This document shows positions 1 through 57,346 of a stretch of DNA of 57,346 nucleotides, one piece after another. Origin of the DNA: Defluviicoccus sp. (GTDB lineage: Bacteria > Pseudomonadota > Alphaproteobacteria > MPNO01). Numbering within the stretch: the first letter of the stretch is position 1; every line of letters starts with the position of its first letter. The notes below the pieces were generated by a model, which did no database searches, was not told the DNA's origin, and saw nothing but the letters and a program-made list of their open reading frames with translations. The stretch spans positions 1 to 57,346 of the forward strand of contig JAJDVM010000222.1 in NCBI GenBank assembly GCA_022826125.1, given 5' to 3'. Both the position numbers and the translations under genes were made by a program.

Positions 1-203
1 AGGTGGCCGGCGCCCTGCTCGTTTCGCGTGGTGACGAACCGGATGCGGTCGCCCTCGCGCGCGAGCGCGTCGGTGAAGTGGTACATGTGGGCGCCCGGAA
101 TGCCGAAAACGGTGTCCACGCCGTGCAGCAGGAGCGACTTCGCGATCGCCTCGCCGGTAGTCAGTCTCGGGAGTTCGTTCACGCTCTGCCTTTCCAAATC
201 CAT
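1..203 (-). CDS. Thiamine pyrophosphate (TPP)-dependent enzyme, N-terminal fragment cut by the window edge
   Basis: The 67 visible codons read from an ATG at 201-203 off the left edge. They match the N-terminal PYR domain of acetolactate synthase/benzoylformate decarboxylase-type enzymes: a TGEAIAKSLLLHG helix, then VDTVFGIPGAH, then TTRNEQGAGH. The glutamate in RNEQ is the family residue that activates the TPP cofactor. The gene lies 64 bp downstream of the SDR gene on the same strand and is probably the last visible member of the ring-hydroxylating dioxygenase operon. The substrate cannot be told: the C-terminal TPP/Mg motif lies outside the window. Confidence is high for the family and low for the reaction. 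Confidence 0.8.
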   Translation of the reverse strand, partial: MDLERQSVNELPRLTTGEAIAKSLLLHGVDTVFGIPGAHMYHFTDALAREGDRIRFVTTRNEQGAGH

Positions 204-267
204 TTACCGAAGACGACCGTCGCCCGGGGACGAGACCGCTCTTTCGCGCGCCGCCGCCGGACTCCCG

Positions 268-1002
268 CTAAAGCGAGATTCCCCCGAGGCTCGTCCCGCC
301 GCAGACGAACAGAACCTGCCCGGTGACGAAACCGGCCTCCGGGTCGGCGAAGAACATCACGGCGCGGGTCACGTCCTCCGGCTCGCCGATGCGTCCGACC
401 GGCATGTTGTCGGCCAGCCGTTGCTGGCGTTCCGAGCCCTTCGGGATGATGCCCCAGAAATTGTCGGTCAGGATCGGGCCGGGCGCGACCACGTTGACGG
501 TGATGCCCTCCGGCGCCAGTTCCAGCGCCCAGGTCCGCGCCAGGCCGTGGACTCCGGCCTTGGTGGAGGAATAGGCGCTGCGCGTCGGCATGCCCATCGA
601 GGCCCGCGAGGTGACGAAGACGATGCGGCCGAAGCCGCTTTCGCGCATCTTCGGCAGCACCGCCTGGGTGAGCAGCAGGGGCGCCGCCAGATGGATGTGG
701 GTCAGCTTCTCCAGATCCTCCGGCGCGACGTCGGGCAACAGGTTGGGCCGGATCAGCCCGGCATTGTGGACGACGTGCGTGACGTCGCGGCCGGCGATTT
801 CGGCGGCGGCATCGGCAGTTTCCCTTGGGTCGAGCAGGTCGGCGCAGACCGACGAGACGTCCGGGTGATCGATCGGCGAAGGCCGGCGCGCCACGCAGAT
901 CACATGCCAGCCGGCATCCAGCATGTCGCGGCACAGCCGCTCGCCGATGCCGGCGCTGCCGCCGGTGACGACCGCGGTGTAGCGGCCCGATTCCTCGTTC
1001 AT
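268..1002 (-). CDS. SDR-family NAD(P)-dependent oxidoreductase (possible cis-dihydrodiol dehydrogenase)
   Basis: A 244-residue classical short-chain dehydrogenase with the dinucleotide loop TGGSAGIG at 13-20, NAG at 80-82, catalytic Ser132 and the YxxxK pair Tyr144/Lys148. The APGPI motif after the active site is typical of the family. It sits 49 bp downstream of the dioxygenase beta subunit on the same strand. From BenABC-D-like operons one would infer that it rearomatises the cis-diol product, but FabG-like or other alcohol dehydrogenase activity fits the sequence equally well. The ATG at 1000-1002 leaves a normal-length N-terminus before the Rossmann fold. Confidence 0.85.
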   Translation of the reverse strand: MNEESGRYTAVVTGGSAGIGERLCRDMLDAGWHVICVARRPSPIDHPDVSSVCADLLDPRETADAAAEIAGRDVTHVVHNAGLIRPNLLPDVAPEDLEKLTHIHLAAPLLLTQAVLPKMRESGFGRIVFVTSRASMGMPTRSAYSSTKAGVHGLARTWALELAPEGITVNVVAPGPILTDNFWGIIPKGSERQQRLADNMPVGRIGEPEDVTRAVMFFADPEAGFVTGQVLFVCGGTSLGGISL

Positions 1003-1051
1003 CGCGTCTCCGTCCTTCCGCCGTCCCGCGACCCGGTCGGGCGGCCTCGCG

Positions 1052-1561
1052 TTACATAAAAAGCTGGATGTTGCCGAAGGGCGCGTCGAGATTGACCAGA
1101 TCGATGCGCTTCAGGCGGATTTTCAGCGCGCCGTCGACCCGCATGAGGTCGTGGCGGACCCAGCCGTCGAAATAGTCCCGCTCGTCGCCGCGGGCCTCGA
1201 CATAGTGGAACGGGGTCCAGGTCCGATAGCTGTTCGCCGCGTGATCCGTCGCCTCGACCGCAGGCTGCTGCAGGACATGGACGCAGCGGCTCTTCGGTTT
1301 CTGGCTGTAGGTGCGAGCGCCGCGCAACCGGCGGATGCGCACGTCCAGCATGAAGCGGTCCTCGTACATCAGCGAGGGCTGCATCACCGGGTCGGTCTGG
1401 TCCCACTCCGCCGGGATCCAGTAGCGCCCGTCCTCGGCGAACAGGTCGAGCCAGTCCTCGTAGCGGCGTTCGTCGAGCAGCCGCGCCTCGGCATAGACGA
1501 AGGCCGCGATGTCTTCCCGGGTCACCGGGGCGCCGGCTCCCGCTCCGCCCGACACCGCCAT
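1052..1561 (-). CDS. Aromatic ring-hydroxylating dioxygenase, beta (small) subunit
   Basis: A 169-residue protein of the SnoaL-like/cystatin-fold beta-subunit family (BenB/HcaF/BphE type). It begins with the VTREDIAAFVYAEARLLDERRY helix region and contains WLDLFAEDGRYWIP and a C-terminal IRLKRIDLVNLD strand. The chosen ATG (1559-1561) overlaps the alpha-subunit TGA by one base (TGATG), so the two subunits are translationally coupled. An upstream in-frame ATG at 1726 would only add sequence antisense in character to the alpha gene. The subunit is structural and is expected to form an alpha3beta3 oxygenase with its neighbour. Confidence 0.88.
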   Translation of the reverse strand: MAVSGGAGAGAPVTREDIAAFVYAEARLLDERRYEDWLDLFAEDGRYWIPAEWDQTDPVMQPSLMYEDRFMLDVRIRRLRGARTYSQKPKSRCVHVLQQPAVEATDHAANSYRTWTPFHYVEARGDERDYFDGWVRHDLMRVDGALKIRLKRIDLVNLDAPFGNIQLFM

Positions 1562-2916
1562 CAGGCGCCCTGCAATTCGGCGCCGGCCGGCGGGGTCATG
1601 CTCCGGGTCATGTACCGCGCCCAGGCATTGAACTGGTTGCGCATCTGGCGCTCGGAGGTGCCGTTCACCACGGCGGTCGCGTCCGGCTCCTCGTCCTCGT
1701 CGTAGAGGCGCTGGACATTGACCCACTCCAGACCGTTGGCGCGCAGGCCGGTCTGGATGCGCTCGTACATTTCCAGGTCGTCGTGACCGACGATCGAGGT
1801 CGGCGAGTTGATCGTGCGGTTGTAGAGCAGGGTGCGGGCGAATAGCTGGTCCGGCGCGCCGACCAGACGGAAGGTCCAGCTCTCGACCAGCGTCCTGTCG
1901 GCGGCGAGCGGATGGAAGACGCGCAGGGTCTGGATCGGGCCCTTCACCATGATGTTCGGGAAGTAGACCGTGTTATGACGGATCTCGCCCAGGATCGCCC
2001 CGGCCCGCTCCTCCCCGTAGGCGTCCACCATCTTCTCCCAGTAGCCCGGGATCTCCGAATAGTCGGCATGAATCGAGTCGGTGACGCCGGTATGGCCGTG
2101 CCCGTTCGGCCAGACCCGGATGCCCATGTCGCCATAGAACCCGTAACTCCTGGAGAACGGCTCCAGCAGCTCGACGAGCGGGTGCCGGTCGTTGCGGTCG
2201 GCCTCCTCCCACACCGCCACCGCCGTGCCCGCGCTGCTCTCGTGGGCGACCATCGGATGGCAGGTGTCGGTCTGGTTCTCGACCAGCATCTTCCAGTTGC
2301 AGCGGTGCATGTAGCGGAGCGGCGCGCCCTCGACGACCAGCCGGCCCTCGGGCGAGCGGTCGACCATGTTGTCGATGGTCGACAGGCTCTCGCCGAAGAA
2401 GCTCTCGAAGTCCGGGCCGCCGTCGTTCAGCTTGACGAAGATGAAATCGCGGTAGACCGCGACGTTTTTCACCGGCGTCAGGCCGCGCGTCAGCGGCATG
2501 TCCTCGAAGCCGGTGCCGTCGTACCCCTTGCGCAGCGGCACCGACAGCAGCGAGCCGTCGGTCCGGAACGCCCAACCGTGATAGGGGCAGGTGAACATCT
2601 CGCCCGCCTTGCCGCACGGCTCGCCGGCGATGCGCGTGCCCTTGTGCGCGCAGCGATTGTAGTTGACGTAGATCTCGCCATCCGTGTGGCGGGAGATCAG
2701 CAGCGGCTGACCGCCGATCTCGCAGGTGATGAAATCGCCCGGTTCAGGCGCCTGGCTCGCGTGGCCGGCATAGACCCAGGTGTTGGCGAACAGATGTTCC
2801 ATCTCGAGCTGGAACACCTCCTCGTCGATATAGACGTCGCGGTGCACCTCGCGCGGGCGGACCAGCGCGCGCACCGCGTCCGGGTTGTCGCGGTAGCGGT
2901 ATCGGGGCGCCTGCAT
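1561..2916 (-). CDS. Rieske [2Fe-2S] aromatic ring-hydroxylating dioxygenase, alpha (large) subunit
   Basis: A 451-residue terminal oxygenase. The Rieske cluster ligands are Cys89-x-His91 and Cys110-x2-His113. The mononuclear iron site is ENQTDTCHPMVAH, with bridging Asp217 and ligands His220 and His225. It starts MQAPRYRYRDN at the ATG 2914-2916. Together with the beta subunit it would insert O2 into an aromatic ring to give a cis-dihydrodiol. No ferredoxin or reductase gene is nearby, so electrons must come from a protein encoded elsewhere. The substrate is unknown; benzoate, anthranilate or phenylpropionate-type acids are possible. The family assignment is firm. Confidence 0.92.
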   Translation of the reverse strand: MQAPRYRYRDNPDAVRALVRPREVHRDVYIDEEVFQLEMEHLFANTWVYAGHASQAPEPGDFITCEIGGQPLLISRHTDGEIYVNYNRCAHKGTRIAGEPCGKAGEMFTCPYHGWAFRTDGSLLSVPLRKGYDGTGFEDMPLTRGLTPVKNVAVYRDFIFVKLNDGGPDFESFFGESLSTIDNMVDRSPEGRLVVEGAPLRYMHRCNWKMLVENQTDTCHPMVAHESSAGTAVAVWEEADRNDRHPLVELLEPFSRSYGFYGDMGIRVWPNGHGHTGVTDSIHADYSEIPGYWEKMVDAYGEERAGAILGEIRHNTVYFPNIMVKGPIQTLRVFHPLAADRTLVESWTFRLVGAPDQLFARTLLYNRTINSPTSIVGHDDLEMYERIQTGLRANGLEWVNVQRLYDEDEEPDATAVVNGTSERQMRNQFNAWARYMTRSMTPPAGAELQGA

Positions 2917-2950
2917 GGCCGGCGGCTCCTTCTGCGTTCCGGGGGGATTC

Positions 2951-2956
2951 TATAAT
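2951..2956 (+). promoter_or_regulatory. Perfect TATAAT box in the dioxygenase/SulP divergent gap
   Basis: A consensus -10 hexamer lies in an otherwise GC-rich 217-bp gap between the divergent dioxygenase and SulP genes. No good -35 is seen at 16-18 bp on either strand, so the orientation is a guess. If used on the plus strand, the SulP mRNA would have a leader of roughly 170 nt containing the 33-bp repeat. Confidence 0.3.
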
Positions 2957-3010
2957 GCAGACACGCCCGATTTGCGAGAAACGACGAGCGGCGGTCGCCG
3001 CGCGGCCGCT

Positions 3011-3027
3011 CCCCGCCGCCCGCGGGG
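3011..3027. repeat. GC-rich hairpin immediately before repeat copy A
   Basis: An inverted repeat, CCCCGC at 3011-3016 and GCGGGG at 3022-3027, with a 5-nt loop, abuts the 33-bp direct repeat. Copy B is also preceded, within about 45 bp, by a GC-rich hairpin (9090-9112). No T tract follows, so a terminator role is doubtful. Confidence 0.4.
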
Positions 3028-3060
3028 TGGCACCCCGATGTCCCAGCCCCTAAGCTTGCC
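3028..3060 (+). repeat. 33-bp direct repeat, copy A
   Basis: This 33-bp stretch begins TGGCACCCCGATG and ends TAAGCTTGCC. It recurs at 9158-9190 in the same orientation with only three substitutions (positions 14, 17 and 23 of the element). Both copies lie 5' of plus-strand genes (73 bp and 38 bp upstream) and bracket the SulP/two-component block. An ATG occurs at the same place in both copies, but all three differences would change amino acids, so it is not conserved as coding sequence. Confidence 0.75.
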
Positions 3061-3133
3061 GCCGCCGTCGCCGGATCGATCCCCCGCCCGCCGTGACGCA
3101 GCCCATGCTCCGCACCGGAAACTCGAACCGATA

Positions 3134-5344
3134 ATGTCGTCGATCGCCAACCTGGTTTCCGAACTCCGTGCCGACATGCGCGTGGCCAAGATATTGCCGG
3201 CGATATCGGTCGGAGTCGTCATCGGCGTTATTCTCGTCTTTTTCGGAATCCTGTTCGGAGTTCTGGTTTTTTCCGGTCCCCTGGAGCAATTTCTTTCCCG
3301 GGGCATCGGCATGATGGTGTTCGGCGCCTTCGCCATATGCCTGACAATCGCCCTGACCAGCGGTTACCGAGGGGCGATCTCGATCGAATCGACGCCTTCC
3401 ATGATGGCGCTCGCGACGATCGGCCCCGCGATCGCGTTGGAAGGGAAGGCGCTGTTCACGACCATGGTTGCGATCGTGGTTGTCGGCGCAGTCGCGACAG
3501 GTGCGTGCTTTGTGGCGATCGGGCAACTCCGGCTGGCAAGTCTGCTCCGGTTCATTCCGTATCCCGTCGCCTGCGGAGTACTCGCCGGCACGGGCGGGCT
3601 CTGCTTCCTGGCCGCGTTGTCGATGATGGAGGTGACGCCGGACTGGCAAGTGGCTGTTTCCCTCCTTGAAACCTCCGCTCTGTGGAATTGGGGCCCCGGC
3701 GTGGCCTACGGTCTCGGTTTGCTCTTGATTGCCAAGCGCTGGAGCAATCCGTGGATACTGCCGTCGAGCTTCGTTCTTTGCTCGACGGTTTTTCACCTGG
3801 GCCTGTCCTTCTTCGGTGTCTCGGAAGAAGAGGCGAAAGCGTGGAGCCTGCTGTTCGCGGACGTAATGGAAGGGACGATATGGCCTCCGTTACGGCCAGG
3901 CGATCTGGTGCATGTGGACTGGATGGCGCTGGTCGCTCAAATTCCCGAAATACTGGCTTGGGTGGTGGTTACCCTGTTGTGCGGAGTCATTTACTTGAGC
4001 AGTTTCGAATTGGCCGCGAACCGGGAGCTGGAGTGGAACAGGGAATTCAAGGCGACAGGCGGGGCCAGCCTGATTTCCGCTCTGGGCGGTGGCCCGGCTG
4101 GAGGCATGAGTTCCCCATTGTCGATGCTGAACCTCAGGTTCGGGGTCGAGACGCGGTTCACCGGCATTGTCGCTGCCCTCACGGTGGGCTCCGTGCTGCT
4201 CTTCAACGATTTGGCCCTGACATTGATCCCGGTTCCGTTGCTGGCCGGGATGTTGTTGTTCGTGGGTGTCGGTTTGTTGAACGAATGGCTGGTAAGCAGT
4301 CGCAAGCGGCTCCCTTTGACGGACTACGCCATCGTCCTGGCGATCTTCGTGACCGTCGTGTTTGTCGGCTTCGCCGAGGGTGTGGGCGTCGGAATGGCGA
4401 TCACGACGGTTTTTTTCGCGGTCCGCCTCAGCCGCGTGGATCCGATCGAAACGGAATTCACCGCACGCGAGCGGCATAGCAACCGGTCCCGCCCCATCGC
4501 CGATCGTGCAATCCTGCTCGCGGAAGGCGACAGGGTCCACGGATATCGGCTGCGCGGCCATCTCTTCTTCGGCGGCGCGTACGCCCTGGCCAGCCGACTC
4601 AAGCAGTCGCTGAGCCTCGACCCGCCTCCGGCCTGCATCCTGGTCGACTTCGAGGCGGTCTCGGGTCTCGATTTCTCGGCCGTCAGCTCCCTGTGCGGGT
4701 TCGTCCGGGCCTCGCATGACGCGGGAGTGCCGGTGGCCCTCGCCGCCGCGCCCGAGAACTGCCGGTCGGGGCTAGAACGCAATCTTTCCCCGCCCATGTT
4801 CGCCGCGCTGGTGTTCGAGCCCGACTCCGACCGCGCTCTGGAGCGATGCGAGGATATGGTCATCGCGGCGCGGAGGTCCGATCTCCGCCGCGAGGACGGC
4901 TCCGGCGACACGGTGCTCGACCGCTTCGCCGGCGATATCGAGAGCCAGCTGGACCGGCGCATCCTGTTCGAGGACATCGCCCACGAGCTCCGGGAGTGGC
5001 TGGAGCATCGCGATTACGACCCCGGCCGGACCATCGTGGCGAAGGACGCGCCGCTGGATGGGTTGCAACTGCTGCTGCTGGGCCGGGCGTCCGCATACGA
5101 TGACAGCGGCGCGCGGTTCCGCCAGTACGGCCCCGGCGATGCGATCGAGATACGCGCGGCTTTCGAAAGCCATACGGCCTCGGCGACCGCGGTCGCGGAC
5201 GAACCCTGCCGGACCCTGGTGCTCACCCCCGCCGTCCGGCGGCGGCTGGAACGGGACCGCGGGCAACTCATGCTGGATCTCTACGGGTACCTTCTCACCG
5301 CCGATGCGGGTGCCGCGGACTTCCTGCTCTCCGACATGCGCTAG
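3134..5344 (+). CDS. SulP-family anion transporter with STAS and degenerate cyclic-nucleotide-binding-like C-terminus
   Basis: A 736-residue protein from the ATG at 3134-3136. About 430 N-terminal residues form a polytopic SulP/SLC26-like membrane domain. It includes the FELAANRELEWNREFKATGGASLISALGGG stretch resembling the segment SulP proteins carry before their later helices, and SSPLSMLNLRFGVETR. A STAS domain follows (LRGHLFFGGAY, ILVDFEAVSGLDFSAVSSL). The last ~150 residues look like a Crp-type cNMP-binding beta roll (GRTIVAKDAPLDGLQLLLLGRASAY, RQYGPGDAIEI) without a recognisable phosphate cassette. An ATG at 3038 inside the repeat would add 32 residues of low-complexity sequence. The transported anion is unknown. 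The membrane part is lower in GC (two 60-base samples, 50 and 55%) than the C-terminal part. Confidence 0.82.
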   Translation: MSSIANLVSELRADMRVAKILPAISVGVVIGVILVFFGILFGVLVFSGPLEQFLSRGIGMMVFGAFAICLTIALTSGYRGAISIESTPSMMALATIGPAIALEGKALFTTMVAIVVVGAVATGACFVAIGQLRLASLLRFIPYPVACGVLAGTGGLCFLAALSMMEVTPDWQVAVSLLETSALWNWGPGVAYGLGLLLIAKRWSNPWILPSSFVLCSTVFHLGLSFFGVSEEEAKAWSLLFADVMEGTIWPPLRPGDLVHVDWMALVAQIPEILAWVVVTLLCGVIYLSSFELAANRELEWNREFKATGGASLISALGGGPAGGMSSPLSMLNLRFGVETRFTGIVAALTVGSVLLFNDLALTLIPVPLLAGMLLFVGVGLLNEWLVSSRKRLPLTDYAIVLAIFVTVVFVGFAEGVGVGMAITTVFFAVRLSRVDPIETEFTARERHSNRSRPIADRAILLAEGDRVHGYRLRGHLFFGGAYALASRLKQSLSLDPPPACILVDFEAVSGLDFSAVSSLCGFVRASHDAGVPVALAAAPENCRSGLERNLSPPMFAALVFEPDSDRALERCEDMVIAARRSDLRREDGSGDTVLDRFAGDIESQLDRRILFEDIAHELREWLEHRDYDPGRTIVAKDAPLDGLQLLLLGRASAYDDSGARFRQYGPGDAIEIRAAFESHTASATAVADEPCRTLVLTPAVRRRLERDRGQLMLDLYGYLLTADAGAADFLLSDMR

Positions 5345-5380
5345 CGGTTCGCGCCGCGATCCCGGCGGGCGGAACGACGC

Positions 5381-5400
5381 GCGGCCGGTCGTCCGGCCGC
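5381..5400. terminator. Bidirectional rho-independent terminator between convergent SulP and receiver genes
   Basis: A perfect stem, GCGGCCGG (5381-5388) and CCGGCCGC (5393-5400), with a 4-nt loop (TCGT), is followed on the plus strand by TTCTATT. It lies in the 58-bp gap between convergently transcribed genes, where a shared terminator is expected. Confidence 0.7.
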
Positions 5401-5402
5401 TT

Positions 5403-5807
5403 CTATTCGCTCTCCGGCTCCGGCCGCTGCCGGTCCAGGCAGGCGCGGACCCGGTCGCGCAGGTGGGTCGGGTTGAACGGCTTGGTCAGGTAGTCCTCCG
5501 CGCCGAGCTCGACGCAACGGGCGACGCTGTCGAGCTCGTCCAGCGCCGATATCATGACGACCGGAATGCAGCGCAGCGCCGGATCGGCCTTCATCGTCTC
5601 CAGCACTTCCAGGCCGTCCATCTCCGGCATCATCACGTCGAGCAGCACCAGATCGAAACGACGCGCGGCCATCAGCTCGAGCGCCTGCCGCCCGTGTTCG
5701 GCGGTTGCCACGTTGTCGTAACCCTGCCGCTTCAGCCGCCGGGTCAACGTGTAGCGGTTGTCGTCGTTGTCGTCGACGACGAGAAGGGCGGGGCCTCCGT
5801 CGCTCAC
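5403..5807 (-). CDS. Single-domain response regulator (receiver only)
   Basis: A 134-residue CheY-like receiver with no output domain. It has the acidic pocket at Asp12/Asp13, phospho-acceptor Asp57 (LLDVMMPEMDG), Ser87 and Lys109 (LTKPF). Its start overlaps the preceding receiver gene's stop by 4 nt (ATGA). It is probably phosphorylated by the multi-PAS histidine kinase encoded at the head of the same operon. Lacking an effector domain, it should act by protein-protein contact or as a relay intermediate (DivK/CpdR style). Closely similar N-terminal wording to the neighbouring receiver suggests a local duplication. Confidence 0.9.
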   Translation of the reverse strand: MSDGGPALLVVDDNDDNRYTLTRRLKRQGYDNVATAEHGRQALELMAARRFDLVLLDVMMPEMDGLEVLETMKADPALRCIPVVMISALDELDSVARCVELGAEDYLTKPFNPTHLRDRVRACLDRQRPEPESE

Positions 5808-6181
5808 GCTCCGGGTCCCTTCGACAACAGCGTTTCGATCTTCGCCAGCAGCCGCGCGAAATCCACCGGCTTGGTGTCGTAGTCGTCGCAGCCCGCCGCG
5901 ATCGCACTCTCGCGGTCGCCTTCCATGGCGTGCGCCGAGAGCGCGACGATCGGGATGTTCCGCGTCTCCGGCGCCGATTTGATCCGCCTGGCCGCCTCCC
6001 AGCCGTCCACCACCGGCAGGCTCAGATCCATCAGGATCAGCGAAGGCTCGGCCGAGAGAGACATCTCGACGCCCTTCTCGCCGTCGGTGGCGACGACGAC
6101 GTCGTAGCCTTTGCGCCGCAAGCGGCGCGTGAGCATGTAGATATTGTCGTCGTTGTCCTCGACATACAGGATTCTAGTCAT
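5804..6181 (-). CDS. Single-domain response regulator (DivK-like receiver)
   Basis: A 125-residue CheY-like protein starting [13 protein letters not shown], with phosphorylatable Asp52 ([11 protein letters not shown]), Ser82 and Lys104 (DTKPVD). There is no output domain. The gene overlaps the histidine kinase 3' end by 8 nt and the next receiver gene by 4 nt, so kinase and both receivers form one translationally coupled unit. The sequence is of the type found in hybrid-kinase receiver domains and in DivK. Whether the two receivers compete for the kinase or form a phosphorelay cannot be read from sequence. Confidence 0.9.
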
Positions 6182-9020
6182 CGGCCCTCGCGCCGGTTGC
6201 CCGTTTCCGGTCGTTTCCGCTCGTCTGCGCCAGGTCCAGCGTCGACGGCAGTCGCGCCGTAAACGTACTGCCCACCCCCGGCTCGCTGATCACCTCCATG
6301 TCTCCGCCCATCATGCGGCAGAGTCGGCGGCTGATGGGGAGGCCGAGCCCGGTGCCGCCGTATTTTCGGGTGGTCGAGCTGTCGGCCTGGGCGAACTCTT
6401 CGAACACCCTGGCCTGTTGCTCCAGCGTCATGCCGATGCCGGTATCCGAGACCGCGAATTCGACCCAGTCCTTGTCGCGGACCCTCCGCCGTTCGACGGT
6501 CAAGCCGACCTCGCCGTCCTCGGTGAACTTGCAGGCGTTGCTCAGCAGGTTGAGGACGATTTGCCGCACCCGTGTCGCGTCCCCATGCATCGCGCCGAAG
6601 TCCTTGGGATGACGAACCGCCAGCCGGTTGCCCTTCTCCCTGGCGAGCGGCTGCGCCGTCGTCGCCAGCTCTCCCATCAGCCCGGCGATGTCGATCGCCT
6701 CGATATGGAACTCGACTCTCCCCGCCTCGATCTTGGAAAGATCGAGAACCTCGTCGATCAGGTGCAGGAGGTGCCTGCCCGCGCGGGAGATCCGTTCCAG
6801 GGGCTCGATATAGTCGTCCTGGCCGTCGTCCTGCGCGTCCTCCTCCAGCAATTCGGTGATGCCGATGATGGCGTTCAGGGGCGTGCGCAGCTCGTGGCTC
6901 ATATTGGCGAGGAACTGGCTCTTGGTCCGGCTGGCCTCCATCGCCTGGTCGCGTGCGACCGTCAACCGGTCGACCAGGTCGGCGAGTTCGGCCTCGCGTT
7001 TTTTGGCGTCGGTGATATCGGTGTAGATGCCGACGACGCTGGCGTCGGGGGACAGCCTCTCGTCGATTCTGACCCAGACGCCGTTGTTGAAGCGCATTTC
7101 CACGGCGTTCATCGGGTAGTCCCGCCACTCGGCCAGGAATTCCTCGGTGGTGCCCCCGCTGTCCGGGAACATGCCGCGTTCGAAGGCGGCTCTGTGGATC
7201 GTCTCGCGATCGGCGCCCGGCACCAGGAGCGCGGCCACCTCCTCGCCGACCGCGTCGCGGTAGTATCGCTCGTAGTTGCTGTTGCATATGACGAGGCGGT
7301 CCTCCCCGTCGAAGACGACGAAACCCTCGGAGATCGCCTCGATCGCCTCGGTGAGCTGGGCGCGCGCTTGCAACGCCTCGTCGCGGGTCTTGCCGAGCTC
7401 CTCGACAAGCTCGCTGAGCCGTTGCTCGCGCCGCTTCATCTCGGTGATGTCGAAATAGGTCAGCATACGGCCGCCGTTCGGCAGCGCGATGCATTGGTAT
7501 TGCAGGACCATGCCGTCGGCGCGGGTCCACTCGAAAGGCGGGATGGCGCCCGCGCGGACGGCCTCGACGCGGCTCCCGAGATAATCGTCCCACTCGTCGT
7601 CGGGAACGCCGTAGATCCCGGTATGCCGGTTGTAACCGATCATTTCGGTCAGGGTCGGACGACCGTCGAAGAAATCGTCGGCAAAGCTCCACATGTCGCG
7701 GAAGGCGCGATTGGCGATCCGTGCCCTGAGGTCGGATCCCATGAAGCAGATTCCGTACTCGATGGTATCGAGCACGGCGTTGAGCTCCGCCTCGCGTTGC
7801 TTGACCTCCGTGATGTCGACATAGATCGAGACCGTACCGCCGTCCTGCGTGCGGCGCTCGGTACTTTGCAGCCAGACCCCGCTGGACAGATGGAATTCGA
7901 CGGGTGCCGCCGCGTCGTCCCGCCTTTCGCGTCGCTGTTTCAGATGGAGGTCGACGTGGAGCGTCGCGCCGGGGAACAATCCGCGCTCGAACAACGTGCG
8001 GAGGATCTCCTCGTACGATGCGCCCGGCACCAGCCGCTCCGCGGCCTCCTCGCCCGCCGCGTCGGCGTAGTAGCGCCGGTAGGTTTCGTTGCACAGAACC
8101 AGGCGATCGTCGGCGTCGAACAGCACGAAGCCTTCGGAGATGGTCTCGATCGCCTCGCTGAGCTGTCTCTGCGCCTGTTCCAGCTCTTCGGCCAGATGTT
8201 TCTCTTCCGTGGCATCGCCCATCGACCCCATCAGATGATGGGCCCGCCCCGTCTCGTCGCGCCGCGCGAGGCCGTGTTGGCGCAGCCAGCGCCAGACCCC
8301 ATCGCCGCCGCGCCAGCGGTACTCGAATTGGAAGCGGTCGGTGAGCCCTTTGAAGTGTGCGGTGAGCGCGTCGAGGAATCCCGTCCGATCGTCGGGATGG
8401 ATGCGGGCGAACCAGTCCTCTCCGGTCCGGAGTTGTCGCTCTTCGGACCCCAGCGCCTTGTAGAAGCCCGGCGAGCAGGTAACGGTGTCGTTGGCGATGT
8501 CCCAGTTGTAGACGCCTTCTCCGAACGCCTCGACGGCGAACGCATAGCGCGCTTCGCTCTCGCGAAAGGCCGACTCCGCCTCGGCACGACGTTCTTCGTT
8601 CGACTCGAGCGCGCGTTCGGTTCGCCGCGTATCCGTCACGTCGCGGCAGGTCATGAGCAGGCCGCCGTCCGGGATCGGATCGTACCGGAAGAGGATGCGT
8701 TCCCCGTCCGGCATGTCGCGCTCGAACCGGGAGCTTCGATGGGCGCTCGCCGCGATCTGCTCCTCGACGTCTGCCGGTCCGCGATCGCCGAGCGCCGCGC
8801 CGTGCCGGAGCAACGCCTCCAGCGGCGTCCCCGGCCGGCAAAGATCGTCGGGCAACCCGGCAAGCGTGCAAAACCGTTCGTTTCGCGCGACCAGCGTCAG
8901 ATCGCGGTCGAAGATGCCGAACCCGTCCTCGAGCAGATCGAGCGCCGAGTGCAGCAGGGCGTCGGGGTCCCGCGGCGGCGAGTCGATCCGGGTTCGTTCA
9001 ACGACCGCCTTCTCCGCCAT
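6174..9020 (-). CDS. Multi-PAS sensor histidine kinase
   Basis: A 948-residue kinase taking ATG 9018-9020 as the start ([11 protein letters not shown]). The upstream in-frame extension to 9269 covers the intergenic repeat and is unlikely. There are about five PAS/PAC segments, each ending in a DVT/DITE-type PAC motif; two of them share the wording [34 protein letters not shown] and look like an internal duplication. The catalytic core follows: HisKA with His709 ([10 protein letters not shown]), N box near Asn828, G1 DTGIGM at 859-864 and G2 GGTGLGL at 888-894. No transmembrane helix is apparent, so it is probably cytoplasmic. No receiver domain is fused; the two receivers are separate genes downstream. 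PAS content suggests redox, ligand or light sensing, ligand unknown. Confidence 0.9.
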
Positions 9021-9089
9021 GGTTCGACCCTGCCCTCGTCCCGGTGTGCGTCGATGCGCCATGCTATCCAGCGCGCCCGCCGGTTTCCA

Positions 9090-9112
9090 CCCGGCCCGCT
9101 CCCCGGGCCGGG
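9090..9112. repeat. GC-rich inverted repeat in the kinase/cupin divergent gap
   Basis: A perfect 8-bp stem, CCCGGCCC (9090-9097) and GGGCCGGG (9105-9112), with a 7-nt loop, lies between divergent genes. It has no T tract, so it is more likely an operator or mRNA leader hairpin than a terminator. Confidence 0.45.
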
Positions 9113-9157
9113 CCTCCGCGCGATCCCGAAGCGGCGGGTGGCGTCGCGGTTGCGGTC

Positions 9158-9190
9158 TGGCACCCCGATGCCCGAGCCCGTAAGCTTGCC
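9158..9190 (+). repeat. 33-bp direct repeat, copy B
   Basis: The second copy of the element at 3028-3060, 30 of 33 bases identical and in the same orientation, 38 bp upstream of the cupin gene. The interval between copies (about 6.1 kb) contains only the SulP transporter, two receivers and the histidine kinase. It could be a shared regulator-binding site, a dispersed genomic repeat, or the footprint of an insertion. Confidence 0.75.
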
Positions 9191-9228
9191 CGCGCGGGCG
9201 TCGCGGTGAGGCGCGATTTCCGCCCCCG

Positions 9229-10227
9229 ATGGAGATATCGCCGGCCGTGCCCCGCCCCTTGCAGCGCACCGAGGACCCCGAAGCCGCGTTTCACGCGCGG
9301 ATCGGCGCGGAGAATCTGGGCGCGCTCTGGGTCGGGCGGAGGGGCGTCGATCTCACCCGTCCGGGCACGCCGGCGGTGCCCACCCTCTGGCGCTTCGAGG
9401 ACGTGCGGCCCCGGCTGCTGGAAGCCGGCCGCCTGATCGGCGCAGAGAACGCCTTCCGCCGCGTGCTGGTCCTCCGGAACCCCGGCTTCGGCGGCGCGAT
9501 GCGGGCGACGCAGACCCTCTATGCCGGCATCCAGATCGTTCTCCCCGGTGAGATCGCGCCCTGCCACCGGCACAGCCAGACCGCGATCCGCTTCGTGATC
9601 GAAGGAACCGGCGCGCTGACCACCGTCGACGGCGCGGCGACGGCGATGGCGCCCGGCGACATGGTGGTTACCCCGCAATGGACCTGGCACGACCACCGCA
9701 ACGAGGGCGAAGAGCCGGCGATCTGGCTCGATATCCTCGATACGCCGCTGATCGACGCGCTGGATACCGTGTTCCGCGAAACGCACCGCGAGACCCTTCA
9801 GCCGCTCACCCGCGCGGAAGAGGACGTGCGACCGGCATTGAACCGCCGCGCCGCGCCCGCCCGCGCCGCTCTGGACCGTCTCGCGCGGGAGACCGCGCCC
9901 GACCCGTGCCTCGGCTGGCGGTATCGCTACGACGATCCGGGCCCCACCATGGCGGCGTTCCTGCACCGCCTGCCGCGCGGATTCGACGGCGCGCCCCGGC
10001 GCGCGAGCGACGGCGGGGTCTATTGCGTCGTAGAAGGGGCGGGCGCGACCGAGACCGAAGGCGGCACCCTGGAATGGGCCGCGAAGGACGTCTTCGTCGT
10101 GCCCGGCTGGTGCCGCCACCGGCACGTGGCCGATGACGGGGCCGTTCTTTTCCGCGTCAGCGATCTCGCGCTGCAGGAACGGCTCGGCCTGTGGCGCGAG
10201 CAACGTGTGGAAGGAGAGGTTCGATGA
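9229..10227 (+). CDS. Gentisate 1,2-dioxygenase-like bicupin
   Basis: A 332-residue two-cupin protein. The first cupin carries [17 protein letters not shown] with His113 and His115 and, further on, WTWHDH with His154/His156, matching the Fe(II) site of gentisate and 1-hydroxy-2-naphthoate dioxygenases. The second cupin ([21 protein letters not shown]) is present. The enzyme would open a 2,5-dihydroxybenzoate-type ring. The gene leads a tight operon: its TGA overlaps the next ATG by 4 nt, and the monooxygenase follows. The ATG at 9229 is the first good start after the 33-bp repeat. The exact substrate is not proven. Confidence 0.85.
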
Positions 10228-10709
10228 ACGGAGCGGAAAGGCGGGCCTTCGTCCGCGGGCACCGGACGGCGGTGTTCGGCTATGCGCGCAAGGCGGACGG
10301 GCCGTCGATGTCGGTCTGCTACTACGTCATGGACGGCGACGACATCCTGGTATCGACCATGATCCGCCGCGCCAAGGCGAAGGCGGTCAAGCGCGACCCC
10401 AAGGTCTCGCTCTGCATCCTCGACGAGAACTGGCCGCCGACCTACCTGTTGGTCTACGGCAACGCGGCGATCGAGGAGGAGGGGGGAGACGATCTGCTGA
10501 TCCGGATCTGCGAGCTGATGGCGGAGCAACCGATGCCCGAGGCCGAACGGGTGGACCTTCGCAAGATGGCGGCCGATGAGGGCCGCGTGGTGGTCCGCAT
10601 CGAGCCGTACGCGACGTTCGAGACCCCGCCGCGCCACGTCTACAACCCGGACGACGTGAAGACCCTGACGCACGGCTACGGCGCCACCCTGCCCTGGGAC
10701 GCGGCGTAG
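10224..10709 (+). CDS. Pyridoxamine 5'-phosphate oxidase (PPOX)-fold protein
   Basis: A 161-residue split-barrel flavin-binding-type protein (MSVCYYVMDGDDILVSTMIRRAKAKAVKRDPKVSLCILDE), typical of the PPOX/F420-dependent reductase superfamily. An AGGAGAGG-like ribosome site precedes the ATG, which overlaps the cupin stop (ATGA). The 5-bp gap to the flavin monooxygenase suggests cotranscription. It may supply reduced flavin to that monooxygenase, because two-component group D oxygenases need a reductase and reductases of the HpaC type share the split-barrel fold. That role is inference; the family call is solid. Confidence 0.8.
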   Translation: MNGAERRAFVRGHRTAVFGYARKADGPSMSVCYYVMDGDDILVSTMIRRAKAKAVKRDPKVSLCILDENWPPTYLLVYGNAAIEEEGGDDLLIRICELMAEQPMPEAERVDLRKMAADEGRVVVRIEPYATFETPPRHVYNPDDVKTLTHGYGATLPWDAA

Positions 10710-10714
10710 GGACG

Positions 10715-11902
10715 ATGGCCATGGTGCAGGCGGAAGAGCTCGTGGCCCGCGCCCGGGCGATGGTGCCGACGCTCCGCGAGCGCCAGGACCGCACCGAGGC
10801 CGACCGGCGGGTCTCCGACGAGATTTTCGGTCAGATGATCGACGCCGATCTCTACCGCCTGCTGCTGCCCAGGCGGTTCGGCGGCTTCGAGCACGGGCTC
10901 GACACCTATGTCGACGTCGCGTTCGAGATCGCCCGGGGCTGCGGCTCGACGGGATGGGTCTATTCGGTGACCGCCAAGTACCACCTCTTCCTCGGCATGT
11001 TCGGCAAGGAGGCCCAGGACGAGGTCTGGGGGGACGATCCGAACGCGGTCCTCGTCGTCTCCATAGCCCCCGCCGGCACCGCGGTGCCGGTCGAGGGCGG
11101 CTACCGGTTGTCCGGCCGCTGGATGTACTGCTCCGGCATCGACAACAGCGCCTGGACCGTCGTCGCCACCACCGTTCCCGACCCCGACGGCGGCGAGGGC
11201 ATCAAGGGCTATGCGCTGGCGCCGACGTCGGATTTCGGGATCGAGGACAACTGGTCGGTCGTCGGCCTCGCCGGCACCGGGTCGAAGACGGCCTACAGCG
11301 ACGATCTTTTCGTGCCCGCGCACCGCTTCCTGCCGCTCGCCGATACCATGTCCGGCGATCCGCCGGGCGCGGCGGTCAATCCCGGGCCGATGTTCCGGAT
11401 TCCCCTGTTCTCGATGATCTCGATCAGCCTGTGCGCGCCAATCCTAGGCATGGCTCAGGGCGCCTACGAGGAGTTCGTGGACGCGACGCGCAACCGCGTG
11501 ACCCGCGGCGCCGCCCTGTCGCAGCCGGTGCCGATGGCCTCGCTCCCCAACATCCACATGAAGGTCGGCGAGGCCGCCGCCTCGATCGACGCCGCCAGGC
11601 TGCTGGTCGACCGCGACTGCAAGGCGCTGATGCGGACGGTGTCCGCCGGGGACGAGCTCACCGTCGAGGCGCGCGCCCGCAACAAGCGCAACCTTGCCTT
11701 CGCCGCCCGCCTGTCGACCCGCGCGGCGGACCTGATGTTCGAGGCCGGCGGCGGCGGCGGGCTGTTCACCGCGTCGCGGATGCAGCGCTACTGGCGCGAC
11801 ATCCACGCAGCCGCCATGCATATCAGCATGAACTTCGACGCGGTATCCGCGCTCTACGGCCGGATCGCCCTCGGCCTGCCGCCCGGCCCGGCGCAGTTCT
11901 GA
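10715..11902 (+). CDS. Acyl-CoA dehydrogenase-fold flavin-dependent monooxygenase (group D, HpaH/HsaA-like)
   Basis: A 395-residue protein with acyl-CoA dehydrogenase-like N-terminal, middle and C-terminal type-2 domains. Diagnostic stretches are LLLPRRFGGFEHGLDTYVDVAFEIARGCGSTGWVYSV, GYRLSGRWMYCSGIDNSAW and GTGSKTAYSDDLFVP. The glutamate base of true acyl-CoA dehydrogenases is not evident. These enzymes hydroxylate phenolic substrates (p-hydroxyphenylacetate, steroid phenols) with FMNH2 or FADH2 from a separate reductase. Encoded directly after the PPOX gene and a ring-cleavage cupin, it plausibly prepares the phenol that the cupin opens. ATG 10715 or 10721 could be the start. Confidence 0.82.
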   Translation: MAMVQAEELVARARAMVPTLRERQDRTEADRRVSDEIFGQMIDADLYRLLLPRRFGGFEHGLDTYVDVAFEIARGCGSTGWVYSVTAKYHLFLGMFGKEAQDEVWGDDPNAVLVVSIAPAGTAVPVEGGYRLSGRWMYCSGIDNSAWTVVATTVPDPDGGEGIKGYALAPTSDFGIEDNWSVVGLAGTGSKTAYSDDLFVPAHRFLPLADTMSGDPPGAAVNPGPMFRIPLFSMISISLCAPILGMAQGAYEEFVDATRNRVTRGAALSQPVPMASLPNIHMKVGEAAASIDAARLLVDRDCKALMRTVSAGDELTVEARARNKRNLAFAARLSTRAADLMFEAGGGGGLFTASRMQRYWRDIHAAAMHISMNFDAVSALYGRIALGLPPGPAQF

Positions 11903-11970
11903 AAGTCGGGCGGCCGCCCGCTTCGAGCGCTCCCGCATTTCGCGATTCCGCGGCCGGCGGGAAGCCCGGT

Positions 11971-13143
11971 CTACTCGTATGGCAGCCCGACATATTGCTC
12001 GGCCAGCGTCGCCATCGCGTTCTCCGAACGGGCGACATAGTCGAGCTCGTCCTCGCGGGTTCGCTGGTCGAACGGGTTGTCGTCGGGGAACAGATGCAGC
12101 AGCCGCGTCAGGTACCAGGACAGTCGGGCCGCGCCCCAGACCCGGCGGAGGGCGGTGTCGGAATAGCTGTCGAGATACGTGTCGTCATGCTGCTTGTAAT
12201 GCCGGATCAGCCCGCGCGACAGGTAGTAGACATCCGAGAAGGCGAGGTTGAGGCCCTTGGCGCCGGTCGGCGGCACGATGTGGGCGGCGTCGCCCGCCAG
12301 GAACAGCCTGCCGTAACGCATCGGCTCGGCGACGAAGCTCCTGAGCGGGGCGATCGACTTTTCGATCGTGGGGCCGGTCTCCATGGCGTCCGCTATGTCT
12401 CCCGGGAAGCGCGCCTTGAGCTCCTGCCAGAACAGATCGTCGGGCCATTCCTCGACGTCGTGGTCGAGAGGACACTGGATGTAGTAGCGGCTCAGCCGTT
12501 CGCTGCGCTGGGAGGCCAGGGCGAAACCGCGCTCGCTATTGGCGTAGACGATGTCCGGAAGGGGACGGGTCTCCGACATGACGCCGAGCCAGCCGAAGGG
12601 ATAGCTCTTGTTGTAGGTCTTCAGCACCGATCGCGGGATGCAGCGCCGGCTGACCCCGTGAAACCCGTCGCAGCCGATCACATAGTCGCAATCGATCTGT
12701 TCGGTGTCGCGGTTCTTGTCGAACGTGACGAAGGGGGCGTCCGTCGTAAGGTCGTGAAGCGCGACATTGGCCGCCTCGTCGACGACGATCCCGTCCGCCG
12801 CGTCGCGGGCCGAATAGAGATCCTCGGTGATCGCGGTCTGGCCGTAGGCCAGCATCTGCTTGCCGGTATATTTGGCGGTATCGATCAGGATTTTCCGCTC
12901 GCCTTTCCAGACGATATAGGCGCCGTCATGGGGATGGCCCTCCTCGTCCATCCGCTTGCCCAGCCCGACATCCCGCAGCAGCGCGACGGACCCGGCTTCC
13001 AGGACGCCGGCGCGAATGCGCCGCAGCACGTGCGCGCGCGAATGTTTTTCGAGCACGATGCTGTGGATGCCCTCGAGATGGAGAATATGCGACAGCATCA
13101 GCCCCGCCGGGCCGCCGCCGATGATGGCTATCTGTGTCCGCAT
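11971..13143 (-). CDS. pobA: 4-Hydroxybenzoate 3-monooxygenase
   Basis: A 390-residue class A flavoprotein of normal PobA length. It has the FAD GGGPAGL motif at 9-15, the RRIRAGVLE signature at 41-49 that marks PobA, DYVIGCDGFHGVSR, and the second FAD motif GDAAHIVPPTGAKGLN. It converts 4-hydroxybenzoate to protocatechuate with NAD(P)H and O2. Its product is the substrate of LigAB encoded at 35390-36494. A promoter candidate lies in the 117-bp gap behind it (13188-13217). It is convergent with the group D monooxygenase gene. Confidence 0.95.
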   Translation of the reverse strand: MRTQIAIIGGGPAGLMLSHILHLEGIHSIVLEKHSRAHVLRRIRAGVLEAGSVALLRDVGLGKRMDEEGHPHDGAYIVWKGERKILIDTAKYTGKQMLAYGQTAITEDLYSARDAADGIVVDEAANVALHDLTTDAPFVTFDKNRDTEQIDCDYVIGCDGFHGVSRRCIPRSVLKTYNKSYPFGWLGVMSETRPLPDIVYANSERGFALASQRSERLSRYYIQCPLDHDVEEWPDDLFWQELKARFPGDIADAMETGPTIEKSIAPLRSFVAEPMRYGRLFLAGDAAHIVPPTGAKGLNLAFSDVYYLSRGLIRHYKQHDDTYLDSYSDTALRRVWGAARLSWYLTRLLHLFPDDNPFDQRTREDELDYVARSENAMATLAEQYVGLPYE

Positions 13144-13187
13144 CCCCGATCCCGCAAACGTCCCGTCCCGCCGGTCGCCTGTGTCAG

Positions 13188-13217
13188 CTTATGGGTCGCG
13201 TTCGAGCATGCCGTCAA
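13188..13217 (-). promoter_or_regulatory. Promoter candidate for pobA
   Basis: On the minus strand, -35 TTGACG (complement of 13212-13217) is followed after 18 bp by CATAAG (complement of 13188-13193). Transcription would start near 13181 with a leader of about 38 nt before the pobA ATG. A neighbouring PobR-type regulator gene is not seen. Confidence 0.45.
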
Positions 13218-13260
13218 GAACCTCCGCTTCGACCGCGGTTCATTCCAGGACGGACAGGCT

Positions 13261-14871
13261 CTAATCGAACACCGTATCGTCGTAATGCGTCGGGTCTACG
13301 AAGGCCTCGATGACGCGCGGTCCGTCCGCCGCGAGCGCGTCGGCGAGCGCGTCGGCGAGCGCCTTGGGGGTGCGGACGCCCGTGGCCGGCACCCCGAAAT
13401 AATGCTCCGGCGTCGATCCCTCGTCCGGTCCCGAGGCGGTGCCGAGCGCGGTCCCGACATAGGCGTATTGGCGGCGCATCTGCTTGACCTTGATCAGGCC
13501 GAGCCAGCCGTCGTTGAGCACCACCACCGGGAGGGCGAGCCCCATCCGCCTCGCCGTCGCGAGCTCGCCGCAGGTCATCTGGAAGCAGCCGTCGCCGATC
13601 AGGCAGACCGCCGGGCGGCCGGGCTCGGCGATCCTGGCGGCGATGACGGCGGGCAGGCCGAACCCCATCGACGACCATCCGTTGGTGATCAGGAAGCTCC
13701 GCGGCCGGTGCGCCGTCCACTGGCTCGCGATCTGGTGGGTGTGGGCGCCCACGTCGAAGGCGAGGATGCCGTCGGTCGGCAGCGCGCCGCGGACGACGTC
13801 GATCGCCCGGTGCGGGGTAAATCCGGGCGCGTCGGGCCGCAGCGAGGCCTGGAACGCCTCCCGGTGGGCAGCGATTTCGGCCTCCGTCCACGCGTTCGCG
13901 GCGGGCGCCGCCCGGTTTAGATCGTTTAGAGCCGTATCCAGATCGCCTATCGTCTGGTGCACGATGTCGACCGACCCGTCGGTATCCGCCGGCTCGATGT
14001 CGACATGAACCAGCGGCGTGTCCCGGATCCACGCCTCGTATTCCACCTCGATCGGGTCGTAGCCGAGCCCGACGACGAGGTCCGCGCCGGCGAGGAAGCG
14101 CCGCTGGATCTGGCGGCAGCCCCGCTCGATACAGCCGATGGAGAGCGGGTGATCCTCGTCGATCGTTCCCTTGGCCATCGTCGTCGTCGCGAAGGGGAGG
14201 TCGTGCCGCTCGACGACGGCGCGCAGCAGGCCGGGCTCTCGCAGCCGCATCGCGGTGGCGCCGATCACCGCCACGGGGCGCCTCGCCCCGGCGATCCGCG
14301 CGGCCGCTTCCGCCGCCGAGCCCGTCGCCGGCGCGTCCGGAGCGGAAACGTCGTCCAGCGCCGGCACCCCTTCCTCCGCCGGGGCGAGGGCGACGTCCTC
14401 CGGCAGGTCCAGATGTACCGGACCCAGAGGCTCGGTCAGCGCGATCCGGATCGCCGCCGCCACGGTCTCGCCGATCCGACCCGGGCGCAGCGCGAAGCTC
14501 GCCTTGGTGATCGGCCGGAACAGCGTGTGGTGGTCGATCAGCATCTGGATCCGCCGGCCGAGCTGGTCGCGGTTGAGGTTGCAAGTGATCGCGATCATCG
14601 GCGAGCGGTCGAGGAAGGCATCGCCCACGCCGGTGGCGAGATTGGTCGCGCCCGGCCCGAGCGTCGCGATGCCCAGGCCCGGCCGGCCGGTCTGGCGGCC
14701 CATCACGTCGGCCGCGAACCCGGCCGAGCCCTCGTGCGCGGTGAGCACGAATTCGATGCCGCCCTTGCGCATCGCCTCGATCAGCGGCAGCACGTTTCCG
14801 CTCGGGATGCCGAAGCCGTGGCCGATGCCGGCTTGCTTCAGGGTGGCGACGATCAGGTCGGCGTTGTTCAT
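13261..14871 (-). CDS. TPP-dependent acetolactate synthase-like enzyme
   Basis: A 536-residue full-length TPP enzyme. The PYR domain has FGIPSGN and the activating Glu47 (TAHEGSAGF), a central Rossmann-like domain is present, and the PP domain carries the Mg/TPP motif from GDG (426-428) to Asn453 (VVVLNDG). The reaction may be a ThDP-dependent decarboxylation or carboligation of a 2-oxo acid; the substrate is unknown. ATG 14869-14871 is chosen; a GTG 45 nt upstream would place the N-terminus across the inverted repeat in the divergent promoter region. The gene faces away from the MetE-like gene and is followed after 117 bp by pobA on the same strand. Confidence 0.85.
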   Translation of the reverse strand: MNNADLIVATLKQAGIGHGFGIPSGNVLPLIEAMRKGGIEFVLTAHEGSAGFAADVMGRQTGRPGLGIATLGPGATNLATGVGDAFLDRSPMIAITCNLNRDQLGRRIQMLIDHHTLFRPITKASFALRPGRIGETVAAAIRIALTEPLGPVHLDLPEDVALAPAEEGVPALDDVSAPDAPATGSAAEAAARIAGARRPVAVIGATAMRLREPGLLRAVVERHDLPFATTTMAKGTIDEDHPLSIGCIERGCRQIQRRFLAGADLVVGLGYDPIEVEYEAWIRDTPLVHVDIEPADTDGSVDIVHQTIGDLDTALNDLNRAAPAANAWTEAEIAAHREAFQASLRPDAPGFTPHRAIDVVRGALPTDGILAFDVGAHTHQIASQWTAHRPRSFLITNGWSSMGFGLPAVIAARIAEPGRPAVCLIGDGCFQMTCGELATARRMGLALPVVVLNDGWLGLIKVKQMRRQYAYVGTALGTASGPDEGSTPEHYFGVPATGVRTPKALADALADALAADGPRVIEAFVDPTHYDDTVFD

Positions 14872-14875
14872 GCCC

Positions 14876-14913
14876 CGGACCTTGGCCGAGCCGGCGATGT
14901 CTGGCAAGGTCCG
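14876..14913. promoter_or_regulatory. Operator-like 9-bp inverted repeat in a divergent promoter region
   Basis: Perfect arms CGGACCTTG (14876-14884) and CAAGGTCCG (14905-14913) are separated by 20 bp. They fill most of the 70-bp gap between the divergent TPP enzyme and MetE-like genes. Two half-sites at this spacing suit a dimeric regulator controlling both directions. The proximal arm's AAGG, on the minus strand, also falls where the TPP gene ribosome site would be. Confidence 0.55.
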
Positions 14914-14941
14914 CACCCCTGCGGAAACGAGAGCGCGCGCG

Positions 14942-15967
14942 ATGGCGGACCCGCGGATTCAGACGATGCTGGTGGGCTCCTACCCCTGGCCGGAATGGCT
15001 GCACGCCCACCCGACCGCCGAGGCCATCGACGACGCGACCCGGACGGTGATCCACCTCCAGGAGAAGGCCGGGATCGACGTGGTCTGCGAGGGCGAGTTC
15101 GTCCGCTTCGATCCCAACCATCCGCAGACCAACGGCATGATCGAGTATTTCGTGCACCCAATGTCCGGCGTGCGCGCGCAGATGGCGTTCGAGGAGATCG
15201 TCGCGTTCGAGTCCCAGGCGACGATGGGGTTCAGGACCCGCCCCGCTGCGGTCGCCGAGGGGCCGATCGGGAGCGGCACGCTCGACCTCGCCGCGCCCTG
15301 CCGCCGGGCGAAGGAACTGGCGACGAAGCCGCTCAAGTTCGCGCTGACCGGCCCGCACATGCTCGCCAAGACGCTGATCGACCGGCATTACGGCGACACG
15401 GTGGCGCTCGCCGAGGCGATCGCGCGCGTGCTGGCCGAGCAGGTCGCGCGGCTCGATGCGGATGTCGTCCAGATCGACGAGGCCAACCTGCCCGGCGCGC
15501 CCGAGGAATGGGAATGGGCCGCGCGGGTGATGAACATCGTTCTCGACGCGGTGCCGACAATTCCGGCGGTCCATCTCTGCTTCGGCAATTACGGCGGCCA
15601 GGTGTCGCAGAAAAACGCGCACTGGGAGCCGCTGATTGCCTATCTCAACGCGCTCCACGCCGACCATGTGGTGTGCGAGAACGCCCACCGGCCCATCGAG
15701 GAGCTGATGCATTTCCGCGCGTTGCGGCCGGAGATCGGGATGGGGCTCGGCGTAATCGACGTCAAGGCGACCGAGATCGAGAGCGCCGAGACCGTGGCGC
15801 GGCGGATCGAGCACGCCGCGAACGTCATCGGCGCCGACAGGATTCGCTACGTCCATCCCGATTGCGGCTTGTGGAACCTGCGCCGCTCGATGGCCGATGG
15901 GAAAATCGCCGCGATCGTCGCCGGGCGCGACCTCTACGAGGGGCGCGCGACGCAATCGGTCGCCTGA
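14942..15967 (+). CDS. Cobalamin-independent methionine synthase (MetE) C-terminal-like zinc methyl/alkyl transferase
   Basis: A 341-residue stand-alone homologue of the MetE catalytic (C-terminal) barrel. The zinc ligands of the family are all visible: His211 and Cys213 (VHLCFGNYGG), Glu246 (VCENAH) and Cys308 (HPDCGLWNL). The N-terminal MetE half is absent, as in archaeal core MetE and epoxyalkane:coenzyme M transferases. It should activate a thiol for S-alkylation; donor and acceptor are unknown. It is divergent from the TPP enzyme and followed after 14 bp by the LVIVD protein, suggesting one operon. Longer upstream reading into the TPP gene is antisense sequence. Confidence 0.85.
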   Translation: MADPRIQTMLVGSYPWPEWLHAHPTAEAIDDATRTVIHLQEKAGIDVVCEGEFVRFDPNHPQTNGMIEYFVHPMSGVRAQMAFEEIVAFESQATMGFRTRPAAVAEGPIGSGTLDLAAPCRRAKELATKPLKFALTGPHMLAKTLIDRHYGDTVALAEAIARVLAEQVARLDADVVQIDEANLPGAPEEWEWAARVMNIVLDAVPTIPAVHLCFGNYGGQVSQKNAHWEPLIAYLNALHADHVVCENAHRPIEELMHFRALRPEIGMGLGVIDVKATEIESAETVARRIEHAANVIGADRIRYVHPDCGLWNLRRSMADGKIAAIVAGRDLYEGRATQSVA

Positions 15968-15981
15968 AAAGGGGAAGAACT

Positions 15982-17103
15982 ATGGCGAGCATCAGCGGAC
16001 TCAGGGAAGTCGGCCATATCGACTGCGCCGGCGGCGGCCAGATCCGGGTCGACGGCACGACCGCCTATGTCGGGCACATGGCCGCGCCCTTCGGAACGTC
16101 TATTTTCGACATTTCCGATCCCTCCGATCCGCGCCTGCTCGCCGAGATCGGCATGCCGCCCGGTAGCCATTCGCACAAGGTGCGCGCCCAGGACGGGCTG
16201 ATGGTCGTCAACCACGAGCGGCTCGGCGGCCCGCAGACCGAGGGCTTCGAGGGCGGACTCGGCATTTACGATGTCGAGGACCCGGCAAATCCGCGGCACA
16301 TCGTCAACTGGGAGACCTGGGGAAAAGGCGTCCACCGCTTCGATTTCGACGGGCGTTATGCCTACATCTCGCCGACGGTCGAAGGCTATGTCGGCAACAT
16401 CATGATGATCCTCGACCTCAAGGACCCGGAACGCCCGAAAGAGGTCGGCCGCTGGTGGATCCCCGGCCAGTGGGAAGCGGGCGGCGAGGACTATCCCTGG
16501 GACGGCGGCCCGGCGCCGCGCTGCCACCATCCGCTGCGCATGGGCGACCGGCTCTATACCAGCTACTGGCACCACGGGGTGTTCATCCTCGGGATCGAGG
16601 ACATGACGAAGCCGCGCATGATCTCGGAATACGGAATCAGCCCGGCCTACCCCCACCCGCAGCACACGGCGCTTCCGATCCCCTTCCCGGTGCAGGGCAA
16701 GCGCCTGATGGTGGTCGCCGACGAGGACGTCGCCAAGCTGCGCCCCAGCGCGCCCGCGATCGCCTGGGTGTTCGACATCACCGACGAGGAGCGGCCGATC
16801 CCGATATCGACGTTCCAGGTCGACGGGGTCGATCCCGACGGCGCGCCCCAGGTGCCGATGACCGGCTGCCACCAGCCTTCCGAGGTGGTGACCGGCACCG
16901 AGATCCCGTTCGCCTGGTTCGCCCAGGGGCTGCGGGTCGTCGACATCGCCGATCCGCGAAAGCCCGTCGAGGTCGCCCACTTCCTGCCCGACCCGCCGGA
17001 GGGCGCGGACCGGGTCTGTGCCAACGACGCGACCGTCGACGAGCGCGGCCTGATCTACCTGATCGATCGGGTTCGCGGAGTCCACATTCTCGAACGCGTC
17101 TGA
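15982..17103 (+). CDS. LVIVD-repeat beta-propeller protein
   Basis: A 373-residue protein of repeated blades of the form IFDISDPSDPRLLAEI, GIYDVEDPANPRHIV, ILDLKDPERPKEV, VFDITDEERPIPI and VVDIADPRKPVEV, the LVIVD repeat. Many histidines (HSHKV, RCHHP, YWHHG, HPQHT, GCHQP) sit on loops, as in metal-binding propellers related to selenium-binding proteins. No signal peptide is seen. An AAAGGGGAAG ribosome site precedes the ATG. It is cotranscribed with the MetE-like gene. The function is not established; a metal-dependent oxidase or lactonase-like role is possible. Confidence 0.8.
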   Translation: MASISGLREVGHIDCAGGGQIRVDGTTAYVGHMAAPFGTSIFDISDPSDPRLLAEIGMPPGSHSHKVRAQDGLMVVNHERLGGPQTEGFEGGLGIYDVEDPANPRHIVNWETWGKGVHRFDFDGRYAYISPTVEGYVGNIMMILDLKDPERPKEVGRWWIPGQWEAGGEDYPWDGGPAPRCHHPLRMGDRLYTSYWHHGVFILGIEDMTKPRMISEYGISPAYPHPQHTALPIPFPVQGKRLMVVADEDVAKLRPSAPAIAWVFDITDEERPIPISTFQVDGVDPDGAPQVPMTGCHQPSEVVTGTEIPFAWFAQGLRVVDIADPRKPVEVAHFLPDPPEGADRVCANDATVDERGLIYLIDRVRGVHILERV

Positions 17104-17170
17104 TGTGGCAGGGCGACGGAAAACCGCCGCCCGCGACGTGGACTCTGTGACCTTGGCGCGGATCGGGCTA

Positions 17171-17198
17171 TTGTTTTCCGGCGACGGGGTCTTAATTC
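17171..17198 (+). promoter_or_regulatory. Promoter candidate for the RND efflux operon
   Basis: TTGTTT (17171-17176), a 16-bp spacer and TAATTC (17193-17198) form the only AT-rich island upstream of the adaptor gene. Transcription would begin around 17205, about 40 nt before the chosen ATG. Confidence 0.4.
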
Positions 17199-17244
17199 GT
17201 TGCGGCGCATGGAAAATTTGCGGACGGGGTCGGCGAGACGCGAG

Positions 17245-18864
17245 ATGATTGTGGGTGTCCGGCGGAACGGGGCGGGGCTGTTGCCTCTGGCTCTCGTGGC
17301 GGCGCTGTTCGCCGCGGCGGCGGTTCCCGCGTGGGCGCAGGACAAGCCGCCGCCGCTCTCGCCGCGCGCCCAGGCCGCCGACGCCAACGGTAACGGGGTT
17401 ATCGACCGGGACGAGGCCGGCGGACCCCTCGCGGCGAATTTCGACGAGATGGACTGCGACAAGAGCGGCTCCCTCGACGCCAACGAGATCCGCGCCTTCT
17501 TCACCGGGGCGGGGTGTAAGTCCATCGCGGCTGCATCGGCCGGCACGGCGCCGGCGCAAGCGAAACCGCCTCCGCCGCCGCTCTCTGGGCGGGCCAAGGC
17601 GGCGGACGCCAACGGCAACGGGGTGATCGACCGGGACGAGGCCGGCGGGCCTCTCGCGGCCAATTTCGACGAGATGGACTGCGACAAGAGCAATTCCCTC
17701 GACGCCAACGAGATCCGTGCCTTCTTCACCGGCGCCGGGTGCAAGTCCATCGCCGCCGCCGGAAAGCCCGCGCCCGCCGGCGCTTCCCCGAACCGGCGGC
17801 AACCCGCCCCGCCCCGTGGCGGCGGTCGGCCCCCGTCGGCGGTGACGCTCGACGACGTGATCGCCGAGCCGCTCGCCAAGACCGTCCCGGTCATCGGACG
17901 GCTGGTCGCGCGCCAGTCGGGCGTGGTGGCGAGCCAGGTGCGCGGCGCGGTGGTCGAGATGCGGGTCGATGTCGGCGACCGGGTCGAGCGCGGCCAGGTT
18001 ATCGCCGTGCTCGCAGACGGGCGGATGAAGGCCGCGCGCGACCGCTCCGCCGCTTCCGTCGCGCGCTTTCGCGGGCTGGTGGCGGCGGCGGAAGCCGAGT
18101 ACAGAAAGAAACAGGGCGAGTTCAAGCGGCTCGGCAGCCTCCGGAAATCGGCGGCGTTCTCGCGGGCCCGCTACGAGGATCTGCAACGCGACGTCCAGGC
18201 GCGGCGCGGCGCACTGGACGACCGGCGCGGACAGCTGCGGGAAGCCCGGGCGCAGCTACGCCAGGCGGAGATCGACCTGGCGGACACCGCCATCAAGGCG
18301 CCGTTCCCCGGCGTGGTGACCGAAAAGCACATCGACATCGGCACCTATCTCAATGTCGGCGCGCGCGTGGCGAGCATCCTCAACGACACCGATCTCGAGG
18401 TCGAGGCGGAGGTCCCCTCCGACCGGCTGGGTGAGCTATCCACCGGCGCCCTTGTCGCGCTGACGCTGGACGACGGTTCGCGCCATCGGGCGACGGTGCG
18501 CGCCGTCGTCCCGACCGAGAACGTCCGGACCCGGACCCGCCCCGTGCGCTTTACCCCGAATTTCGGCAAGACCCGGATGCGGCTGGCCGCCGACCAGAGC
18601 GTTACCGTGCTGATCCCCATCGGCAGCGGCCGGGAAGTGGCCACGGTGCACAAGGACGCGGTGGTGCGCGGCGGCGCTGATGCGTTCGTCTTCGTGGTCA
18701 AGGACAATCTCGCCCGGCGGGTGAAGGTCATGCTGGGCGACGGCATGGGGTCGCGCTTCGTCGTGCTCGACGGGGTGAAGCCGGGCCAGAAGGTCGTCGT
18801 CCGCGGCAACGAGACGCTCGGGCGCGGCGGGCCGGTGCGTATCCGGGGCGGCGCCGGCAGCTGA
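17245..18864 (+). CDS. RND efflux periplasmic adaptor fused to tandem EF-hand domains
   Basis: A 539-residue secreted protein. ATG 17245 gives a textbook signal peptide (VRR, hydrophobic core, cleavage near AWA-QD); TTG 17200 and ATG 17209 are possible but place charged residues before it. Two 60-residue units (38-97 and 113-172) each hold two 12-residue EF-hand calcium loops: DANGNGVIDRDE (46-57, 121-132) and DCDKSGSLDANE (70-81; the copy at 145-156 has Asn at position 6). A membrane-fusion-protein body follows: lipoyl halves around 218-259 and 280-330 flanking a helical hairpin, then beta-barrel and membrane-proximal parts. It should link the inner-membrane RND pump to an outer-membrane channel. 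Calcium-dependent gating is inference. The permease gene follows after 21 bp. Confidence 0.85.
   Translation: MIVGVRRNGAGLLPLALVAALFAAAAVPAWAQDKPPPLSPRAQAADANGNGVIDRDEAGGPLAANFDEMDCDKSGSLDANEIRAFFTGAGCKSIAAASAGTAPAQAKPPPPPLSGRAKAADANGNGVIDRDEAGGPLAANFDEMDCDKSNSLDANEIRAFFTGAGCKSIAAAGKPAPAGASPNRRQPAPPRGGGRPPSAVTLDDVIAEPLAKTVPVIGRLVARQSGVVASQVRGAVVEMRVDVGDRVERGQVIAVLADGRMKAARDRSAASVARFRGLVAAAEAEYRKKQGEFKRLGSLRKSAAFSRARYEDLQRDVQARRGALDDRRGQLREARAQLRQAEIDLADTAIKAPFPGVVTEKHIDIGTYLNVGARVASILNDTDLEVEAEVPSDRLGELSTGALVALTLDDGSRHRATVRAVVPTENVRTRTRPVRFTPNFGKTRMRLAADQSVTVLIPIGSGREVATVHKDAVVRGGADAFVFVVKDNLARRVKVMLGDGMGSRFVVLDGVKPGQKVVVRGNETLGRGGPVRIRGGAGS
17356..17535 (+). repeat. EF-hand-pair coding repeat, unit 1 (180 bp)
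   Basis: This unit aligns without gaps to 17581-17760: 158 of 180 bases and 57 of 60 residues are identical. Of 22 differences, 16 are silent, which shows selection for the encoded calcium-binding unit after duplication. Confidence 0.9.
17581..17760 (+). repeat. EF-hand-pair coding repeat, unit 2 (180 bp)
   Basis: Second copy of the EF-hand-pair unit, joined to the first by a 15-residue Ala/Pro-rich linker. It differs by three residues (Pro to Gly, Gln to Lys, Gly to Asn), the last at loop position 6 of its second EF-hand. Each unit keeps two cysteines 20 residues apart. Confidence 0.9.
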
Positions 18865-18885
18865 TCGGATGAAGGGCGGTCCGGC

Positions 18886-21800
18886 ATGAATCTCATCCGC
18901 CTGTCCATCGAGCGCCCCATGGCAGTGGTCGCCATGGTGTTGATGATCATCCTGTTCGGCTATGTCGCGCTGCAGCGGATCCCGATCCAGATGGCGCCCG
19001 ACGTGCGCCAGCCGGTGCTTATCGTCACCACCAACTGGCGCGGCGCGGCGCCCGCCGAGGTCGAGCGCGAGATCGTCATTCCGCAGGAGGACGAGCTCAA
19101 ACGGCTCGAAGGGGTCCAGCGGGTGCTCTCCGAGGCGAGCCACGGCAGGGCCAAGATCACCCTCGAATTCTCGCCCGGCGTCAATTTCGACCGCATGCTG
19201 CTGCTGGTCTCCAACCGACTCGACCGGGTGACCAACTATCCCGAGGAGGCCGAGGAGCCGACGCTCGGGACGTCGGGGACCGAGGACAACGCCATCGCCT
19301 GGTTCCTCTTCTCGCGGGTCGAGGGCAACGACACCCCGATGCTCGAATACGGCGACTTCCTGCGCGACGTGGTGCAGGAGCGGCTGGAGCGCGTGCCCGG
19401 CGTCGGCGGGGTGAACATTTTCGGCGAGACCGAGCGCGAGATGCGGATCGTCATCGATCCGGAGCGGCTGGCGCGATACCGGCTCACCGTGGGCCAGGTC
19501 GTCGCCCGGCTGCGCGCCGCCAACGCGTCGATCACCGGGGGCGACATCGACGAGGGCAAACGCCGCTACACGGTACGCACGGAAGGCGATTTCGCGGCGA
19601 CGAGCGAGGTCGAGGCGGTCGTCCTCAGGTCGAACGCGCAGGGCGCCGGGCTGGGCCGGGTGACGGTGGGCGACGTGGCGACCGTCACGCTCGACTACAA
19701 GGAGGCGCGCGCGCGGATGTCCTCGAACGGCGTCCCGGCGCTCGCCCTCAACCTGACCCGCGAGCAGGGCGCCAACGTGATCGAGACCATGAAGCTGGCC
19801 CAGGAGACGATGGCCGGGCTTCGCGACGGCCCCATCAAGGAGAAAGGGCTGAAGGTCCGGCAGGTCTACAACGAGACCGACTACATCAACTCCTCGATCG
19901 CGCTGGTGATGCAGAACATCTATTTCGGCGGCGTTCTGGCGATCGTCATTCTGCTGGTGTTCCTGCGGTCGTGGCGCCCGACCATCGTCGTCGGTTTCGC
20001 GATCCCGGTCTCCGTGGTCGGCTCGTTCGTCGCCATGGCGCTGCTCGGGCGCTCGATCAACGTGATCAGCCTCGCCGGCATCGCCTTTGCCGTCGGAATG
20101 GTCGTCGACGCCGCGATCGTGGTGCTGGAGAATATCTACCGGTTGCGCCAGAGCGGCATGAGCCGCACCGAGGCCGCCTATCACGGCACCGCGCAGGTGT
20201 GGCCGGCGGTGCTGGTCTCCGCGCTCACCACGGTGATGGTGTTCATCCCGATCCTGATCATGGATCTGGAGGTCGGCCAGCTGTTCCGCGACATCGCCGT
20301 GGCGATCTCGGTCTCGGTGCTGCTGTCGCTGCTGGTATCGGTCACGCTGATCCCGGCGCTCTCGAACCGGCTGCTGGCGGGGCGGATCCCCGCGCGGGGA
20401 ACCCGGACGCGCCTGTTTCTAATCGACGGGACTGCGCATCGCTTCAGCTCGTTCTGGCGCTATTTCGCGCGCCTCGTCGTTCGCTCCAAGGTGCTGGCGC
20501 TGCTGGTGGTGGCGGCCATCACCGCGGCCGCCAGCGTGTTCGCGGCCACCTTCCTTCCCAAGCTCGACTATCTGCCCATCGGCAACCGCAATTTCATCAT
20601 CGGGTTCGTGCTTCCGCCGGCGGGCTACAATCTCGATACGACCGAAACCATCGCGCGCGGCGTCGAGGAAAAGACGCGCAAGCACTGGTCGGACGAGGCG
20701 CTCGCCGAGAGCGGCCGCACGCACCCGCCCGGAACCGACGAGGCGCAGAAGGTGATCGACCGCTTCTTCTTCGTCGCGCTGCGGGGCCGCGCCTTCATCG
20801 CCGCGCGCCATGTCGACGACCAGAAGGCGGCGGAGCTGATCCCGATAATGCAGACTCCCGCGCGCGACGAGCCGGGAACCTTGGGATTCGTCTTCCAGCC
20901 CTCGCTGTTCGGCCGGTCGATCGGCACCGGCCGGTCGATCGGCATCGACATTTCCGGCCCCGACCTGGAGACGATTTTCGCGACCGGACGGCAGGTGTTC
21001 TTCCGCACCATGGGGGCGCTGTCGCCGCGCGAGGGGAACCGGATCCGGCCGCGGCCCGCGCTCACGCTGGGAGAGCCCGAGGTCCGGGTGCTGCCGGACC
21101 GGGTGAAGCTCGCCGATAACGGCCTGTCGGCACGCGACCTCGGCCAGGCGGTCGACGCCTTCAACGACGGGGTGCGCATCGCCGAGATCAACGTCGACGG
21201 CAAGCGCATCGACCTGACGCTCAAGGGTCCGGATCAGAGCGACGAATCGACCCAGTCCATCGGGGTTCTGCCGGTGGTCACCGCCGACGGGCGCATCCTG
21301 CCGGTGCGCAGCCTGTCGGATGTCAGCGTGACCACCGGGCCGACCCAGATCCGGCGCATCGACCGGGTGCGCACCGTGACGATGTCGGTGTCGCCCGCGC
21401 GCGACATGCCGCTCCAGGCCGCGATGGACAAAATTCGGGACGAGGTGATCGAGCCGCTGCGAAAGAGCGGCCTGCCGGACGGGGTGCGCATACGAATGTC
21501 GGGTTCGGCCGACAAGCTGACGACGACATGGAACGAAATCGTGCTCGACCTCGCGCTTGCCGTCATCATCGTCTACCTCGTGATGGCGGTTCTGTTCGAG
21601 AGTTTCGTCTATCCGCTGATCGTGCTCCTGTCGGTGCCGATAGCAGCGGCCGGCGGGCTTGCCGGGCTGGCGGTGCTCAATCTCTACGTCACACAGCCGC
21701 TCGACATGCTGACCATGTTGGGATTCGTCATATTGGTCGGCATTGTCGTCAACAACGCGATTCTGCTCGTCCACCAGACGCTTCATCACATCCGCCACGA

Positions 21801-22092
21801 GGGCATGACGGCCGGCGACGCGATCGAGGCCGCGACCGACAACCGCATCCGGCCGATCTTCATGTCCACCCTGACGTCGATCTTCGGAATGCTGCCTCTG
21901 GTGGTCTTCCCCGGCGCCGGTTCGGAGCTCTATCGCGGGCTCGGATCGGTCGTGCTCGGCGGGCTGTCGCTCTCCGCGGTCCTCACCATGGCGGTGGTGC
22001 CGCCGATGATGTCGATCACCGTCGGCATTCTCGAGCGCCGGGCGGGAAAGAAGGCCGATGCGCTCCGGGGAGACGTCGCGCCGGCCGAGTAA
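18886..22092 (+). CDS. RND efflux permease (HAE1/AcrB-type)
   Basis: A 1068-residue inner-membrane proton-driven pump with the usual two-fold architecture: a first helix after MNLIRLSIERPMAVVAMVLMIIL, a large periplasmic loop, a helix bundle, then a second half with WNEIVLDLALAVIIVYLVMAVLFESFVYPLIVLLSVPIA and VGIVVNNAILLVHQ. In TM4 the proton-relay region reads GMVVDAAIVV: Asp408 is kept, but the second aspartate of AcrB is Ala409. It is cotranscribed with the EF-hand adaptor upstream. No outer-membrane factor is encoded here. The substrate is unknown. Confidence 0.92.
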   Translation: MNLIRLSIERPMAVVAMVLMIILFGYVALQRIPIQMAPDVRQPVLIVTTNWRGAAPAEVEREIVIPQEDELKRLEGVQRVLSEASHGRAKITLEFSPGVNFDRMLLLVSNRLDRVTNYPEEAEEPTLGTSGTEDNAIAWFLFSRVEGNDTPMLEYGDFLRDVVQERLERVPGVGGVNIFGETEREMRIVIDPERLARYRLTVGQVVARLRAANASITGGDIDEGKRRYTVRTEGDFAATSEVEAVVLRSNAQGAGLGRVTVGDVATVTLDYKEARARMSSNGVPALALNLTREQGANVIETMKLAQETMAGLRDGPIKEKGLKVRQVYNETDYINSSIALVMQNIYFGGVLAIVILLVFLRSWRPTIVVGFAIPVSVVGSFVAMALLGRSINVISLAGIAFAVGMVVDAAIVVLENIYRLRQSGMSRTEAAYHGTAQVWPAVLVSALTTVMVFIPILIMDLEVGQLFRDIAVAISVSVLLSLLVSVTLIPALSNRLLAGRIPARGTRTRLFLIDGTAHRFSSFWRYFARLVVRSKVLALLVVAAITAAASVFAATFLPKLDYLPIGNRNFIIGFVLPPAGYNLDTTETIARGVEEKTRKHWSDEALAESGRTHPPGTDEAQKVIDRFFFVALRGRAFIAARHVDDQKAAELIPIMQTPARDEPGTLGFVFQPSLFGRSIGTGRSIGIDISGPDLETIFATGRQVFFRTMGALSPREGNRIRPRPALTLGEPEVRVLPDRVKLADNGLSARDLGQAVDAFNDGVRIAEINVDGKRIDLTLKGPDQSDESTQSIGVLPVVTADGRILPVRSLSDVSVTTGPTQIRRIDRVRTVTMSVSPARDMPLQAAMDKIRDEVIEPLRKSGLPDGVRIRMSGSADKLTTTWNEIVLDLALAVIIVYLVMAVLFESFVYPLIVLLSVPIAAAGGLAGLAVLNLYVTQPLDMLTMLGFVILVGIVVNNAILLVHQTLHHIRHEGMTAGDAIEAATDNRIRPIFMSTLTSIFGMLPLVVFPGAGSELYRGLGSVVLGGLSLSAVLTMAVVPPMMSITVGILERRAGKKADALRGDVAPAE

Positions 22093-22097
22093 GCCGC

Positions 22098-22127
22098 TTG
22101 GCGCGGGCCTCCGACGGCCCTTATAGT
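22098..22127 (+). promoter_or_regulatory. Promoter candidate for the amidohydrolase gene
   Basis: TTGGCG (22098-22103), 18-bp spacer, TATAGT (22122-22127). The region overlaps a small hairpin, GGGCC (22105-22109)/GGCCC (22116-22120), which might end the RND transcript weakly. Confidence 0.4.
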
Positions 22128-22172
22128 GGCTGGCCGCTTCGTCGAAGACACCCAATCCGGAGGCCGCAACGC

Positions 22173-23393
22173 ATGACCGACCAGACCCCACGCGCCCTCG
22201 ACGAGATCACGGTCAGGACGGACACCAGGGAGGTCCTCGCCCACGCCGCGCGCGAGGCGAAGAAGCATCGCTTCGACGAGATGATGATCGTCGACGTCGA
22301 CGCCCACATCACCGAGACCGCGTTCTGGGGCGAAATCGTCGACCGTATCGACAGCGACGTCTATCGCCATATGGCGGCGTCGTTCCGCGACCGAGTCGGC
22401 TCTCCGCCGGGTCTTCTCAACGCGACCCCCGGGCTGCTCTATCAGGACGTGTTCGGCCGCATTCCGCATCAGCAGAGCCAGGCCGAGGCGATCGAGGATT
22501 CCGACGTCCACCGCCAGGTGACGCTGACCCGCCGGGCGATGGATTCGATGAGCATCGACTACATGGTCGTCTTCCCCACCCCCATGCTCCTGCTCGGAAC
22601 CCACCCCCAGCCCGAGGTCGAGGTCGAGCTGGCCTGGGCGTTCAACCGCTGGCTGACCGAGGAGGTGCTGCCCGAGGAGCCGCGGATGAAGGGGCTGCTT
22701 TACCTTCCCTTCAACACGCCGGAAGCCTGCCCGCGCTTCGTCGAGGAGTTCGGCGACAAGCCGGGATCGATGGGCTTCACCGTCACCTCGACGCGTCACA
22801 GGGCGGTTCACCACAATTCCTACATGCCGCTCTATGCCGCGCTGGAGGAGCGCAACCTGCCGCTCGCCTTCCATGCCGGGTTCAACTGGGAAGACGGCTC
22901 GATGGCGCAGCTCAACCGGTTCCTCTCGATGCACGCGCTGAGCTTCGTCCACTGCAACCTGATCCACATGACCAACTGGGTGATCAACGGCCTGCCGGTG
23001 CGTTTCCCCAACCTCAAGGTGCTCTGGATCGAGAGCGGAATCGCCTGGTTGCCCTATCTCATGCAGCGGCTGGATTCGGAATACATGATGCGTTCGTCCG
23101 AGGCGCCGCTGCTGACCCGCAAGCCGAGCGAGTACATCAAGGACATGTACTTCTCCAGCCAGCCGCTCGAATCCCAGCATCCCAAGCTGATGGAAGCGAC
23201 CTTCGAGGCGATCGACGCGGAAACCCAGCTTCTCTGGTGCTCCGACTGGCCGCACTGGGACTTCGACTCGCCGTCGGTGATCTGGGACCTGCCGTTCCTC
23301 AACGAGCGGCAGAAACGGAGGATCATGGGCGAGAACGCCGCCGAGCTGTTCGGCCTCGACAACCCCTACCTGGCACGCCAGGCGGCGGAATAG
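22173..23393 (+). CDS. Amidohydrolase-2 (ACMSD-like) family metal-dependent hydrolase/decarboxylase
   Basis: A 406-residue TIM-barrel protein. The metal motif near the N-terminus is IVDVDAH (Asp41-Val-Asp43-Ala-His45). Further family landmarks are AFHAGFNWED, LIHMTNWVINGLPVRFPNLKVLWIESGIAWLPYLMQRLD and LWCSDWPHWDFDSP. Relatives decarboxylate or hydrolyse aromatic and pyridine carboxylates (ACMSD, gamma-resorcylate decarboxylase). A CCGGAGG ribosome site lies 10 bp before the ATG. The gene stands alone with its own promoter candidate; the substrate is unknown. Confidence 0.85.
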   Translation: MTDQTPRALDEITVRTDTREVLAHAAREAKKHRFDEMMIVDVDAHITETAFWGEIVDRIDSDVYRHMAASFRDRVGSPPGLLNATPGLLYQDVFGRIPHQQSQAEAIEDSDVHRQVTLTRRAMDSMSIDYMVVFPTPMLLLGTHPQPEVEVELAWAFNRWLTEEVLPEEPRMKGLLYLPFNTPEACPRFVEEFGDKPGSMGFTVTSTRHRAVHHNSYMPLYAALEERNLPLAFHAGFNWEDGSMAQLNRFLSMHALSFVHCNLIHMTNWVINGLPVRFPNLKVLWIESGIAWLPYLMQRLDSEYMMRSSEAPLLTRKPSEYIKDMYFSSQPLESQHPKLMEATFEAIDAETQLLWCSDWPHWDFDSPSVIWDLPFLNERQKRRIMGENAAELFGLDNPYLARQAAE

Positions 23394-23454
23394 GGCGCGT
23401 CCGGTCCCGTCGGAATCCCGGCGGCCTCCGCGGCGTGCCGGCATCGACGGCCGG

Positions 23455-23889
23455 TCATCCCTCTTCTATTCCCGCCGCCCTCAGCCCCTTGAAGCGCTTG
23501 AAATCGCGATCCTCGGTGATCAGCCGGGAAACACCGCCCTCGCGGCAAAGCGCGATGATCTGGGCATCGAATACGAGGTTGCCTACGGCGTTCGCTTCGC
23601 GGATCGCCTCCGCCAGGAGGACGGGGTATTCGGTCCCGGGACTGAGCACCGTCACGCTCGGCGAGGCGAGAAGCCTTGACAGCGCCTCACACGCTTCCTC
23701 GGCCGAGTGCGGGGAATGGAACAGCCGCGGGTGCGTGATTACACGAACGAACTCGCCGATGCAGAACACCGGAATCGCCCAGCGGGAAGGCGACTCCGCC
23801 AGCGCCACGACACGCGCGTGAGCCGCAGCGTGCTTCGGCGAGTCATGACGATGCGCATGGACGAGTACGTTGGTGTCGACCGCGATCAA
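23455..23889 (-). CDS. vapC: Type II toxin, PIN-domain endoribonuclease VapC
   Basis: A 144-residue PIN domain with acidic active-site residues Asp5 (MIAVDTNVLVH), Glu46 (IGEFVRV), Asp108 (LVFDAQI) and Asp127/Asp129 (TEDRDF). VapC toxins cleave RNA, commonly tRNA. The start overlaps the end of the antitoxin gene by 4 nt, the usual VapBC order. All catalytic residues are present, so the toxin looks intact. Confidence 0.92.
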   Translation of the reverse strand: MIAVDTNVLVHAHRHDSPKHAAAHARVVALAESPSRWAIPVFCIGEFVRVITHPRLFHSPHSAEEACEALSRLLASPSVTVLSPGTEYPVLLAEAIREANAVGNLVFDAQIIALCREGGVSRLITEDRDFKRFKGLRAAGIEEG

Positions 23890-24125
23890 TCGCGCCCGTC
23901 CATTCTCTCGTAAAGCAGGCCGCGATCGTCGAGGTCCACGCCGGCGACCGCCCGGCCCCGCTTGGTCAGCAACTCAGCGCGGAAATCGCGTACGGGGCCG
24001 CGCGCGGGCCGGAGATAATCCCGCAGGGCGCGCTCGATCAGGCGGGTCAGCGTCTCGCCGTCCCGCGCGGCGCGCGCCTTGGCTTCGCGAATCAGGCGAT
24101 CGTCGAAGTTCAGCGTCGTCTTCAT
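23886..24125 (-). CDS. vapB: Antitoxin VapB (ribbon-helix-helix type)
   Basis: A 79-residue protein starting MKTTLNFDDRLIREAKARAARDG, a MetJ/Arc-type ribbon-helix-helix. The C-terminal half (GVDLDDRGLLYERMDG) probably wraps the VapC active site. The start codon lies inside the inverted repeat CATACA-N6-TGTATG, the likely autoregulatory operator, and the predicted transcription start is next to the ATG. Confidence 0.9.
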   Translation of the reverse strand: MKTTLNFDDRLIREAKARAARDGETLTRLIERALRDYLRPARGPVRDFRAELLTKRGRAVAGVDLDDRGLLYERMDGRD

Positions 24126-24160
24126 ACAGAAATATGTATGCCTGACTTCGGGACAGTCAA
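24123..24160 (-). promoter_or_regulatory. vapBC promoter with overlapping operator
   Basis: On the minus strand, -35 TTGACT (complement of 24155-24160), 16-bp spacer and -10 TACATA (complement of 24133-24138). A perfect 6-bp inverted repeat, CATACA (24123-24128)/TGTATG (24135-24140), covers the -10 and the vapB start codon. No Shine-Dalgarno is visible, so the transcript is probably leaderless. Binding of VapBC here would block both polymerase and translation start. Confidence 0.65.
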
Positions 24161-24221
24161 CGCCCTCACCGGGGCAACCGCCATCCGGACCGGATACGGG
24201 GCGGGCGGAGCTGGGCCGCTT

Positions 24222-25010
24222 TCAACCGCGACCGGTGGGGCCCAGGAAGTCCTCGACCGAGGCGAGGAACGCGTCGGGCCGTTCGGCGTGTACCCAGTGT
24301 CCGGCGTCCGGGATTCGGACGTACCGCGCGTTCGGGAAATATCGTTCGACGACCGGCGCATGGTCCGGACGGATGTAGTCGGATGCGCCGCCGCCGATCA
24401 GCAGTGTCGGCCCGTCGAACGTCGCCGAGGGCGGCAGGTCCGGGAAATCCCGCAGCGTGTCCCGGGCGGCCGCGATCGCCGCGAGGTTGAGGCGCCAGAC
24501 ATAGCGCCCGTCGCGCAGCACCAGGTTCTGCAGCAGGAAACCGCGCAGCGCCGCCTCCGGCACCGCATCGGCGAGCCGCTCGTCCGCGTCGGTCCGACGG
24601 TCGATGCCGTCGAGGTCGAGGCCGAGCAGCGCATCGACCAGCGCCGCGAAACCCTGGCGGTAGCGGACCGGCGCGATATCCACCACGACGAGGCGGCCGA
24701 TCCGTTCCGGCGCGAGCAGCGCCGCCGTCATCGCCGCCTTGCCGCCCATGCTGTGCCCGATCGCGGTCGGCCGCGACAGGCCGTGCATCCCGACATAGCG
24801 CAGCAGGTCCTCCGCCATCGCGAGATAGCTCATCTCGTCCGTCCATGGCGAGGCGCCGTGGTTGCGCATGTCGAGCGCGTGCACGGCGTGGCGTTCGGCG
24901 AGACGGCGGGCGACGGAGGTCCAGTTCCGCGCCGATCCGAACAGGCCGTGGGCGACGACGACCGGCGGGCCCTGCCCCGACCGGATCGCGTTGAGTTCGA
25001 CCGCCGGCAT
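24222..25010 (-). CDS. Alpha/beta-hydrolase (YbfF-like esterase)
   Basis: A 262-residue alpha/beta-hydrolase: HGLFGSARNW oxyanion region, LDMRNHGASPW, the nucleophile elbow GHSMGG and a C-terminal histidine in IPDAGHWVHAERP. It matches the YbfF-type acyl-CoA/short-ester hydrolase pattern. The ATG at 25008-25010 overlaps the plsC TGA by one base (TGATG). Longer reading upstream is antisense sequence. It is the last gene of the ftsE-ftsX-ydcF-plsC unit. Confidence 0.88.
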   Translation of the reverse strand: MPAVELNAIRSGQGPPVVVAHGLFGSARNWTSVARRLAERHAVHALDMRNHGASPWTDEMSYLAMAEDLLRYVGMHGLSRPTAIGHSMGGKAAMTAALLAPERIGRLVVVDIAPVRYRQGFAALVDALLGLDLDGIDRRTDADERLADAVPEAALRGFLLQNLVLRDGRYVWRLNLAAIAAARDTLRDFPDLPPSATFDGPTLLIGGGASDYIRPDHAPVVERYFPNARYVRIPDAGHWVHAERPDAFLASVEDFLGPTGRG

Positions 25011-25750
25011 CAGCGCGCCCCTGTCCGTTCGCCGCTGCGCCCCGCTTCTTCGTAGAGGCGCGCGGTCTCCGACTCGATCCGGTCGCGCAACAGGTCCATG
25101 AACGGTTCGCGGTCGAGGCCGGGCGCGATCGCGGGCAGCATCGTCACGACGATCCGGCCGGGGCGTTTGGCGAATTCCCGCCGCCCCCAGTAAAGCCCCG
25201 AGTCGAGCGCCATCGGCACCACCGGAACGTCGAGCGCGGCGTACAACGCGGCCACCCCCGGACGGTAGGCGACCCGTTCCCCCGGTGCCGTGCGCGTCCC
25301 CTCGGGGAAGACGACGATATCCCGCCCGGCGGCGAGACGCTTCCGAGCGGTTCGCACCATCCGCCTCAGCGCCACGGCGCGGGACCGGCGGTCTATCGGG
25401 ATCATCCCGAGCCGAATCAGATACCACCCGACGAACGGCATCCAGGCCAGCTCGCCCTTGATAACGATCGTCGGATCGCGGAACAGCCGCAGCAGCACCA
25501 GCGTATCCCACGCCGACTGATGCTTGATGGCGTAGATCGCGGGACCATCCGCCCGGTGCGCCTCGCCGCGGACCTCGTAGGTCAGGCCCGCCACGCTGGA
25601 CAGCAGCCAGAACGTGCCGTCGATCCACAGTCTGGCGAGGCCCAGCGCGACGCGGCGAGGCAGCAGCAGCACCGGGAGGGTCGCCAAGCCCAGCCCCGCG
25701 GTCCAGACGTAGAACGCCGCCTGGAACGCCAGCGAACGGAGCCAGATCAT
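25010..25750 (-). CDS. plsC: 1-Acyl-sn-glycerol-3-phosphate acyltransferase family protein
   Basis: A 246-residue membrane-associated acyltransferase with the HX4D catalytic motif His77-QSAW-Asp82 and the phosphate-binding FPEGTR at 147-152. A hydrophobic N-terminal segment anchors it in the inner membrane. PlsC transfers the second acyl chain to lysophosphatidic acid in phospholipid synthesis; a paralogue acting on another lysolipid is possible. It overlaps the ydcF-like gene by 4 nt (ATGA). Confidence 0.88.
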   Translation of the reverse strand: MIWLRSLAFQAAFYVWTAGLGLATLPVLLLPRRVALGLARLWIDGTFWLLSSVAGLTYEVRGEAHRADGPAIYAIKHQSAWDTLVLLRLFRDPTIVIKGELAWMPFVGWYLIRLGMIPIDRRSRAVALRRMVRTARKRLAAGRDIVVFPEGTRTAPGERVAYRPGVAALYAALDVPVVPMALDSGLYWGRREFAKRPGRIVVTMLPAIAPGLDREPFMDLLRDRIESETARLYEEAGRSGERTGAR

Positions 25751-26385
25751 CCGCGCGCCGCGCCGGGGGAGGAGAGTCCGACGAACGCCGCGAGGTATTT
25801 GTGAAACTCACTCGCCACCAGAAGCGCCGAATTGCGCCCGCACCACCAGCAGTCCAGCTCGAACGCCTCCGGGAACACCGGATGAGGAACGATTCTGATG
25901 TCGGGGAGCGCGCGGCGGAATTCCAGCAGGCTTCGCGGCATGTGGTAGTTCGCGGTGACCAGGCGCAAGGACCGGTTGTCCGCCGAGCGCATCCATTCGG
26001 CGGTCTCTCTCGCGTTCCCCGCCGTGTTGTCCGCGGCATAGCCGATGGTTATGCAGCACGCCACGTCGTCCGGCTTCTGCCGCGCGAGCTGCAGCAGGGC
26101 ATCCACGTCGATGCCGCGGTAGACGCCCGAGACGAACAGTTTCTCGCCGCGCCTCTCGGCAAGAAGCTTCAGCCCCTCGGACAGGCGGCCCGCGCCGCCG
26201 GTGAGCACCACTATGGCGTCGGTTCGCTCGCCGGCGTCGGGCGGCTCGGCCGGGATCCGGTCGGCGTACCAGAACAGCCCCGCGAGCCAGGCGCCGAGGA
26301 CCGGCACGGCCAGCGCGACAAGCCGGGCCAGCCCGCGCGCGGCGCGGCGCTTCCTGCCACCCACCCGGGTCGGCCGGAAGAACAT
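25747..26385 (-). CDS. YdcF/SanA-family (DUF218) membrane protein
   Basis: A 212-residue protein with one N-terminal transmembrane helix (LARLVALAVPVLGAWLAGLFWYA) and a DUF218 domain: AIVVLTGGAGRLSEGLKLL, FVSGVYRGID, IGYAADNTAGNARETAEWM, LRLVTANYHMPRSLLEF. The DUF218 domain projects to the periplasm. Members (ElyC, SanA) influence the envelope at the level of peptidoglycan or polyprenyl carriers. It lies 10 bp after ftsX, consistent with an envelope operon. Confidence 0.85.
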   Translation of the reverse strand: MFFRPTRVGGRKRRAARGLARLVALAVPVLGAWLAGLFWYADRIPAEPPDAGERTDAIVVLTGGAGRLSEGLKLLAERRGEKLFVSGVYRGIDVDALLQLARQKPDDVACCITIGYAADNTAGNARETAEWMRSADNRSLRLVTANYHMPRSLLEFRRALPDIRIVPHPVFPEAFELDCWWCGRNSALLVASEFHKYLAAFVGLSSPGAARG

Positions 26386-26395
26386 GAGCCCCGCT

Positions 26396-27283
26396 TCACG
26401 TCACCCGCGACAACACGCGCATGGCCGTCAGGTGCGCGGTTGCCATGGCGAGGGCCGTCGCGACCAGCGGCAGGCAGGCCAGAACGGCCCACTGGATCGG
26501 CGACAGAGTCATCTCCGGCACCATAAACGCATTCCCGTCGGGCGCATACCGGTGCAGGAGGATCAGGGCCCCGGCCGCGAGCGCGCAACCGGCGACACCG
26601 CCCTTGATCGAGAAGTTGCGGGATCTGGCCATGAGTTGGCGCGCGATACGACTGTCCTCGGCGCCGATCAGTTGCAGGATTCGGATCGCCTCCCTGTGGG
26701 CCGAGAGCCCGGCGCGGGTGGCGAAGACCGCGGCCATCGTCGCTATCAACCCGGATATCGCGGTGACTGCCGCGCCGAAGACCTGTAGCGCCAGGGCGAA
26801 CCGCAAGATGTTCGCCAACCGGATGCCATGGTCGTCGATCCGCGTGCCGGGGACGGCCGCGTCCAGGGCGACCTCCAGAGCGACAGTGTCCAGCCCGGCA
26901 TCCGGCCGAAGCCGGACGTCGATCAGCGTCGGCAACGGCAGGGATTCGATTTCCGCGCCGGTGCCGAGCCAAGGCTCCAGCAGCGACCGGGCGACCGCCG
27001 CGTCGATCGCTTCGGCTTCGGCGATGGCCGGTGTCGCCCGAAGCAGCGCGACGATTTCGGCCGCGGCTTCCCCGCCGGACCCCGGCGGCGCAGGAACCTG
27101 GACCGATATCTTACCGGCAAGCGCGGTCCGCCAGCCATGTTCCGCGTTCCGGATCGCCAACGTCGCCGCCAGCGCGAGGGTCGCGACGAAGAGCGCCGCC
27201 CCGACGATCCAAGGGCCGTAGCGGTTCCCGGCGTCTCCCTTCAGGGGCAAGACCCTCGCCGCGCGGGTGCCTCCGGCCGTCAT
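26396..27283 (-). CDS. ftsX: Cell division protein FtsX
   Basis: A 295-residue membrane protein with four predicted helices: one near the N-terminus (GPWIVGAALFVATLALAATLAI), a periplasmic domain of about 120 residues, then three helices (LANILRFALALQVFGAAVTAISGLIATMAAV; GVAGCALAAGALILL; VLACLPLVATALAMATAHLTAM). EAIRILQLIGAEDSRIARQ is the FtsX cytoplasmic coupling region. The ATG overlaps the ftsE TGA by 4 nt. With FtsE it would regulate peptidoglycan hydrolases during division. Confidence 0.88.
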   Translation of the reverse strand: MTAGGTRAARVLPLKGDAGNRYGPWIVGAALFVATLALAATLAIRNAEHGWRTALAGKISVQVPAPPGSGGEAAAEIVALLRATPAIAEAEAIDAAVARSLLEPWLGTGAEIESLPLPTLIDVRLRPDAGLDTVALEVALDAAVPGTRIDDHGIRLANILRFALALQVFGAAVTAISGLIATMAAVFATRAGLSAHREAIRILQLIGAEDSRIARQLMARSRNFSIKGGVAGCALAAGALILLHRYAPDGNAFMVPEMTLSPIQWAVLACLPLVATALAMATAHLTAMRVLSRVT

Positions 27284-27993
27284 GCTTCCGCCCGCTCGGC
27301 GGGCATGCCGTTCACGGGACCGGTGCGGACCAGCTCGCCGCCGTCCAGAGCGAATGCGGCGTGGGCGAACCGGCTTGCCAGGGACTCGTCATGGGTGGCG
27401 ACGACCACGGTGGTACCGACCTTGTTCAGCTCTTCCATCAAATGTATCAGCCGCATCGCGACGGTCTCGTCCACGTTCCCCGTGGGTTCGTCCGCGAGCA
27501 GGAGATCCGGGCGGGCGATGACCGCGCGCGCCACGGCGACCCTTTGCTTCTGCCCGTCAGAGAGGGCCGCCGGTAGCTCGTCGAGCTCCCGCCCCAGCCC
27601 GACCCAACGCAGCAGCTCGGTCACGTGCTCGCGGATTTCGCCGGCGCTCGCCCTCGCGATGCGGAGCGGCAGCGCCACGTTCTCCGCCGCCGTCAAATGG
27701 GAAATGAGGCCGAACTCCTGGGACACCACGCCGATCCGCCGCCGAAGCGCGGGCCGTCGCTTGCGAACCAGCCGCGAAACGTCCCGGTCAAACAGTCGCA
27801 CCGTACCCCGGGTCGGGCGCATCGCCAGATAGAGAAGCCGCAGGAGCGAAGTCTTGCCCGCCCCGCTCGGGCCGGTCAGGAAATGGAAAGACCCCGTCGC
27901 CAGCGACAGCGAAATGTCGCGCAGGACTTCCGGGCCGGAACCGTATCGCAAACCGACATTCTCAAGCTGGACCAGCCCTGTCTCCGCCGTCAA
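27280..27993 (-). CDS. ftsE: Cell division ATP-binding protein FtsE (TTG start)
   Basis: A 237-residue ABC ATPase. Walker A is GPSGAGKT (41-48), Walker B LLLADEP (164-170) and the H-loop is VVVATHDE. The signature reads LSDGQ (144-148) instead of LSGGQ. The start is taken as TTG 27991-27993 because a GGAGG at 28000-28004 sits 6 nt upstream and the ATG further out (28074) would add an arginine-rich tail foreign to the family. It heads the ftsE-ftsX-ydcF-plsC-hydrolase operon. Confidence 0.87.
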   Translation of the reverse strand: MTAETGLVQLENVGLRYGSGPEVLRDISLSLATGSFHFLTGPSGAGKTSLLRLLYLAMRPTRGTVRLFDRDVSRLVRKRRPALRRRIGVVSQEFGLISHLTAAENVALPLRIARASAGEIREHVTELLRWVGLGRELDELPAALSDGQKQRVAVARAVIARPDLLLADEPTGNVDETVAMRLIHLMEELNKVGTTVVVATHDESLASRFAHAAFALDGGELVRTGPVNGMPAERAEA

Positions 27994-27999
27994 AAATGG

Positions 28000-28004
28000 C
28001 CTCC
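28000..28004 (-). promoter_or_regulatory. Ribosome binding site deciding the ftsE TTG start
   Basis: GGAGG on the minus strand, 6 nt from TTG 27991-27993; no ATG or GTG lies at a workable distance. Confidence 0.75.
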
Positions 28005-28064
28005 GCCTTCGAGATGGTGGAAATTCGCACGAGCGGGCGCCCTGCGCAAACTCTCCGCTTGCCT

Positions 28065-28093
28065 TGCCTGCCAACCCGGCGCGGTCCTATAAA
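28065..28093 (+). promoter_or_regulatory. Promoter for the DUF3426-hpt operon
   Basis: TTGCCT (28065-28070), a 17-bp spacer and TATAAA (28088-28093). The start would fall near 28100, some 22 nt before the ATG of the zinc-ribbon gene. Confidence 0.6.
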
Positions 28094-28121
28094 TCGCGAT
28101 GCACCAGCAGGCTGAATTTGC

Positions 28122-28871
28122 ATGATCCTTGCCTGCCCCGACTGCTCTGCCCGGTTCCTGATCCCCGACAGCGCCATCGGCGCGGACGGACGGACGGTGC
28201 GTTGCGGGCGTTGCGGTCATGTCTGGTATGCGCCCCCGCCGCCGGAGACCGCTCCCCCCGCCGCGGAAACGGAGGTTCCCGGGTCGCCCACGGGGTCCGA
28301 GCCGGCGGGTGCGCCGGGAGGCGCGGCGGACGACGAAGATTCCGCGCCTCCATCGGAGAGCTCGGAGGAGGCCCGGGCCGCCGGGCCCGGCAGGCCGCCC
28401 CAGCTCCCCGTTCTGCGGCGCGAGCCGAGCCGGTGGCCCGCACGCCTCGCCTGGATCGCGGCGGCGGCGATCGCGATCGCTCTCGCCGCGGCCGCCGCGT
28501 GGCAGTACCGGGTCGAAATCGCCACTCGCTGGTCCGGCGTCGAACCGTTGTACGAAGCCTTCGACGCGAACCCGCTGCCTCTCGGGTTCGGCCTGCGAGT
28601 GACGATCGAGGAAACGATCAACACTGTGAGGGACGGCAAACGGGTTCTTTCGATCACCGGTCGCATCGAGAACATGACGGCGCGCGGCCGCAGGATCCCG
28701 GCTCTCCGAGGCACGCTGTTCGACGAGACGCGGCGCGTGCTGCGGCACTGGGCCATCCCCGCTCCGGCGGCCAGTCTCGCGGCCCGTCGCGAGGCCGAAT
28801 TCAAGACCGAGCTGATTGACCCGTCTGAGGACGCGGTTCGCATTTCCATCGTTTTTCACGAGTCCGGGTAA
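28122..28871 (+). CDS. MJ0042-type zinc-ribbon and DUF3426 membrane protein
   Basis: A 249-residue protein. The N-terminal zinc ribbon has Cys5-x2-Cys8 and Cys28-x2-Cys31 (MILACPDCSARF, VRCGRCGHVWY). A Pro/Ala/Glu-rich linker of about 70 residues follows, then one transmembrane helix (ARLAWIAAAAIAIALAAAAAW) and a DUF3426 domain outside the membrane (RVLSITGRIENMTARGRRIPALRGTLFD). In alphaproteobacteria this gene commonly faces ftsEX and precedes hpt, as here. Its function is unknown. Confidence 0.85.
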   Translation: MILACPDCSARFLIPDSAIGADGRTVRCGRCGHVWYAPPPPETAPPAAETEVPGSPTGSEPAGAPGGAADDEDSAPPSESSEEARAAGPGRPPQLPVLRREPSRWPARLAWIAAAAIAIALAAAAAWQYRVEIATRWSGVEPLYEAFDANPLPLGFGLRVTIEETINTVRDGKRVLSITGRIENMTARGRRIPALRGTLFDETRRVLRHWAIPAPAASLAARREAEFKTELIDPSEDAVRISIVFHESG

Positions 28872-28872
28872 C

Positions 28873-29409
28873 ATGTCAGACACCAGGCCTGCCATCGACA
28901 CGTTGATCGGCGAAGGGGACATCGCGGGCCGCGTCGCCGGCCTTGCCGACGAGATCTCCGAATCCGCCGACAAGAACCTTCTGATCGTCGTCATCCTCAA
29001 GGGCAGCTTCGTGTTCGCGGCCGACCTGCTCCGCGCGCTGGAACGCGTCGGGGTCGAGCCCCAGGTCGATTTCATGACCCTGTCGAGCTACGGCACCGGG
29101 ACCGAGAGCTCGGGGTCCGTCGCGCTGCTCCGCGACATCTCGGAGGATGTTGCCGGGCGGGACGTGCTGATCGTCGACGACATTCTCGAATCGGGTCGGA
29201 CGCTCGCCTATGCCCGCGACCTCATGCGGGAGAGGGGGGCGTCGACGGTCAAGACATGCCTTCTGCTCGACAAGGCAGGCAAGCGGGCCGTGCCGATCGA
29301 GGCCGATTATTGCGGCTTCGAGATCGGCGACCGCTTCGTCGTCGGCTACGGTCTGGACTACGCGCACCACTATCGCGGACTGCCCTATATCGCCGTCGTC
29401 CGGAGTTGA
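28873..29409 (+). CDS. hpt: Hypoxanthine phosphoribosyltransferase
   Basis: A 178-residue type I phosphoribosyltransferase with the PRPP-binding motif VLIVDDILESGRTL and the purine-salvage signature VVILKGSFVFAADL. It makes IMP (and GMP) from hypoxanthine (guanine) and PRPP. The ATG at 28873, one base after the upstream TAA, is used; an earlier ATG (28816) would overlap the DUF3426 gene by 56 nt. It is convergent with TIGR02302; a 10-bp hairpin separates them. Confidence 0.92.
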   Translation: MSDTRPAIDTLIGEGDIAGRVAGLADEISESADKNLLIVVILKGSFVFAADLLRALERVGVEPQVDFMTLSSYGTGTESSGSVALLRDISEDVAGRDVLIVDDILESGRTLAYARDLMRERGASTVKTCLLLDKAGKRAVPIEADYCGFEIGDRFVVGYGLDYAHHYRGLPYIAVVRS

Positions 29410-29424
29410 GCGGAAGGAAACGCC

Positions 29425-29451
29425 GCGACGCTTCCCGTTCAGAAGCGTCGC
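29425..29451. terminator. 10-bp stem-loop between convergent hpt and TIGR02302 genes
   Basis: Perfect arms GCGACGCTTC (29425-29434) and GAAGCGTCGC (29442-29451) with a 7-nt loop that contains the TIGR02302 stop codon. On the minus strand a T-richer GTTTCCTT tract follows shortly after; on the plus strand no T tract is seen. Confidence 0.6.
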
Positions 29452-31946
29452 AGGAGCCGGTCGATATAGTCGAGCTCTGGCTGCGGCCGGTGGCGCTGGC
29501 CGGCGCGATGGCGCAGCTCCTCGAGGATCTTCTGGGCCCGCTCGACGGCGCTCTCGTCCGGAATGTCGACATCCCTTGTGTCGATCCCCAGCTCGTTCGG
29601 CATGAAGCGGCCGAGCGGATCGCGGCGCAGCTGCAGCGGCCGGAACTCCCGGTTCAAACCGATCCCGGTGCCCTGGTCCGCCTGCTGCATCATCTGTTGA
29701 ACGATGCCTCGCCCGGCGCGTTGCAGCGCGTCGATGGCGCGACCCTGCGGCCCCACGGATTCGCCGGGCGCGTTGCGGTCGAGCGCGTTCGCGGAATCTC
29801 CCATGTTCCGTTCCGCCTCGTCGAACGCGCGTCCGGGCGCGCCCTGCCTGCCCTGACCCGGCTGCATGCCCATCCTGCGGAGGGCCTCCCGCAAGCGGCG
29901 GAGCGCCTCGCGTATATCGCGCTGCGACGCGGCGCCCTGTTGGGAAGACCGGGAGTCCGGACGACCGCTCCGGGGCTGTGCCTGACGGAAGCTGCGGTCC
30001 ATCAACGCCTTCTGCCGTTCGATCAGCTCGCGAAGCTGTCTCAGCGCCTCGCTGCCGGCCTGCCCCGGAGGACTCATCTGCGGCGCCCGGCCCGCGCGAA
30101 GGTTCTCCAGCAGGTTCTGCAACGCCGCCAGCATCTGCCGCGCCGCGTCCCGCGCGCCCGAGCGCATGAGGTCGCGTATCTGGTCCATGACACGCTGGAG
30201 GTCGGTGCTCTCGAGCAGGCGCTGGCTCGGGTCGAACGGCAGTGCCTGCTGACGGTCCGGCCGGTTCTGCATCTGCCGCGCGAGCTCGCTCAGGAACCGG
30301 TCCATCGCCCGCTGCAACTCGTCCATCAGCCGCTCCAGCTCTTCGTCCGGAGCGTTGCGGGCGAGCGCTTCCATCAGGTTTTGCTGCGCGCGCCTTAGCT
30401 CGCGCTCGGCGATGGAGACCTCGCCGTCCTCGATCCCGAGCGCCGTGTCCCACAGGAGGTCCCTGACGCTGTCCAGCGCGCCGTCCCCCGGCTCGTGGGC
30501 GAGCCGGCGATGGGCGGCGGTGAGCGCGAGGAAGGTGACGATCCTGTCCTGATAGGCGGCGGGATGGAGCGCGATCGCGCGCAGCGCCTGCGCGATCGCC
30601 TCCCTGCGTTCGGGCTCGGTGGTCAGGCGCTTGCGCTGCTCGACGATCTGCCGAGCGACCGGGTGGCGGAAGGTGCGCTCGGGCAGCGTGATCCGCGCGT
30701 CCTCGCCGGTCGCGGTCTGTCCCGCCCCATCGCGCGCGGCGAGCCGGATGGCCACCGGCAGGCCCGCCCAGCGATGCGGCGTCAGGTCGTGGTAGCTGGC
30801 CGCTTCCGCGGCTTTGGCTCCCGGACGCGGAAGGGCGAGGTCGATGGTCTCGACCTCCTTGCCCATCACCGTGCCGCGCTCGTAGGTCCGGCGGATCTCC
30901 GCCCGGACGCGTTCGAGCCCGTAATCGTCCTCCGATTTGTAGACCAGCATGAGCGCTTTTCGCTCGGTCGCCTGGGGCGGTTTGGCGAAGGCGATCGTCG
31001 GCGGCCGGTCCGGAATCGCCTCGATCCGCCAGTCCGCGAGAACGTCCCCGTCGATTTCCACGGCGAGGCGGCTCGACACCTCGATCGGCACTTCGACCGA
31101 CGCGTTCCCGGCATCGACGCGCTCGAACGCCTTGCGTGTAACGCCGAGCACCAGCTCCGCATTGCCCGGCGCATTGGCGAGTCGCGCGGTAAGGAGGCTG
31201 CCGGCCGGAACCCGGATCGGCGCCGCGGCGGCCGTCGCGGGCTCGGTTTCGCTCCCGTCCCGCTCTGTTCCGGCGGCCGGAACCCGGGGGAAGACCGGTG
31301 CTTCGCCGGTATAGTCCGGCGGCGTGATCCACACTTCGAGGGCCGGTCGCGGGACCGCGGCGCCGCCCGAAAAGGCGGGGGTCACGGCTTCGCGCAGCCG
31401 TTTGCCCGCGTCCGGCCAGGCGACCGACACGGCGACGACGGCGAGCAGGGCCGCGGCGAATCTCAAGGCCATCGGATCGCGCGCCGCGACCTCGGGGCTG
31501 GGAAGTCCGGCCCTGATGTCCCGGGTCGACTCCGCTACGCGGCGCCTGTGCTCCCGCCAGAGCGCTTCGGCATCGGCGTCGCCGAGACCCTCGGCGAGGT
31601 TGTCCCGAAGCGTTTGCAGCGGACGATGAGGCAGCGCGTTGACGCGTTCCAGCCGGCGGCGTCCGGCGTCGGCGTCCGGGAGGGAGATGCGGCGAACCCC
31701 GTTCCACAGCAGAAACGCCGCCCCGCCCAGGAACGCCGCGAGCGCGATGGCGTGCAGCCAGCCCGGCAGCAGCGGAAGGACGCCGAAGAGCGCGAGAGCG
31801 AGGAACAGGGCCACGACCGAGAGCGCCGGCCAAAGGCCGCGCCAGATCTGTTCCCAGACCATGGACGCGCGGGCGATCAGGAGCTTGCCGCCGTAACGGA
31901 GCGGCTTTGCGTTCTCGCTTCGGTCCTGTTCCGAACGACGGGCCAT
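29439..31946 (-). CDS. TIGR02302/DUF4175 family membrane protein
   Basis: An 835-residue protein. Two or three hydrophobic helices lie near the N-terminus (LWPALSVVALFLALALFGVLPLLPGWLHAIALAAFLGGAAFLLW; LRFAAALLAVVAVSVAWP), then a large probably periplasmic region with ALEVWITPPDYTGEAPVFP, and a long Gln/Arg-rich, coiled-coil-prone C-terminal half (RELRRAQQNLMEALARNAPDEELERLMDELQRAMDRF). The family is near-restricted to alphaproteobacteria and uncharacterised. It follows lysA on the same strand after 38 bp. Confidence 0.88.
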   Translation of the reverse strand: MARRSEQDRSENAKPLRYGGKLLIARASMVWEQIWRGLWPALSVVALFLALALFGVLPLLPGWLHAIALAAFLGGAAFLLWNGVRRISLPDADAGRRRLERVNALPHRPLQTLRDNLAEGLGDADAEALWREHRRRVAESTRDIRAGLPSPEVAARDPMALRFAAALLAVVAVSVAWPDAGKRLREAVTPAFSGGAAVPRPALEVWITPPDYTGEAPVFPRVPAAGTERDGSETEPATAAAAPIRVPAGSLLTARLANAPGNAELVLGVTRKAFERVDAGNASVEVPIEVSSRLAVEIDGDVLADWRIEAIPDRPPTIAFAKPPQATERKALMLVYKSEDDYGLERVRAEIRRTYERGTVMGKEVETIDLALPRPGAKAAEAASYHDLTPHRWAGLPVAIRLAARDGAGQTATGEDARITLPERTFRHPVARQIVEQRKRLTTEPERREAIAQALRAIALHPAAYQDRIVTFLALTAAHRRLAHEPGDGALDSVRDLLWDTALGIEDGEVSIAERELRRAQQNLMEALARNAPDEELERLMDELQRAMDRFLSELARQMQNRPDRQQALPFDPSQRLLESTDLQRVMDQIRDLMRSGARDAARQMLAALQNLLENLRAGRAPQMSPPGQAGSEALRQLRELIERQKALMDRSFRQAQPRSGRPDSRSSQQGAASQRDIREALRRLREALRRMGMQPGQGRQGAPGRAFDEAERNMGDSANALDRNAPGESVGPQGRAIDALQRAGRGIVQQMMQQADQGTGIGLNREFRPLQLRRDPLGRFMPNELGIDTRDVDIPDESAVERAQKILEELRHRAGQRHRPQPELDYIDRLLRRF

Positions 31947-31984
31947 CGAACCTCGTCCTTGTCCGCGCTCTCTGCCCCGGCCCT

Positions 31985-33247
31985 CTATTCGAGCCAGCGC
32001 GGCAGGCGGTCCAGCGCCTGGAGAATGGCAGGATCCTGAAACGGCCGGATCACCGCGTGCGCATCGCCGCGAACTATAACCTCTCCGACCAGCCCGCGGC
32101 CATTATATTGGGATGCCATCACGGCGCCGTACGCGCCCGCGCTCTCGATCGCGACGAGATCGCCTTCCTCCAGCATCGGCAGCTCTACCCCCTGCGCGAG
32201 ATAGTCCCCCGTTTCGCAGACCGGTCCGACCACGTCGACGCGGCGTTTCTCCTGCCCGTCGGCCGGCGCCGTGACCGGGACGACCTCGTGCTCGGCCCTG
32301 TAGAGCGTCGGTCTCAGCAGGTCGTTCATCGCGGCGTCGACGATCAGGAACCGCTTTTCCGGCGTTTCCTTCGAATAGAGAACCCTGCTGAGCAGAAGCC
32401 CGGCATTGCCGACGAGGCGCCGCCCGGGCTCGACCACGAGTTCGCAGCCCAGCGAGCCCACCGTGTCGCGGACGATATCGGCGAAATCCCCCAGCCCGGG
32501 CGCGGTTTCGCCGATATAGGAGATGCCGAGCCCGCCGCCGAGGTCCAGACGCTCCACGGCCGAACCCGCGCGCCGCAGCCCGCGCACGCTTTCCGAGAGA
32601 GCGGCGAAGGCGCTCCGGTAGGGGGAGAGATCCAGGATCTGCGAGCCGATATGGATCGCGAGCCCGACCATGCGGATCCCGGGCGTCCGCGACCCGCGCC
32701 GGTAAACCCGCGCCGCGTCCTCGATCGGGATACCGAACTTGTGCTCATAGCGGCCGGTTGCGATCTTGTCCGTCGTGTCGACGGCGACATCGGGGTTCAC
32801 GCGAAGCGCGGTGGGCGCGCTCGCACCCAGCCCCTGCGCGACCTCGCCGAGCGCGGCGAGCTCGGCTTCCGACTCCACGTTCAGCTGGCCGATTCCCGCC
32901 GTCAGCGCCTGCGCCATCTCGTCGCGGGTCTTGCCGACGCCGGAGAACACGATGTCCGCGGGGCGAATGCCGGCCGCCACGGCGCGGGCGAGTTCCCCGC
33001 CGGAGACGACGTCCGCGCCGGCACCGAGCCGGGCAAGGGTGCGAATGACCGCGAGGTTCGCGTTGGCCTTGACCCCGTAGCAGATCTTCGCGTTCAGACC
33101 GTCCAGGGCGCCGGCGAACTCGCGATAGGCGTCCTCGATCGCGGTCTGCGAATAGACGTAGACGGGCGTTCCGCAGGTCTCCGCTATCGTTTCCAGCGCG
33201 ACCCCTTCCGCATGAAGCCGCCCGTCCCGATAGGCGAATGCGCTCAT
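31985..33247 (-). CDS. lysA: Diaminopimelate decarboxylase
   Basis: A 420-residue fold III PLP enzyme: Lys60 in YGVKANAN forms the Schiff base, HIGSQI and DLGGGLGISY bind the cofactor, and GPVCETGD holds the cysteine that reaches into the partner subunit's active site. It makes L-lysine from meso-diaminopimelate. Its ATG overlaps the lptM stop (ATGA), coupling it to the argH operon. Confidence 0.95.
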   Translation of the reverse strand: MSAFAYRDGRLHAEGVALETIAETCGTPVYVYSQTAIEDAYREFAGALDGLNAKICYGVKANANLAVIRTLARLGAGADVVSGGELARAVAAGIRPADIVFSGVGKTRDEMAQALTAGIGQLNVESEAELAALGEVAQGLGASAPTALRVNPDVAVDTTDKIATGRYEHKFGIPIEDAARVYRRGSRTPGIRMVGLAIHIGSQILDLSPYRSAFAALSESVRGLRRAGSAVERLDLGGGLGISYIGETAPGLGDFADIVRDTVGSLGCELVVEPGRRLVGNAGLLLSRVLYSKETPEKRFLIVDAAMNDLLRPTLYRAEHEVVPVTAPADGQEKRRVDVVGPVCETGDYLAQGVELPMLEEGDLVAIESAGAYGAVMASQYNGRGLVGEVIVRGDAHAVIRPFQDPAILQALDRLPRWLE

Positions 33248-33393
33248 GAGGGCGGCGGGCCGGAGGGATATTTGCGAGGATACGAGTCCTCCTGCCCTTC
33301 CGGCAGTTCCGGATCGCCCTTCCTGCCGCAGGCGGCCGCGAGGCCGGCGGCCAGCGCGCCGGCGAGCAGCCGGAGAGTGTGTCTCCGGCTCAC
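33244..33393 (-). CDS. lptM: Small LptM-like lipoprotein (GTG start)
   Basis: A 49-residue lipoprotein: signal peptide [19 protein letters not shown], lipobox LAAAC and the family tag [10 protein letters not shown] directly after the cysteine (compare CGxKG in E. coli LptM/YifL). It starts at GTG 33391-33393, overlapping the argH TGA (GTGA), and ends overlapping the lysA ATG. LptM stabilises the LPS translocon LptD/E at the outer membrane. This position between argH and lysA is common in alphaproteobacteria. Confidence 0.88.
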
Positions 33394-34808
33394 AGGAACC
33401 GCTCCCGCGCGCTCCGCACGCCGTCGAGCACGCGCTCCGGCGCGGTGCCGCCCGGGCTGTTACGCGCCGCCACCGCGCGGTCGATACTGAGCACGTCGTA
33501 AACCTCCCCGGTCAGCCCCGGCTCCACGGACTTCAGCGTTTCCAGCGGAAGACCGGCGAGGTCGCACCCGGCTTCCTCCGCGCACTTTACCAATGCGCCG
33601 GTGACCCGGTGCGCCTCGCGGAACGGCATGTCGCGTTCCCGCACCAGCCAGTCGGCGAGGTCGGTCGCGGTGACGAACCCCTTTTCCGCGGCTTCGCGCA
33701 TCGCGCCGGTGTCGAACTCGGCACCCCGCATCATTCCGGTCATCGCCGAGATCGCGAGGCCGAGCGTGTCGGCCGCGTCGAACAGCGGCTCCTTGTCTTC
33801 CTGCATGTCCTTCGAATAGGCCAGCGGCAACCCTTTCATGACGATGGCGAGCGTCGTCAGCGCGCCCACGATACGGCCCGTCTTGGCCCGGACAAGCTCC
33901 GCCGCGTCGGGGTTCCGCTTTTGCGGCATGATCGACGAGCCCGTCGTGAAGGCATCGCCCAGCCGCACGAAACCGAACTGCGCCGAGCACCACAACACCA
34001 GCTCCTCGCCGAGCCGCGACAGGTGGGATGCCGCGATCGCGGCCGCGGCCAGGAATTCGAGCACGAAATCGCGGTCCGACACGGCGTCGAGCGCGTTCGC
34101 CGCGGGCCGGTCGAAGCCGAGCGCGGATGCCGTCCTGTCGCGGTCGATCGGGTAGGGCGTGCCGGCAAGCGCCGCGGCGCCCAGAGGACATTCGTTGAGC
34201 CGTCTCCGCGCATCGGCCAGCCGGCCGCGGTCGCGCCCCAGCATCTCGACATAGGCGAGCAGATGGTGGCCCAGCGTGATCGGCTGCGCCGCCTGGAGAT
34301 GGGTGAGGCCCGGCATCACGCTGGCCGCGTGCTCTTCCGCCCGGTCGATAAGAACCGCCTGCAGCGCCCGTAGCGCCACGTCCGCATCGTCGATCGTGTC
34401 ACGCAGCCAGAGCCTGAGATCCGTCGCGACCTGATCGTTGCGCGAACGCGCCGTGTGGAGCCGCCCGGCCGCCGGGCCGATCAGCTCCGTCAGCCGCGCT
34501 TCCACGTTCATGTGGATGTCCTCGCGGCGGCGCGAAAATTCGAACGAGCCGGCCTCGATTTCCGCCAACACCCTGTCGAGGCCGGAAAGGATCGCATCGC
34601 CGTCCGCCTCGTCCACGATTCCGCAGGCGACCAGCATCTCGCAATGGGCCTTCGAAGCGCCTATATCGTGTGCGTAGAGCCGCTTGTCGAAGTCGATGGA
34701 GGCGTTGATCCGCTCCATGAGCTCGCTGGGTTCGGACGAGAAGCGGCCTCCCCAGAGCGCCGAGGAGCCCCCGGGACCGGTTTTCCGATGAGATCCTGTT
34801 TCGTTCAT
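33390..34808 (-). CDS. argH: Argininosuccinate lyase
   Basis: About 472 residues (477 if the ATG at 34821-34823 is used). The family core starts ALWGGRFSS and carries the fumarase/aspartase superfamily signature [12 protein letters not shown], with the catalytic serine in its SS pair, and the TARSRNDQ motif. It splits argininosuccinate into arginine and fumarate. The start is uncertain ([10 protein letters not shown]); either choice overlaps the 5' end of the divergent thioredoxin gene. It heads the argH-lptM-lysA-TIGR02302 operon. Confidence 0.93.
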
Positions 34809-35393
34809 GGACATTCGAGACACATCAGTCTTCGCGCGTTCGGCGCCGCCCTCGCGGGCATCGCCCTATTCCTTGCCGCGGCCGGTTGGTCTCTCCTCCC
34901 CGACCAAGCCGTGGCCGCCCCGCCGCCCCGCACCGGCTGGATGGAGAGTTTTTCGGTCGCCGAGGCGAACCCGCCGGCGCCCACCTCGGAGTTCACCGGC
35001 CGGGGCGGCAAGAGCTATACGCTGGAAAGGTTTCGCGGCAAAGTCGTTTTGGTCAATTTCTGGGCCACCTGGTGCGGCCCCTGCGTCCGCGAGCTCCCGT
35101 CCCTGAAGCGCCTCAACGCCCGGATCGGCGGCGAAGAGTTCGTGGTGCTCGCACTCTCGCAGGACCGGGGCGGCTGGGCCCGGATGACGCCGTTCCTGGA
35201 GAAGCACGGTCTCGACGGGTTGCCGGCGTTCCACGATCCCAAGGCGATGGCGGCCCGCGCCGCCAAGGTCCGCGTGCTGCCGACTTCCGTGCTCTACGGT
35301 CGCGACGGGCGCGAGCTCGGCCGCCTCACCGGCCATGCCGAGTGGGATTCCGACGAAGCCCTGGCCCTGATCCGGCACTACGTCGAAAGCTAG
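34788..35393 (+). CDS. TlpA/ResA-like periplasmic thioredoxin
   Basis: A 201-residue protein with an N-terminal signal peptide ([23 protein letters not shown], cleavage near AVAA) and a redoxin domain with active site WATWCGPC (Cys96, Cys99) and cis-proline region VLPTSVLYG. It should reduce disulfides in the periplasm, for example in cytochrome c maturation. The only in-frame ATG is 34788-34790, which lies inside the first codons of argH on the other strand, so the two genes overlap head to head by 21-36 bp. Confidence 0.85.
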
Positions 35394-36217
35394 GCGCGCC
35401 ACTCCGCCAGACAGCAGCCGATCAGCGCCTCGGGCATCGGGATGTAATCCACCATGTCGAAACCCTTGCTGCCCGCCGCGGCATGGGAGATCACCCAGGC
35501 GCGAAGCTCCGCTCCTCCGTTGCCAGTGTTCTCCAGCATCGCGTCGAGCTCGGTCGCGAGCCGGTCGTCGGGAGCGTTGCGGAACAGCTCGATACAGGCG
35601 TGATCGAAGGGCTCGTCGATCCATCCCATGGTGGTTTCGCCGATCGAATGGCTGAGCCCGCCGGTGCCGAGCACCGCGACCCGGATGTCGTCGGGGTAGC
35701 TCTCGATGGCCCGGCGCACCATCCGGCCCCAGGCGAGGCACCGCTTCGGCGACGGGAAGGGCTTTTCCACCAGATTGATGAAGATCGGCACGATGGGCAG
35801 CGCCGGGTCGAGGCCGAACTGCCAGATCGGCACGCACATCCCGTGGTCGAGCTTGAGCCGCATCGAATAGGCGGGATCGAAGTCCGCGGCGAAGGCCCGT
35901 TCCAGGATGTGGCGGCCCAGCCCCTCATGCCCCGGCAGGGTCTCGTGGGGATAGACCGGCTTCATGAAGGGCTCGGGCGGCCCCTCGTGCTCGGCGCCTA
36001 TGCCGACGCAGAACGCGGGCATCACGTCGAGGAAGAAATTGACCCAGTGATCGGTCGAATGGATGACGAGGACGTCTGGTTCCGCCGCCTTCAGGCGGTC
36101 GCCGAGCTCACCGAAACGGGTGACCACCCAGTCCCGGGTCTCGTCCTTCAGCGTCTCCCAGTTGCGTGCGATGTTGGGTCCGTGCGAGGCGGCGAAACTG
36201 CCGACGAATTCAGCCAT
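35390..36217 (-). CDS. ligB: Protocatechuate 4,5-dioxygenase, beta subunit (class III extradiol)
   Basis: A 275-residue LigB-fold protein. The non-haem iron ligands His12 (AASHGPN) and His57 (HSTDHW) match LigB; the Glu ligand is expected near the C-terminus. Other family stretches are GGLSHSIGET, LDHGMCVPIWQFG and IPIFINLVEKPFPSPKR. With LigA it opens protocatechuate (or gallate) between C4 and C5. It overlaps ligA by 8 nt and is convergent with the TlpA-like gene (4-nt stop overlap). Confidence 0.88.
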   Translation of the reverse strand: MAEFVGSFAASHGPNIARNWETLKDETRDWVVTRFGELGDRLKAAEPDVLVIHSTDHWVNFFLDVMPAFCVGIGAEHEGPPEPFMKPVYPHETLPGHEGLGRHILERAFAADFDPAYSMRLKLDHGMCVPIWQFGLDPALPIVPIFINLVEKPFPSPKRCLAWGRMVRRAIESYPDDIRVAVLGTGGLSHSIGETTMGWIDEPFDHACIELFRNAPDDRLATELDAMLENTGNGGAELRAWVISHAAAGSKGFDMVDYIPMPEALIGCCLAEWRA

Positions 36218-36494
36218 TGGCCGCGGCCTCCCGGGTTTCCTTTCCGGCGTCCAGCGCGCTCAACGCCTCGATGGATCCCGCATCGTCATAGCCGCAGATC
36301 AGCAGGTAGAACCGCAGGAGATAGGGGTTGGCATGCGGCTGAATCTTCGCCAGATCGTCGTCGATCAGGGCCTGGCGCATCTCCGGCGGGAACGGGTAAG
36401 CGTCCAGCACCGCCTCGCGGTCGTCGCGCCAGCGCTCTTTCCCGCCCGGGCCCTGCAGGTCGAACATGAGCTTGTTGAGCCAGTAGTCGGTCAT
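36210..36494 (-). CDS. ligA: Protocatechuate 4,5-dioxygenase, alpha subunit
   Basis: A 94-residue all-helical small subunit starting MTDYWLNKLMFDL, with EMRQALIDDDLAKIQPHANPYLLRFYLLICGY, the LigA family pattern. LigA caps the LigB active site. The ATG 36492-36494 is used; the upstream in-frame ATG at 36656 lies inside hbd. It has its own promoter candidate with a palindromic spacer. Confidence 0.9.
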   Translation of the reverse strand: MTDYWLNKLMFDLQGPGGKERWRDDREAVLDAYPFPPEMRQALIDDDLAKIQPHANPYLLRFYLLICGYDDAGSIEALSALDAGKETREAAANG

Positions 36495-36532
36495 CGCGGC
36501 CTCCGCGTCGCGCTCATCGTCGCATCGGTCGG

Positions 36533-36561
36533 ATTGTAGACGCCGCGGGCGGCGTTGCCGA
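36533..36561 (-). promoter_or_regulatory. ligAB promoter candidate with palindromic operator in the spacer
   Basis: On the minus strand, -35 TCGGCA (complement of 36556-36561), a 17-bp spacer and -10 TACAAT (complement of 36533-36538). The spacer is almost entirely the inverted repeat ACGCCGC-GG-GCGGCGT (36540-36555). A repressor there would block polymerase; MerR-type distortion is another option. The same palindrome could fold as a hairpin in read-through mRNA from hbd. Confidence 0.5.
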
Positions 36562-36573
36562 CCGGAAATCGAC

Positions 36574-37488
36574 TCAGCGGGTCGGAACCGGATGGTCGCC
36601 GGAATAGTCGTAAAAGCCCCGCCCCGACTTGCGGCCGAGCCAGCCGGCCTCCACATACTTCACCAGCAGCGGGCAGGGCCGGTACTTGGTGTCGGCGAGC
36701 CCCTCGTAGAGCACTTGCATGACCGCGAGGCAGGTGTCGAGACCGATGAAATCGGCGAGCTGCAACGGTCCCATCGGATGGTTCGCGCCGAGCCGCATGG
36801 CGTTGTCGATCGCCTCGACCGTGCCGACCCCCTCATGCAACGTGTAGACCGCCTCGTTGAGCATCGGCAGCAGGATGCGGTTGACGATGAAGGCGGGGAA
36901 ATCCTCCGAGTTCACCGGCGTCTTGCCGAGCGCGAAGGTGAGCGCCTCGATCGCCTCGAAGGTTTCCTTCGCGGTCGCGATCCCCGGGATCAACTCGACC
37001 AGCTGCATCGCCGGCACGGGGTTCATGAAATGCATCCCCATGAACCGTGCCGGCCGGTCCGTCGCCGCGCCCAGCCGGGTGATCGAGATCGACGAGGTGT
37101 TGGAAGCGATGATTGCGTCGTCCCTGATCTCGTCGACGATGCGCTTGTAGATCTCCCGCTTGACCTCCTCGTTCTCGGTCGCCGCTTCGATGACCAGGTC
37201 GCAGTCCGAGAAGACGCTGTATTTCGAGCCCGTATCTATGCGGGCCAGCGACTCGGCCTTTTCGGTTTCGGTCATCCGGTTGCGCCGGATCTGGCGATCG
37301 TAATTGGCCGAGATCGCGCTCAGCGCCTTGTCGATCTGATCGTGCGAGATATCTCCGAGCACGACATCGAAGCCGTGCGCCGCGCAGACATTGGCGATGC
37401 CGGTGCCCATTTGGCCGGCGCCGATGACGCCGACCTTGCGGATTTGCAGCGCGTCGATCGACACGGGGTCTGCCGTCGTGGCGTTCAT
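36574..37488 (-). CDS. hbd: 3-Hydroxyacyl(butyryl)-CoA dehydrogenase
   Basis: A 304-residue NAD-dependent dehydrogenase: GAGQMG at 23-28, IEAATENEEVKREIY, SNTSSISITRL, catalytic MHFMNPVP and C-terminal GRKSGRGFYDY. It oxidises (S)-3-hydroxyacyl-CoA to 3-oxoacyl-CoA. The start overlaps the etfA stop by 4 nt, so it belongs to the etfB-etfA-hbd operon; this order is widespread in alphaproteobacteria. Confidence 0.93.
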   Translation of the reverse strand: MNATTADPVSIDALQIRKVGVIGAGQMGTGIANVCAAHGFDVVLGDISHDQIDKALSAISANYDRQIRRNRMTETEKAESLARIDTGSKYSVFSDCDLVIEAATENEEVKREIYKRIVDEIRDDAIIASNTSSISITRLGAATDRPARFMGMHFMNPVPAMQLVELIPGIATAKETFEAIEALTFALGKTPVNSEDFPAFIVNRILLPMLNEAVYTLHEGVGTVEAIDNAMRLGANHPMGPLQLADFIGLDTCLAVMQVLYEGLADTKYRPCPLLVKYVEAGWLGRKSGRGFYDYSGDHPVPTR

Positions 37489-38435
37489 CGCGGCTTTATT
37501 CCCGCCTTGTCCAGCGCTTCGGCCAGCGCCGGCAGCGCCTTGAACAAATCGTCGACGAGTCCGTAATCGGCGATCTGGACCATCGGCGCCTCCTCGTCCT
37601 TGTTGATGGCGACGATGACCTTGCTGTCCTTCATGCCCGCCAGATGCTGAATCGCGCCCGAGATGCCGACCGCGACGTAGAGTTCCGGAGCGACCACCTT
37701 GCCGGTCTGACCGACTTGGAAATCGTTCGGCCGGTAGCCGGCGTCCACCGCGGCGCGCGAGGCGCCCACCGCGGCGCCGAGCCGGTCGGCGATCTCCTCC
37801 ACGAGGTGGAAATTCTCCGACGACTGCATGCCGCGCCCGCCGGAGACCACCACCCGCGCGCTGGTGAGTTCCGGCCGTTCGGACTTCGAAAGCTCCTGGC
37901 GGACGAAACGGGAAAGCATCTGGGCATCCCCTGCCGCGACCGGCTCGATCGGGGCGTTCCCGTCCTGCGCCGCCGCGGGAAAGGCGGTGCCGCGGACAGT
38001 GATCACCTTGATGGCATCGCGCGACCGGACGGTCGCCATCGCGTTGCCGGCATAGATCGGGCGCACGAAGGTGTCCGGCCCGACCACCTCGGCGATGTCG
38101 GAGATCTGCGCGATGTCGAGCAGTGCCGCCACGCGCGGGGCGAGATTCTTGCCGGTCGTGTTGGCGGGGAAGAGAATTTCGGAGTAGTCCGCGGCCAGCC
38201 CCACCACCAGCGGTGCCACCGCCTCGGCGAGCAGATGGTCGTAGGCCGGGTCGTCGGCGTGACGGACCCGGGTGACGCCGGCGACCCTGGCGGCCGCCTC
38301 GGCGACCGTTCCGGTTCCGCCGCCCGCCACGAGCAAGTCGATATCGCCCTCGAACCGGGCCGCCGCGGAGACCGCGTTCAGCGTCGCCGGATCGAGCGCC
38401 GCGCCGTCGTGATCGGCGATGACGAGAGCCGCCAT
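37485..38435 (-). CDS. etfA: Electron transfer flavoprotein, alpha subunit
   Basis: A 316-residue protein with the C-terminal FAD-binding domain: VVSGGRGMQSSENF, DAGYRPNDFQVGQTGKVVAPELYVAVGISGAIQHLAGM, VIVAINKDEEAPMVQIADYG. It shuttles electrons from acyl-CoA dehydrogenases (such as the isovaleryl-CoA dehydrogenase encoded at 40520) to ETF-ubiquinone oxidoreductase. The ATG overlaps the etfB TGA by one base. Longer upstream reading is antisense to etfB. Confidence 0.95.
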   Translation of the reverse strand: MAALVIADHDGAALDPATLNAVSAAARFEGDIDLLVAGGGTGTVAEAAARVAGVTRVRHADDPAYDHLLAEAVAPLVVGLAADYSEILFPANTTGKNLAPRVAALLDIAQISDIAEVVGPDTFVRPIYAGNAMATVRSRDAIKVITVRGTAFPAAAQDGNAPIEPVAAGDAQMLSRFVRQELSKSERPELTSARVVVSGGRGMQSSENFHLVEEIADRLGAAVGASRAAVDAGYRPNDFQVGQTGKVVAPELYVAVGISGAIQHLAGMKDSKVIVAINKDEEAPMVQIADYGLVDDLFKALPALAEALDKAGIKPR

Positions 38436-39184
38436 CAGATCACCCCCGCCTCGTTCTTGAGCTTGTCCACCAGCTCCTCGACGCTCGCCACCTTGCGCCC
38501 GCCCGCCCGGGCCGGCGGGTCCTCCACCTTCAGGGTCTCGAGCCGGGGGGCGACGTCCACGCCGAGCTCGTCGACCGCGATCTGGTCGATGGGCTTCTTC
38601 TTGGCCTTCATGATGTTGGGGAGCGAGGCGTAGCGCGGCTCGTTGAGACGGAGGTCGGTCGTGACCACGGCCGGGACCGAAAGCCCCACGGTCTCCAGCC
38701 CGCCATCGACTTCGCGCGTGACCTCGGCGCCGTCGCTGCTCAGCACGATTTCGGAGGCGAAGGTGCCCTGCGGCCAGCCGAGCAGGGCGGCCAGCATCTG
38801 GCCGGTCTGGTTGCTGTCGTCGTCGATCGCCTGCTTGCCCAGGATCACCAGGCTCGGGCTCTCGCGCTCGACCAGCGCCTTGAACAGCTTGGCCACGGCC
38901 AGCGGCTGGAGCTCTTCGTCGGTCATGACGTGAATGCCGCGGTCGGCGCCCATGGCGAGCGCGGTCCTGATGGTCTCCTGGCACTGCCGGACGCCCATCG
39001 ATACGGCGACGATCTCGTCCGCCGTTCCCGCTTCCTTCATGCGGATCGCCTCTTCCACGGCGATCTCGTCGAACGGGTTCATCGACATCTTGACGTTGGC
39101 CGTTTCGACGCCCGTCCGGTCGGCCTTGACGCGGACCTTGACGTTGTAGTCGACGACCCGTTTGACACCGACAAGTACCTTCAT
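38435..39184 (-). CDS. etfB: Electron transfer flavoprotein, beta subunit
   Basis: A 249-residue AMP-binding subunit beginning [20 protein letters not shown], with [49 protein letters not shown] and the ETF-QO recognition-loop region [21 protein letters not shown]. First gene of etfB-etfA-hbd, preceded by a consensus TTGACA promoter. Confidence 0.95.
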
Positions 39185-39276
39185 GGAAGGGCTTTCCCGA
39201 ATCCTGAAAGGGTCATGGAGGAATGCCGGGGCGGCGCCGAAGCCGGCCCCGTCACCGGGTTCCAGACAGGATGCCG

Positions 39277-39305
39277 AAACTATGTCCGGCGTCTCGAACT
39301 GTCAA
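39277..39305 (-). promoter_or_regulatory. Promoter candidate for etfBA-hbd
   Basis: On the minus strand, a perfect -35 TTGACA (complement of 39300-39305), 17-bp spacer and TAGTTT (complement of 39277-39282). The leader to etfB would be about 85 nt and could form a GC-rich hairpin. Confidence 0.55.
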
Positions 39306-39322
39306 CGAGCCCGCCGGGCCAG

Positions 39323-39520
39323 TCACTCCCGTCCGAACAGGACCGCGATGGCCAGCAGAGCGATCGCGCCGAACTGGAGGATCACCCGGGCCTGCATGAA
39401 CTTGTTGCCGTATTTACGGTTGAATTCGCCGCCGCGCGCCATGCTGAACAGGCCCATGGCAAGGGCGCCGAGCACCGCGGCAAGCGCGACGCCCAGCAGG
39501 ATCGAACCGGCGGTTGACAT
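39323..39520 (-). CDS. HIG1-domain twin transmembrane protein
   Basis: A 65-residue protein of two helices (SILLGVALAAVLGALAMGLFSMA; ILQFGAIALLAIAVLFG) joined by a basic loop ending KFMQARVILQ, the HIG1 family arrangement. Bacterial members are thought to associate with cytochrome oxidase-type complexes. A TATATC box lies 7 bp before the ATG, so the mRNA may be leaderless. Confidence 0.8.
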   Translation of the reverse strand: MSTAGSILLGVALAAVLGALAMGLFSMARGGEFNRKYGNKFMQARVILQFGAIALLAIAVLFGRE

Positions 39521-39593
39521 GGGTGAGATATACGGGCCCTGGCGCGTCCCGGCCAGCGGAAACGGGGCCGGCGGGGGATGCTATAACGCGGCC

Positions 39594-40439
39594 ATGAGCT
39601 ATCTCGACCGCATCGCCGAGTGCAACGCGCACGATCTGGGCGGGTTCCTGCCGTTCCGGATCGGCGGGGCGCAGCCCGGCTGGGTGAAACCCGGTTTCGC
39701 CCGCCGCCTGGCGGATTTTCCCGATGTCTTCGCGGTCGACGAAGGCGGCGTGCGGACGGCGCCCGCGCTGGACGGCTTCGAGGTCCGGACGGAAGCGGTC
39801 GGGTCCGTTCTGCGCGCTTTGTCGGAAGACGGGACGATCGGGCGGTGGCGTGACGAAGCCTATCCCGTGGGCGGGCCCTTGTTCGGACCGCATCTGATGT
39901 GGATGGACCGGTCGGCGGTCTCGTTCTTCGGCGTTCGCGCCTACGGCGTCCACGTCAACGGCTTCGTCCGCGACGGCGGGGGGATCCGGATGTGGATCGG
40001 CCGCCGCGCGGCGGACAAGGCGACCTACCCCGACATGCTCGATAACTTCGTCGCCGGCGGGCAGCCCGTCGGCATCGGCCTGATGGAGAACGTGATCAAG
40101 GAGGCGAGCGAGGAAGCCGGGGTGCCGGAGGCGCTCGCCGCCGCCGCCCGGCCGGTCGGCGCGGTCTCCTATTGCCATGAGATCGAAGAGGGGCTGAAAC
40201 CCGACGTGATGTACTGCTACGACCTCGAGCTGCCCGCCGCCTTCGTGCCCGAGAACCAGGACGGCGAGATCGAGGAGTTCTATCTCTGGCCGATCGAGCG
40301 GGCGATGGAGACCGTGGCGGAGACGGACGAGTTCAAGTTCAACTGCAACCTCGTCTGCATCGACTTCTTCGTCCGTCACGGGCTGATCGGCCCGGAATCG
40401 CCCGACTATCTCGACATCGTCCGCGGGCTCCGGCGATGA
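39594..40439 (+). CDS. DUF4743/Nudix hydrolase (Tnr3-like)
   Basis: A 281-residue protein: an N-terminal DUF4743 region and a Nudix fold with NFVAGGQPVGIGLMENVIKEASEEAGV. The KEASEEAGV end of the Nudix box is present, but the GX5E start is not canonical, as in the Tnr3/NUDT20-24 group, whose known members hydrolyse oxidised, damaged thiamine diphosphate. A TATAAC box (39582-39587) ends 6 bp before the ATG, suggesting a leaderless transcript. The substrate is inferred from family only. Confidence 0.85.
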   Translation: MSYLDRIAECNAHDLGGFLPFRIGGAQPGWVKPGFARRLADFPDVFAVDEGGVRTAPALDGFEVRTEAVGSVLRALSEDGTIGRWRDEAYPVGGPLFGPHLMWMDRSAVSFFGVRAYGVHVNGFVRDGGGIRMWIGRRAADKATYPDMLDNFVAGGQPVGIGLMENVIKEASEEAGVPEALAAAARPVGAVSYCHEIEEGLKPDVMYCYDLELPAAFVPENQDGEIEEFYLWPIERAMETVAETDEFKFNCNLVCIDFFVRHGLIGPESPDYLDIVRGLRR

Positions 40440-40519
40440 AATCCGGTAATGCGTGCGCCGCGCGGGTTCTGTAGGGTGCGCGCCTCCCAGGTGACGGGCT
40501 AACCTCGCGGGAGGGGCCG

Positions 40520-41692
40520 ATGCTCCGGAACGCCTATCCCAGCCTCGATTTCGACCTCGGCGAGACCGCCGAGCTGCTGCGCGAGAGCGTCGCGGACTTC
40601 TCCGCCGTCGAGATCGCGCCGCGCGCCGGGGAAATCGACGAAACCAACGATTTCCCGGCCGATCTCTGGCGCAAGATGGGCGATCTCGGCCTCCTCGGAA
40701 TTACCGTCGAGCAGGACTATGGCGGTTCCGGGATGGGTTATCTGGAGCATGTCGTCGCGATGGAGGAGGTGAGCCGCGGTTCCGCCTCGGTCGGGCTCTC
40801 GTACGGCGCGCATTCGAATCTCTGCGTCAACCAGATCCGCCGCAACGGCACGGATGCGCAGAAGCGGCGTTATCTGCCGAAGCTGATTTCGGGCGAGCAT
40901 GTCGGCGCGCTCGCGATGAGCGAACCCGGGGCGGGCTCCGACGTGGTGAGCATGCGGCTGCGCGCCGAACGCAAGGGCGACCGGTTCGTCCTCAACGGCA
41001 CCAAGATGTGGATCACCAACGGGCCCGATGCCGACACGCTGGTGGTCTACGCCAAGACCGAGCCCGACGCCGGGCCGCGCGGCATCACCGCGTTCCTGGT
41101 GGAGAAGGGGTTCGCCGGCTTCTCGACCGCGCAGAAGCTCGACAAGCTCGGCATGCGAGGCTCCAACACCTGCGAGCTCGTTTTCGAGGATTGCGAGGTG
41201 CCCGGGGAAAACGTCCTCGGCGCGGTGGGCGAGGGCGTGCGGGTGCTGATGAGCGGGCTCGACTACGAGCGCGCGGTGCTCGCCGGCGGCCCGCGCGGCA
41301 TCATGCAGGCCTGCCTCGATGTCGTGGTTCCCTACGTCCACGAGCGCCGCCAGGTCGGCCCGCCGATCGGCGAATTCCAGCTGATCCAGGGCAAGCTCGC
41401 CGACATGTACACGATCGCCAACGCCAGCCGCGCCTATGTCTACACGGTCGCCAAGGCGTGCGACCGGGGCGAGACCTCCCGGAAGGACGCCGCCGGCGCC
41501 ATCCTGTACTCGGCCGAGCGGGCCACCGCGCTCGCCCTCGACGCGATCCAGATCCTGGGCGGCAACGGCTACGTCAACGAGTACCCCACCGGCCGGCTGC
41601 TGCGCGACGCCAAGCTCTACGAGATCGGCGCCGGGACCAGCGAAATCCGCCGCATGCTGATCGGCCGCGAGCTGTTCCGCGAGACCGCCTGA
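40520..41692 (+). CDS. ivd: Isovaleryl-CoA dehydrogenase
   Basis: A 390-residue acyl-CoA dehydrogenase. [12 protein letters not shown] carries the catalytic base Glu250, at the position typical of IVD rather than the C-terminal base of other ACADs. [20 protein letters not shown] and [42 protein letters not shown] are family hallmarks. It oxidises isovaleryl-CoA in leucine breakdown, passing electrons to ETF. A GGGAGGGG ribosome site precedes the ATG. Its TGA overlaps the mccB ATG. Confidence 0.93.
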
Positions 41693-43299
41693 TGCCGGCG
41701 ATCGGAAGCGCGGTCGACCGGCGCTCGGAAGCATTCGAGGCCAATCACGCCGCGATGGACGACGCGGTCGCGGAGCTCCGCCGTGTGGTCTCCTCGATCG
41801 CTGGGGGCGGGGGAGAGCGGGCGCGGGAGCGCCATGTCTCGCGCGGCAAGATGCTGCCGCGGGAGCGGATCGACCGCCTGATTGACCCCGGCGCGCCGTT
41901 TCTCGAGCTCTCCCAGCTCGCCGCGTGGCAGGTCTATGACGAGGACGTGCCGGCGGCCGGGCTGATCACCGGCATCGGCCCGGTGATGGGCACCGAATGC
42001 GTGATCGTCGCCAACGACGCCACCGTGAAGGGCGGCACCTATTTCCCGCTCACCGTCAAGAAGCACCTCCGCGCGCAGGACATCGCGCGCGAGAACGATC
42101 TGCCCTGCATCTATCTCGTCGACTCGGGGGGCGCCAACCTGCCGCGCCAGGACGAGGTCTTTCCCGACCGCGATCATTTCGGACGCATCTTCTACAACCA
42201 GGCCACCATGTCGGCGGCCGGCATCCCGCAGATCGCCGCCGTGATGGGCTCGTGCACCGCGGGCGGCGCCTATGTGCCGGCGATGTCGGACGAGGCGGTG
42301 ATCGTGCGCAACCAGGGCACGATCTTCCTCGGCGGGCCGCCGCTGGTGAAGGCGGCGACGGGCGAGGTGGTGAGCGCCGAGGAGCTCGGCGGCGCCGACG
42401 TGCACGCGCGCGAGTCCGGCGTCGCCGACCACTATGCCGAGAACGACGCCCACGCCATCGCCATCGTCCGGCGCGCGGTCGCGGCGCTCAACCGCAGGAA
42501 GCGGGTCGACCTCGTCTGCCGGGAGCCGGTCGAGCCGGAGCACGATCCGGCGGATATCGCGGGCATCGTGCCGGCGGACTACCGCAAGCCCTACGAGGTG
42601 CGCGAAATCATCGCGCGCATCGTCGACGGGAGCGAGTTCGACGAGTTCAAGGCGCTCTACGGGACCACGCTGGTCACCGGCTTCGCCCATATCTTCGGCT
42701 ATCCGGTCGGCATCCTCGCCAATAACGGGATCCTGTTCTCGGAATCGGCGCTCAAGGGCGCCCATTTCGTCGAGCTCTGCTGCCAGCGCGGCATCCCGCT
42801 GGTGTTCCTGCAGAACATCACCGGCTTCATGATTGGACGGAAATACGAGGCCGGCGGGATCGCCAAGGACGGCGCGAAGCTGGTCACCGCGGTCGCCTGC
42901 GCCCGGGTGCCCAAGTTTACCGTCATCGTCGGCGGCAGCTTCGGCGCCGGGAATTACGGCATGTGCGGGCGCGCCTACGGGCCGCGCTTTCTCTACATGT
43001 GGCCGAACGCGCGGATTTCGGTGATGGGTGGCGAGCAGGCGGCCAACGTGCTGGGACAGGTCCGACGCGACGCGCTGGAGGCGCAGGGCAAGTCCTGGCC
43101 GGAGGCGGACGAGGAGGCGTTCAAGGCGCCGATCCGGGAGCAGTACGAGCACCAGGGGAGCCCGTTCTACGCCAGCGCGCGGCTGTGGGACGACGGCGTG
43201 CTCGAGCCCGCCGAGACCCGGTCGGTGCTGGGTCTCAGCATTTCAGCGGCGCTCAACGCGCCCATCGAACGGACGAAGTTCGGCGTCTTCAGGATGTAG
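41692..43299 (+). CDS. mccB: Methylcrotonyl-CoA carboxylase, carboxyltransferase (beta) subunit
   Basis: A 535-residue carboxyltransferase with the crotonase-like N and C halves: [49 protein letters not shown] and [29 protein letters not shown] is diagnostic of MCC rather than propionyl-CoA carboxylase. It transfers CO2 from biotin to 3-methylcrotonyl-CoA. The ATG at 41692 overlaps the ivd stop by one base. Confidence 0.94.
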
Positions 43300-43305
43300 C
43301 GGCGG

Positions 43306-45276
43306 GTGTTCGGGTCCGTACTCATCGCCAATCGCGGAGAGATCGCCTGTCGGATTGCCCGCACCTGCCGCCGGCTCGGGATTCGGACGGTTGCCGTCTA
43401 TTCCGACGCCGATGCCGGGGCGCTCCATGTCCGCGCCTGCGACGCCGCGATCCGCATCGGCCCGCCGCCCGCGCGCGAGAGCTATCTCGACGGCGAGGCG
43501 GTGCTCGCCGCCGCCCGGGAGAGCAGGGCGGAGGCGATCCACCCGGGCTACGGTTTCCTGTCCGAGAACGCCGGCTTCGCCGAGGCGGTGGGCGCCGCCG
43601 GGTTCGCGTTCGTGGGCGCGCCTCCGGCGGCGATCCGGGCGCTCGGCTCGAAAAGCGCGGCGAAGGCGCTGATGGCCCGCGCCGGGGTGCCGATCCTCGC
43701 CGGCTATCACGGCGCCGCCCAAGACGATGCCACGCTCTCAGCGGAGACCGACCGGATCGGCTACCCGCTTCTCGTCAAGCCGGCGGCGGGCGGCGGCGGA
43801 CGCGGCATGCGCATCGTCGAGGATGCCGCCGCGCTCGGCCCGGCCCTCGAGTCGGCGAGACGCGAGGCAGTGTCCTCGTTCGGCGACGACCGGCTGCTGT
43901 TGGAGCGTTACCTGGCGCCGGCCCGCCATATCGAGGTCCAGGTCTTCGCCGACACCCTGGGCAACACGGTCCATCTCTTCGAGCGCGACTGTTCCGCCCA
44001 GCGCCGCCACCAGAAGGTTATCGAGGAGGCTCCGGCGCCCGGGCTGTCCGAAGCCACCCGCGACGCGCTCGGCCGGAGCGCTGTCGCCGCTGCCGAGGCC
44101 GTCGGCTATGTCGGCGCCGGCACCGTCGAGTTCCTGATCGACGGGAACGGCGAGTTCTCCTTCATAGAGATGAACACCCGCCTCCAGGTCGAGCATCCGG
44201 TGACCGAGATGGTCACTGGCTACGATCTCGTCGAATGGCAACTACGGGTGGCGGCGGGCGAGGCCCTGCCGGCGGTCCAGGACGCGATTTCGGTCAAGGG
44301 GCACGCGATCGAGGCGCGGCTCTATGCCGAGGACCCCGCCGCCGGGTTCCTGCCTTCGACGGGCCCGATCCGGCTCATGCGGTTGCCGGGCGGGGATGCG
44401 CGCATCGACACGGGCTTCGAGGCGGGTGATGCCGTCACGCCGCACTACGATTCGTTGCTCGCGAAAGTGATCGTGCACGCCCCGTCCCGCGCGACCGCGC
44501 TGGCGAAACTCGCGGCGGCGCTCGCCGAAGTCGCCGTGGCGGGCCCCGTCACCAACCGGGACTTCCTCATCGCGATTCTCGCCGAAGACGCGTTCGTCAC
44601 CGGCACGCTCGATACCGGCCATCTCGACCGCAATGTCGGAGCGCTGACCGCGCCAGAGGAATACCCGACCGACGCCGTCCTCGCGCTCGCGGCGCTGGCG
44701 ACAATGCGGGACGAGGACGCTGCCGCCGATCCCGGTTCCCCGTGGACGACGCTCCGGGCTTGGCGCCTGAACGCGCCGGCCCTCCGGGCGGTCACTTTCC
44801 GGTACGGCGGCGACGTCGTGACCGTGGCGGTGGAAGGTGCCGACTTCCGGTTTCCCGACCGGCGCCGCCGGATCGTCCGTCCGCTGCCTTGCGAGGCCCC
44901 CCTGATCGACGCCGAAATCGACGGCGAGACGGTATCGGCGGTGGCGGTCCGCGATGCCGGCGCGGCGGTTGTCTTCATGCCGGAACGAACCTGGCGGTTT
45001 CCGCTGTTCGATCCGGTCGCCGAGGCAGAATCCGGCGGCCGCGAAGCGATCGCCGGCGTCCCGCTCGCCCCCATGCCCGGCGTGGTCGTCGCGGTCAGCG
45101 TGGCAGGCGGCGAGAGGGTCGAAAAGAACCAGCCGCTGCTGGTGATCGAGGCGATGAAGGTCGAGCACACGATCCGCGCGCCCTCGGCCGGGACCGTCGA
45201 TGCGGTGCATTACGAGGTCGGGGACCGGGTCGACGAGGGGGCGGAACTCGCCGCCTTCACGCCCGACGAAACGTGA
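43306..45276 (+). CDS. mccA: Methylcrotonyl-CoA carboxylase, biotin carboxylase/BCCP (alpha) subunit, GTG start
   Basis: A 656-residue protein beginning at GTG 43306 (no ATG is available between the mccB stop and the conserved VLIANRGEIACRI). Biotin carboxylase: KPAAGGGGRGMRIV, LEAPAPGL-type loop and EMNTRLQVEHPVTE. BCCP domain: EAMKVEHT with biotinyl Lys618. It carboxylates its biotin with ATP and bicarbonate. Later leucine steps (methylglutaconyl-CoA hydratase, HMG-CoA lyase) are not encoded here. Confidence 0.94.
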   Translation: MFGSVLIANRGEIACRIARTCRRLGIRTVAVYSDADAGALHVRACDAAIRIGPPPARESYLDGEAVLAAARESRAEAIHPGYGFLSENAGFAEAVGAAGFAFVGAPPAAIRALGSKSAAKALMARAGVPILAGYHGAAQDDATLSAETDRIGYPLLVKPAAGGGGRGMRIVEDAAALGPALESARREAVSSFGDDRLLLERYLAPARHIEVQVFADTLGNTVHLFERDCSAQRRHQKVIEEAPAPGLSEATRDALGRSAVAAAEAVGYVGAGTVEFLIDGNGEFSFIEMNTRLQVEHPVTEMVTGYDLVEWQLRVAAGEALPAVQDAISVKGHAIEARLYAEDPAAGFLPSTGPIRLMRLPGGDARIDTGFEAGDAVTPHYDSLLAKVIVHAPSRATALAKLAAALAEVAVAGPVTNRDFLIAILAEDAFVTGTLDTGHLDRNVGALTAPEEYPTDAVLALAALATMRDEDAAADPGSPWTTLRAWRLNAPALRAVTFRYGGDVVTVAVEGADFRFPDRRRRIVRPLPCEAPLIDAEIDGETVSAVAVRDAGAAVVFMPERTWRFPLFDPVAEAESGGREAIAGVPLAPMPGVVVAVSVAGGERVEKNQPLLVIEAMKVEHTIRAPSAGTVDAVHYEVGDRVDEGAELAAFTPDET

Positions 45277-45283
45277 TCCGTCG

Positions 45284-46153
45284 CTACGCGTCGAAGCCGT
45301 AGAGCCGCGCTGGGTTGTCGACCAGGATCCTGCGGCGCAGCGCCTCGTCCGGCGCGTAGGAGAGCAGCAGGTCGGTCAGGTCGCCGTCATCGGGCATTCG
45401 ACCGTCGATGTTGGGGTGCGGCCAGTCGGTGCCCCACAGCACCCGGTCCGGCGCGGCCTCGATCAGCGCGGCGGCGAAAGGCACCACGTCCGCGAACGGC
45501 TTGCCGGACGCGGAAAGCCGCTCCGCGCACGAAATCTTGACCCAGAAATCCGCCTCGCGGAGGAAGTCGAGGAGGAGGCGGAACGGCGTCTGGTCGAGCC
45601 CGTCCTTCACGCGCACCCGCGCCATGTGGTCGATCACCACGGGAACGCCGAGGCGCCGCAGCGCATCCGCGTTCTCGACCACGTCCTCGGCCTCGAGATA
45701 GAGGACCAGGTGCCAGCCGAGGGGCGCGATACGCTGGGCGATATGCGCGACCTTCGAGAAATCCGGCGGGCCGCTCAAGTGCCGGGCGAAGCTCATCCTG
45801 ACCCCGCGGACGCCGCCTTCGTGGAGCGTTTCGAGCTCCGCGTCGCCGATCGCCCCGTCGATCATGGCGACGCCCCGATAGCGCCCGCCGGCGCGGGCGA
45901 TGGCGTCCAGCATCGCGCGGTTGTCGTCGCCGTGGCAGGTCGCCTGGACGATCACCGCGCGGTCGAGCCCCAGCGTCGCATGCAATCTTTTCAGCGCCTC
46001 GTACGGGGCGTCCGGCGGCGTATAGGAGCGCTTCGGATGGTAGGGAAACACGTCGCCCGGTCCGAAGACATGGCAATGGGAGTCGCAGGCGCCCGCCGGC
46101 AGCGAAAAGGACGGCGCGCGCGGGTCGGGGTGCGGCGGCTGGCAGGTTTTCAT
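45284..46153 (-). CDS. ligI: 2-Pyrone-4,6-dicarboxylate lactonase
   Basis: A 289-residue amidohydrolase of the LigI family: DSHCHVFG (His26, His28), MIDGAIGDAELETLHEGGVRGVRM, VVIDHMARV and LWGTDWPHPN. LigI hydrolyses PDC to 4-oxalomesaconate in the protocatechuate 4,5-cleavage pathway. The ATG 46151-46153 overlaps the tautomerase stop by 4 nt. It is convergent with mccA after a 7-bp gap. Confidence 0.88.
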   Translation of the reverse strand: MKTCQPPHPDPRAPSFSLPAGACDSHCHVFGPGDVFPYHPKRSYTPPDAPYEALKRLHATLGLDRAVIVQATCHGDDNRAMLDAIARAGGRYRGVAMIDGAIGDAELETLHEGGVRGVRMSFARHLSGPPDFSKVAHIAQRIAPLGWHLVLYLEAEDVVENADALRRLGVPVVIDHMARVRVKDGLDQTPFRLLLDFLREADFWVKISCAERLSASGKPFADVVPFAAALIEAAPDRVLWGTDWPHPNIDGRMPDDGDLTDLLLSYAPDEALRRRILVDNPARLYGFDA

Positions 46154-47268
46154 GCGGCGGCCTCCGCGCGCGGCAACCCCGACTCGCCGTCCCAGACCTC
46201 GCGCGGGATCAGCACGTTGCCTTCGAACAATCGCCGCGCGGTGCGCAGCAGCGCGGCGCGCCTGACCTCCAGCGAACCCGCATCGCCCTCTGCTTCCAGT
46301 TCGACGGTGAATTCGCCCGACGGATGCTCGACCGAGATCGTCCGGCGCGGTCCCGGCGGCAGGCGGGCGACGTCGTGGGCGACTGAGCCCTCGATCGTCG
46401 CGGCGGTGGCGACCGTGACCGCCGCCAGCACGCCGATCGCGGCATGGCAGCGATGGGGGATGAAACAGCGCGTGTTCAGCGCCCCGCCCGACGCCGGCGC
46501 CGAGACCAGGCACATCTTCGGCACCACCTTGTCCTCGACGTCGCCGAGGTTCATCGTCGGCCCGATTTGGAGCCGGATCGCCTCGATCCGCGCTCTCAGC
46601 GCCGTATCCGCCTCCAGCGCGGCCGGCGCCTCGTTCCCCGTCAGGCCGAACGAGGACGCGGCCATGATCGCGACCGGCATGCCGTTGTCGATGCAGGTCA
46701 CCTCGATTCCGTCCACGGACTCGCGGAGCGCGCCGGTCGGGAGCAGGCTGCCGCAGGCCGACCCCGCGACGTCGAGAAAATCGATCAGGACGGGCGCCGC
46801 CGTTCCCGGGGCGCCGTCGATCCGGGCGTCGCCCTCGTACGTGACCGTTCCGCCCGGCGTCTGCACCGTCTGGTCGCACAGGCTGTCCGAGTTCACCATC
46901 CGGATGCGTACGGTCGAAGAATCGCCGGAGGGCTCCACGAGTCCCTGTTCGAGCGCGAAGGGCCCGACGCCGGCCAGCATGTTGCCGCAGTTGGGGGCGG
47001 TGTCGACCCGCGCCTCGCCGACCACGACCTGGGCGAAGAGGTAGTCGATATCGACGCCGGGCGACGTCGAGGGTCCGACGATCGCGACCTTGCTGGTCAG
47101 GGGATCGGCCCCGCCCACGCCGTCGATCTGACGCAAATCGGGCGAGCCCATCGCCGCCAGCAGGACCCGGTCGCGAAGCGCCAGGTCGGCGGGAAGGTCG
47201 GAGGCGACGAAATAGAGTCCCTTCGATGTACCGCCGCGCATCAGCGCCGCGGGTATCCGCGTCTGCAT
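46150..47268 (-). CDS. ligU: 4-Oxalomesaconate tautomerase / PrpF-family isomerase
   Basis: A 372-residue PrpF-like protein with a diaminopimelate-epimerase-type double fold: MRGGTSKGLYF (12-17 GGTSKG), GVGGADPLTSKVAIV, DTAPNCGNMLAG with Cys94, and PHRCHAAIGVLAAV. GalD/LigU members isomerise 4-oxalomesaconate, the product of LigI encoded next to it, which supports this over aconitate isomerase PrpF. First gene of the ligU-ligI pair. Confidence 0.82.
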   Translation of the reverse strand: MQTRIPAALMRGGTSKGLYFVASDLPADLALRDRVLLAAMGSPDLRQIDGVGGADPLTSKVAIVGPSTSPGVDIDYLFAQVVVGEARVDTAPNCGNMLAGVGPFALEQGLVEPSGDSSTVRIRMVNSDSLCDQTVQTPGGTVTYEGDARIDGAPGTAAPVLIDFLDVAGSACGSLLPTGALRESVDGIEVTCIDNGMPVAIMAASSFGLTGNEAPAALEADTALRARIEAIRLQIGPTMNLGDVEDKVVPKMCLVSAPASGGALNTRCFIPHRCHAAIGVLAAVTVATAATIEGSVAHDVARLPPGPRRTISVEHPSGEFTVELEAEGDAGSLEVRRAALLRTARRLFEGNVLIPREVWDGESGLPRAEAAA

Positions 47269-47286
47269 GATCGGCCTCGTCTGGAG

Positions 47287-47325
47287 CCGCGAGTACGACC
47301 GGGATACAACCCGGAGGGATCGCGG
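47287..47325. promoter_or_regulatory. Nested inverted repeats between divergent ligU and TAXI genes
   Basis: Inner arms CCGGG (47299-47303) and CCCGG (47310-47314) lie within outer arms CCGCGA (47287-47292) and TCGCGG (47320-47325). The location in a divergent 114-bp gap makes this an operator candidate; the arms are short and GC-rich, so chance is not excluded. Confidence 0.35.
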
Positions 47326-47382
47326 GCAAGCGCCCGGCGCGGCCCGCCGATGCTATCGTGACCTCGCCGGGAAAGGAGGCCG

Positions 47383-48435
47383 ATGCTCATTCGTCCCGTG
47401 ACGGGCGTTGCCGGCGCGGCCGCGCTCGCCGCCGCATTGCTGTTCGCGCCCGCCATGGCCGCGGGGGAGGTCCGGATCGCCGCCGGGCAGCCCGGCACGC
47501 CGTGGCACGCCTTCGCCGTGGCGCTGGCGCAGCGATACGAGGCCGCCGTGCCCGGCGGAAAGGCTACGACGATCCCCCGCGGAAACGGTTACTGGAACCC
47601 CATCGTGGTCAATGCGCGGCGCGCCGAGTTCGGTCTGGCCAACGCCACCTCCGCGGCATGGGCCTATACGGGCGACGAAACCGCCTACCGGAAGAAGAAA
47701 TACACCGACATCCGGGCGGTCATGGCCGGTCTGCGCCCGGTCTGGATCGCGGCCGCGCTGCGCGTGGACTATGTCCGGGACACCGGGTTTTCCACGCTCG
47801 ACCGGGCGCTTCGAGCCGTTCGCGGCGCTCCCAGGATCGTCATGGAGCCCTTTTCCAGCCTGGTGCCCATCTTCGCCGACAAGATCCTGGCATCGATGGG
47901 TTCCAGCCGCCGGATATTGCGGGAACGCGGCGGCGATGTCCTTCAGGTCGGCGCCGCGCAGATCCCCCCGATGATCAGGGGAGAGCGCGCGGACCTCTAT
48001 TTCGAGGCGGTGGGACCCGTCCGCGCGGCGGCGCTGGCGGCGGGGCTCTCGGACCATGCGCGCTTCGTCGATCTGCCGCCGTCCGCGCTGGTCGCGCTGA
48101 CGCGGACCGGAGCGGCGGCCTACGCGACCGCGCTCGGTCCCGAGGGGGAAGGGCGGGAGGTCGAAACGGTCAATCTCGGAACCATGCTCATCGCGCACAG
48201 GAATGTTGGAAACCGTGTCGTCCGCGCGATGCTGAGAATCCTGATCGAGGACCGCGAACTCCTCGCCGGAAGCCATGCCGAATGGCGGGATTACTCGCCC
48301 GGGCCTCACGAGGCGATGAAGACGCGTGGCGTCCCGATGCATCCCGCGGCCGCGTCTTTCTTCCGCGAGCGCGGATGGACCGAATTGGCGAAGCGGGGTC
48401 GCATCCCGCTGCCCCGCCGCAAACCGGCGCGCTGA
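47383..48435 (+). CDS. TAXI-family TRAP transporter solute-binding protein
   Basis: A 350-residue periplasmic protein with a signal peptide (AALAAALLFAPAMA-AGEV). The TAXI signature follows the cleavage: VRIAAGQPGTPWHAFAVALAQRYEAAVPG, then VVNARRAEFGLANATSAAWAYTG and DIRAVMAGLRPVWIAA. An AAAGGAGG ribosome site lies 4 bp before the ATG. No TRAP membrane subunit is encoded nearby, so the partner permease is elsewhere or the protein acts alone. Its neighbours suggest an aromatic or dicarboxylate ligand; that is a guess. Confidence 0.83.
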   Translation: MLIRPVTGVAGAAALAAALLFAPAMAAGEVRIAAGQPGTPWHAFAVALAQRYEAAVPGGKATTIPRGNGYWNPIVVNARRAEFGLANATSAAWAYTGDETAYRKKKYTDIRAVMAGLRPVWIAAALRVDYVRDTGFSTLDRALRAVRGAPRIVMEPFSSLVPIFADKILASMGSSRRILRERGGDVLQVGAAQIPPMIRGERADLYFEAVGPVRAAALAAGLSDHARFVDLPPSALVALTRTGAAAYATALGPEGEGREVETVNLGTMLIAHRNVGNRVVRAMLRILIEDRELLAGSHAEWRDYSPGPHEAMKTRGVPMHPAAASFFRERGWTELAKRGRIPLPRRKPAR

Positions 48436-48489
48436 ATCGGATCGTGGCGGGAGCCGCCACGACTTCACCCGCGCTGCCGCCGAGGACGC

Positions 48490-48690
48490 TTGCATCCTGC
48501 ACGGTCCTGCCGTACACACGGCCAGCAGGACCGTCAGTTCCGTTTGTCACCGGACCCGGGATGGCGCGTCCACCGGCTGTCGGGCGGCCGGCAAAACGAA
48601 TGGAGCGCCTCGGTGTCCGCCAACTGGCGGATCACCTTCGAGGAACGGGACGGCGCCATCGAGCGTCTGAACCTGGAGGACTACCATTGA
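48490..48690 (+). pseudogene. Truncated HigB/RelE-type toxin remnant
   Basis: Only the last ~48 residues (from about 48544) resemble HigB: PGWRVHRLSGGRQNEWSAS, then ANWRITFE and LNLEDYH. A full HigB is about 92 residues. The upstream 40-50 codons in all three frames show no convincing N-terminal helices, and the only starts in frame are TTG 48490 or later rare codons. The stop overlaps the higA ATG by one base, as in intact higBA pairs. It is probably an inactivated toxin. Confidence 0.6.
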
Positions 48691-48995
48691 TGACCGGCGG
48701 CGACATCGAGATCGGGATGACCCCTTCGCACCCCGGAGCCTTCATCCGGCTCGAGGCGATCGAGGAGTGCGGGTTGAGCGTGGCGGCAGCGGCGCGGATT
48801 CTCGGCGTGCGCCGCGCGACGCTCTCGGATCTGCTGAACGGCAATGCGTCGCTGTCGCCCGAAATGGCATTGCGCGTCGAGAAGGCCTTCGGCCTCAGCA
48901 TGGACCTTCTGCTGCGGATGCAGGCATGGCATGACGCGACGCGGATGCGGGCGCGCGCCCATGAGATCGACGTCCAGCGGTATCGGCCGGCATGA
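48690..48995 (+). CDS. higA: HigA-type XRE antitoxin
   Basis: A 101-residue helix-turn-helix protein: PSHPGAFIRLEAIEECGLSVAAAARILGVRRATLSDLLNGNASLSPEMALRVEKAFG, the HigA/VapI pattern. The C-terminus (DLLLRMQAWHDATRMRARAHEID) is also typical. Its ATG follows the toxin remnant stop (TGATG). With the toxin apparently broken, it may now serve as a stand-alone regulator or protect against related toxins. Confidence 0.88.
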   Translation: MTGGDIEIGMTPSHPGAFIRLEAIEECGLSVAAAARILGVRRATLSDLLNGNASLSPEMALRVEKAFGLSMDLLLRMQAWHDATRMRARAHEIDVQRYRPA

Positions 48996-49053
48996 TCGGC
49001 CCGCCCGGCGAAATTTTTCCGTCCCGTCGCCAAGTGGCGAATCGGGGTTTGCG

Positions 49054-49833
49054 ATGACCGCCGGGCCTCCCCCGCCGGCGATCGCTCTGAGCGGGGTGAA
49101 CAAGCGCTTCGACGGGCTCGATGCCCTCAAGGACGTCGATCTCGATATCGGCAAAGGCGAGCTGGTGGCGTTGAGCGGGCCGTCGGGCAGCGGCAAGACG
49201 GTGCTGCTCAAGACCGTCGTCGGGCTTATCGAGCCGGACAGCGGCAGCGTCAGGATCGACGGGCACGAAACCGCCGGGGTTCCCCACGGCGCGCGCGAGG
49301 CGGCAATCCGCCGCATCGGCATGCTGTTCCAGCGTTCGGCCCTGTTCGACAGCATGCCGGTCTGGGAGAACGTCGTCTTCCGGTCGGTGAACGAGGGTTC
49401 GCTCGACCGCAAATCGGCCTTCGAGGTCGCCGTCGAGAAGATCGCCGCCGTCGGACTCGCGCCGGAAACGGCGGAGCTCTACCCGGCCGACCTGTCGGGC
49501 GGAATGCAGAAGCGCGCCGCGCTCGCCCGCGCCATCGCGCACGATCCGGAGGTCCTTCTCCTCGACGAGCCGACGGCCGGCCTCGACCCGATCATGTCGA
49601 ACATGATCGCCGACCTGATCCGGGAAACCGCCGCCCGTCTCGGCGCGACGGTGCTGTTGGTCACCAGCAACATGGCGGGGGCGCGGCGGACCACCGATCG
49701 CTTCGCGATGATGTATGCGGGAAGAATCGTGTGGCAGGGGCCGACCGGGTCGATCGAGGACAGCGGCGACCCGTTCGTCGACCAGTTCGTGCACCGCCGC
49801 GCCCAGGGGCCGATCAGGATCACGGTCGACTAG
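49054..49833 (+). CDS. ABC transporter ATP-binding protein (MlaF/Mkl-like)
   Basis: A 259-residue ATPase: Walker A GPSGSGKT (42-49), signature LSGGMQKRAALARA and Walker B LLLDEPTAGLDPIMSN. LSGGMQKR is the mark of the Mla/MCE lipid-transport ATPases. FQRSALFDSMPVWENVVF is also family-typical. No MlaE permease or MlaD substrate-binding gene is adjacent, so it is an orphan here. The ATG at 49054 gives the normal N-terminus. Confidence 0.85.
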   Translation: MTAGPPPPAIALSGVNKRFDGLDALKDVDLDIGKGELVALSGPSGSGKTVLLKTVVGLIEPDSGSVRIDGHETAGVPHGAREAAIRRIGMLFQRSALFDSMPVWENVVFRSVNEGSLDRKSAFEVAVEKIAAVGLAPETAELYPADLSGGMQKRAALARAIAHDPEVLLLDEPTAGLDPIMSNMIADLIRETAARLGATVLLVTSNMAGARRTTDRFAMMYAGRIVWQGPTGSIEDSGDPFVDQFVHRRAQGPIRITVD

Positions 49834-49869
49834 GAGGGGGAGGGACGGTTTGCCCGAAATGTGCGCGAC

Positions 49870-50649
49870 ATGACCGCCAAGCTCGTTTTTCCCGATGACG
49901 TGCGGCCCGATTTCGAGGGGTTCTCGGACGCCGCGTTCGGCTTTCTCAAGGGGCTTGCCCGCAACAACGAGCGGGGATGGTTCAACGAGAACCGGGAGAC
50001 CTACGAGACCGAGGTCCGGTTTCCGCTCGAATGTCTGGTCGCCGAGTTCCGCCCCGGCGGCGCGGGCAAGGGGCTGCCGGTGCGCGGCGATCCGACCAGG
50101 GCGATCTTCCGCATCTACCGCGACATCCGGTTCTCGAAGAACAAGCAGCCCTACAAGACCCATGCCGGAGCGGTCTTGTCGCGGACCGGTTCGCGCGGCG
50201 AGCCGGGCGTCGTCTACATTCACATCCAGCCCGGCAATTGCTTCGTCTCGGCCGGGTTCTGGCGCGTCGACCCGCCCACGCTGGCGGCATGGCGCCGGCG
50301 CATGGTCGAGGATCCGGAGGAGTGGCTCTCGATCGTCGAACCCTACGCCGACGGCGAGGATGCCGCCTACATGCGGACGATCTCCGCGCTCAAGACCATG
50401 CCGCGCGGCTTCAAGCAGGATGCCGACTCCCCGGTCGCCGAATGGGTCAGGTGGAAGTCTTTCCTGCTGACCCGGGCGGTCGACGACGCCGACGCGCAAT
50501 CCCGCAGTCTGGTGGAGATAATCCGCGAGCACGCCGTCAAGTCGGTCCCCCTGCTCGACTATGGCTGGGAACTCTCCGACATGCCGGCGGACGACGACCC
50601 GCGCCGTCACATGCGCGCCCCGCGTGCGAGGGCGGACGAGTGGGCCTAG
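49870..50649 (+). CDS. DUF2461 (TIGR02453) family protein
   Basis: A 259-residue protein with FSDAAFGFLKGLARNNERGWFNENRETYE, IFRIYRDIRFSKNKQPYKTHAGAVL and GVVYIHIQPGNCFVSAGFWRVDPPTLAAWR, the DUF2461 pattern. Function unknown. ATG 49870 is preferred; GTG 49861 would add three residues. It stands 36 bp after the ATPase gene and 10 bp before ubiD. Confidence 0.85.
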   Translation: MTAKLVFPDDVRPDFEGFSDAAFGFLKGLARNNERGWFNENRETYETEVRFPLECLVAEFRPGGAGKGLPVRGDPTRAIFRIYRDIRFSKNKQPYKTHAGAVLSRTGSRGEPGVVYIHIQPGNCFVSAGFWRVDPPTLAAWRRRMVEDPEEWLSIVEPYADGEDAAYMRTISALKTMPRGFKQDADSPVAEWVRWKSFLLTRAVDDADAQSRSLVEIIREHAVKSVPLLDYGWELSDMPADDDPRRHMRAPRARADEWA

Positions 50650-50659
50650 ACTGGGCCGC

Positions 50660-52087
50660 ATGAACGAACCCGCTCCCGACCTGCGGACGTTCCTCGCCGC
50701 GAATCCGGCGCTGGCGTTCCGGCCCGAGAGCCCGCTCTCCGTCGTCGAGGAGATCACGGCCGTCCTGCATGCGCTGGAGGCGGAAAAGCGCCAACCCGTC
50801 GTTCTGGTCGACGAACCGGTCCGGGAGGACGGCACGAAAAGCGACATGAAGGTGCTTTGCAACCTGACCGGAAGCCGGGAAATCTGCGCGGCGGCGCTCG
50901 GACTTGCCGATCATCGGGACAGCGCCCGCCACTTCGCCGACCTGACCGCGGCCGCGGTCGCGCCCGTCACCGTCGACCGCGCCGACGCGCCGGTCCAGGA
51001 GATCGTGGCGGAGGGCGACCAGGCCGATCTGGGGGCGCTGCCCGCGCTCAAGCAGCATGGCGGTGACGCGGGGCACTACATCACCGCGGGTCACGTGGTG
51101 ACCGCCGATCCCGAGACCGGGATCGACAACATGGCGGTTCAGCGCTGCTGGGTGCGCGAGGCGCGGCTGATGGGGATCTACCCCTATCTGACATCGCACA
51201 ACTGGCTCAACGTCGCGAAATACTGGGACCGGGGCGAGCCCTGCCCGGTGGCGATCTGGATCGGCCACCACCCGGCGCTGGCGATCGGCACCCAGGCCAA
51301 GTTCGCCTACCCCAGGAGCCATTGGGCGGCGGCGGGAGCGGCGCTCGGCGCCCCGGTGCGGCTGGTCCCCAGCATCACCCACGGCTCCCAGATCATGGTG
51401 CCGGCGGACGCCGAGATCGTCATCGAGGGCTTCATCCCGCCGCACAGGCTGGAAGCCGAGGGCCCGTTCGCCGAGTTCACCGGCTATCAGGGGCCGCAGG
51501 TTCCCAACCCGGTGGTCGAGGTGACCGCGATCACGCGCCGGGCGGACGCGATCTACCATGATTGCGGCGCCGGCCTCGCGGACCATTTGGTGCCCGACAA
51601 CATGGCGATGGAGGGCGCGATCTTCGCCATGTGCCGCAACGCCGCGCCGGCGCTCCGGCGGGTTCACGTGCCGATTTCCGGGCGGCGCTTCCACGCCTAC
51701 CTGCAATTCGAGAACCCGCGCCCCGGCGAGGTGCGGGACGCGCTGACCGCCGCGCTCTCCTATCGCCGGCTCAAGGCGGTCATGGCGTTCGACGAGGACA
51801 TCGACATCTTCGACGACTCCCAGGCGATGTGGGCGCTCGCCACAAGGCTGCAATGGGACCGGGACACGATCCGGATCGACCGGCTGTCGGAAGCCAATCT
51901 CGATCCCTCCACCCCGCCCGGGGCGAGCGCGACGACCAAGGTTGCCCTCGATGCGACCCTGCCGCCGCCGCGCCGCCCGGGCGCGCCCAAGCCGGTGCCC
52001 CGGGTCAACCGGGTGAACGAGGATGCGCTCGAAGTCGCCAGGGCGGCCGTGGAAGCCGCCGATCCGGCCGGCTGGCCGAAGGCCTGA
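50660..52087 (+). CDS. UbiD-family (prenyl-FMN) decarboxylase
   Basis: A 475-residue UbiD/Fdc1-type protein. The catalytic glutamate pair is in EGPFAEFTGY (Glu267 and Glu272, the same spacing as Fdc1 Glu277/Glu282). IYPYLTSHNWLNVAKYW, PVAIWIGHHPALAIGTQAKF and VPADAEIVIEGFIPPHR are family landmarks. It reversibly decarboxylates an aromatic or unsaturated acid using prenylated FMN, which needs a UbiX elsewhere. The TGA overlaps the ATG of a small zinc-ribbon gene. Confidence 0.9.
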   Translation: MNEPAPDLRTFLAANPALAFRPESPLSVVEEITAVLHALEAEKRQPVVLVDEPVREDGTKSDMKVLCNLTGSREICAAALGLADHRDSARHFADLTAAAVAPVTVDRADAPVQEIVAEGDQADLGALPALKQHGGDAGHYITAGHVVTADPETGIDNMAVQRCWVREARLMGIYPYLTSHNWLNVAKYWDRGEPCPVAIWIGHHPALAIGTQAKFAYPRSHWAAAGAALGAPVRLVPSITHGSQIMVPADAEIVIEGFIPPHRLEAEGPFAEFTGYQGPQVPNPVVEVTAITRRADAIYHDCGAGLADHLVPDNMAMEGAIFAMCRNAAPALRRVHVPISGRRFHAYLQFENPRPGEVRDALTAALSYRRLKAVMAFDEDIDIFDDSQAMWALATRLQWDRDTIRIDRLSEANLDPSTPPGASATTKVALDATLPPPRRPGAPKPVPRVNRVNEDALEVARAAVEAADPAGWPKA

Positions 52088-52254
52088 TGGTGGCCGAGAA
52101 GGAAGGGAGCGCCGTCTTCGTCCGCTGCCCGTCCTGCTCGGGATGGTTCAACGCGGCCGCGCCGCTGATTGACCGGGGCGACATTCCCCTGTACTGCCCC
52201 TCCTGCACCCGCCGCTTCCTTCCCCGAGAGGCGGCCGAGATCGACCGGCCGTAA
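52087..52254 (+). CDS. Small zinc-ribbon protein coupled to UbiD
   Basis: A 55-residue protein with Cys14-PS-Cys17 and Cys37-PS-Cys40, a simple zinc ribbon, and an acidic/basic tail. The ATG overlaps the ubiD stop by one base. In bacterial hydroxyarylic acid decarboxylases (BsdBCD/VdcBCD) a small zinc-binding D subunit accompanies the UbiD-like C subunit; this product could be an equivalent, although no sequence match is claimed. Its stop lies 5 bp before the MFS gene. Confidence 0.7.
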   Translation: MVAEKEGSAVFVRCPSCSGWFNAAAPLIDRGDIPLYCPSCTRRFLPREAAEIDRP

Positions 52255-52259
52255 TTCGT

Positions 52260-53483
52260 ATGCCGTCCAGTAACTGGCGCACCCCGTTCGTCATCCTGCT
52301 CTGCGGCACGACGGTCATGCTGATCGCCTTCGGGGTGCGCATGACCTACGGGCTGTGGATCGTTCCCGCGAGCACCGGGCTCGGCTGGGGCCTGGAGAGC
52401 TTGAGCTTCGCGCAAGCCGCGCAGGCGCTGGTGTGGGGATTCGCCGCGCCGGTGATGGGCATGATCGCCGACCGTCGGGGCACCGGGCGGGTGATCGCCG
52501 GCTGCGGCATTCTCTTCGCGCTCGGGTTTCTGGTCACCGCGAACGCGACGACCCGGATCGAGGCGTTTCTCGGGATCGGCGTGCTGACCGGGCTGGCGAT
52601 GGGTGGGCTCACAGCGTCCGTCATTCTGTCCGCGATCAGCAAGGTGGTGGAGGACGAGCGAAAGCGCGGTCTCTACGCCGGCATCGCGAGCGCCGGGGGA
52701 TCGTCGGGCCAGGTGGTGCTGGTGCCCGTCGTCCAGTCCGTGCTGGATGCGACCGACTGGATGACGACCCTCTTCGTTCTTGCGGCGGTTACCGCGGTGA
52801 TTATCCCGTTCGCCTACACGATGGTTTCACGGCGCGAGCATCTTGCCGTCTCGGGCGGGCAGCAGTCGCTCGGCGACGCGGTCGGGGAGGCGTTCCGGCA
52901 TCGCGGATTTATTCTTCTTACCGCCGGCTACTTCGTTTGCGGATTCCAGACCCTGTTCATGGTGACCCATTTCCCGCCGATGCTGGAAGCCTACGACGTG
53001 TCGCGCGAAATGGGGGCGTGGGCGATCGCGCTGATCGGCCTGTTCAACATCCTCGGCTGCATAATCTTCGGGGCGGCCGGCGGGCGCTGGCGCAAGAAGA
53101 ACCTGCTCGCCTGGATCTATATCTTGCGCGCGGTGGCGATGACGGCGTTCATCATGTTGCCCGTGACCGACATGAGCATCGTCGTCTTCTCCTCGGTGAT
53201 GGGCATATTGTGGCTCGGGGTGGTGCCCTTGACCGGCGGGGTCGTCGCCCAGATCTTCGGCGTCCGCTACATGGCGACGCTGTTCGGTTTCGCCTTCGTA
53301 TCGCACCAGCTCGGCGGGTTTATCGGCATCTGGGCCGCCGGCTGGCTGTTCGACATGTTCGGGAACTACCTGATCGTCTGGTGGGCGTCGGTCGCGCTCG
53401 GCGTGGTCGCCGCCGCCTTCAACCTCCCGATCGACGACCGGCCGGTCGAGCGCCGTCCCCTGGCGACCGGCGGCGCCGCGTGA
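52260..53483 (+). CDS. Major facilitator superfamily transporter
   Basis: A 407-residue 12-helix carrier with the MFS loop motif GMIADRRGTGRVIAGCG between helices 2 and 3 and GFAFVSHQLGGFIGIWAAGWLFD in the second half (oxalate/monocarboxylate-like). It likely imports the organic acid used by UbiD, or exports a product. It is 5 bp downstream of the zinc-ribbon gene and convergent with hutI after 3 bp. Confidence 0.88.
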   Translation: MPSSNWRTPFVILLCGTTVMLIAFGVRMTYGLWIVPASTGLGWGLESLSFAQAAQALVWGFAAPVMGMIADRRGTGRVIAGCGILFALGFLVTANATTRIEAFLGIGVLTGLAMGGLTASVILSAISKVVEDERKRGLYAGIASAGGSSGQVVLVPVVQSVLDATDWMTTLFVLAAVTAVIIPFAYTMVSRREHLAVSGGQQSLGDAVGEAFRHRGFILLTAGYFVCGFQTLFMVTHFPPMLEAYDVSREMGAWAIALIGLFNILGCIIFGAAGGRWRKKNLLAWIYILRAVAMTAFIMLPVTDMSIVVFSSVMGILWLGVVPLTGGVVAQIFGVRYMATLFGFAFVSHQLGGFIGIWAAGWLFDMFGNYLIVWWASVALGVVAAAFNLPIDDRPVERRPLATGGAA

Positions 53484-53486
53484 CCG

Positions 53487-54737
53487 TTAGTCGCTGTCGG
53501 GTTCGCCCCCGCGTACCCGGCCGGCGCAGGGGTTGACGCCGAACCAGTAGCAGAGCTCCGCCGGCTGGCCGATGTCCCAGAGCGCCAGATCGGCCCGCTT
53601 GCCGACCTCGAGCGTGCCGCGGTCCTCGCCGAGACCGAGCGCCTGCGCCGCCACCCGGGTCACGGATGCCAGCGCCTCCTCCGGTGTCAGCCGGAACAGG
53701 GTGCAGGCCATGTTGAGCATCAGCACCAGAGACAGGGTGGGCGACGAGCCCGGGTTGAAATCGGTCGCGATGGCGATGCCGACACCCGCCGCCCGCATCG
53801 CCTCGACCGGCGGCAGCTTCGTCTCGCGCAGCGTGTAGAACGCGCCCGGAAGCAGCACGGCGATGGTGCCCGCCTCGGCGAGCGCCCGGATGCCGTCCTC
53901 GGAGGTGTATTCGAGATGGTCGGCCGAGAGCGCGTCGTAGCGCGCGGCGAGCGCCGCCCCGCCGAGATCCGAGAGCTGATCCGCGTGGAGCTTGACCGGC
54001 AAACCGTGCGACCGGGCGGACGAGAAGACGCGGTCGGTTTCCTCCGGGGTGAAGCCGATCCCCTCGCAGAACGCGTCCACGGCATCCGCGAAGCCCGATT
54101 CCGCGACCGCCGGCATCATTTCGTCGACCACGAGGTCGATGTAGGCATTTTGCCGGCCGGCATATTCGGGAGGAAGCGCGTGCGCGCCGAGAAATGTCGT
54201 CTGGATGTCGACCGGCATTTCTTCGCCGAGCTTCCGGGCGACCCGGAGCTGCTTGATTTCCGTGTCGGTGTCGAGACCGTAGCCCGACTTGACCTCGACC
54301 GTGGTGACGCCTTCGCCGATCAGGTGGCGGAGTCGCGGCACGGCGGCTTCGTGCAGGGTGTCGTCGTCGGCCTCTCGGGTGGCGCGCATGGTCGAGACGA
54401 TGCCGCCGCCGGCCCGCGCGACCTCCTCGTAGCTCGCGCCGTTGAGCCGCATCTCGAACTCGCCCGCGCGGCTGCCGCCGAAGACGAGATGGGTGTGGCA
54501 GTCGATCAGGCCGGGCGTGATCCAGCGCCCGCCCGCGTCGTGCACCGTGCCCGCGAGCGTGTGCGGGTCGCCCGGAAGGTCCGCCGCCTCGCCGAGCCAT
54601 GCGATGCGCCCGTTCTCGACCGCGATGGCGGCATTGCGGATCGCGCCGTAGGGCTCCCCGTCCGGCACCATCGTCGCCAGGTCGGCGCCGACCCAGAGCC
54701 TGTCCCACTTGCCGCCGTTCGCCCGCTCGCGCGCCAT
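53487..54737 (-). CDS. hutI: Imidazolonepropionase
   Basis: A 416-residue amidohydrolase: metal motif [47 protein letters not shown] and [10 protein letters not shown], all typical of HutI. It opens imidazolonepropionate to N-formimino-L-glutamate in histidine breakdown. ATG 54735-54737 is chosen because a GGGGAGGG ribosome site sits 4 nt upstream; an ATG at 54788 would give a non-homologous extension. Confidence 0.94.
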
Positions 54738-54753
54738 GATGCCCTCCCCGGTC

Positions 54754-54782
54754 CGCGCGCCGAGCTTAGCACGCGGCGCGCG
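54754..54782. promoter_or_regulatory. 9-bp inverted repeat between divergent hutI and hutG
   Basis: Perfect arms CGCGCGCCG (54754-54762) and CGGCGCGCG (54774-54782) with an 11-nt spacer lie in the 110-bp divergent region. The sequence does not resemble the known HutC operator, and the arms are low-complexity CG, so an mRNA hairpin is equally possible. Confidence 0.4.
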
Positions 54783-54847
54783 TTCCACGGCCCCGCGATA
54801 TGCTCTACGCTCCAGCGCATGGCCGCCCCGGAGACCGCATCCAGGAC

Positions 54848-55654
54848 ATGACAGACGACGACATCTACGACTTCACGCCGGGCTCGGCGCCGCTTCTGGT
54901 CAGCATTCCGCATGACGGGCGTTCGATCCCCGACGACGTCGCGGAACGGATGACCGGCGAGGCGCTTCGCATCCCGGACACGGACTGGCATGTCGGGCGG
55001 CTCTACGACTTCGCCCGGGAGCTCGGCGCGGGCGTGCTGGCGGCGCGCCATTCGCGCTATGTCGTCGATCTCAACCGCGATCCCGAGGGCGCGGCGCTCT
55101 ACCCAGGGGCCGACAACACCGAGATCGTGCCTCTGCTCACCTTCGATCGCGAACCCATCTACCGCGACGGAGCGGTGCCGGACGAGGCGGAGATCGAGGG
55201 GCGGGTCGCGCGCTTCTGGCGACCCTATCACGACCGCTTGGCCGCCGAGATCGGCGCGCTTCGCGAACGCCACGGCGTCGCGATCCTGTTCGACGCGCAT
55301 TCGATCCGAAGCGTCGTGCCGCGCTTTTTCGAAGGAACCCTGCCCGACTTCAATTTCGGCACCGCGCGCGGGGCGAGCGCCGATGCCGCGCTGGCTCGAT
55401 CCGCGTTCCGACCGCTCGACTCCGCCGAGGGCTACACTGCGGTCGACAACGGACGGTTCACCGGCGGCTACATCACCCGCACGTACGGTTCCCCGGCGGA
55501 CGGGGTCCACGCGATCCAGCTCGAACTGTCGCAGCGCACCTACATGGACGAGTCCCACCCGTTCGGCTACCGGCCCGATCTCGCCGATCGGGTGAAGCCG
55601 GTGCTGCGCGGGATGCTGGCCGCCATGGTCGACTGGACGCGGTCGCGCCGATGA
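54848..55654 (+). CDS. hutG: N-formylglutamate deformylase
   Basis: A 268-residue N-formylglutamate amidohydrolase: [67 protein letters not shown] and [15 protein letters not shown]. It releases formate and glutamate from N-formylglutamate. The ATG 54848 starts directly on the conserved N-terminus. Its TGA overlaps the hutF ATG by 4 nt. Confidence 0.93.
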
Positions 55655-57012
55655 CCGCCTATGCGTTCGACCGCGTGCTGACCCCGGAAGGCTGGCTCGC
55701 CCCCGGGACCGTCGAGGTCGGCGCGGACGGGCGGATCGCCGGGGTCGAGGCGGGCGAGGAGGGCGAGCGCGTCGGCGGAATCGCGCTGCCTGGCATGCCG
55801 AACCTCCACAGCCACGCCTTCCAGCGCGCGATGGCCGGGCTCACCGAGCGCGCCGGTCCCGGCGAGGACAGCTTCTGGACCTGGCGCGAGGTGATGTACG
55901 GCTTCGTCGACCGGCTCGGCCCCGACGCCGCCGAGGCGATCTCCGCCCAGCTCTATTGCGAGATGCTGAAAGCGGGTTACACCGCCGTCGCCGAGTTCCA
56001 CTATCTGCACCACGCGCCGGACGGCAGCTCCTACGGCGACCTCGCCGAGATGGCGGAACGGGTGACGGCGGCGGCCGGACGCACCGGCATCGCGCTCACC
56101 CTCCTGCCGGTGCTCTACAACGCGGGCGGGTTCGGCGGCGCGCCCATGGGCGGCGCTCAGCGCCGTTTCGCGAACGACGCCGACCGGCTGCTCAGGATCG
56201 TCGAGACGATGCGGCAACGCCGCGGCGCGGACCCGGGCTTCCGCGTCGGGCTCGCGCCGCACAGCCTGCGGGCGGTCGGGCCGGAATGCCTTGCCGACGC
56301 CGTCGCGGGGCTCGATGCGATGGACCGGGACGCGCCCATCCACATCCACATCGCCGAACAGACCAAAGAGGTGGAGGACTGCGTCGCCTGGTCGGGCGGG
56401 CGCCCCGTGGAACGGTTGCTGGAGACGCAGGATGTGGGCCCTCGCTGGTGCCTCGTCCATGCGACGCACATGACGCCCGACGAGACCCGCGCGCTCGCCG
56501 CGACCGGCGCGGTCGCCGGGCTCTGCCCGACCACGGAGGCCAATCTCGGCGACGGGCTGTTCCCGCTTGAGGCGTATCTGGAGGCGGGCGGGCGGCTCGG
56601 CATCGGGTCGGACAGCCACGTGTCGGTCAGCCCGGTCGAGGAGCTGCGCTGGCTCGAATACGGCCAGCGCCTCAAGTCCCGCCGGCGCAACATCGCCGCC
56701 CCTCCGGAGGCCTCCACCGGCGCCAGGCTTCATGCCGCGGCGCTCGAGGGCGGAGCCGGGGCGACGGCAAGGGAGACTGGCGCGCTGGAGGCGGGACGGG
56801 CGGCCGACATCGTCACCCTCGACGCCGCCCACCCGCTGCTTGCCGGCAAAACGGACGACGCGATCCTCGACGCCTGGGTCTTCGCCGGCAACGCGAACCT
56901 CGTCCGCGACGTCATGGTCGGCGGACGCTGGGTCGTCCGAAACGGCCGCCATCCGGAGGAAGAGGCCATCGGACGGGAGTTCGTGCGGACGATGGAGCGG
57001 CTGGCGGGGTGA
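55651..57012 (+). CDS. hutF: Formimidoylglutamate deiminase
   Basis: A 453-residue amidohydrolase: LPGMPNLHSHAFQRAMAGLTE, EFHYLHHAPDGSSY, IHIHIAEQTKEVEDC, WCLVHATHMTPDE, GLCPTTEANLGDGLFP and GIGSDSHVSVSPVEELRWLEYGQRL. It converts N-formimino-L-glutamate to N-formyl-L-glutamate and ammonia, so HutI-HutF-HutG form a complete lower histidine pathway of the two-step type. HutH and HutU are not in the window. Confidence 0.95.
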   Translation: MTAYAFDRVLTPEGWLAPGTVEVGADGRIAGVEAGEEGERVGGIALPGMPNLHSHAFQRAMAGLTERAGPGEDSFWTWREVMYGFVDRLGPDAAEAISAQLYCEMLKAGYTAVAEFHYLHHAPDGSSYGDLAEMAERVTAAAGRTGIALTLLPVLYNAGGFGGAPMGGAQRRFANDADRLLRIVETMRQRRGADPGFRVGLAPHSLRAVGPECLADAVAGLDAMDRDAPIHIHIAEQTKEVEDCVAWSGGRPVERLLETQDVGPRWCLVHATHMTPDETRALAATGAVAGLCPTTEANLGDGLFPLEAYLEAGGRLGIGSDSHVSVSPVEELRWLEYGQRLKSRRRNIAAPPEASTGARLHAAALEGGAGATARETGALEAGRAADIVTLDAAHPLLAGKTDDAILDAWVFAGNANLVRDVMVGGRWVVRNGRHPEEEAIGREFVRTMERLAG

Positions 57013-57032
57013 AATTCGGAAGAGAGATAGCT

Positions 57033-57061
57033 TTTCTACCGTCGAATCAATATGGTATCAT
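57033..57061 (+). promoter_or_regulatory. Promoter candidate for the DUF488 gene
   Basis: TTTCTA (57033-57038), 17-bp spacer, TATCAT (57056-57061), within an AT-rich 77-bp gap (45% GC in 57001-57060). Confidence 0.35.
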
Positions 57062-57089
57062 CAATGTTTGAAGCAATGGGGAAGGAATT

Positions 57090-57346
57090 GTGAGCATCAT
57101 TCATACGATAGGCTATGAAGGTTCGACCATTGAGGACTTCGTCGCGACCTTAGCGTCGGTGGATGTTCAGGTGCTCATCGATGTTCGGGATGTACCTGTG
57201 TCTCGGAAGCCCGGTTTTTCGAAAAAAGCGCTGACCGCGACGCTGGAAGATGTCGGAATCCGGTACATCCATCTTCGTGATTTGGGAAATCCGAAATCTG
57301 GTCGCCAAGCCGCGCGACGCGGGGATGCGGAGGCTTTCGAGAATAT
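57090..57346 (+). CDS. DUF488 family protein, partial at the right edge (GTG start)
   Basis: 85 complete codons are visible: the conserved start SIIHTIGYEGSTIEDFVATL, VLIDVRDVPVSRKPGFSKKAL and YIHLRDLGNPKS, the DUF488 pattern. GTG 57090 follows GGGGAAGG. The coding sequence is poorer in GC than the rest of the window (about 57% in 57121-57180), and codon choice is less GC-biased, hinting at a transferred segment beginning after hutF. Function of DUF488 is unknown; members often sit in mobile regions. Confidence 0.82.
   Translation, partial: MSIIHTIGYEGSTIEDFVATLASVDVQVLIDVRDVPVSRKPGFSKKALTATLEDVGIRYIHLRDLGNPKSGRQAARRGDAEAFEN

Follow-up and report, generated by a model that had tools for sequence, protein, structure and literature searches.

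An RND efflux adaptor with an N-terminal EF-hand module in Defluviicoccus and other Alphaproteobacteria

RND adaptors are usually regarded as connectors without ion sensors of their own, the Cu/Ag-type extensions apart, and Cu/Ag-type domains are the only metal-binding extra domains named in a review of these proteins, in which SilB and CusB exemplify heavy-metal RND adaptors with N- or C-terminal metal-binding domains (PMC4446572). The RLS docking motif of AcrA/MacA/MexA-type adaptors has been defined previously (PMC3391258). Regarding EF-hand proteins, the hallmarks of lanmodulin (LanM) are four EF-hands, a spacing of 12-13 residues and at least one proline at loop position 2 (PMC10232371), and the Caulobacter CaBP, a periplasmic EF-hand protein, shows a calcium-dependent mobility shift (PMC13171946).

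The window analyzed here is a stretch of 57,346 nucleotides from Defluviicoccus sp. (GCA_022826125.1, contig JAJDVM010000222.1). Positions 17245-18864 of its forward strand form a single unbroken open reading frame without internal stop, the 539-aa product of which is almost certainly an RND adaptor with an exported EF-hand module. The features of the gene and of its downstream neighbor are as follows.

17245..18864 (+): EF-hand RND adaptor gene, 539 codons plus stop (open reading frame, Pfam, NCBIfam)
17245..17337 (+): signal peptide, residues 1-31, likely cleavage between VPAWA and QD (read from the sequence)
17347..17534 (+): unit 1, the first EF-hand pair and first copy of the repeat (repeat detection, Pfam)
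17380..17415 (+): EF loop 1, DANGNGVIDRDE, residues 46-57
17452..17487 (+): EF loop 2, DCDKSGSLDANE, residues 70-81, Cys at position 2
17572..17759 (+): unit 2, the second EF-hand pair and second copy of the repeat (repeat detection)
17605..17640 (+): EF loop 3, DANGNGVIDRDE, residues 121-132 (alignment of 15 homologues)
17677..17712 (+): EF loop 4, DCDKSNSLDANE, residues 145-156, Asn at position 6 (alignment of 15 homologues)
17743..17829 (+): Pro/Gly/Arg-rich linker, residues 167-195 (low pLDDT, relaxed dN/dS)
17830..18861 (+): RND adaptor body, residues 196-539 (TIGR01730, AF2 model, Foldseek)
18127..18162 (+): RLS (RxxxLxxxxxxS) TolC-docking motif, R295-L299-S306, at the hairpin tip (alignment of 15)
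18886..22092 (+): RND permease (HAE-like), 1068 aa, 21 bp downstream of the adaptor (Pfam ACR_tran, 9.8e-206)

The first-pass annotation had described a signal peptide, EF-hands and a complete RND adaptor body in one frame, followed directly by an RND permease, and this layout was borne out by the absence of stops, by the Pfam and NCBIfam matches and by the ACR_tran match of the next gene. The domain search that it had proposed for the translation returned four EF-hand stretches as well as HlyD and RND_mfp profiles above their cut-offs. The ATG lies at the position of the Met of the homologues L003 and L004, and homologues have a hydrophobic N-terminus ending in A-x-A/Q that matches the signal peptide of the window protein; a periplasmic location of the adaptor can be assumed with good confidence. 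NCBIfam RND_mfp (TIGR01730) matched residues 201-533 (2.6e-51, 174.5 bits, cut-off 94.9), Pfam HlyD_3/HlyD_D23 matched as well, and a PDB search with the window protein yielded the adaptors MexJ, MacA and AcrA among its matches. The body, modelled by AF2 with a pLDDT of mostly 82-97, comprises membrane-proximal, barrel, lipoyl and alpha-hairpin parts (AF2 model, Foldseek), and its Foldseek hits included AcrA, MexC and MacA with E-values down to 1e-26. Regarding the RLS motif, R295 and S306 were present in 15 of 15 aligned adaptors and L299 in 13 (Ile in the other two); genes for TolC/OEP-type outer membrane factors are present elsewhere in the genome.

The four EF-hand stretches scored above the Pfam gathering cut-offs (EF-hand_1 1.9e-11, EF-hand_6 3.4e-12), and EF-hand_1/6/7 being above cut-off places them in the EF-hand superfamily; a genome search with the Pfam profile EF-hand_5 missed this gene and was set aside. 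The two units form a repeat of 188 nt at a spacing of 225 nt with 89% nucleotide identity between the copies, and the EF pairs were modelled as helix-loop-helix structures with short strands (AF2, pLDDT about 83). Two units had been predicted from the first reading of the sequence, and their number stands, with a size of about 63 residues at a period of 75 residues instead of the 60 then given; the four canonical loops of 12 residues described there were likewise recovered, except that the fourth loop carries Asn in place of Gly at position 6. The linker that follows was predicted to be disordered, with a pLDDT below 50 at residues 168-193 of the AF2 model. When the isolated EF module was submitted to Foldseek, only generic EF-hands were returned (calmodulin, troponin C, SCaMC1 and LanM, best E-value 3e-3), a result that does not discriminate.

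Across the 15 aligned adaptors, invariant ligands of the last EF unit were D1, N3, N5 and E12 of its first loop (loop 3 of the window protein: D121, N123, N125 and E132) and D1, D9 and E12 of its second loop (loop 4: D145, D153 and E156), despite an identity of only about 45-55% between the proteins. Between Defluviicoccus-type orthologues the dN/dS was 0.06-0.27 for the EF module and 0.08-0.17 for the body; the signal peptide (0.6-1.2) and the linker (0.16-0.61) were relaxed. The EF module is thus under purifying selection similar to that on the body. Within a pair, exactly 12 residues separated the two loops in all of 30 EF units, which represent every EF-bearing species with its pairs whole on the contig, a count for which the search pattern itself required 12 residues. 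A Cys at position 2 of the second loop of a unit (loops 2 and 4 in the window protein) and another past the helix of that loop were both present in 19 units and both absent from the remaining 11, a co-occurrence that suggests a periplasmic disulphide; presence or absence of the Cys pair corresponds to a single change on the tree. Canonical, conserved EF pairs behind a signal peptide are most simply read as binding calcium in the periplasm, and calcium binding by the module, predicted from the conserved ligands, is considered likely. Binding of a divalent cation other than calcium, the alternative named in the first-pass annotation, is possible.

An artefact, be it two genes fused by an assembly error, a missed frameshift or a start codon downstream of the EF-hands, is extremely improbable. 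One relative (G002, L024) has its EF pairs and adaptor body in different frames, but in all other relatives with both parts on the contig the fusion is in frame, with the exception of the generally broken locus L033. A join or frameshift is ruled out by the in-frame fusion in independent assemblies together with the dN/dS of 0.06-0.27 of the EF module, the whole of which is under purifying selection. Translation beginning near codon 180 would yield an adaptor that lacks an export signal, and is ruled out by the placement of the signal peptide: it lies just ahead of the EF module in EF-bearing homologues complete at the 5' end and just ahead of the adaptor body in EF-less homologues, and in fusion proteins it is found only upstream of the EF pairs. 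The artefact is thus refuted by conservation of the in-frame fusion, which was found, as the first-pass annotation had suggested looking for it, in related genomes assembled independently. (Note that the shift in L024, at about 7700-8700, lies within the GC-rich linker and either stems from a sequencing error or marks a broken gene, and that in the metagenome-assembled genome (MAG) holding L033, at about 7860-12660, adaptor and permease are each split over several frames, likely by indel errors of the assembly.)

About 20 species from several alphaproteobacterial families share this layout, in which a signal peptide is followed in frame by one or two EF pairs, the linker and the body. Carriers are Defluviicoccus MAGs (L021-L023), Rhodospirillaceae MAGs (L025, L026 and L034), alphaproteobacterial MAGs (L027 and L028) and further genomes from this order or class. 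A Pseudomonadota-wide search at E<=1e-90, in a limited sample with many genomes of this same class, gave no match outside the Alphaproteobacteria. In an unrooted tree of 53 adaptors, calculated from the bodies only with the EF module left out, the 21 EF-bearing adaptors formed one clade (support 100/99) apart from 32 EF-less ones, so that one fusion event is enough. An unrooted tree in principle allows either one gain or one loss of the module; a gain is favored, as other RND adaptors lack the module. Probably a single insertion in an alphaproteobacterial ancestor placed the module behind the signal peptide and ahead of the membrane-proximal domain, and the fusion is vertically inherited and constrained. 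The number of EF pairs is one or two, several relatives having only two EF-hands compared with the four of the window protein, and the tree implies five or more changes in this number. The two units of one genome are usually 72-96% alike and corresponding units across clades 48-80%; units being usually more alike within genomes than between clades points to repeated duplication or homogenization. In a sister family of the same order (f2; L014-L020 and L048-L058) EF-less adaptors carry a basic extension rich in Lys, Arg and Gly, which sits at the position of the EF module in the window protein.

The cognate permease was nearest to the multidrug model NF033617 (HAE-1), with 595.9 bits, yet below the cut-off of 1250, and yielded 316.6 bits with the CusA/CzcA heavy-metal (HME) model (cut-off 701.5). 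Partners of EF adaptors formed one permease clade (SH-aLRT 100) among 37 permeases, and at 14 positions the EF-type permeases have fixed residues that the other permeases almost never show. Such fixed differences are expected in any old clade and thus show co-inheritance, not contact. Adaptor and permease are the sole gene pair kept across lineages; since the other neighbors vary by lineage, the neighborhood gives no substrate for the pump. The existence of EF-less homologues with the same type of permease shows that the module is dispensable for the adaptor fold, and this EF-less sister clade offers ready-made controls.

Regarding the proton relay, permease positions were mapped to D407, D408, K940 and R971 of AcrB through an alignment with MdtB. 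All 37 of 37 permease homologues have D, Ala, Asn and R at these positions, so that the relay is not of AcrB type (D408 to Ala, K940 to Asn), and the TM4 motif VDAAIVVLEN contains a single Asp in place of the Asp pair. The replacement at D408/K940 is common to permeases with and without EF adaptors (L021-L034, L094-L103 and L147-L162), and the energy coupling of this subfamily may differ from that of AcrB. The main functional rival to a calcium-dependent assembly or stability element is that the EF-hands bind the hard-cation substrate of the pump itself (Ca, Mn or a lanthanide) and pass it to, or gate, the permease. This metal-capture reading, which is judged improbable, draws on the precedent of SilB and CusB, on the single Asp in TM4 and on a weak match to lanmodulin (NCBIfam 42 bits, 7e-11; PDB 6mi5/8fns). 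It is opposed by the permease being nearest to multidrug types (595.9 versus 316.6 bits, both below their cut-offs), and by the fact that all 18 EF-less relatives share the TM4 feature, which therefore did not arise with the EF module.

The similarity to lanmodulin amounted to 42.3 bits (NCBIfam, 7e-11) against an equivalog cut-off of 135, and the LanM structures 6mi5 and 8fns were among the PDB matches. Four EF-hands are present, as in LanM, and the spacing within pairs (12 residues) agrees with it; about 39 residues lie between the pairs, and the length of 539 aa exceeds the LanM limit of 200. Pro at loop position 2 was absent from all 30 EF units, and loops of the window type have 3-4 acidic ligands among positions 1, 3, 5, 9 and 12, compared with mostly four or five in the LanM loops aligned with them. 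In an EF-loop pattern scan of 142 alphaproteobacterial genomes a loop separation of 72 nt was the commonest arrangement (15 of the 24 neighboring loop pairs at 66-111 nt lie exactly 72 nt apart), and among the few loci checked further a loop-to-loop spacing of 24 residues was the mode. The 12-residue spacer is thus generic in alphaproteobacterial EF proteins. A PQQ alcohol dehydrogenase above cut-off was not found in the genome. The missing Pro, the low bit score, the fewer acidic ligands, the generic spacing and the lack of a PQQ alcohol dehydrogenase above cut-off all weaken a lanthanide or LanM reading, and a lanthanide role of the module is unlikely. The loop composition (no Pro at position 2, 3-4 acidic ligands) and the lack of that dehydrogenase also count against the metal-capture reading.

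The reading in which the module, loaded with calcium and located at the membrane-proximal end of a TolC-dependent RND pump, makes assembly or stability calcium-dependent is given about an even chance. After export, each EF pair would bind calcium and fold. By analogy with AcrA and MacA, a pump would contain six adaptors, so that up to 24 sites could ring its base near the inner membrane. Given its insertion point, the module would lie next to the membrane-proximal domain, where the adaptor ring faces the permease, and it is this placement that favors an element for calcium-dependent assembly or stability. The loaded module would then be a structural and assembly element in contact with neighboring adaptors, the periplasmic face of the permease or the envelope, and stability or activity of the complex would thereby depend on periplasmic calcium. 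That the EF module affects pump assembly or activity, much as the first-pass annotation had proposed with gating or assembly by periplasmic calcium, is what we infer.

A calcium-regulated efflux pump in the stronger sense, in which calcium on the adaptor EF-hands switches assembly or activity, is possible but doubtful. Several points weigh against the calcium-dependent assembly or stability element as well. Calcium in seawater is millimolar, and the sites in marine members may therefore stay full and be non-regulatory. The linker, being long, predicted to be disordered and fast-evolving, counts against rigid coupling of module and body, and the at least five changes in pair number suggest that exact stoichiometry is of little importance. 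The disordered linker and the swings between one and two pairs (at least five on the tree), as well as the possible disulphide staple in one subclade, would also suit a passive, non-regulatory spacer or calcium-stabilized fold, whose EF pairs stabilize the N-terminus or anchor it to anionic lipopolysaccharide or peptidoglycan; invariant metal ligands and a low dN/dS, however, exceed the needs of a mere spacer, EF-type permeases hold fixed residues of their own, and this passive role is rated as rather unlikely. Returning to the calcium-dependent element, an EF-hand adaptor under selection across several families would provide a natural test of whether a periplasmic ion tunes a tripartite pump directly. 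If the pump were indeed calcium-switched, external calcium would have a direct post-translational link to efflux.

An adaptor with EF-hands had been considered unusual from the sequence, in agreement with the searched literature (subscription papers and domain-architecture databases lay outside it), no paper of which combined EF-hand, RND and periplasmic adaptor; an unremarked database record of this architecture likely exists. AcrA, MexA, MexJ and TriA (TIGR01730) resemble the window adaptor in the complete body, the RLS motif and the permease next door; they have no reported EF-hand module, whereas adaptors of the window type have 2-4 EF loops after the signal peptide and before the membrane-proximal domain. 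SilB and CusB share with it a metal-binding domain appended to an adaptor terminus, of which the EF-hand module would be a second kind. SilB, however, has a C-terminal CusF-like beta-barrel for Cu/Ag, whereas the EF-hands of the window adaptor are N-terminal and offer hard oxygen ligands, and in contrast to the SilB/CusB systems the permease of this adaptor is nearest to multidrug types. LanM is likewise periplasmic, with paired EF-hands, a 12-residue spacer and detectable sequence similarity, but the window module lacks Pro at position 2, has about 39 residues between the pairs and fewer acidic ligands, and lies inside a 539-aa adaptor. The Caulobacter CaBP is also an exported EF-hand protein; alphaproteobacterial EF proteins of that type are small and free-standing, whereas the EF-hands described here are fused to a transporter adaptor.
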